Source of the DNA: a virus
DNA length: 26,834 bases
IMG/VR virus record: IMGVR_UViG_3300037246_001274
Location: 1 to 26,834 of that record
Direction: 5' to 3' (one strand)
Part shown: positions 1 to 26,834 of the stretch, piece by piece
How positions within the stretch are numbered: position 1 is the stretch's first letter
Layout: the number at the start of each line of letters is the position of its first letter
The notes under the pieces: model-generated
Told to the model about the DNA's origin: nothing
What the model saw: only the letters and a program-made list of their open reading frames with translations
Database searches by the model: none
Made by a program: the position numbers and the translations under genes

Positions 1-483
1 AAGAAGACCAGCAGCCAACGTAAAGGTGTTAGTGGCTGTATCTAGCGCCAGCACAGAGGCGTCTTGGACACGAGTTGAAGATTCCGCGATACGAATCGTG
101 TAAGGAAAACCTGTAACTGGGAATGACGAAGAGTCAAAAACTACAAGACTGACACCCCCAGAAACGGCATCAGCGGCGGCAAGGTCTGTCTTAATGTTAC
201 CATTAGTGAAGGTTACAAGACCAAAAGCAGTCTGGGCATCTGTACGGACGATATTGAAATCAGCAAGTCGCCTATCCAAGTTCTCGCCAGAAGCTGTGGT
301 GTAGGAGAAGATATCAAGGAGCTGTACCATCTGATAATACTGCTCGTCGTCCTCCAACGCTGCTGCCTCAAGAACAGTTCTAATAGAAGAGCCTACTGTA
401 AAGTCAGTAATCTGCGTTCGAGATTGCACATATGCAACCATATCAGTGAGAATAGTATTGAATGATCTAGGAGTAAAAGCCAT
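1..483 (-). CDS. Baseplate J-like protein (3' part outside window)
   Basis: I translated this stretch directly. It opens with ATG at 483 and stays open for 161 codons to the window edge, so the N-terminus is complete and the C-terminus is missing. The product begins MAFTPRSFNTILTDMVAYV and continues with FTVGSSIRTVLEAAALEDD, then QMVQLLDIFSYTTASGENLD. This is the typical N-terminal signature of the baseplate J / T4 gp6-gp47 wedge family (acidic helix, then a 'G..LD..A..FNIVR' element). Such proteins form the ring of wedges around the baseplate hub. The start codon overlaps the stop of the preceding gene by one base (TAATG), so the two are probably translationally coupled. After about residue 95 the sequence turns beta-rich. 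Family assignment is firm; total length is unknown. Confidence 0.88.
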   Translation of the reverse strand, partial: MAFTPRSFNTILTDMVAYVQSRTQITDFTVGSSIRTVLEAAALEDDEQYYQMVQLLDIFSYTTASGENLDRRLADFNIVRTDAQTAFGLVTFTNGNIKTDLAAADAVSGGVSLVVFDSSSFPVTGFPYTIRIAESSTRVQDASVLALDTATNTFTLAAGLL

Positions 484-2456
484 TACAAGATCCTAACAGG
501 AACAAAAAGATTTAAACTGGTAGCAGCGTCTAGTAGAACAACGCTTACTTGGGCTAAGATAGTGTCTCCATCAACAATAAAATCCAAGTTTGCAATTCTA
601 GAAACTCTTGAGTCACTAAGAAGGATCGCCTCAGTTTGCGACCTGAAATCGTTTATGGCTCTGGGAGTTGCTTTACTTCCAATAGGAAACTGAGCACCAT
701 AGTTTGCGTGCGGAACCAACTCTCCCTTTTCCGTAGAGAACTTCAGCAGGATACCCTGTGTTACGTTGGGGGTACCAACAACGGTGGACAGGTCTCCCTT
801 TTGGTTGACATTAAAATCTGTATAAGCAACACCGGAGGCGGAAACTGGAACCGACTTCAAACGAAGATCACGACCGTAAGCATGCTGAACAGGCCCGAGG
901 GTTCCTTGGTCGTCTCCTGCTGTCTCCTCATCCGACACAGAAGAGGTGTTGATGTTTCCCCCAACACCACCTGTAGACACAGGAAACAGAACTGGGTCAC
1001 CGAAAGCAAGGGTATCTCCAGCGCCGTCTGCTGTAAAGTAGGGCGGCTTAAGGTTGTTGACGGTAGCAAGAATCTGCCAACGAGACCTATCCCCAAGAAG
1101 TCTTCCGGCAGCTGAACGGATGTCCTCATCCTTGTGAACAGTGCCTTGACCAAGATTGGTAGAGTTTCGTTCGTTACCAAGATAAGTTCTAGACCCACCC
1201 ACAGCAGGAGCCCTGGTGGTAATGTCTACTCTATCCTGCGCAGCAACGTATGCTCGGGCGAAGCGGTCATGTCTATCAGCGCTGTCTCCTCCAGCAGACT
1301 CACGAACGCCTGGCTCCACAAGGATTCTGGAGGCGGTTATACGAGCCCTACGAAGAGACCGAACCAAGGCGTCTTGCTCTTCCACCCCCGGCGCACCTGT
1401 AAGGAGGTCTATCGCCTCGTCCAAGTTCTCTGCGAGTGTCTGAGCGTTCCTACGAAGGGCACGACCGAAGTTAGCTCCAGTTGACCTGATTACCCCTAGT
1501 CCGCGTGTTACGTTGATTATGGGGTTCATAATCTGTGTCTGAGCAAAAACGCCAAGACCCTCTAGACGGCGAATCTGGGTGGATACAACCAGGAAGGTTC
1601 TACGAAGGGACTGGTTGAACTCCTGCACTCGGGAGAAAACCCTCTGAACGTTCAGGATGCGGGAAAGAGGGTCGTCTGCGTCGGCCCTTAGTATTGCCTC
1701 TTTGGGGGCTAGGGTCTTCAGAGTAATGGAATAGTCGTATGCAAGAGGAGACTTAGAGGAACGGGTTACTTTGAAATCGATCGGTTCTACAATCCAAGAA
1801 TCATTATCCTTGTTATTCTGGAATATCATCACGATGTTATTAGAGAACTCATCGTTTTCTTTGATATCAGAATAGGCTCTAAAGATGTTTCTAAGGAAAG
1901 TAATGTCCGTAAAGCCAGTTTTCTCTCCTATCGCAGCTTGCCTTCGACGATCACCTAGACGGAAGTTCGACGCCAAATCCCCAATGGCTTGTCCTACTAG
2001 AGGAATATTGGCCGCATCGCCTCCCCTTCCCAGGGTTCCTCTATTGGGGCGAACACCTGTGGTGCCTTGAATTCTAAGGTTCTTGATGATAGAACCGTGA
2101 GACTCTACAAACTTACCACCACGCTGAGTGGGTGTGATCGTTGTGGTATACGGCTCCGAAAGCTCCGTAACGCGAGGGGCTACACTAAAGAAGTACTCGG
2201 CGGGGGAGCTTCCTGCTGGGTCAAGGTCCAAAAAGCTAGGGGAAGACTCTACGCTGTTCGTGGTAGTGTTGTGGATATATATGCTGTACTGAGACTTGAG
2301 CGCCTCAGAAATAGGACCGGTGTCCCAAGCGGCTTTCTTAGTCTCCTCAGACACGCTTATAGTAGTCGAAAATTTGGAACTTCCGCCGCTACTGGCTAAT
2401 CCAGGAACGGAGTCCAAACTTGCTGCGTGCTTACTAACGAAGTTTCTTAGTGCCAT
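483..2456 (-). CDS. Baseplate protein with gp25/W-like C-terminal domain
   Basis: A 657-residue protein. The last 80 residues or so (from about 578) contain HANYGAQFPIGSK, a helix with FRSQTEAILLSDSRV, and alternating beta strands ending in VPVRIL. This fits the gp25/GPW lysozyme-like wedge fold (short strand, helix with a 'dpRv' element, then 'dgdtl.v.v.v'), with no catalytic role expected. Residues about 200-260 contain a beta segment with WIVEPIDFKVTRSSKSPLAY, of a kind often seen in hub-accessory tail proteins. The middle (about 270-420) is helical and arginine-rich. In Herelleviridae gp25-like proteins are usually separate and about 230 residues long, so this looks like a larger fusion. 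It lies just before the baseplate J gene and shares its stop with that start codon. The gp25 reading is an inference from sequence pattern; a baseplate role is well supported by position. Confidence 0.6.
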   Translation of the reverse strand: MALRNFVSKHAASLDSVPGLASSGGSSKFSTTISVSEETKKAAWDTGPISEALKSQYSIYIHNTTTNSVESSPSFLDLDPAGSSPAEYFFSVAPRVTELSEPYTTTITPTQRGGKFVESHGSIIKNLRIQGTTGVRPNRGTLGRGGDAANIPLVGQAIGDLASNFRLGDRRRQAAIGEKTGFTDITFLRNIFRAYSDIKENDEFSNNIVMIFQNNKDNDSWIVEPIDFKVTRSSKSPLAYDYSITLKTLAPKEAILRADADDPLSRILNVQRVFSRVQEFNQSLRRTFLVVSTQIRRLEGLGVFAQTQIMNPIINVTRGLGVIRSTGANFGRALRRNAQTLAENLDEAIDLLTGAPGVEEQDALVRSLRRARITASRILVEPGVRESAGGDSADRHDRFARAYVAAQDRVDITTRAPAVGGSRTYLGNERNSTNLGQGTVHKDEDIRSAAGRLLGDRSRWQILATVNNLKPPYFTADGAGDTLAFGDPVLFPVSTGGVGGNINTSSVSDEETAGDDQGTLGPVQHAYGRDLRLKSVPVSASGVAYTDFNVNQKGDLSTVVGTPNVTQGILLKFSTEKGELVPHANYGAQFPIGSKATPRAINDFRSQTEAILLSDSRVSRIANLDFIVDGDTILAQVSVVLLDAATSLNLFVPVRIL

Positions 2457-2459
2457 GTA

Positions 2460-2993
2460 TTATGACCAGGTTTCGGTTAAAGGAGGCTTGGAAGGAGGAT
2501 TATCATCTGAGGTTTTCGATATTCCTGTGGTGAACCAAGAGTCTATTAGGTTCGCAAAGTTATCGGCTGCTGCGGAGTAGTCGTCTCCTGTGCCTAGGGT
2601 ACAAAAATCAATAGGAGGAGTGGGCGGCGTGAGCCCTATCCACGCACGGGCCGTATACAGCGGGACAGGGGAGGCGAATATTTCTGCTGCAAATGCCTCG
2701 AAGGCGGCATTAATAGCTGCACAATCATCGGGGGGATAGTCGTCTAGTGCATACCAACCAGCAAAGACACCTTCTAGGGCTGTCTGAAGGTTAGCGGATG
2801 CGGTACCCATGATGGCAGGAGAGGGGCCAGGGAACGCCCCAGCCACATAGGTTTGCATGGCATCGGCCCAAAGCGCGGCACAAGCCTTCTGGTGATCGGT
2901 GGGATCTTCATCTTGGGGAAGAGTACCACCTTTGGAAGGGGGCGTGAAGAACGTCTCTAGGGCGGCTTTCAAGCCTGACTTACTTACAGTCAT
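2460..2993 (-). CDS. Small baseplate-region protein of unknown function
   Basis: A 177-residue acidic protein rich in alanine and proline, with helices such as ACAALWADAMQTYVAG and INAAFEAFAAEIF. I do not recognise its family. It begins at ATG 2993, 24 nt after the spike gene stop, and ends 3 nt before the next ATG. No good ribosome binding site is visible at the usual distance, so expression may depend on coupling to the upstream gene. Phage K has an unclassified gene of similar size (about 174 residues) in the corresponding baseplate segment, which suggests a baseplate accessory role, but I could not align them. No signal peptide or membrane segment is evident. Confidence 0.65.
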   Translation of the reverse strand: MTVSKSGLKAALETFFTPPSKGGTLPQDEDPTDHQKACAALWADAMQTYVAGAFPGPSPAIMGTASANLQTALEGVFAGWYALDDYPPDDCAAINAAFEAFAAEIFASPVPLYTARAWIGLTPPTPPIDFCTLGTGDDYSAAADNFANLIDSWFTTGISKTSDDNPPSKPPLTETWS

Positions 2994-3017
2994 AACAGTA
3001 TATCATCTTTTCCAGTA

Positions 3018-4226
3018 TTACTCTACATAAGACTTCACACTTAATGTGTCGTCATATGGGCTTCCTTCCTGCACAGTGGCAGGATCAATCTTCAAAGGAC
3101 CAAACGGAGACAGAACCTGGAAGGTATCAAGGAACCAAGTTCGGTGCTTCTCTCCCAGAATAACAGGGTCTTCCTCCTCGTCCTCAGCAAACTGACCCAG
3201 GTAGATCTTGGTGGATTCCAGGGTCATTTTGACGTTGGACGTAAGGTCGATATAGTCCTCATCCCCATCGGTTGCTATAGAAATGAAGTTAACAGCCTTC
3301 AGAAGCATATTATCTTGGCTGACGATCGAGGCAGTCACCGGGATATACAGGTCTAGCACTTCCCGGTCAAAGTAAAGGAAGCTCTCAGCTGGAAGCTCTC
3401 CGGTCTCCTCTGATTCTGCCTCTTGCTGGGGAGGGTTAGTTTGTGGAAGGTTGGAGTCAGGGGCATCCAAGACCCCAATACCGTCCTGCTGAGGGTTAAA
3501 ATCAATCTCAAAAGATTGGGAGGGCTTTACATATAGTCTTACGCTGCCACCAACCTCTTCGTTTATAGCTCTTGGGAAACGACCAAAAGTTGAATCTTCG
3601 CCTGGAGCCAAGGAGGACCCACTGTAAGTGGTAGAGATAATGATATCCCCGCTAGGATTGATTACAGTCTCAACTCCATTCACTCGTCGGAAGTAGCGCC
3701 CAAGCTGAACTAGAGCAGTCTCGTCACCAGCAACCCCGCTGGTCGCAGGGTCGAAAGGATTTCGTGCGTGTGGCCACCAGCGCACAACGAAGGGGGAATC
3801 AATACGTCCTCCCATGAAGCCTATAACACACCAATCGCCATCCAAGTCGTAGGGGTCAATCTGCTTTAGAGTAGAATCGTAGTCTTCTCCATCGAACAAG
3901 ATAGAGGAGCCCTTTGGAAGCTTTTCTTGGTAGTCGTCTAGACCAATAGGCGCATCTGGAGTCAACGCTACGTTATCCAACATCAGATACCCATCCTGGC
4001 CGTCATCAACAACCAGAACTGTACACTCATGCCTATAGCCTCTTCTATCTGTAGTCTGAAATCCCGAGCGGTTCTTGTCAGAATCGGAGGGGTGAATATC
4101 GAGAACCACACCCAAGAAGAACGAATTCATGTGCCGATCAGGATAGTCTGACGAATCCATAGTGACGGAACTCTGTAAAGTAGTTCCATCAGGCATGATT
4201 AGCCCTCTGTACTTAGTAGAGAACAT
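3018..4226 (-). CDS. Baseplate spike / OB-fold (gp5/gpV-like) protein
   Basis: A 402-residue protein. Residues about 35-155 read as an OB-fold domain like that at the N-terminus of T4 gp5 or P2 gpV: several short strands, then DWCVIGFMGGRIDSPFVVRW (residues 131-150), which matches the typical 'd.Vlv.F..gd...P.V.G' end of such domains. The part after about 200 is beta-rich (for example SVRLYVKPSQSFEIDF) with an acidic, low-complexity linker near 265-285, and may form the shaft or a collar. It starts one base after the stop of the hub-peptidase gene, with a GGAGGAG ribosome binding site inside that gene's last codons. The position directly after the hub supports a role as the central spike that plugs the tube and pierces the envelope. 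The OB-fold call is by pattern only. Confidence 0.65.
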   Translation of the reverse strand: MFSTKYRGLIMPDGTTLQSSVTMDSSDYPDRHMNSFFLGVVLDIHPSDSDKNRSGFQTTDRRGYRHECTVLVVDDGQDGYLMLDNVALTPDAPIGLDDYQEKLPKGSSILFDGEDYDSTLKQIDPYDLDGDWCVIGFMGGRIDSPFVVRWWPHARNPFDPATSGVAGDETALVQLGRYFRRVNGVETVINPSGDIIISTTYSGSSLAPGEDSTFGRFPRAINEEVGGSVRLYVKPSQSFEIDFNPQQDGIGVLDAPDSNLPQTNPPQQEAESEETGELPAESFLYFDREVLDLYIPVTASIVSQDNMLLKAVNFISIATDGDEDYIDLTSNVKMTLESTKIYLGQFAEDEEEDPVILGEKHRTWFLDTFQVLSPFGPLKIDPATVQEGSPYDDTLSVKSYVE

Positions 4227-7200
4227 TTATCTCCTCCTCTTCCTCTTCCTGAAACTCCCAAGTTTAGGTAGACCCGAAGAGTCTGTACCGGATATGATAG
4301 AGGTGTCAGTGTTGTCTCTTGCATCCTCATTGTCCTGTAGACCGCTGTCTGTAAGATCTACTACCCTGCCTGCTGGAACAACCATCTCGTTGTACTTCTC
4401 GGAAACCTTAGCCTCTTCAACATACTCAATAGCGGAGATGTTATCCACAATATTGGTTCCATTTTCTTGGGAAGCAGTTGCTGCATAAGCATTGTTGCGG
4501 TACAAACCGGCCTCCTTTACAGTATCCCCACGCAAGAACAAAGATCTACGTATGGCAACAGGATCTGGAGTTAGGAAGTACGTTGCTAGACGGCTTCGTG
4601 CATTTCTTCGTTGTGAGTCTGTGGTTCCAAGATTCTCCATGTAAGGATACACATAGAGAGGGAAAGGGTTGTTGGGTTGCCCTCTGGACACCTGAAGGTT
4701 CGTCTTCATACTGTTGGGGTAAGACCAACTATGGTTTACTCCCTCAATGTAGAAACTCATGTTGCGCTCTTTGATGTCTAGACGATAGCCTACGCGAATC
4801 TCTGGGGCTCCTCGCATGTCAATTCTACCGGACAGATACTCCAGGTTGTGCTGGTACCAATGGTCTTGAAGTAACGCCCATCTAAGAATCTGCCTACGAG
4901 TAGACCCACTATCCACTGAGTTTTTGGCCGCAGCTGCTTCTCTCTTCGGAATAAGCGGCGTCCCGGTTTCTTCCTGAACATCCGATATAGGATTATTTGC
5001 TGTCTCCTCCGCAGAGCCATCACCGTTATCCTGGTCGTCGTCCTCTGTCTCCCCTTGGTCAGAAGGATCGGCACCTACACCTCCGTTTAGCAGCCCAACC
5101 AAATCCTTACCAAACGCGGAATAGAACTCTACAGGGTCGCAACCACGCTGGCCTGCGGCCACCATTGTATCCGTGTTCTCTCCAGAGTCGTCAAAACTAG
5201 CTGGAGCGGCAGGAGTAGAACCGGTGGTAGGGGACTCCGAGAAAGGAATTCTACGTGTAACCTCATCCTTGCGAGTAACATACCTTCTAATGATCTCAAA
5301 ATGCAGATGGATACCTCTGCCCGTACCCTCTTTACTGGTTCCAGTATTCCCCATATACCCAAGGAGTTGGCCCTTCTTTATTTGCTTTACCTTTTGAAGG
5401 GGCGTGCCTACGCCCGACGCCTCCGTGGCTGCACAGTAGTTTCCTATCTTGCTTGCTGTACCTGTTAGTCTAGAGGACTTACCTAAACGCACTCCAGGCG
5501 CAAAAGCTGCAAGATGACCATAGAGGGAAGATCTAAACCCCTTAATTCCTGTAAAGTTATGCCTAACTACTATATGATTTCCGTAGCCCGCCTTAACTCC
5601 GTCTGGTACGCAATGCGTTACCCAACCATCGGCAATAGCATAGACAGGAATATCAACACTATAAGTAACGCTACGTTTTTTGGTGATGTCAATTCCTTGG
5701 TGGAATACCCACCCCCCGATTTCTCCGCCTGGCACATCCGGACATCTAGCACCTGGCTTGCGCCGGTAGCCCCAATCTCCTTGGGCATTGTTTATAAAAC
5801 TAACAACGGAGGGGTCTGGGCCTATTGGCAAGCCTATCTGCCTAGGATCAACCTCTCCTAGATCCTCAGCCGAATTATCCCTCTTGTTGGTGGCTGGTAT
5901 CTTCTCAGGTACTGCACCTCTAAATCCCTTTTGCTTAGCCACAGCTTCCAAGCTGAAACGCGCTGCACGAGTTGTAACTGTTCGTACCCTAAGACCGTGA
6001 CGAAGAATATGAACGGGGGTGATGATGGGCAGAACGTCCTTCATGTAGAACTTCTGGTCGGTACCCAGAACTGCATCAGACCAGAACTCAAAAAGGTTGA
6101 AGTGATCCGCATCAGAGCGGCCAAGGGTCGATTTTATAATCTCTCCCTCAGAAACCACAGCTACGTCTAAGTGCTTGTATCCAAGGGCGGTTGGTTCCGC
6201 AGATACAGCCTGGGAGTCGGCCCTGGCTAGTGCTCGGTCATCCACATTGATATTTGGAATATCTACTACATGTCGTCCTGGCGTATTTGGGCCATCGGCA
6301 AAGATAGCGCCAAAGGGTACGGGACCAACATTGATTTCTTTAGCCTCGCCAGTCACCGGGTCCTTCTGGGACTTGACCTGCAGCGTAACTGCAGATAGAT
6401 CTACGCCATCGATAGTTGCGAAAGGGTATTCACGCATGATGACAGCGGGAATCATGGTGATTCCGTTCTCCTCACCCTCGTTCAAGTTACCATTCTTATC
6501 ATCCGCTGTGATAGAGTACCCTCCCTCCACAGGGCGGAAATCATTATCATCGTTGCCGGTTTCCGTGCTTAGAGGTCTTAGGTCGAAGAACAACTCATTG
6601 ATAGGCTCGTTAGAGAAAGTCCTCAAGATGGAGATAAGAGGTCCCTGCTTCTGCCAAACGGGCTGGCCGAATAAGTAACCATCTATAGCTCTCTTCTCTA
6701 CAAAGGTATACATATCAAGGATATCAATTAAGTAAGATTGCTCGGCAACGGTGCTTTCGAGAGTGGATATGTTGCGTTGGGCATCGGAGAACGCCGTGCC
6801 TGCAAGTCCTCGCAACTCCTTTACTGACGACATGTTCTTTCTAAGCGTCTCGTCTGTTGCCTGCTGAATGAGCTGGTCTGGGGTAGCAATCTGCTCTTTG
6901 GTTGCTCTCAGCTTAATTCCAAGCTGTTCAGCAACCGCTTTACGTTGCTCTTCGATGCTGCTTAGCTTTCCAAATTTGTCTACAGTCGCCGTAACTTGCT
7001 TTTGAATATCCTCTTTATACTGAAGATAGTTGCCACCAGCGGTGACGCCAAAGGCTTTAGCGTCTTCGATAGAAAGACGGCCTTGCACATCTAAAGCTCG
7101 CTTCTTTCTCAGCCTATCTTGGACACTGCCGGGAAAGTAGGAAGGCGGAAGCTGGAACTGAGTGCCAAACCCCATCATCTGATTGATGACATTCTGAATA

Positions 7201-7736
7201 ATGGCGGGAGGAGTGCCTCCTGCCAAAATGCCTTTAGTCATCAAGGAAAGGCCAGCAACATTGGCCTTTGCAAAATCATAGTTTTGGAACTCGTCACGGT
7301 TAGCCAAGTGCGGGTTGAAATAAACCATACTTCGCTCAAAGACCTTATGAAAGTCTGTGCAGACAACCTTATATGTAGTTCTGGGCTGTCCTTCTTTTGC
7401 TACAGTGTAGTCTTCCTCAACCCTATCTACGAGCCCGAAGAAAGTACGGGTCCACCCAGAGCCGTCCCCAATATCAAAATAGATATTTACGTAATCGTTA
7501 GGGAAGATAATATTAAGGTAGTTCTCGGAAGGAGTGAGGATAAACGTCGCCTGCCCAGCCCCTTTGATGGTCTTGCTGGTTTGAACAGACACAACATCGT
7601 CAATCAGGACGAGTGTTTCAGTCTGCAAATGACCGTCAAGCAAAACCTTACATCGGGTCTTGTATCGACGAACCCCATCAGGTCCTAAAGAACCCAAGAA
7701 GTCAACTGCATCTGGTTGATTTATTATAGCAGACAT
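4227..7736 (-). CDS. Baseplate hub protein with inserted M23 peptidase
   Basis: A 1169-residue protein of three parts. The N-terminal part (about 25-150; KTRCKVLLDGHLQTETLVLI, then FFGLVDRVEEDYTV) resembles hub proteins of the gp27/gpD type. Residues about 215-345 are predicted helical/coiled coil. Residues about 665-830 form a LytM/M23 zinc endopeptidase: H679 and D683 in HQGID, H741 in YGHL, and H810/H812 in HLHFE; all metal and catalytic positions of the family are present. M23 enzymes cut peptide bridges in peptidoglycan, so this part would open the cell wall during injection. After an acidic linker (about 830-930), residues about 947-1020 (LRWALLQDHWYQHNLEYLSG onward) return to a hub-like fold. 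The peptidase therefore appears inserted within a hub rather than added at an end. The ATG at 7736 is 6 nt after the tape measure stop, with no clear ribosome binding site. Confidence 0.85.
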   Translation of the reverse strand: MSAIINQPDAVDFLGSLGPDGVRRYKTRCKVLLDGHLQTETLVLIDDVVSVQTSKTIKGAGQATFILTPSENYLNIIFPNDYVNIYFDIGDGSGWTRTFFGLVDRVEEDYTVAKEGQPRTTYKVVCTDFHKVFERSMVYFNPHLANRDEFQNYDFAKANVAGLSLMTKGILAGGTPPAIIQNVINQMMGFGTQFQLPPSYFPGSVQDRLRKKRALDVQGRLSIEDAKAFGVTAGGNYLQYKEDIQKQVTATVDKFGKLSSIEEQRKAVAEQLGIKLRATKEQIATPDQLIQQATDETLRKNMSSVKELRGLAGTAFSDAQRNISTLESTVAEQSYLIDILDMYTFVEKRAIDGYLFGQPVWQKQGPLISILRTFSNEPINELFFDLRPLSTETGNDDNDFRPVEGGYSITADDKNGNLNEGEENGITMIPAVIMREYPFATIDGVDLSAVTLQVKSQKDPVTGEAKEINVGPVPFGAIFADGPNTPGRHVVDIPNINVDDRALARADSQAVSAEPTALGYKHLDVAVVSEGEIIKSTLGRSDADHFNLFEFWSDAVLGTDQKFYMKDVLPIITPVHILRHGLRVRTVTTRAARFSLEAVAKQKGFRGAVPEKIPATNKRDNSAEDLGEVDPRQIGLPIGPDPSVVSFINNAQGDWGYRRKPGARCPDVPGGEIGGWVFHQGIDITKKRSVTYSVDIPVYAIADGWVTHCVPDGVKAGYGNHIVVRHNFTGIKGFRSSLYGHLAAFAPGVRLGKSSRLTGTASKIGNYCAATEASGVGTPLQKVKQIKKGQLLGYMGNTGTSKEGTGRGIHLHFEIIRRYVTRKDEVTRRIPFSESPTTGSTPAAPASFDDSGENTDTMVAAGQRGCDPVEFYSAFGKDLVGLLNGGVGADPSDQGETEDDDQDNGDGSAEETANNPISDVQEETGTPLIPKREAAAAKNSVDSGSTRRQILRWALLQDHWYQHNLEYLSGRIDMRGAPEIRVGYRLDIKERNMSFYIEGVNHSWSYPNSMKTNLQVSRGQPNNPFPLYVYPYMENLGTTDSQRRNARSRLATYFLTPDPVAIRRSLFLRGDTVKEAGLYRNNAYAATASQENGTNIVDNISAIEYVEEAKVSEKYNEMVVPAGRVVDLTDSGLQDNEDARDNTDTSIISGTDSSGLPKLGSFRKRKRRR

Positions 7737-7742
7737 GGTTGC

Positions 7743-9971
7743 TTAGTATACTACAGTATCGCCAGGAACGCTCATCAGCTGGTCTGGTGGTACGGCGTTG
7801 ACTGCTGCGTTTGTGTTGTTTAGTCTTCCAGATTCCGCAACATTCTCAACAGCCTTTGCAGCGGATTGAGCAGTGGACACAGCGGCGGCCTCTATTGCGG
7901 ATAGCCTTGCCTCAAACTCACTGGCAGGAACGCTCATCAGCTGGTCTGGTGGAGTAGGCCCAAGCTTCTCACCGGAGGTCATATCATTGTGAATGTCTTT
8001 CAAGATCCGACCATCCTTGCTCTTTGCAGCGGATTGAGCAGTGGACGACAGAGCAGCGGCCTCTATTCTGCTCACCCTGTCCTCAAACTCGCCTCCAGGA
8101 CCAAACCACTTCTCCATAGTCAACTTTTGCTCCTTTGGAGTAGGCCCAAACTTCGCACCGGAGGTCATTTCATTGTAAACGTCTTGTACGCGACGGCCAC
8201 CCATGCTCTCAGAGATTGGGTTATCTTCAAAGACCTCAGCGATAGCTGAACGCCTATCTCGGTCCATATTGTATTGACCAGCAACATAGGAGGGGTCAAA
8301 CTCCCCTACGCTGCCACCTTTAGGTGTCGCAGCGTATTGCTGGTCCTCTCCAAAACTAAACCAAGATGTTTGTCGCTGTACGCCCTCGTTGGGGTCGTAG
8401 TTTATGTTTCCGCCCATAAAGTTGGCTATAGAGGTAGTAGCTTTGGCAACGGTGTCCAGAGCTTTATTGGCGAAGGGAAGTAGTTCATCTACTGCTTTAT
8501 TGACTGCAATTTGCATATCAAGAATCTGTTGGTAGTTATCTTTTCCTATATCGACAAGACGGTTTTGAAGCGCCACAGAATCCATTTGTACTCTACCGAT
8601 TCCTGCAAGTTCTTTGGTAGCTCTATCTTCAGCCGAGCCCGTTTCGTCAATAAGCTCCTGAAGCTTTGCTTCCGTCATCGCAGGAGAGAAGCCTTGATTC
8701 TCAACAACATCTCGCATCTTTTCAAGTGCTTCATAGTTGTCGATATTCAGAATCTTGGAAAGCTCCATGATCTGCTCTTCACCGCCATCCGTTTGGGAAG
8801 CAGTCATTTCAAATAGGGCTTTTACGTTCTCAGGTGTCGCACCTTTCTGCTGCTGCTTTCTAGCCTCGTAGTAGGACTTATCGCCGCCTGGGGTACCAAA
8901 GCCCATAGCCTGTAGTGTAATGGCCTGACCGGCTTCGCCGCCTCCTGGCTGCACAATACCCTCATTGAGCTTCGAGAACATTGCCGCGCCTCGATCACCC
9001 TGCAGCGCTGGTCCACCATACTTGCCCATAGCCTGGAAGACTCTTCCATACTCCTCAAAGCTAACGTCTCCGCCTACACGAGCACCCTGGGCCTGGACAA
9101 CCTTCTGAACGCCTCTTAGGTACTCTGGAAGACGCGCTTCGTCCATACCAGAGTCAAATCCAAGAGCGACAGCTTTTTGCAGTTCTTTAAAGCCCTGTTT
9201 ACCAGCTTTGCCGCCAAAGCCTGTACCGGCCTGGGTCATGGTCTGCATGATCCCGGTGCTCTCGGCCATCTGCATCGAAGTGCCACGAGTAAGTTCTTGA
9301 GCAGTGCTTACAGACCCATACTGACCAGTTGCCCTACCGACCACAGCGGCCTGCTCCAGAGTCTCCGTGCCTGTATAGCCGTACTTCGCGGCACTAGCAC
9401 CACGAAGCTGGTTGAGACTCTCCTCCGACGCGCCCATACCGGCAAGACCAATTTGAGCCTTACCAAACTCTACATAGGCCTCAAAGCCAGCGCTAATCTG
9501 CTTAGAAACAGCACCCACCGCCAAGCCTGCAGCAGATATTGCAGCGCCGCCAGCGATACCCAACAATCCGCTCATAAAGGAGGCTTTGGTACTGTCGTCA
9601 CCGCCTCCGCCTCCGCCGCCGCCGCCTCCGCCTCCACCTGGCCCCTTACCGCCACCTTGGTTGAGTATTTTTTGCTGTGTGCGTTGGTACTTCTCTAGCT
9701 CGGCATTCTGCTTTTTTAAAAGCTTGAGCCTTTTCTCCTCGTGGGCGAGCATCTGCTTAGAGCTACGCTCTTTCTTCTTACGCTTTTTAGGGTCGTTGAG
9801 CTTTTCGTCGAATTTAGCTGTCTGCTTTGCATGCTTCTCAGCAATGTCAGCATACTTCTTATCGGACTTACCAAGAGTCTCAGCCTGATTAGCAATCTTA
9901 GTTAATTGCTCTTCAGCTTGCTGAGTATCAGCAGTTACCTCAAGTTCAACTGTTTTCTTCTCGTCAACCAA
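7743..9971 (-). CDS. Tail tape measure protein
   Basis: A 742-residue protein directly downstream of the overlapping chaperone ORFs, the usual place of the tape measure gene. Residues 1-105 are highly charged helix (PKKRKKKERSSKQ, a likely coiled coil). A run of 13 glycines follows (about 112-124), then a hydrophobic segment at 132-156 (GLLGIAGGAAISAAGLAVGA) that could insert in a membrane on ejection. The rest is mostly helical. The C-terminal 150 residues carry imperfect repeats (MTSG.K.GPTP; EFE.R.S.IEAAA; PPDQLMSVP twice). At about 0.15 nm per residue the predicted tail length is about 110 nm, shorter than that of phage K, whose tape measure is about 1350 residues. The start is TTG (9971) with an AAGGAAG ribosome binding site 6 nt upstream; no nearby ATG competes. 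Confidence 0.88.
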   Translation of the reverse strand: MVDEKKTVELEVTADTQQAEEQLTKIANQAETLGKSDKKYADIAEKHAKQTAKFDEKLNDPKKRKKKERSSKQMLAHEEKRLKLLKKQNAELEKYQRTQQKILNQGGGKGPGGGGGGGGGGGGGDDSTKASFMSGLLGIAGGAAISAAGLAVGAVSKQISAGFEAYVEFGKAQIGLAGMGASEESLNQLRGASAAKYGYTGTETLEQAAVVGRATGQYGSVSTAQELTRGTSMQMAESTGIMQTMTQAGTGFGGKAGKQGFKELQKAVALGFDSGMDEARLPEYLRGVQKVVQAQGARVGGDVSFEEYGRVFQAMGKYGGPALQGDRGAAMFSKLNEGIVQPGGGEAGQAITLQAMGFGTPGGDKSYYEARKQQQKGATPENVKALFEMTASQTDGGEEQIMELSKILNIDNYEALEKMRDVVENQGFSPAMTEAKLQELIDETGSAEDRATKELAGIGRVQMDSVALQNRLVDIGKDNYQQILDMQIAVNKAVDELLPFANKALDTVAKATTSIANFMGGNINYDPNEGVQRQTSWFSFGEDQQYAATPKGGSVGEFDPSYVAGQYNMDRDRRSAIAEVFEDNPISESMGGRRVQDVYNEMTSGAKFGPTPKEQKLTMEKWFGPGGEFEDRVSRIEAAALSSTAQSAAKSKDGRILKDIHNDMTSGEKLGPTPPDQLMSVPASEFEARLSAIEAAAVSTAQSAAKAVENVAESGRLNNTNAAVNAVPPDQLMSVPGDTVVY
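7763..8190 (-). repeat. Tandem repeat in the tape measure 3' end
   Basis: An exact 28-base direct repeat lies at 7763-7790 and 7925-7952 (encoding PPDQLMSVP). A second repeat element, starting tttgcagcggattgagcag, occurs at 7855 and again at 8023, a 168-base period equal to 56 codons. A third similar pair begins ggagtaggccc at 7951 and 8137. Together they show an in-frame duplication of a roughly 56-62 codon unit that has since diverged. Tape measure length sets tail length, so such duplications can change the tail. Confidence 0.85.
9598..9640 (-). repeat. GGN codon tract (polyglycine linker)
   Basis: An uninterrupted run of glycine codons, seen on the plus strand as ccg/cct/cca triplets, encodes the 13-glycine linker of the tape measure protein. 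It separates the charged coiled coil from the hydrophobic segment. Such tracts are prone to length change. Confidence 0.8.
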
Positions 9972-10005
9972 GTGTTACTTCCTTTTACCCCACTATAACA
10001 GTATA

Positions 10006-10554
10006 TCAGTCATCGGGGGCAGGGTCACTAAACGTCTTATATATAGAAGGCCTTCTCGCTGTATTAGCTAGACCTTGCCGTTGTGCGTCTTCTGCCACCG
10101 TATCCGCCGTCTGTTTCAACGTGGTATTGGCAGGCCTGGGGATGGATTTACCGAATTTGGTAGTACCCCTAGTTCTAAGCTCATTGAGCTTCTCAATATC
10201 TTTAGGACTAAACGCCTCTAGGTAATCCGGAGACTTGCCTTCGGAAAGTTCCTTCTCCCACTTATCGATAAGATCGTCTCCAGTATGCGAAAACTGGATC
10301 TCGCCCTTCTCGTTGCGGTGGGCCTCAAGAGGACTCTTATAGTAATAGTCTTCCCAGAAATCTGTTAGTAGCTCGAAGAGCGTACTACCCTGGAATAGCT
10401 CATGGTTCGAGGGAAGCTTGTACTTCTCCGCCCACCACCTGCGCAGAACTTCCAGCAGAGTCGGATCCACCTTCCGGCGTCTCGCTTTCTGCTGCGCCGC
10501 CTCGCTTATGTCCTCCTGCAGAGTCAGACCCTCGTCCAGGAAAGTTGTTTTCAA
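10006..10554 (-). CDS. Tail assembly chaperone, downstream (T-like) ORF
   Basis: The 182-codon second ORF of the chaperone pair (gpT analogue), just before the tape measure gene. It is helical and charged, with LLEVLRRWWAEKYKLPSNHE and FELLTDFWEDYYYKSPLE. It overlaps the upstream ORF by 155 bases and lies in the +1 (equivalently -2) frame, not the common -1 frame. In its own frame a stop (TAA) occurs just upstream of the TTG at 10554, so this ORF is open only from about 10560. Two routes of expression are possible: a programmed frameshift within the overlap, or initiation at TTG 10554, which has a strong GGAGG ribosome binding site about 9 nt upstream. A shift at TTT-C (10540-10543) would give a fusion of about 289 residues. 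In the overlap this frame looks like true protein, while the other frame is low-complexity Gly/Ser/Ala. Chaperones of this kind coat the tape measure during tube assembly. Confidence 0.75.
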   Translation of the reverse strand: MKTTFLDEGLTLQEDISEAAQQKARRRKVDPTLLEVLRRWWAEKYKLPSNHELFQGSTLFELLTDFWEDYYYKSPLEAHRNEKGEIQFSHTGDDLIDKWEKELSEGKSPDYLEAFSPKDIEKLNELRTRGTTKFGKSIPRPANTTLKQTADTVAEDAQRQGLANTARRPSIYKTFSDPAPDD

Positions 10555-10876
10555 AAGAGATTACCTCCTCGAAAACCTTGGACATAATCTCTATGTCTGT
10601 AAGTTCGTCCATGTTGAACCACTTAGGAGACTCTACAAGAGCAATCTCCAAGTGTGCAATCATTCCATTAATCTGGAACGTAGCAAAATCAATACCCTGA
10701 CCAGGCTTGGCCGGGTTGTAGGACATCCCACCACAAAGCTGTACCTTGCGGACACCCACTATGGTCATGTCCCTGATACTGAGCTTTTTGGTTGTGAAAG
10801 ATCCGGCATACCTACGTTCGCTGGCCTCAGAATAGAAGTCAATGTTGAACGTATGTGTTAGAGATGAATCTACCAT
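10400..10876 (-). CDS. Tail assembly chaperone, upstream (G-like) ORF
   Basis: The first ORF of the chaperone pair, 158 residues from ATG at 10876. I prefer this ATG over an upstream TTG (10894) because AAGGGGA lies 9 nt before it. The first 110 residues look folded (THTFNIDFYSEASERRYAG, DFATFQINGMIAHLEIALVE, FNMDELTDIEIMSKVFEEVI). From about residue 113 the sequence becomes Gly/Ser/Ala-rich (RGSDSAGGHKRGGAAE), probably the out-of-frame reading of the downstream ORF, which argues that many ribosomes are meant to change frame here. Location between tail tube and tape measure is diagnostic for gpG/gpGT-type chaperones, which are needed for tail assembly but are absent from virions. Confidence 0.75.
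   Translation of the reverse strand: MVDSSLTHTFNIDFYSEASERRYAGSFTTKKLSIRDMTIVGVRKVQLCGGMSYNPAKPGQGIDFATFQINGMIAHLEIALVESPKWFNMDELTDIEIMSKVFEEVISFENNFPGRGSDSAGGHKRGGAAESETPEGGSDSAGSSAQVVGGEVQASLEP
10540..10543 (-). other. Candidate +1 frameshift site (TTT C)
   Basis: In the upstream chaperone frame the codons read AAC TTT CCT. A tRNA-Phe on TTT could re-pair one base on with TTC, giving ENNF then LDEGLTLQED in the downstream frame. This is a typical form for +1 shifts. No slippery heptamer for a -1 shift would give the observed frame. A GAGGAGG element 20-30 nt upstream could stimulate shifting or act as a ribosome binding site for TTG 10554. The exact site is inferred. Confidence 0.35.
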
Positions 10877-10909
10877 TATAATATTCCCCTTCAATGAGAA
10901 CGAGCTTAT

Positions 10910-10930
10910 GCCGCCCCACCAAGGGGCAGC
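10910..10930 (-). other. mRNA hairpin between tail tube and chaperone genes
   Basis: The minus-strand RNA can form an 8-bp stem GCTGCCCC / GGGGCGGC with loop TTGGT. One pair is G-U in this RNA and would be an A-C mismatch in plus-strand RNA, so the minus orientation is favoured. An outer CTTATG / CATAAG pairing may extend it. It is not followed by a T tract, so it is more likely an mRNA-stability or processing element than a terminator. It could help keep tail tube output far above chaperone output. Confidence 0.55.
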
Positions 10931-10955
10931 ACAAGGATCTCATAAGTTTTCTTAT

Positions 10956-11378
10956 TTATACTGGATTTTCGAACTCGTCGATAACCCTGATTGCTACGAA
11001 GGGAACGTTCTCCTGAACGACTCCTCGTGCGGTAATGTCAAAGCTGTGACCTGAGCAACGAACGCCCTGGAAGAGCTGTACAGTGTTGCGGGTAACGCTA
11101 TCCTGAATAGCGGCTTCCATATCACCAGAGGTGATAATGTCACTCTGCACTGGGAGGATTCCCTGAGCTTTGAGGGAGTCTCCAACGACTCTAAAGATTT
11201 GGGCATTCAAACTAGTTCTGTATGCAACTGGGACATGCTCACGCACCTCAAGCAAGTTGAGTACGTCAATTGGCTCATAGTCGATCATTTCCTCGCCGGA
11301 AACGCCTCCTGCAAAACCAACAGCAGCACCGTTGACCAGGAAAATAGCTCTCGCTCCTGAAAATGTCTGTGACGCCAT
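10956..11378 (-). CDS. Tail tube protein
   Basis: A 140-residue protein, close to the 142 residues of the phage K tail tube protein, which it resembles in pattern: an N-terminal strand ending in VNGAAVGFAGGVSG, then YEPIDVLNLLEVREHVPVAY, a loop region, and a C-terminal strand with CSGHSFDITARGVVQENVPF. Tube subunits stack as hexameric rings to form the DNA channel inside the sheath. It is encoded between the sheath/305-residue genes and the chaperones, as expected. The ATG at 11378 has an AGGAG ribosome binding site 6 nt upstream. A terminator-like hairpin lies before it and a strong hairpin after it, so its mRNA may be regulated separately from its neighbours. Confidence 0.85.
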   Translation of the reverse strand: MASQTFSGARAIFLVNGAAVGFAGGVSGEEMIDYEPIDVLNLLEVREHVPVAYRTSLNAQIFRVVGDSLKAQGILPVQSDIITSGDMEAAIQDSVTRNTVQLFQGVRCSGHSFDITARGVVQENVPFVAIRVIDEFENPV

Positions 11379-11394
11379 TTTTAACTCCTAATAT

Positions 11395-11403
11395 ACTATA
11401 ACA
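11395..11403 (-). promoter_or_regulatory. Possible extended -10 promoter before tail tube
   Basis: Minus strand TGTTATAGT matches the extended -10 form TGnTATAAT with one change. The best -35 (TAGATT, 17 nt spacer) is poor. It follows the terminator-like hairpin at 11425-11477, where a new promoter would be expected. An inverted repeat CTCT-AAA-AGAG (11404-11414) lies just upstream. The predicted transcript would start almost at the ribosome binding site, which lowers confidence. Confidence 0.3.
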
Positions 11404-11424
11404 CTCTTTTAGAGCGAAATCTAG

Positions 11425-11477
11425 AAAAAGTAAACCCAGAGGCCTTTCGGAGGGGACGACGATTGGCCCCCAGGTCC
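11425..11477 (-). terminator. Terminator-like hairpin after the 305-residue gene
   Basis: Minus strand GGACCTGGGGGCC (11477-11465) can pair with GGCCTCTGGGTTT (11444-11432), 13 pairs including five G-U, around a 20-nt loop. ACTTTTTC follows. The wobble pairs work only in minus-strand RNA. The large loop and the wobbles make strength uncertain. It would separate sheath-side from tube-side transcription. Confidence 0.5.
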
Positions 11478-11490
11478 ACTAAACTTACTC

Positions 11491-12408
11491 TTAGGTTGGG
11501 ACCGTAGCGGCTTCAACCAACTTTTCGAACTGGTCAATCAGACTGGCAAGATAAGCGTTCTCACCTGGCTGAGAGCCTGGATGGGTAACAACCTTAGGGG
11601 CAGAGGTGCCGCCAAAGTCGTTGGCTGGTACGGTGATAGCAACAGCGTCTGCTGCCTGTGCGGCAGCTGCCATTGGACCACGAAGGGTAACGGAGTTCTC
11701 GTTGCTACTAGAAACGATTCCTTCGCCCCTAGCGGTAACTACTACGCGCATGCCCTTAAACTGGTCAATGCGATAGTCTGAGTCCGAAAGGATAACCACG
11801 GTATCCGTGGAGCCTACTAGAGCGGTAAGACCGGCACGACCGATATTACGCTCAGCGACAGTAGCGGCACCAACAGTCTCAATACCGAGCATGAGACCTG
11901 CGATTGCGTTCCTCTGGCTTCCGTAAGGATTGCCTGGGGTAGCGTCCGCAATACCCTTGCCGTCTCTAAGAGCAGCAATGGAGTCATCAAGGAACGTAGC
12001 TTCAATGGTGTACTCGTCAGTCGCCGTAGTTGTTGCCGAGAACGGAGGAGAAAGGGTGAGCGTGGTTGTGGTGTTAGAAACAACAACAGCGGTTTCGCCC
12101 TCAATAGTCTCAACCGAGGTGCCCATTGTTACAGTGTTACCAACCTGCTCACCAGCGACAAAAGTCGCGACACCATCCACAATGGTTGTAGTGGAACCAG
12201 AGACAACTACGAGAGGGGTTGTTGCGTCGAGAGCATCCGAAAGCAGTTCCAACGCCGTGGCCAAATCTTGGGCACGGAGATAGTTCTGAGCTGCGGCGTG
12301 AACGTCACCCGCAAACGCACCTGGATCGCCAGTATCGGTGCCGGTTGTCAACGCATCTTTTAGTGATAGTAAATAAGCACTAACTATTGCATCAAGAGAG
12401 ATAGCCAT
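11491..12408 (-). CDS. Virion-associated protein of unknown function sharing sheath beta modules
   Basis: A 305-residue protein between sheath and tube, a place where I recall no equivalent in phage K. A helical core (residues 1-62, 138-196 and 282-300; for example AAQNYLRAQDLATALELLSD) is interrupted by two beta-rich modules at about 70-136 (VVVSNTTTTLTLSPPF) and 198-261 (VSSSNENSVTLRGPM). The same module type appears three times in the tail sheath encoded next to it. The protein may bind the sheath or tube, but this is inference only. The ATG at 12408 has an AAGGAG ribosome binding site. The gene is followed by a terminator-like hairpin. Confidence 0.75.
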   Translation of the reverse strand: MAISLDAIVSAYLLSLKDALTTGTDTGDPGAFAGDVHAAAQNYLRAQDLATALELLSDALDATTPLVVVSGSTTTIVDGVATFVAGEQVGNTVTMGTSVETIEGETAVVVSNTTTTLTLSPPFSATTTATDEYTIEATFLDDSIAALRDGKGIADATPGNPYGSQRNAIAGLMLGIETVGAATVAERNIGRAGLTALVGSTDTVVILSDSDYRIDQFKGMRVVVTARGEGIVSSSNENSVTLRGPMAAAAQAADAVAITVPANDFGGTSAPKVVTHPGSQPGENAYLASLIDQFEKLVEAATVPT

Positions 12409-12447
12409 TTTAAAAACTCCTTAGTTTCTTCTTAATCAAAAAGCTGC

Positions 12448-14997
12448 TTACGACGATTGCGTTGGCAACTGAAGGTAAATATCTGTCAACTGGAAGTTAA
12501 TCCCTGGGACAGGGAAGATACCTACGTTGATACGAACGGTGTCACCAGAGGATGTCACCTTGAGGTTATGGTACGCCTTTATGGTCGAACCGGTTGTTGG
12601 ATCCGTAGAATCCACGATAATGTCATCCTGACGAGTTAGCTCAAGGAATGTTGCGGCTGCATCCTTCACGTTAGCGATGGTGGATGGAGCTGCCTTCTTG
12701 CCTGTGAAACGCTCTACAAGAGTTGTACGAAGTCCATATGCTACAAAGCGAACTGCGTCACGAATACTACCTTCGCTGTAGGCGAGATTATCGTCTGCAA
12801 CCCAGGTGGTGAGGTCTCGAACCCAACGGGTTCCGACACCATCAATAGTCTCTGTAAACAGAACACCATTGATAATCATTTCGTTTGCATCCGTAAGATC
12901 TCCTGGATCCCAGGTAGCGTCCTGAGTCATACCGGAGCTGCGGACTAGCTTATGGGTGAGTGGCTCAGCAACTTCCTGAACACCGGAGCGCATCGAAGCA
13001 GCCATAACAGCTAGCATACGAGGCCCGAACTCCTCAAGGGAGCCAGCAGCGTTCAGAACGGTTGGGTTCTGAGCTACTAGAGCTACGTCCATGTCGTTCA
13101 AGCTGTTCGCCTGAGCGATAACCTGGTCCTTGGTTCCTACGAATCCCTGGAAACCACCACGCTCTCCAGCCTTATCCTGACCGGTACCGCGAGCGGTAGC
13201 AACGTGGTCAGCTAGCTGAGCAGCGACGGAAGCGACAGTTGCTGAAGAGCCTAGGCCCTCAGCAGAAAGATCCTCGTCGATTAGAGGAACAACCGAGTTA
13301 CAACGAACCTTTAGAAGCTCATCGAGACCGGCCTGGAACTCCGTGTTAGTGGAAACACCGCGAGAACCACCTGTTAGGTAGAGAGGCTCACCGATGTCTG
13401 CTGGAGGGCAGCAACCTGAAACAAAGCTTCCTGTGTCTGCTGAGCGCACTGCTCTAACATACGTGGAGAAATCGTTCAAGTAGTCTACGATGGCCATTAC
13501 GTTGCGGGTAGTACCCTCTTCTGCAAGGTCGAGAGAAGCACCAATATTTACTGTGACAAATGGACCGAAGTCAAAATCAGCTACCAAGGTGGTGTCTACG
13601 TTGACTGCCTGTCCTGCCGTTGCCTCGTAGGAAGGATTAGCGTTGATAGCGTCCAACAACTCACGAAGCGTCTGGCCGGTTGTGAAAGTAATGTCAAGGT
13701 TGTCGCCAGTACCAGTGGTGGTAAGACCTGTTGCGTTACCTGCAGAGCCCTGGACATCAAGAGTTAGAACGGCAGAGATGCTCACTGCGTCTCCATCTCC
13801 TGGAACCTCAGACAGTGCTGGGCTCAAGGTAAGAACGTCTGCGGTGTTTGCGGTGACAATGGTGTATTCACCATTGATCAGAACCTGCATTCCTACGAAC
13901 TCAGAAGGTGTATGGGAACCAGTTGTAAGCTCGATGGAAGTGGTCGTGTTAGGAACAAGTTCCGTACCATCTCCCAGTACAGTGTCGCCAGTTGTTTCTG
14001 GTGAGTTATTGAAAAACACCTTCATCTGGATATTTCCGCCAAGGTCGGTGGAGACTTCCTCTTCGCCTTCGAAAGTAACCGTTACAACCTTAGTACCAGC
14101 TGCGGTACCGGTGGCTACATCAACAGTAATACCGTTGGTGTGTGCGCCCCAGTCCTTGCTGGTTAGGTCAACTGAGTTACCAAGAATCTCAACATAAGCT
14201 GTCAGAGTAACTGGAGCTGCTGCCATTGCTGGAGTAACCGTAAGAATACTAGCAGTGTTGCTTACAATCTGACGGAGAACAGTAGCGGGAGTAACAGTGT
14301 CGTCGTGAACAACAACCCAACGTCCAGCATGCTCGTCTACTGTCATAGTAGTCTGATCTAGAAGAGGGATTGTAGTAGTTGTAGCTGCAGCGTCTACGAC
14401 ATCCACAAGCTCAGCGGCAAGAACAACATAGTCCTGAGCTGCTGGTACGGTAGTTACTGTGGCAAAAGTAAATGTGCCAGAGGAAGCGTCGTAGTCAGTG
14501 ACCAGGCGAGCCTCAGTAAGAGTGGCATTGGCTGGGTCGATAACAATCCACCTGCCGTTAAACTGGTCGTCTATTGTCACACCAACCAGGGTGGAATCAA
14601 TAAGAGTTGTAGCATCTCCACCGGTTGCGGCGCTGCCGTTAGTTAGGTCAGCTGAGGGGTCTGCTGGAAGATTTACGCTAGATGCGAGGGATTCGTTAGT
14701 CTTGTATACAAGTACTCGGGAAGCGCCACCTGGTACGTCAGGGTCGTTCGAGGACTGGAAAGCAAGGCCAAGGGCGTCAACAACATCGCCACTCTTGAAC
14801 AATTCTGATGCTCTAGCTGGGTCGAATAGTGTAACGAGACCTGCGGTGGAGCCTGGTGCTCCGCCTTCACATTCTCCGACGAGTCCAACAATGCTATTAT
14901 CGGATAGGAGAACCTGGGACAACCCGGCTGCATTGATTTTAGTGATACCACCTGGGGTGAATCTTGTGATACCATTGAAAGTTACTGATCTAGCCAT
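12448..14997 (-). CDS. Tail sheath protein (enlarged)
   Basis: An 849-residue protein; the Herelleviridae sheath is about 587. The N-terminus has VGLVGECEGGAPGS (residues 38-50) and FKSGDVVDALGLAFQS (67-82), closely matching, from memory, the phage K sheath motifs IGQAEGGEP and FRSGELLDAIELAW. The C-terminal half has the usual sheath core (VALVAQNP; LAVMAASMRSGVQE; a final beta/alpha domain with YHNLKVTSSGDTVRINVGIF). The extra length comes mainly from beta modules at about 128-196, 204-273 and 349-410, probably exposed on the tail surface. The sheath contracts to drive the tube through the cell envelope. The ATG at 14997 has AGGAG about 10 nt upstream. Confidence 0.9.
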   Translation of the reverse strand: MARSVTFNGITRFTPGGITKINAAGLSQVLLSDNSIVGLVGECEGGAPGSTAGLVTLFDPARASELFKSGDVVDALGLAFQSSNDPDVPGGASRVLVYKTNESLASSVNLPADPSADLTNGSAATGGDATTLIDSTLVGVTIDDQFNGRWIVIDPANATLTEARLVTDYDASSGTFTFATVTTVPAAQDYVVLAAELVDVVDAAATTTTIPLLDQTTMTVDEHAGRWVVVHDDTVTPATVLRQIVSNTASILTVTPAMAAAPVTLTAYVEILGNSVDLTSKDWGAHTNGITVDVATGTAAGTKVVTVTFEGEEEVSTDLGGNIQMKVFFNNSPETTGDTVLGDGTELVPNTTTSIELTTGSHTPSEFVGMQVLINGEYTIVTANTADVLTLSPALSEVPGDGDAVSISAVLTLDVQGSAGNATGLTTTGTGDNLDITFTTGQTLRELLDAINANPSYEATAGQAVNVDTTLVADFDFGPFVTVNIGASLDLAEEGTTRNVMAIVDYLNDFSTYVRAVRSADTGSFVSGCCPPADIGEPLYLTGGSRGVSTNTEFQAGLDELLKVRCNSVVPLIDEDLSAEGLGSSATVASVAAQLADHVATARGTGQDKAGERGGFQGFVGTKDQVIAQANSLNDMDVALVAQNPTVLNAAGSLEEFGPRMLAVMAASMRSGVQEVAEPLTHKLVRSSGMTQDATWDPGDLTDANEMIINGVLFTETIDGVGTRWVRDLTTWVADDNLAYSEGSIRDAVRFVAYGLRTTLVERFTGKKAAPSTIANVKDAAATFLELTRQDDIIVDSTDPTTGSTIKAYHNLKVTSSGDTVRINVGIFPVPGINFQLTDIYLQLPTQSS

Positions 14998-15013
14998 GAT
15001 AGATTATCTCCTA

Positions 15014-15283
15014 TTAATAGCCTTTAAAGCCCAAGTCCCAGTCTGCTAGGGAACGAGGCTTCGTAGAGTTCTTGATAAATGCGCGAAGGCCACCACGATG
15101 ATGTACTTTGACGCCGCGTCGGGCTGCCCACTGCTCGAAGGTGTAACGCTTCACGGGCTTTGTTACTGGGCGCTTTGCAGCGACCTTTCTTTTCTTTGGA
15201 GCAGCCTTAACTGCTTTGGTCTCTGACTTAGCTACAAACTTAGTCACAGACTTAACTTCTTCTTTTTTAGTGTCTTCAGACAT
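15014..15283 (-). CDS. Small basic lysine/alanine-rich protein
   Basis: An 89-residue protein. I chose ATG 15283 because AAGGTGG lies 7 nt upstream; an in-frame TTG at 15289 is too close to that site. Residues about 5-48 are a lysine/alanine/proline tail (AKSETKAVKAAPKKRKVAAK) resembling histone H1-like tails. The C-terminal half (YTFEQWAARRGVKVHHRGGL, then a W-containing end) looks like a small folded domain that I do not recognise. The gene lies between the putative tail terminator and the sheath; its ribosome binding site overlaps the upstream stop codon. A possible role is nucleic-acid or acidic-protein binding during assembly, but nothing shows this directly. Confidence 0.7.
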   Translation of the reverse strand: MSEDTKKEEVKSVTKFVAKSETKAVKAAPKKRKVAAKRPVTKPVKRYTFEQWAARRGVKVHHRGGLRAFIKNSTKPRSLADWDLGFKGY

Positions 15284-15295
15284 AGACAAACCACC

Positions 15296-16297
15296 TTACA
15301 GGGTTATTGGGAACTTTAGGATCGTGTCGCCGTACACTTCGTAGTTTACTTGAATCTGGGCGAACACTTCTTGCTCCTCAAGGAAGCTAAACGGAGATGT
15401 AAACTGAAGGTTCATCATTCTCTGAAAAACCTCATCTGGTAAAAACTCTGTTCGGGGAGCGAAATCAGAGCCACCAATCTTCAGATTGATAACTCCTTGG
15501 CTTTCTAGAAAAGCTCTCTGAGAAAGCAACAATGCCTTTACTGCGGAGTAAAGGTATATCACCTGGTCTTGCTGACCGGCCATTACATGCAGGCTATAGT
15601 TAGCGGCGAAGTTAGCGCCTTTACGGAGGTACGACCCAGTACTAGAGTATACCCTAGATGGCTCACCTGTGGCAAGCATTGGATCGTCTGGTTTACGAAT
15701 ATCTACTACACTCGTATCGTCAAGTTGAGGATTAAATGCGCCATCGATGTCAAGACCATCTTCTCTTAGTCGAAGAATATTATAAGTCTCGCCAGCACCA
15801 GCGCCCTCTACTACATACAGTATAAGGCATCCTGTGGGATTTTCAAGTAGATTATCAACAAGAGCCTCTATATTGTCACCATCATCAAAGATAATACTCC
15901 CAGTGTCTGGCTGAGACTGTACCCCTAGAGGCCCTGCCACCTTCACAGGAAGGCCGCTAGAACCGCTTGTAGAGGCTCCGTGGCCTCCCAGGGTGTCGTA
16001 GGACAGTTCCGGGTCAGGGACGTACAAATCGCTTCTATCCCCCATAACATCGCCCAGCCAAGTTTCACCCTCTGATTCGTTCCGTAATACTAGTACCAAC
16101 GAAGGAAGAGTAGGCTCTTTGCGGGGATAGTTGATGGAGAAGTCAATGGGCGTCTCCAGAACAAAGCTTTTAACAGCCTCCAACTGGTCCTGGTTCAAAT
16201 GACGGAAGATTGCATCAAGGATACGATCGTCTTCCCTCATAGCTCTAAAGCCTGCGATGATCGCTCTCTGTAGTATTACTTCAGGTATTACAGCCAT
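15296..16297 (-). CDS. Putative tail terminator / tail completion protein
   Basis: A 333-residue protein. The N-terminus (VILQRAIIAGFRAMREDDRI) is helical, followed by DFSINYPRKEPTLPSLVLVL, a pattern seen in tail terminator and tail completion proteins of myoviruses. The C-terminal region (YSLHVMAGQQDQVIYLYSAV, then a helix with LLLSQRAFLESQG and strands ending VYGDTILKFPITL) also fits. It takes the place of the approximately 278-residue gene before the sheath in phage K. Such proteins cap the tail and make the joint with the neck. The loop about 85-130 is Gly/Ser-rich. Position and fold pattern support the call; no catalytic motif is present. It starts 2 nt after the stop of the preceding gene. 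Confidence 0.55.
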   Translation of the reverse strand: MAVIPEVILQRAIIAGFRAMREDDRILDAIFRHLNQDQLEAVKSFVLETPIDFSINYPRKEPTLPSLVLVLRNESEGETWLGDVMGDRSDLYVPDPELSYDTLGGHGASTSGSSGLPVKVAGPLGVQSQPDTGSIIFDDGDNIEALVDNLLENPTGCLILYVVEGAGAGETYNILRLREDGLDIDGAFNPQLDDTSVVDIRKPDDPMLATGEPSRVYSSTGSYLRKGANFAANYSLHVMAGQQDQVIYLYSAVKALLLSQRAFLESQGVINLKIGGSDFAPRTEFLPDEVFQRMMNLQFTSPFSFLEEQEVFAQIQVNYEVYGDTILKFPITL

Positions 16298-16299
16298 TA

Positions 16300-16785
16300 T
16301 TAATTCCCCAACAACTTCTCGATAGCCTCACCCACATACTTGGGGGCAAGCTCATCTTTGATGTAGTCTGCTACATCGTCTCTCATATTAAAACCAGGAA
16401 AGCCTGGGTGCTTCCAAGGCTCTCCGGATCCAGTAGCCCAAACCCCAGGACTAGTGAAAATGATTTGTCTGTTTACGTTCAAGGGGACAAGTTGTCCGCG
16501 CTTCACGTTCATACTATATCCTGGAGTTCCCATCTCCAGGCCTCCAAGCCAAGAAGGTCCTTCTAGGCCTAAAGAAACAGATTTTTCTCCGACCTTACCA
16601 AATATCTTGATAGCCGCTTGGTAGTCTGCACGGCTCGACTTTAGTCTCTTGCCAGCAGCAGTAACCCAAAAGTCCTGCGCCTCCCAAGCAATCTTGAGCA
16701 GAGCCTGTTCCATCGAGAGTTTGAATGCGTCTACATCAAATATGCCAGTGGAACTAGGAACAGTGATTTTAAAGTTAACTGCCAT
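16300..16785 (-). CDS. HK97 gp10-like neck / tail completion protein
   Basis: A 161-residue protein with helix LLKIAWEAQDFWVTAAGKRL, a central region WLGGLEMGTPGYSMN, and WKHPGFPGFNMRDDVADYI followed by a final helix. This order (helix, basic segment, 'eyGT.......HPG....', C-terminal helix) is typical of HK97 gp10-type proteins, which act at the head-tail joint. It is the third of the four neck genes that precede the sheath in the Herelleviridae order. Its ATG overlaps the previous stop (TAATG). Confidence 0.6.
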   Translation of the reverse strand: MAVNFKITVPSSTGIFDVDAFKLSMEQALLKIAWEAQDFWVTAAGKRLKSSRADYQAAIKIFGKVGEKSVSLGLEGPSWLGGLEMGTPGYSMNVKRGQLVPLNVNRQIIFTSPGVWATGSGEPWKHPGFPGFNMRDDVADYIKDELAPKYVGEAIEKLLGN

Positions 16786-17576
16786 TAGATCTTCGTTCTT
16801 GTCGTGAAGTCAGACTCCATCTCAGAGCGGTAAGCTGGACTGTCCATAGGACTGTCCGTGGTGTAGGTGACGTGCTTCTTACGGATCATCACTCGCTGGC
16901 CCAAGCTACGGCCTCTATCGACTCGTGCGAAAGGCGTTGAGTAGGCTACCCACTCTAAGTAGGCCGTGAACTTTAGTGTGTACAGGGTGCCAAGGTCTGG
17001 CTGGTTGCCTGTCCACTGAATCTTCTTGTTCTCGAACACAAAGTCTGCTCCCTGGGAGTATACCACACCGTTGCTGTCCTCGCACCATATGGCGCAGGAG
17101 GGGCGGTACCAGAGGCGATCCTCGTTGGTCTCCAGGTCGGTGACGTACTGAACGTTGTCTTCGAAGGTGTGCCCTCCTCTGCGGATTACCTGGCCCTCGT
17201 TAGTGGGGGCAGGGGTGCAGAAGGTGATCTTATCGAAGTCGGTGACTACCCCTGCGCGTAGAGAAGGAGAGAATGTGGCGTCACCAGGAACGGCGTAGCC
17301 CATCTCGTAGAGCTGACGGTTACGACCGGGGTCAAGGCTTGTGATTAGGCCGCTTACCCTGCGGGCGTTGCGGTACAAGAAGCCATCACCCTGACACTGC
17401 GGGCAAGATAGGCTTCTCTGGTTAGCTGGCTTGCCTTCTCTAAGGATTAGAGCAGAGTGCAAGTCACCGTTACGACAGGTGCAGGCTACTGCTGTCTCTA
17501 GGATCACCGTGTCTCCACGCGCCTCTATCAGTTCCTCAAGCCGCGCAAAGTCGAAGTCTACGACCAACAAGCTCAT
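16785..17576 (-). CDS. Neck protein with CxC / CPxCxGxG motif
   Basis: A 263-residue protein. Near the N-terminus it has CTCRNG (C27, C29) and CPQCQGDG (C58, C61), a pattern able to bind one zinc ion and resembling half of a DnaJ zinc finger. The rest is beta-rich (VQYVTDLETNEDRLWYRPSC; LYTLKFTAYLEWVAYSTPFA). Myovirus head-closure or neck proteins often carry such a four-cysteine element near their start. It follows the neck connector gene with a one-base TAATG overlap and takes the place of the approximately 292-residue gene in phage K. The head-closure role is inferred from position. Confidence 0.55.
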   Translation of the reverse strand: MSLLVVDFDFARLEELIEARGDTVILETAVACTCRNGDLHSALILREGKPANQRSLSCPQCQGDGFLYRNARRVSGLITSLDPGRNRQLYEMGYAVPGDATFSPSLRAGVVTDFDKITFCTPAPTNEGQVIRRGGHTFEDNVQYVTDLETNEDRLWYRPSCAIWCEDSNGVVYSQGADFVFENKKIQWTGNQPDLGTLYTLKFTAYLEWVAYSTPFARVDRGRSLGQRVMIRKKHVTYTTDSPMDSPAYRSEMESDFTTRTKI

Positions 17577-19408
17577 TATACAATCACCATAGTAACGCCA
17601 CGGTACTTAGCTCTAAGCTCCTTACCGTGCTCGGTAATCCAGTCCTTGTAGGAGTTGATGGTTCCTGTGAACATGCCGTAGGTGGCGGAGTTGATGTAGG
17701 ACACCGACTCGCTTACGCCATCTCGGCTGAGCGACGTGGAACCTAGGCCTGGACGAATAGCCTGACCGGCCATTACCAAAGCATCAATAGCTGCCTTCTT
17801 AGCGATAAGCTCCTGGATGTCACAGCTGGCTTCTCTGGTACCGACAATCGCATTGTAGTGCCAGAAGTTAGGAAGCTCAGCAGCACCACGGATTGCGTTC
17901 ACCCAGAGAAGTCCGATGAAGTCGAAAGCAATCTCCTGGTTGAAAGGAACCAACTGGATCATGCCACCCTGCTCGGAGTGCTCGATCCACTCAAGGTCGA
18001 TATCGATAACACGGGTGTTAGCGATAGCACCAAATAAGCTGTCTACTCGGAGGAGCTGTGGGAACGGGGTCTGGATCTGAACCCACTTACCCTGGCTTCT
18101 GGGAACGAAGTAGGTGAGAGGGCTAACGATGTAATCAAAATCCGTATCCGTGAAGATAGGTGCAGGTGCATTGATGCCCGCTGAATACTGGATAGTGGTT
18201 GGATCTCTGTCCGTTACCACGTTGGTAGGCTCTACGTAGGTGGCAAGGAAGTCCTTCTCCACCCAAGCTACCGCTTGACAGAGATACCTGCGGATGGAGG
18301 CATCGTCCATCGTCTTCTTGTCGATGAGAATGGTTTCTGTGACATCATCCTCGGGAAGAAGAAGAATGCTCTTCACCCTTACACAGACGAAATCAGAGGT
18401 GGTTCCGGGGATTACTCCACCGGTTCCTGCACAGCTAGTGGAGGAGGTGCCACCATCGCCTGCGAGCAGGATGACGACACCGGAGGTTGTAATGCTTACG
18501 AGAGGACCACCGTGCCAGTTCATCTGACGAACGATCGTGGTCAGGCCACCAGCGAACTGGGTTGGGCCTTCGGCAGTGTCAAGAGCGACTGAGCCATCTC
18601 CAGGGGCCACAACAGCAGAGAAGTCTGGTAGGGCGTCGATGGCGGCGGCTACTAAGGTAGCTGTGTTTTCTAGATCGTCAAGTACATCGCCGTCTACGTC
18701 CAAGTTAATAATCAGCTGATTAGCAGCAAAAGAAGCAGATAGAGGAGAAGTTCCGGTAGGTGTCTGAACAGTAACAGTAAGAGCATTACCATCAGCACCA
18801 AGGTAAGTTCCGTCAGACGTAATGGTAACTTCTCCATTAGTTCCTCCAGTACCAACAACTGCAGTAGCGTTGGCGGTAGGGTCCTCGTGGTAGACGTAGC
18901 CCAGGTTGAAGGCACCCAGAGGATGAGTGTCGCTCATCTCTTCGATAGTGACATCAATCTCCTGAGGCTGGAACTTAGGTTCACGGATCTGGGTAGCAGT
19001 CAGGTCGAGGCCGAACAAGTAGTCACTCTTGAGGCGGGCAACCGATACAATGCTAATGTCGAAATCGTCGGTGGAAGCAGTGATATCCTCATCGACAACG
19101 CTGGTAGCCTTGACGAAGTACTTGCCGTGGCGCACAAGACTGATAAGGTCCTGGTCCACAATGTCCGGAATATAGAACTCTACGACTGCGGACTGAGGGT
19201 CCGTGGTGTTCGTGAAGGATAGAGTGGAGGTAGCGACAACAGCATCTCTAGAACGACGAGCCTTAACAAGGTCTACGAAGATCTGTTCGTCTACATACGG
19301 AGCGCCCCCAGTAATGGAGAGAGTAACCGTGATGGTATCTCTGCCCTCTTCATATTTGGAGTATTCCGCTGCATCGACAGAAACCTCTATGCTAGTAGGA
19401 GTAGTCAT
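17576..19408 (-). CDS. Neck (head-tail) connector with extra N-terminal domains
   Basis: A 610-residue protein. The C-terminal half (about 355-610) matches from memory the approximately 302-residue connector of phage K: helix RYLCQAVAWVEKDFLATYVE, then strands, IDIDLEWIEHSEQGGMIQLV, helices with FIGLLWVNAIRGAA, and LSRDGVSESVSYINSATYG near the end (K has a similar VDGITETIGTTQSAMYGG). Upstream are added parts: an Ig-like beta-sandwich (about 1-122; ITVTLSITGGAPYVDEQIFV) and an inserted domain (about 185-292; LGADGNALTVTVQTPTG to FAGGLTT) of a type also seen in tail sheaths. The connector joins portal to neck; the added domains probably project outside, like whiskers or a collar. It starts at ATG 19408 with AAGGGG at 5 nt. 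Confidence 0.7.
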   Translation of the reverse strand: MTTPTSIEVSVDAAEYSKYEEGRDTITVTLSITGGAPYVDEQIFVDLVKARRSRDAVVATSTLSFTNTTDPQSAVVEFYIPDIVDQDLISLVRHGKYFVKATSVVDEDITASTDDFDISIVSVARLKSDYLFGLDLTATQIREPKFQPQEIDVTIEEMSDTHPLGAFNLGYVYHEDPTANATAVVGTGGTNGEVTITSDGTYLGADGNALTVTVQTPTGTSPLSASFAANQLIINLDVDGDVLDDLENTATLVAAAIDALPDFSAVVAPGDGSVALDTAEGPTQFAGGLTTIVRQMNWHGGPLVSITTSGVVILLAGDGGTSSTSCAGTGGVIPGTTSDFVCVRVKSILLLPEDDVTETILIDKKTMDDASIRRYLCQAVAWVEKDFLATYVEPTNVVTDRDPTTIQYSAGINAPAPIFTDTDFDYIVSPLTYFVPRSQGKWVQIQTPFPQLLRVDSLFGAIANTRVIDIDLEWIEHSEQGGMIQLVPFNQEIAFDFIGLLWVNAIRGAAELPNFWHYNAIVGTREASCDIQELIAKKAAIDALVMAGQAIRPGLGSTSLSRDGVSESVSYINSATYGMFTGTINSYKDWITEHGKELRAKYRGVTMVIV

Positions 19409-19417
19409 TTAAACCCC

Positions 19418-20035
19418 TTAAGGTATGTCAAAAACGTTGGTAGAAGTAACAGGGACTTCCAGTGTGCGGCGATAGTTGGCTGAGGGGATGAAGAAGTCAA
19501 CCTGCGAGCCCGTCACCAGGGAGATCTGGAAGAAACCAGAGCTATCCGTATTGGCGGTAACTAGGTTGGTAACCTGAACGTAGCCATCGGGCGGGGAGTA
19601 TCCCACGGACGGGGTTGCTAGAGGCTTAGCAGAAACGGCTGCTCCTGCAAGAGGGGCTCCCTGGGAGTCCAGCACGTACCCAAACAAAAGGGTCGTAGTG
19701 ACCGAGAGGGTAGTAGAAACAGGAAGGGTAGCGTCCTCTGAAATGAAGGCTGGGGTTAGACCGGTCTTAAGTCCTGCGCCTTCAACACGGACAGTTAGAT
19801 TGCCTAGTGTATCGGTATCGAGGGCGGAAAGACGAACTGTATACCACCCGCCGCTTACCTCGGCCCAAGTACCGCCATCAATAGCAGGAACCGGAGCGAA
19901 GTATCCTCCGCCGTCCTTATCGATGGTGACAGTAACGTCTGAAAAGAGCAAACCTGTGGCAGCAACGCCAGCGGTTGTCTCTACATAAACCGAGATATCA
20001 CCTATCTGGCTCTGTAAAAGTATTACACACGACAT
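19418..20035 (-). CDS. Beta-rich accessory protein with carboxypeptidase regulatory-like domain
   Basis: A 205-residue protein, first gene of the neck/tail unit. Residues about 5-110 form a beta-rich domain (GDISVYVETTAGVAATG; GWYTVRLSALDTDTLGNLTV). Residues about 115-200 (LFGYVLDSQGAPLAGAAVSA; DSSGFFQISLVTGS; VDFFIPSANYRRTLEVPV) match the CarboxypepD_reg/Cna-B-like fold, a common surface domain in phages that can bind sugars or proteins. The next gene also has N-terminal beta domains, so the two may form a collar or whisker assembly. A promoter lies 41-69 nt upstream of the ATG. The virion location is inferred. Confidence 0.6.
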   Translation of the reverse strand: MSCVILLQSQIGDISVYVETTAGVAATGLLFSDVTVTIDKDGGGYFAPVPAIDGGTWAEVSGGWYTVRLSALDTDTLGNLTVRVEGAGLKTGLTPAFISEDATLPVSTTLSVTTTLLFGYVLDSQGAPLAGAAVSAKPLATPSVGYSPPDGYVQVTNLVTANTDSSGFFQISLVTGSQVDFFIPSANYRRTLEVPVTSTNVFDIP

Positions 20036-20075
20036 AGATAAAACTCTCTATAGGAGTGGAAATTAGTACTAGCTC

Positions 20076-20104
20076 ATTGTAGCATGATGGGGCTGAAAAC
20101 ACAA
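20076..20104 (-). promoter_or_regulatory. Sigma-70-like promoter for the neck/sheath unit
   Basis: Minus strand: -35 TTGTGT (20104-20099), 17-nt spacer, -10 TACAAT (20081-20076) with the extended -10 TG one base upstream. Predicted start is near 20069, giving a leader of about 35 nt before ATG 20035. The -35 lies inside the T-rich tail of the terminator at 20107-20135, so termination of one unit and start of the next share sequence. Confidence 0.65.
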
Positions 20105-20135
20105 CGGCCCCCTCCCTTTTGAAGGGGTAGGGGGC
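20095..20135 (-). terminator. Intrinsic terminator of the capsid operon
   Basis: Minus strand hairpin: GCCCCCT pairs with AGGGGGC (7 bp) and CCCTT with AAGGG (5 bp), with a 2-nt bulge and a 3-nt loop. It is followed by CGTTGTGTTTTC. It lies 32 nt after the stop of the 81-residue gene and just before the promoter of the next unit. Confidence 0.75.
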
Positions 20136-20166
20136 TATCGTATTATTATATTACTAGTCGTTTGAC

Positions 20167-20412
20167 TTAGTAGCCGGTGGTCAATTCCTCGGTGTCCTGA
20201 TTACGGGCACGACGAGGATGAGTTGGGGTTGGACGCACACCGTTGATTTCACGACCCGTTGCTGCGGCATCTGTACCCGCAGCAATAGCTACCTGAAGCG
20301 CAGCAAAATCGGCTGTTGCTCCAAGAATGGCTAGTAGGTTGTTGAACTGACGGCGAAGCTCGTCGAACTCCTGGCTGCTCTGGTCACTTATGACTTTTCT
20401 TGCTCTTGCCAT
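20167..20412 (-). CDS. Small unknown protein at the end of the capsid operon
   Basis: An 81-residue protein starting at ATG 20412 with AAGGAAG 7 nt upstream. Residues 9-55 are helical (QEFDELRRQFNNLLAILGAT; ALQVAIAAGTDAA), and the C-terminus is arginine-rich and probably disordered. I do not recognise its family. The small size, strong ribosome binding site and location after the capsid gene would suit a minor head or head-completion protein; this is inference. Confidence 0.7.
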   Translation of the reverse strand: MARARKVISDQSSQEFDELRRQFNNLLAILGATADFAALQVAIAAGTDAAATGREINGVRPTPTHPRRARNQDTEELTTGY

Positions 20413-20424
20413 GATATATCTTCC

Positions 20425-21033
20425 TTACTCCGCGTCTTTCTTAAAGAAGGACTTCTTAGGGGCCTTCTTCTTTTCAACTCGGGGTTTAGCTTTTGGTTTA
20501 TCCTCTTTTTTGACTTCTACCTTTTCAACCTTGGCTTCTACCTTCTTCTCCACCTTTTTAAGGGTAGGGGCTGGGGTAGCTGCTTTTGGCTCCTCTACAA
20601 TGCGGATCCTGTTAGGGCGCACACGGCAGTAGGCAGTAATTACAGGAACGTCGCTTGCAAAACATTCAGCTTCGCCCTTTTCATCAAAGTTGAGGACTAA
20701 TGAATCACCCACGACAAGTACCTTGCCGCGAATGCTATTGCTCTTTACTTTCACTCTCTTCATCAGTATCTCCTGATTCGATGGGGGACTTGGTTTCATG
20801 GAGTTTAAAAACAGGTCACGTTTAAGTGTTCCCGCTTCCTTACCCTTGGTTCTGGATTTCTCCTTGCCAAGGCCAGAAAGGTCAAAGTTGATTTTGACAC
20901 CTTCTGGGTTCGTATCCCCATCCTCTGAAGTTTCAACAACCTCATCTAGGGAGCGGAACAGGCAAGAGCCGCAAGAGTTCACTGCCTCATTATCTGAGGG
21001 CAGTTCTTTTTCACACCAACGACATTTTGCCAT
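20425..21033 (-). CDS. Zinc-finger / lysine-rich head-region protein
   Basis: A 202-residue protein in three parts. Residues 4-24 hold CRWC and CGSC (C4, C7, C21, C24), a probable zinc knuckle. Residues about 91-150 (MKRVKVKSNSIRGKVLVVGD; RVRPNRIRIVEEP) look like a small beta domain. Residues 150-202 are a Lys/Ala/Pro/Glu tail (KVEKKVEAKVEKVEVKKEDK). An internal ATG at codon 91 (20763) has a perfect AGGAG ribosome binding site at 6 nt, so a 112-residue second product (beta domain plus tail) is likely. It follows the major capsid gene after a strong hairpin. The basic tail could contact DNA or acidic proteins. Family not recognised. Confidence 0.7.
   Translation of the reverse strand: MAKCRWCEKELPSDNEAVNSCGSCLFRSLDEVVETSEDGDTNPEGVKINFDLSGLGKEKSRTKGKEAGTLKRDLFLNSMKPSPPSNQEILMKRVKVKSNSIRGKVLVVGDSLVLNFDEKGEAECFASDVPVITAYCRVRPNRIRIVEEPKAATPAPTLKKVEKKVEAKVEKVEVKKEDKPKAKPRVEKKKAPKKSFFKKDAE
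20761..20774 (-). promoter_or_regulatory. Internal ribosome binding site and in-frame start
   Basis: Within the 202-residue gene, minus strand AGGAGATACTGATG gives AGGAG, a 6-nt spacer and ATG (20763), in the same reading frame. The product would be 112 residues and lack the zinc knuckle. This is as good as or better than the starts of true genes nearby. Confidence 0.5.
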
Positions 21034-21045
21034 GAGAACAAGACA

Positions 21046-21074
21046 GTAGGGACTAAGACTAGCTTAGCCCCTAC
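21046..21074 (-). other. mRNA hairpin after the major capsid gene
   Basis: Minus strand GTAGGGGCTAAG pairs with CTTAGTCCCTAC around loop CTAGT: 12 pairs including one G-U. In plus-strand RNA the same position would be an A-C mismatch, so this works as minus-strand RNA. TGTCTTGTTCTC follows, only moderately T-rich. It could be a partial terminator or a 3' end that protects capsid mRNA. Confidence 0.65.
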
Positions 21075-21081
21075 CTATCCT

Positions 21082-22539
21082 TTATCGAACTTCGAGGCGA
21101 CCGATGTTGATCATGCGAATCCACTTCTTCGGAGCGAAGAGGATAGGCGTACCGTACAGAAGAATCATCCAACGGTAAGCTGGGGAGAGAACTGCAAGGT
21201 CCATCTTCATCATAGGCATGAGCTGACGGAAAGTTACAACGGATGGTGTAAGCTCGCCCAAGTACGCCACAGAAGTGAACGGTAGGGTAAGGTTTACATC
21301 ATTCCAAACTGTATCGGCAGCAGCACCTTGTAGAGCCGCAGGAACCTGAGCAACGAGCGAGTAGCTCGAAAAGTCAGCAGGAACAACGGTTAGTTCCAAG
21401 ATTGCGGACGAACGGTAAATACGAATGTATTCAGTTGGGAACGCACCGATAGATGCTGCGTTCTTTACAGTTACCACAACGTGATCTCCAGCGTCCTTTT
21501 CTGCCTGTGTAACGTCCACAGGAACAGCCTGGACAGGAGAAGGAGCGGACTCACCGAAACGGTTATTAGCCGTTGCGACGTAGTTAAACGCAGTTTCACC
21601 AGTTGGAGCACCCTTGTTGTGATCGCCATCCGTACCAGTAAGGGTAGGGTCAGCAATTTGCTGCGGTGCAGCTGGTGCGTTAGGAGACGTTGCAGCGGAA
21701 GGAGGCGTTGCGTTCTGACGAATGAATACGTCTGGATTGAACTCAAGTACGCCAGCCTGGGTGCTGATCGTCTGGATGGTATTACCAATCTGACCATTTT
21801 GTGGTGCAGGTAGGGAAATACGCTCACGAGGGTAGAATGTCTTCACAAGGTCGGACATGGTGCGAGTACCGAGGAACATGTCGGTTGGGAAACCGTAGTT
21901 CTCGACAATCTCGTTTGCTGCCTCTTCCATGTCTGCTTCCTGGATGGAGTTACCCTCCAGGTCGAGAACGGCGGAAGCATCAATCAACGCGTCAAGACCG
22001 TCCCACTGCTCTGCTTCTCCGTCAAAGGAGAGAGAGGAGTCACCGGAGAACAGATTCTGTTCAACACGCTCAAGCAACCAAAGGATGCCCGACTGGTTCT
22101 CAAGAGCGATCAAGTCGCCATGAGCCGGATGGACGAGGGATGCCTGATGCGTGACCTCGCGGGTGGTACCAAGGAACTTCACAAGCTGGACGCGACGTGC
22201 ATACGACGTGTCGGTTGCCTGTGGGAGTTCACCTTCCTGTACGAAAGGATTCTGGGTTCCACCATAGTTAATTAGTTGGTTGTACTCTTCAACAGTTGAG
22301 TACGCAGGGCTCTTGGGGATCTTCTTCCAAAACTTAATGTGGGAAGAAGTGTACGTTAGTACCTTGAGGCTTGCTTCTAGAGACTCTACACGAAGTGCGG
22401 AACCACCAGTCTTACCTGCACCGGTCTGATAACCGGCCTCAAGAGCTTTACTCAACTCAGCAATGTCAGCGTCGGTGCCAGCACCGAATCCGGACATACC
22501 TGATGTCGAGTTCTGAAAGGATTTAAGACCTACAGTCAT
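21082..22539 (-). CDS. Major capsid protein (HK97 fold, Herelleviridae-like)
   Basis: A 485-residue protein that matches, from memory, the approximately 463-residue capsid protein of phage K along its length: IKFWKKIPKSPAYSTVEEYN (68-87); WDGLDALIDASAVLDLEGNS (179-198); ENYGFPTDMFLGTRTMSDLV (213-232); and the C-terminus LGELTPSVVTFRQLMPMMKM (427-446) plus LLYGTPILFAPKKWIRMINI (460-479). Residues about 286-418 are an Ig/FN3-like insert (APTGETAFNYVATANNRFGE), as also found in phage K. Residues 1-55 are a likely propeptide region; KALEAGY at 31-37 and GGSALRVESL at 45-54 resemble segments in the protease and scaffold. The ATG at 22539 has AAGGAG at 8 nt. Confidence 0.95.
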   Translation of the reverse strand: MTVGLKSFQNSTSGMSGFGAGTDADIAELSKALEAGYQTGAGKTGGSALRVESLEASLKVLTYTSSHIKFWKKIPKSPAYSTVEEYNQLINYGGTQNPFVQEGELPQATDTSYARRVQLVKFLGTTREVTHQASLVHPAHGDLIALENQSGILWLLERVEQNLFSGDSSLSFDGEAEQWDGLDALIDASAVLDLEGNSIQEADMEEAANEIVENYGFPTDMFLGTRTMSDLVKTFYPRERISLPAPQNGQIGNTIQTISTQAGVLEFNPDVFIRQNATPPSAATSPNAPAAPQQIADPTLTGTDGDHNKGAPTGETAFNYVATANNRFGESAPSPVQAVPVDVTQAEKDAGDHVVVTVKNAASIGAFPTEYIRIYRSSAILELTVVPADFSSYSLVAQVPAALQGAAADTVWNDVNLTLPFTSVAYLGELTPSVVTFRQLMPMMKMDLAVLSPAYRWMILLYGTPILFAPKKWIRMINIGRLEVR

Positions 22540-22561
22540 TTTAATCGCTCCTTATATTTCT

Positions 22562-23548
22562 TTAGCGACCTAGACGGTACGCACGAACGGAAGAATCCAT
22601 CTCTGGGGACAGAGTATTGGTGGATTCAAATTTTACAACCTCAGTTGCGCTCAATTCACCCGACTCAACCATTCGAGTCATCGTGTCAAGAACTTGGCTC
22701 TTCGAAAGCTGCTCTTCACCCTGAGGTGAGTCGCCGCCTGAACCAAAGCTCTTCTCAACTGCCGTTGCGGACTTAGGGGCACGCGCTGGCGTACTCTCAA
22801 GCTGCTCGATGCGCTGAGACTGCAAGGTAAGAACCTCTGCAAGACCTACGATTGACTTCGCAAGCTCTGCATTGTAACTACGCTGCTCTGTGTGTGCTCC
22901 CTGAATCGACTTAGCGATACGAGACTCAACACCCGAAAGTGCTTCACTCTGAACGCCAGCCCAGCCAGAAAGGAACGAGGAGACTTCAAGGCCCTTAGCT
23001 ACATCTTCGTTATCGGAAGCTGCATCTTCGAGGGACTTAGCGAAAGGATTCTTTTTGTCATCCTTGTCGTCGTCGTCCTTGTCATCACAGGCCTTTTCGA
23101 CCTTTTCGTTCTTGTCATCATCGTCAGCGTCCTTGGACTTCTTACCGGTACCGGAGAAGTTCGTAAACATACCACCCTTAGAAAGGGCAGCGGCTAGGAT
23201 AGCCTTGTCGATGTCATTAAGAGACTGACCAGATGCGGCCTTCTCCATTACAGACTTTACCATCTCTGCGGAACCAGAATAATCTGTTCCGTCCTCAGAA
23301 ACACCGTCTGTTGCTCCATCCTCAGGTGACTTACGCTGACCAGTTCCGGCCCAGGTTCCTGGGTCAGAGTTAGCGCCAGTGTGGAATACCTGAGTCGAAC
23401 CCGAATCGGAACCCGCACCTGCACCGGCATCACGCATCGACTCTACATTAGTCGTTGCGGTACCGCGAGAATTGTGGCCCTTAGCGAGGTCCTGAAGCGT
23501 TTCAAGTGCCTTGGAGACACTCTCTTCTGCTACAGTTTTTTCACTCAT
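22562..23548 (-). CDS. Probable capsid scaffold protein
   Basis: A 328-residue protein between protease and capsid genes, the place of the approximately 318-residue scaffold candidate in phage K. It is hydrophilic and largely disordered or helical, as scaffolds are. Residues 138-166 are very rich in Asp and Lys (two DDDDK runs). Residues 205-252 form a coiled coil (GLAEVLTLQSQRIEQLES). Several K-[AS]-[LFI] segments occur (KALETL, AKSLEDA, AKSIQG, EKSFGSGG), possible protease sites. The C-terminus (VLDTMTRMVESGELSATEVV) is helical and ends in a basic tail, which might bind the capsid protein. The ATG at 23548 has AAGGAG upstream. Role is by position and composition. Confidence 0.7.
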   Translation of the reverse strand: MSEKTVAEESVSKALETLQDLAKGHNSRGTATTNVESMRDAGAGAGSDSGSTQVFHTGANSDPGTWAGTGQRKSPEDGATDGVSEDGTDYSGSAEMVKSVMEKAASGQSLNDIDKAILAAALSKGGMFTNFSGTGKKSKDADDDDKNEKVEKACDDKDDDDKDDKKNPFAKSLEDAASDNEDVAKGLEVSSFLSGWAGVQSEALSGVESRIAKSIQGAHTEQRSYNAELAKSIVGLAEVLTLQSQRIEQLESTPARAPKSATAVEKSFGSGGDSPQGEEQLSKSQVLDTMTRMVESGELSATEVVKFESTNTLSPEMDSSVRAYRLGR

Positions 23549-23559
23549 TTGATTGCTCC

Positions 23560-24306
23560 TTAAAAAAGCTCAAACACTACGTTTGCGACAGCCACTGCAG
23601 CTTCCTCGGTCAGTCCATCGGACTTCTGGAGATGTTCCACAGTTTCATCGTATGTTAATGCCTTGCAAGTGCGATCCTTTTTGACGCCACCATCAAGACT
23701 CTCGGGAACAAGCGGTGATCCACCGCCTGCGGTTAGGGCCTTATCTTCGTCTTCTTCTGCCTCATCAGCAACCTCAGACTTGGAGAAATCCCACTTTGCT
23801 GCAGACAGGGATTTTGCAACCTCTGCCCACGTAGTCGTATTTACGGGAGCTGGTGTAAGTGCGATGTCTTGAATCCAACACTCCGCTATCTCTTTACCAG
23901 CTCGTCTCTTTACTTTACCCTGAATGGAAAATCCTACCTTGCGGCTAGCTCCTGAAGCGCTAAGAGCATGCATTAGCTCCCAGTACTCATCGGCCTTCTT
24001 GTGGTTGTTGAAAAGGAAACCCTTAACCCACATACCGTTCTTGGTGATTTTGCACTCAGTTGGTTGCCCGACCTTGTTTTCTGGACCGGGCTTATGATCA
24101 TCGTTAAAGTACCCATGCTTCATGAAGTACGAGAAATCGATTCCGTGCTGCTTGACAATCTCTCCCTGTAGATCGCGGGAGTCAGTGGAAGCGATTCCCT
24201 GAATCCAGCGCTTAGTGTCTTTGCCTTTTCCGGATTTCTTTACTTCAAGTGCAGTAGCGGGTACGAAGAACGTGAATGTATCTTCGTCTGTCCAACCATT
24301 TTGCAT
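23560..24306 (-). CDS. Prohead maturation protease (S78-like)
   Basis: A 248-residue protein with the pattern of caudovirus prohead serine proteases. Probable catalytic H71 lies in FNDDHKP and S127 in VGFSIQG; the following strand AECWIQDIALTPAPVN (141-156) is the usual '.e..l..iALTP.PaN' element. The N-terminal half (RWIQGIASTDSRDLQGEIV) is the typical beta barrel start. The C-terminal 70 residues are acidic and disordered and may be removed by self-cleavage (KALTAGGGSP at 189-198). The enzyme would trim scaffold and capsid propeptides in the prohead. The size is close to the 257 residues of phage K. The ATG at 24306 follows an AAGGT site 11 nt upstream and lies about 24 nt after a strong terminator (see the leader). 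Confidence 0.88.
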   Translation of the reverse strand: MQNGWTDEDTFTFFVPATALEVKKSGKGKDTKRWIQGIASTDSRDLQGEIVKQHGIDFSYFMKHGYFNDDHKPGPENKVGQPTECKITKNGMWVKGFLFNNHKKADEYWELMHALSASGASRKVGFSIQGKVKRRAGKEIAECWIQDIALTPAPVNTTTWAEVAKSLSAAKWDFSKSEVADEAEEDEDKALTAGGGSPLVPESLDGGVKKDRTCKALTYDETVEHLQKSDGLTEEAAVAVANVVFELF

Positions 24307-24314
24307 ATTGAGTA

Positions 24315-24389
24315 TTACCTTAGGTGAATAAAAAAGGGAGCACCTGGTACTACTTCTAGAACCAGGCTGCTCCCTATATCGGAGGACAT
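24315..24389 (-). CDS. Possible leader ORF (24 codons) across the terminator
   Basis: Starting at ATG 24389 (MSSDIGSSLVLE...), 24 codons read through the whole terminator stem and T tract and stop with TAA at 24315, whose AAGGTAA overlaps the ribosome binding site of the protease gene. Upstream GGGGG is 11 nt from the ATG, a weak site. A ribosome here would prevent hairpin formation and end 8 nt before the protease ATG. It could be a chance ORF. Confidence 0.3.
   Translation of the reverse strand: MSSDIGSSLVLEVVPGAPFFIHLR
24330..24375 (-). terminator. Strong intrinsic terminator / attenuator before the capsid operon
   Basis: Minus strand AGGGAGCA pairs with TGCTCCCT and CCTGGT with ACCAGG: 14 bp with one bulged G and a 12-nt loop, followed by TTTTT. 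It ends only about 24 nt before the protease ATG, and no promoter fits in between, so protease, scaffold and capsid must be transcribed by read-through or antitermination. Confidence 0.85.
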
Positions 24390-24433
24390 CAATTAAGAAG
24401 CCCCCTAGGCGGAGACCTTCAAGCTTCCTTCTA

Positions 24434-24461
24434 ATTATACTCCATCACATCCTACCGTCAA
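24434..24461 (-). promoter_or_regulatory. Near-consensus sigma-70 promoter for the capsid operon
   Basis: Minus strand: -35 TTGACG (24461-24456), 16-nt spacer, -10 TATAAT (24439-24434). Predicted start is near 24427, giving about 120 nt of leader before the protease ATG. The leader first holds a GAAGC / GCTTC stem (about 24398-24427) and then the terminator. This is the best promoter match in the window. Confidence 0.8.
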
Positions 24462-24499
24462 GAGAAAAGTGCATTACTTATGACTTTTTATAGGAGATG

Positions 24500-24754
24500 T
24501 TATTTAGAGCGGCCTTCACCCTTAAAACTGCGCAGATAGAGTGGGGGAGACTTCTCTTTGGCCAGGGCCTTGACTATATCTACATCAAGCTTCACTGGAA
24601 TAGGGATCTCCTCTCCACAGCCCTTACAAACTGCGCGGGCTCCCTTCTCTTCGGAAAGGAGTAATATCTTGGTCCGCATCTTGATTTCGCCATTGACGCT
24701 CTTGATGACCATCTCATGGCAATTCGAACATGCTAGGAATACAGTCTCGTTCAT
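24500..24754 (-). CDS. Small zinc-ribbon protein (Com-like pattern)
   Basis: An 84-residue protein with CSNC (C9, C12) and CKGC (C43, C46), a four-cysteine zinc ribbon. The order 'CSNCHEMVIKS..GEIKMRTK ... VCKGCGEEIPIPV' resembles small phage zinc-ribbon proteins such as the Com group, some of which bind RNA and regulate translation. The C-terminal third is helical and basic. Its ATG overlaps the stop of the previous gene (ATGA), so it is coupled to it. It is the last gene of the upstream unit, directly before the promoter and attenuator of the capsid operon. A regulatory role there is possible but unproven. Confidence 0.65.
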   Translation of the reverse strand: MNETVFLACSNCHEMVIKSVNGEIKMRTKILLLSEEKGARAVCKGCGEEIPIPVKLDVDIVKALAKEKSPPLYLRSFKGEGRSK

Positions 24755-25881
24755 TCAACTACCAGCCTAAAGGTTCCGTCCTCATCAATCGTCACGTTCT
24801 TGTTAACCAGCACGCTCTCTGTGAAGCTGTCGCTCATACCCTCCAGGCCCGCTGTGGGGATAGACTCCAGTACCGGAGCTGTGCTCACAGGAGTCTCCTG
24901 GGTCACGAACTCAGCCAAGTCAGGTGAGATTCCAAAGTACTTCTCACCAAAGCTGTGAATGACACTGGAGAAGATGCCTCCGCCCTTGGTCAGGTCGAAG
25001 CTGGTGAATGGGAGGTCATATACCCTCACGTTCACCGGGCAGCCTTCTCTATCGAAGAAGTCTATGGAAGAGTCGGTTACTACACCGTAGATGTCTTGTC
25101 CGGTCTCTACCATGATAGGCACGATGGAGCTAGGACGTGGGAAGTGGGACTTGGCTAGAGGATAGACCTCAGCAACAAAGTCCTGCTCGCTAAAGCGGAA
25201 AGCAAGGTGCTTCACAAGCTCAGGGATCTCGGCTTTAGCGGAAATGGCTTCTTCCATCTCTTCACGCGCCTCGTCTACCTCGTTCATCTTGTAGGCTAGC
25301 TCTGGGTTGGCTGCAGCGAAGAAAGAGTCTTGCAGCATGGCCCAAGCGTATGTCTGGTCGTTGTGGTGTCCATACACCAAGCCCTCGGAAGGGATAGCGG
25401 TGTAGGAGCCTGTTCCAGAGGAGACAGTGATGCTTTCGGCCTTCTTAGCTCTAGCTACCTTCACCATCTCTCTAACGTCGGCTACTGCAGGATGAGGTGC
25501 TCCCTCAATCTGGTCGCCCTCGTCGTCCATCTCAAGCTCACTGCGTTCCCACAGCCCTGGGCGAGACGGGTGTCCATTAGCCCTGTGGAGAATGATAGCA
25601 TCCTCCTCGTTGAGGTTAGGGTCTATGACCATCCAGTGGTATGGGGCCATGTGGAATGCGGGGTTGCCGTATCCCATAAGGAAGTGGAGGTTGCCTTCTA
25701 TAGAACCTAGAGTCTTCTTCTTGCCTTCGTGGCCTGGGTAGCAGGAGGTGAAAGTAAGGTCGGATGCCTTCTTTCCCTTTAGCTGCTCTGCCATGTGGGA
25801 AAGACGCTTCCAGTTCTCTAGGCCGATAGGCTTTCTTGCCTTAGCAATAGGCTCCCAGCTGTCAAACAGTTCGAGTTCCAT
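24751..25881 (-). CDS. Unknown protein of the unit upstream of the capsid operon
   Basis: A 376-residue protein that I do not recognise. The first 160 residues are rich in His and aromatic residues (GHEGKKKTLGSIEGNLHFLM; FHMAPYHWMVIDPNLNEEDA), then comes an acidic helix (VDEAREEMEEAISAKAEIPE) and a C-terminal beta-rich part (DIYGVVTDSSIDFFDREGCP; VRVYDLPFTSFDLTKGGGIF). No membrane segment or signal peptide is evident. Its ATG overlaps the previous stop by one base (TAATG), so it probably acts with that gene's product. The place, between an expected portal gene and the protease, is not normally occupied by such a protein in phage K. Possibly a virion protein; function open. Confidence 0.7.
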   Translation of the reverse strand: MELELFDSWEPIAKARKPIGLENWKRLSHMAEQLKGKKASDLTFTSCYPGHEGKKKTLGSIEGNLHFLMGYGNPAFHMAPYHWMVIDPNLNEEDAIILHRANGHPSRPGLWERSELEMDDEGDQIEGAPHPAVADVREMVKVARAKKAESITVSSGTGSYTAIPSEGLVYGHHNDQTYAWAMLQDSFFAAANPELAYKMNEVDEAREEMEEAISAKAEIPELVKHLAFRFSEQDFVAEVYPLAKSHFPRPSSIVPIMVETGQDIYGVVTDSSIDFFDREGCPVNVRVYDLPFTSFDLTKGGGIFSSVIHSFGEKYFGISPDLAEFVTQETPVSTAPVLESIPTAGLEGMSDSFTESVLVNKNVTIDEDGTFRLVVE

Positions 25882-26834
25882 TACTGTTCCTCCTTGCCGA
25901 AGTCGGTATCCACCGCACCAGCTTCTTGGTCTGCTGCATCGGACTGTATTGGATTGCCGTCAGCGTCAGTTGTTTCTTCTCCTTCAACCGATTCCTGATC
26001 TGCAAGATCGGATGCCACAGCCTCCTCAACCAACGCCTGCTCCTCTGGGGAGATATCGTGCATGGGCTGAGCGTGTAGCCAGGTGGAGAACTCAATCTCT
26101 TCTGCTCTACGACCCTGCAGGTCGGAGAACACGGTAAGAGTGCTAAACTCGTCAGAGTCCACTCGTGGGACAATACTCTTAGTGACGGGGCCTTTGTAGG
26201 CTTCCATAAGAACTGACCTGAGCTTGGAGTCGATAAGGTACTGCATATCTTTCAAGGTGCCGAAGGCTCTCTTTACCTCGCTGAGCGCAAGACCATCTAC
26301 CTCTTCTTCAGGAGTATCCTCAAACGCCCTACGGTTGACTGCACGGGAGTAAATGTGGCTCGCGTGCCAGGACAGCAGGTAGGCTGGGGAAACCTTTAGG
26401 AACTTGAAAATGGAGGCAAGGTGCTTGGTTCCAAGCTTGCCTTCTCCCTGGACAGATGAGACAACGAACAGAGGGGAGGAGGACTCTCTTAGGCCCCCTA
26501 GGCTAGTTAGGAAGTCCAGGAAATCTGGGTCACAGATGAACTTGCGTCCTAACAGCTTCACTGTATTGTCGATGACCTCAAGGTCAGAAACGGCAGCGTT
26601 TAGAAGCTCTTCCAGCTCGTAAAGACCTTGGTCCATGAGCATTATGATTGCGCCGACTACCTTGTCTCTGGGTTGCTCGCTAGCGAACTTATCAAGAGCA
26701 AAGGTACGGAGATTAGGGATATTTGCGTCCGTAATGCGGAGCTGGTACTGAACCCACAGGTCAACGTTCTCGCGGACATCGGAATCAAGATAGACGTATC
26801 TAACCTCTCCCTCGCGGTCGTACATCTCGAACCA
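25881..26834 (-). CDS. Unknown protein, 5' end outside the window
   Basis: The frame is open to the right edge (WFE before the first ATG at 26825, with no ribosome binding site), so the true start lies outside. At least 317 residues. The visible part is mostly helical (LITDQ-free, with FALDKFASEQPRDKVVGAII; LGTKHLASIFKFLKVSPAYL; SEVKRAFGTLKDMQYLIDSK) and ends in a long acidic, disordered tail (from about residue 255 of the visible part). I see no helicase, nuclease, polymerase or portal motif. It is coupled to the next gene by a TAATG overlap. A portal C-terminus is possible by position but not supported by sequence. Confidence 0.65.
   Translation of the reverse strand, partial: WFEMYDREGEVRYVYLDSDVRENVDLWVQYQLRITDANIPNLRTFALDKFASEQPRDKVVGAIIMLMDQGLYELEELLNAAVSDLEVIDNTVKLLGRKFICDPDFLDFLTSLGGLRESSSPLFVVSSVQGEGKLGTKHLASIFKFLKVSPAYLLSWHASHIYSRAVNRRAFEDTPEEEVDGLALSEVKRAFGTLKDMQYLIDSKLRSVLMEAYKGPVTKSIVPRVDSDEFSTLTVFSDLQGRRAEEIEFSTWLHAQPMHDISPEEQALVEEAVASDLADQESVEGEETTDADGNPIQSDAADQEAGAVDTDFGKEEQ

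Follow-up and report, generated by a model that had tools for sequence, protein, structure and literature searches.

A promoter, leader and terminator stand before the head operon

The window, that is, the whole 26,834-nt (26.8-kb) fragment analysed here, comes from an uncultured virus record and carries on its minus strand a head operon in which the genes for protease, scaffold and major capsid protein follow a leader in that order. The features that matter below are as follows.

24500–24754, minus strand: C4 zinc-ribbon protein of 84 aa, candidate effector (family alignment; co-occurs with the leader)
24434–24461, minus strand: sigma70/sigmaA-type promoter, TTGACG-16-TATAAT, an 11/12 match and the best in the window
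24401–24427, minus strand: 5' leader with a first CUCC (24414–24411, inside the conserved TTGAAGGTCTCC) and a G-rich partner, B (24405–24401)
24381–24384, minus strand: C strand, CUCC, putative antiterminator partner of GGAG, found automatically as a four-base complement to the terminator foot
24335–24375, minus strand: predicted intrinsic terminator hairpin, -27.3 kcal/mol as drawn
24370–24374, minus strand: D strand, GGGAG, the 5'-arm side of the terminator foot, common to antiterminator and terminator; the most conserved block
24336–24340, minus strand: E strand, CUCCC, the 3'-arm side of the terminator foot; changes in step with D and C in relatives L063, L076, L202 and L212
24330–24335, minus strand: terminator U-tract and predicted RNA 3' end, found in all terminator-type leaders
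24318–24321, minus strand: AAGG, protease ribosome-binding site, inside the conserved AAGGTAATACTCAATATG; kept in the window's clade
23560–24306, minus strand: prohead (head maturation) protease (PHROG 1028, 5.6e-54), a relative of SPO1 gp3.2 and the first gene after the switch
22562–23548, minus strand: head scaffolding protein (PHROG 15087, 1.4e-15)
21082–22539, minus strand: major capsid protein (PHROG 752, 5.5e-102)

A first-pass annotation of this DNA, made from the sequence alone, had described a near-consensus promoter, a terminator with a T run ahead of the protease ATG, and no further promoter between the two, and all three held up. The TTGACG (24461–24456) and TATAAT (24439–24434) boxes are separated by a 16-nt spacer and place the expected transcription start near 24427; the promoter scan found no other match above 10/12 in the whole window, and none between terminator and ATG. 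The terminator stem, AGGGAGCA(G)CCTGGT / ACCAGGTGCTCCCT with one bulged G, is followed by a U-tract ending at 24330, which leaves 23 nt to the protease ATG at 24306. Its fold has a z-score of -2.8, with 2 of 200 shuffles folding equally well, and the terminator scan, which allows loops of no more than 8 nt, passed over it on account of its longer loop. Neither the window nor seven relatives gave a match to an Rfam covariance model. Taken from one genome this structure is suggestive only; it is comparison across genomes that makes it far more than chance. Separately, the AAGGTAATACTCAATATG block 5' of the protease start (24306–24321) is conserved in the window's clade beyond what a ribosome-binding site would account for.

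Evaluating the head genes themselves, we found that the best cultured matches of the protease belong to the SPO1 group at ~36–40% identity and that the major capsid protein is ~42–44% identical to that group, so that by sequence identity both are distant relatives of the SPO1 group (Herelleviridae). The head operons of that group possess homologous protease, scaffold and capsid genes in identical order; unlike the window, SPO1, EalM-132 and Bacchae have the portal gene directly before the protease, with no zinc-ribbon gene and no such leader. Where this order predicts a portal gene, the window carries two genes 5' of the zinc ribbon (24751–26825; 376 and 314 aa) with no PHROG or Pfam match at E 0.001. 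Late genes of the cultured SPO1 group reportedly have promoters unlike the host sigmaA type (phage K, PMC11598898; Listeria phage CKA15, PMC12282133), and the passages found in transcriptome studies of these phages mention no such leader. In seven large records, a search for sigma70 region 4 returned one sub-threshold match, and a search for single-subunit RNA polymerases returned nothing, but as it was equally empty in its control genomes this carries no weight.

The leader recurs in diverged uncultured phages

The observation is real, and its extent is larger than first reported. With relatives gathered independently of the leader, through searches with the window protease and with two alignments of proteases, we found the promoter-leader-terminator unit at the same place before the protease in dozens of uncultured phages, which supports the earlier view of a regulatory leader ahead of a capsid operon. 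The intergenic DNA has diverged, yet the TTGAC promoter, leader, terminator and protease start recur in that order, and in nearly every relative TTGAC lies 40–90 nt 5' of the foot of the terminator. A terminator-type leader is present at 45 of the 72 protease rows of a tree that also holds leaderless relatives. Leader length is ~100 nt in the window's clade, where it includes an extra 5' hairpin, and in most other relatives the terminator foot follows the estimated start by only 14–46 nt. The extra hairpin, which opens several alternative pairings, is restricted to the window's clade (kept in L003–L011 and L028); it is absent from L012 and L063, in which the first CUCC-type element stands directly before the terminator foot. 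What is shared across leaders is a core of CUCC-A-N-AAA-GGGAG, a variable upper stem with near-zero sequence information, CUCC(C) and the U-tract.

We then searched all IMG/VR contigs with a protein-blind pattern (CTCCNNAAAGGGAG, a gap, CTCCYTTTT), which returned 35 stretches, 30 of them directly before the protease and most of these with the zinc-ribbon gene upstream; the other five lie elsewhere (L108, L111, L126 and the pair L106/L118, a single locus). Applied to bacterial and archaeal genomes totalling 257 Gb, the same pattern matched 39 stretches, none of which has a protease or zinc-ribbon relative nearby, and each of 17 whole phage records, including ones of 115 and 169 kb, holds at most one copy. 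The leader element can serve as a sequence signature marking this phage group in metagenomes. Several loci deserve mention in their own right. At the L106/L118 locus, seen in two records of another phage, the CUCC/GGGAG/CUCCC terminator motif precedes a different small gene. In L028 (minus strand, ~4160–5000) and L079, an HNH-endonuclease-like gene is inserted between leader and protease, with the leader retained. Genomes of the Nitrospina group (L140, L142, L145, L150, L156) hold a recurring terminator-like element, CCTCCGAAAAGGGAGCTGTTGTCAAGGCAGCTCCCTTTT, that is unrelated to the phage locus.

These relatives also bear on translation-coupled attenuation, an earlier proposal by which ribosomes on a 24-codon ORF (24389–24315) running through the terminator would govern it. 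The ORF exists, ending on the protease ribosome-binding site, and L009 has a similar one, but it lacks a Shine-Dalgarno sequence. It is missing from L003, L007, L008, L063 and L066, in others it is interrupted or shifted in frame, and many relatives have room for only 14–30 nt between start site and terminator arm. We reject the leader peptide on this lack of conservation and hold its chances to be close to negligible. A second earlier suggestion, a competing AGGTG/CACCT hairpin just downstream of the terminator, was likewise dropped as a family feature, given that some members of the window's clade have a different match of 5–6 nt and that matches outside the clade do not exceed 4 nt. In L007–L009 and L012, an AGCAC 3' of the U-tract, immediately ahead of the protease ribosome-binding site, is complementary to GTGCT of the terminator 3' arm, and the window's AGGTG/CACCT match may represent a variant pairing of this kind.

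Three strands covary around the terminator foot

Across the aligned leaders, the conserved feature is a three-strand switch (upstream CUCC, terminator-foot GGAG, downstream CUCC) and not the ORF. GGAG can pair either with the upstream CUCC, as an antiterminator, or with the downstream CUCC, as the terminator, and it is this competition by the upstream CUCC that the first-pass annotation, which had proposed comparing stems and ORF across relatives, missed as the main feature; the comparison found the pairings at the terminator foot conserved, with covariation, and the ORF not. A program detected a four-base complement to the terminator foot, with a loop of 3–9, in 43 of 46 leaders against 5.9 expected from shuffles of the upstream 20 nt, a count in which some leaders came from a pattern containing CTCC and in which the protein-selected leaders agree. 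The three misses (L066, L072, L082) do possess CUCC, the program having drawn longer stems there.

Where the D strand has changed, its C and E partners have changed to match, as seen in L063 (TCCC/GGGA/TCCC), L202 (ACTC/GAGT/ACTC), L212 (TTCC/GGAA/TTCC) and L076 (CTAC/GTAG/CTAC), and in part, through G-U pairs, in L225; these five stand on separate branches of the protease tree. In L198 and L093 the downstream strand alone has changed, and G-U pairing preserves the stem. We regard this three-strand covariation as the strongest comparative evidence for a switch. Together with the promoter upstream and the terminator before the first gene, a terminator-excluding pairing that covaries (five variant lineages, one only by G-U) gives this leader the sequence attributes of the general class of intrinsic terminator-based attenuators. 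The antiterminator, with four pairs, is far weaker than the full terminator, and the switch, if it operates, must therefore be kinetic or need a factor. Conservation of the D strand exceeds what pairing needs, suggesting possible sequence recognition by something else.

A deeper clade carries the element without a terminator

A second form of the leader came to light with more distant proteases, 31–38% identical to the query; as in the window type, it is placed 3' of the zinc-ribbon gene and 5' of the protease. Its element, GACTC(AA/GT)GTTTGA(C/T)GGAGT(A/G), again has the CUC...GGAG arrangement and no terminator, and occurs as GACTC..GTTTGAYGGAGTR at L231:1430–1505 and also in L233, L241, L242, L243 and L248; a second pattern scan added further terminator-free members and a few chance matches in unrelated genes. 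This second form is a single clade in the protease tree (100/99). In most of its members the protease start region is complementary to the 5' side of the element or to bases immediately preceding it, with 7–9 perfect pairs in seven of the eleven leaders compared and a mean longest match of 6.6 versus 4.15 in shuffled sequence (0 of 5000 shuffles reach 6.6). The pairing includes compensatory changes (GUGU/ACAC in L231 and L243 versus CAAG(U)/(A)CUUG in L233, L241 and L242), and within the eleven-leader comparison it did not appear in L227 and L230.

This second form bears on the idea that the terminated transcript is a free small RNA acting in trans, with the UCUCC at its unpaired 5' end serving as the anti-Shine-Dalgarno seed. 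Gram-positive C-rich sRNAs carry UCCC motifs, and after termination the CUCC would indeed be single-stranded beside a stable hairpin. The deeper clade, however, retains the element without a terminator and so would make no short RNA, CUCC covaries with a partner in cis in divergent leaders, and the RNA is always encoded directly before the protease and nowhere else in the record. We therefore consider a trans-acting RNA very unlikely.

An alternative placing control on the polymerase is antitermination of the lambda Q or AlpA type, in which a phage factor loads on the polymerase via a DNA element at the promoter, the terminator is ignored and CUCC is incidental; release of a short RNA as a by-product had been named beside it. 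There, too, late genes are preceded by a promoter, a short transcript and a terminator (AlpA, PMC9371919), and one subclade of the present leaders (L112, L119, L100, L187, L180) carries, in the spacer from -35 to -10, a TTCTAGAA-type palindrome that is a possible protein-binding site. Such a mechanism leaves unexplained both the conserved, covarying CUCC and the deeper clade with its terminator-free element; by eye, the listed leaders share no family-wide spacer motif, and a NusG-type protein was not found in the seven large records. On balance, we judge it quite unlikely.

The zinc-ribbon gene travels with the leader

The gene just upstream of the leader had already been put forward as a candidate regulator, a suggestion that its co-occurrence with the leader shows to have been sound. 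Its product has no Pfam or PHROGs family at the usual cut-offs, and searching with the single protein returned near copies only, whereas a family alignment defines invariant C9, C12, K18, K25, C43 and C46 and near-invariant R27 and K29. All 59 zinc ribbons compared keep the four cysteines, and the K...K-x-R-x-K set is 94–100% conserved, a basic set consistent with nucleic-acid binding, though no proof of it. The AlphaFold model (pLDDT 80) had no significant match in the PDB, no RNA-binding relative was detectable by sequence or fold, and tblastn identified no cultured relative carrying the gene.

The zinc-ribbon profile matches every leader locus whose upstream flank is present, and relatives without the gene have no leader. 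Ten protease-tree rows with neither form a clade nested inside the leader-bearing clade, joined by a 100/100 branch with L093 and L113, which carry both; this nesting suggests that leader and gene were probably lost together. The changes are few (~three label changes on the tree), which makes shared synteny a real alternative to a functional link. In L013 the gene lies ~2.3 kb upstream, not adjoining the leader, and the leader still stands before the protease. We interpret the zinc-ribbon protein as the likeliest candidate effector.

Synteny also enters a reading that needs no effector, in which the small hairpin is a fixed-ratio dampener setting a constant read-through fraction and thereby keeping the head genes low relative to others. 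Switch parts of this kind can be effective without a ligand, and the zinc-ribbon link may be mere synteny. A dampener does not account for the strict conservation of AAAGGGAG and CUCC, for the joint loss with the zinc-ribbon gene or for the translational version of the element, and we consider it unlikely.

A proposed antitermination switch for the head genes

Dampener, Q/AlpA-type antitermination and small RNA rank lower, since each of them leaves the three-strand covariation, the terminator-free form or both unpredicted. The best reading of the leader, and one that we consider probable, is a cis-acting RNA antitermination switch gating transcription of the head operon. Genome comparison establishes how the leader is built, that this build is conserved, that its three strands covary and that it occurs together with the zinc-ribbon gene; we infer that termination in vivo depends on the exchange of strands, and that the zinc-ribbon protein turns on the head genes by binding the CUCC/GGAG hairpin and making it more stable.

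Under this proposed switch, a host-type RNA polymerase would start near 24427, and GGAG, made right after the upstream CUCC, would pair first with it as a small hairpin, CUCC-A-N-AAAG-GGAG. Were this hairpin to persist, the CUCCC beside the U-tract would stay unpaired and the polymerase would continue into the genes for protease, scaffold and major capsid protein and probably those behind; were the downstream strand to displace it, the terminator would close and an RNA of ~55–100 nt would be released. The upper stem would be compatible with both states, confining the exchange to the foot, and the small hairpin would either do its work while the RNA is still being made and the downstream strand has yet to appear, or depend on a factor to keep it in place. 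The product of the zinc-ribbon gene that lies just upstream would be that stabilising factor and set the ON state. The deeper clade would fit the same logic, its element standing opposite a hairpin that occludes the start site instead of a terminator, and if the stabilised small hairpin is the ON state, one effector would open both forms.

The switch probably decides capsid-gene expression, because it is kept across very divergent relatives together with the zinc-ribbon gene. The timing of capsid synthesis is a central decision of phage infection, and a host-type promoter with a conserved conditional terminator before the head operon suggests a different solution to it in a large uncultured group. 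More specifically, this large uncultured SPO1-like group may possess an undescribed viral regulatory pair in which a small RNA-binding protein of the zinc-ribbon type works with a minimal CUC(C)/GGAG hairpin to activate head genes through either of two interchangeable outputs (the terminator in the window type, the start-site hairpin in the deeper clade), a fuller claim that we advance tentatively and rate at somewhat less than an even chance. Neither Rfam nor the open-licence literature searched holds a described leader of this kind.

Comparison with known systems

Three known systems resemble the proposed switch in part. In lambda pR'-tR', a promoter, a short transcript and a terminator before late genes are established. 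Lambda with Q, and likewise AlpA, resembles the window in placing these parts directly before late structural or effector genes, with a short RNA expected; unlike there, the switch strands of the window lie in the RNA itself and covary, and no common promoter-spacer element is seen. The RAT leaders of BglG, LicT and SacY are alike in logic, a small hairpin overlapping the 5' arm of a terminator and excluding it. The RAT hairpin exceeds the window's in length, has conserved internal loops and is the binding site of a CAT-domain protein, whereas the window hairpin has about four pairs with an A-rich loop and its linked gene encodes a zinc ribbon.

The third is Com of phage Mu, a zinc-finger protein that binds a hairpin of the mom leader with a CC(N)2-3GAG motif, 5' of a start-hiding structure, and exposes the start (PMC6483171). 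As in the window, a small C4 zinc-finger gene stands just upstream of the gene it regulates, and the motif may be set beside CUCC...GGAG; the motif spacing differs, and the window version would act on a terminator. Homology between Com and the zinc ribbons was not detected (hhalign probability 3.9%), nor did the zinc-ribbon proteins match the Com Pfam family PF10122, which Com itself matches at 2.7e-9. If the zinc ribbon is the effector, this leader would be among the smallest protein-responsive antitermination switches, and a single RNA element would have transcriptional as well as translational outputs, comparable to riboswitches.
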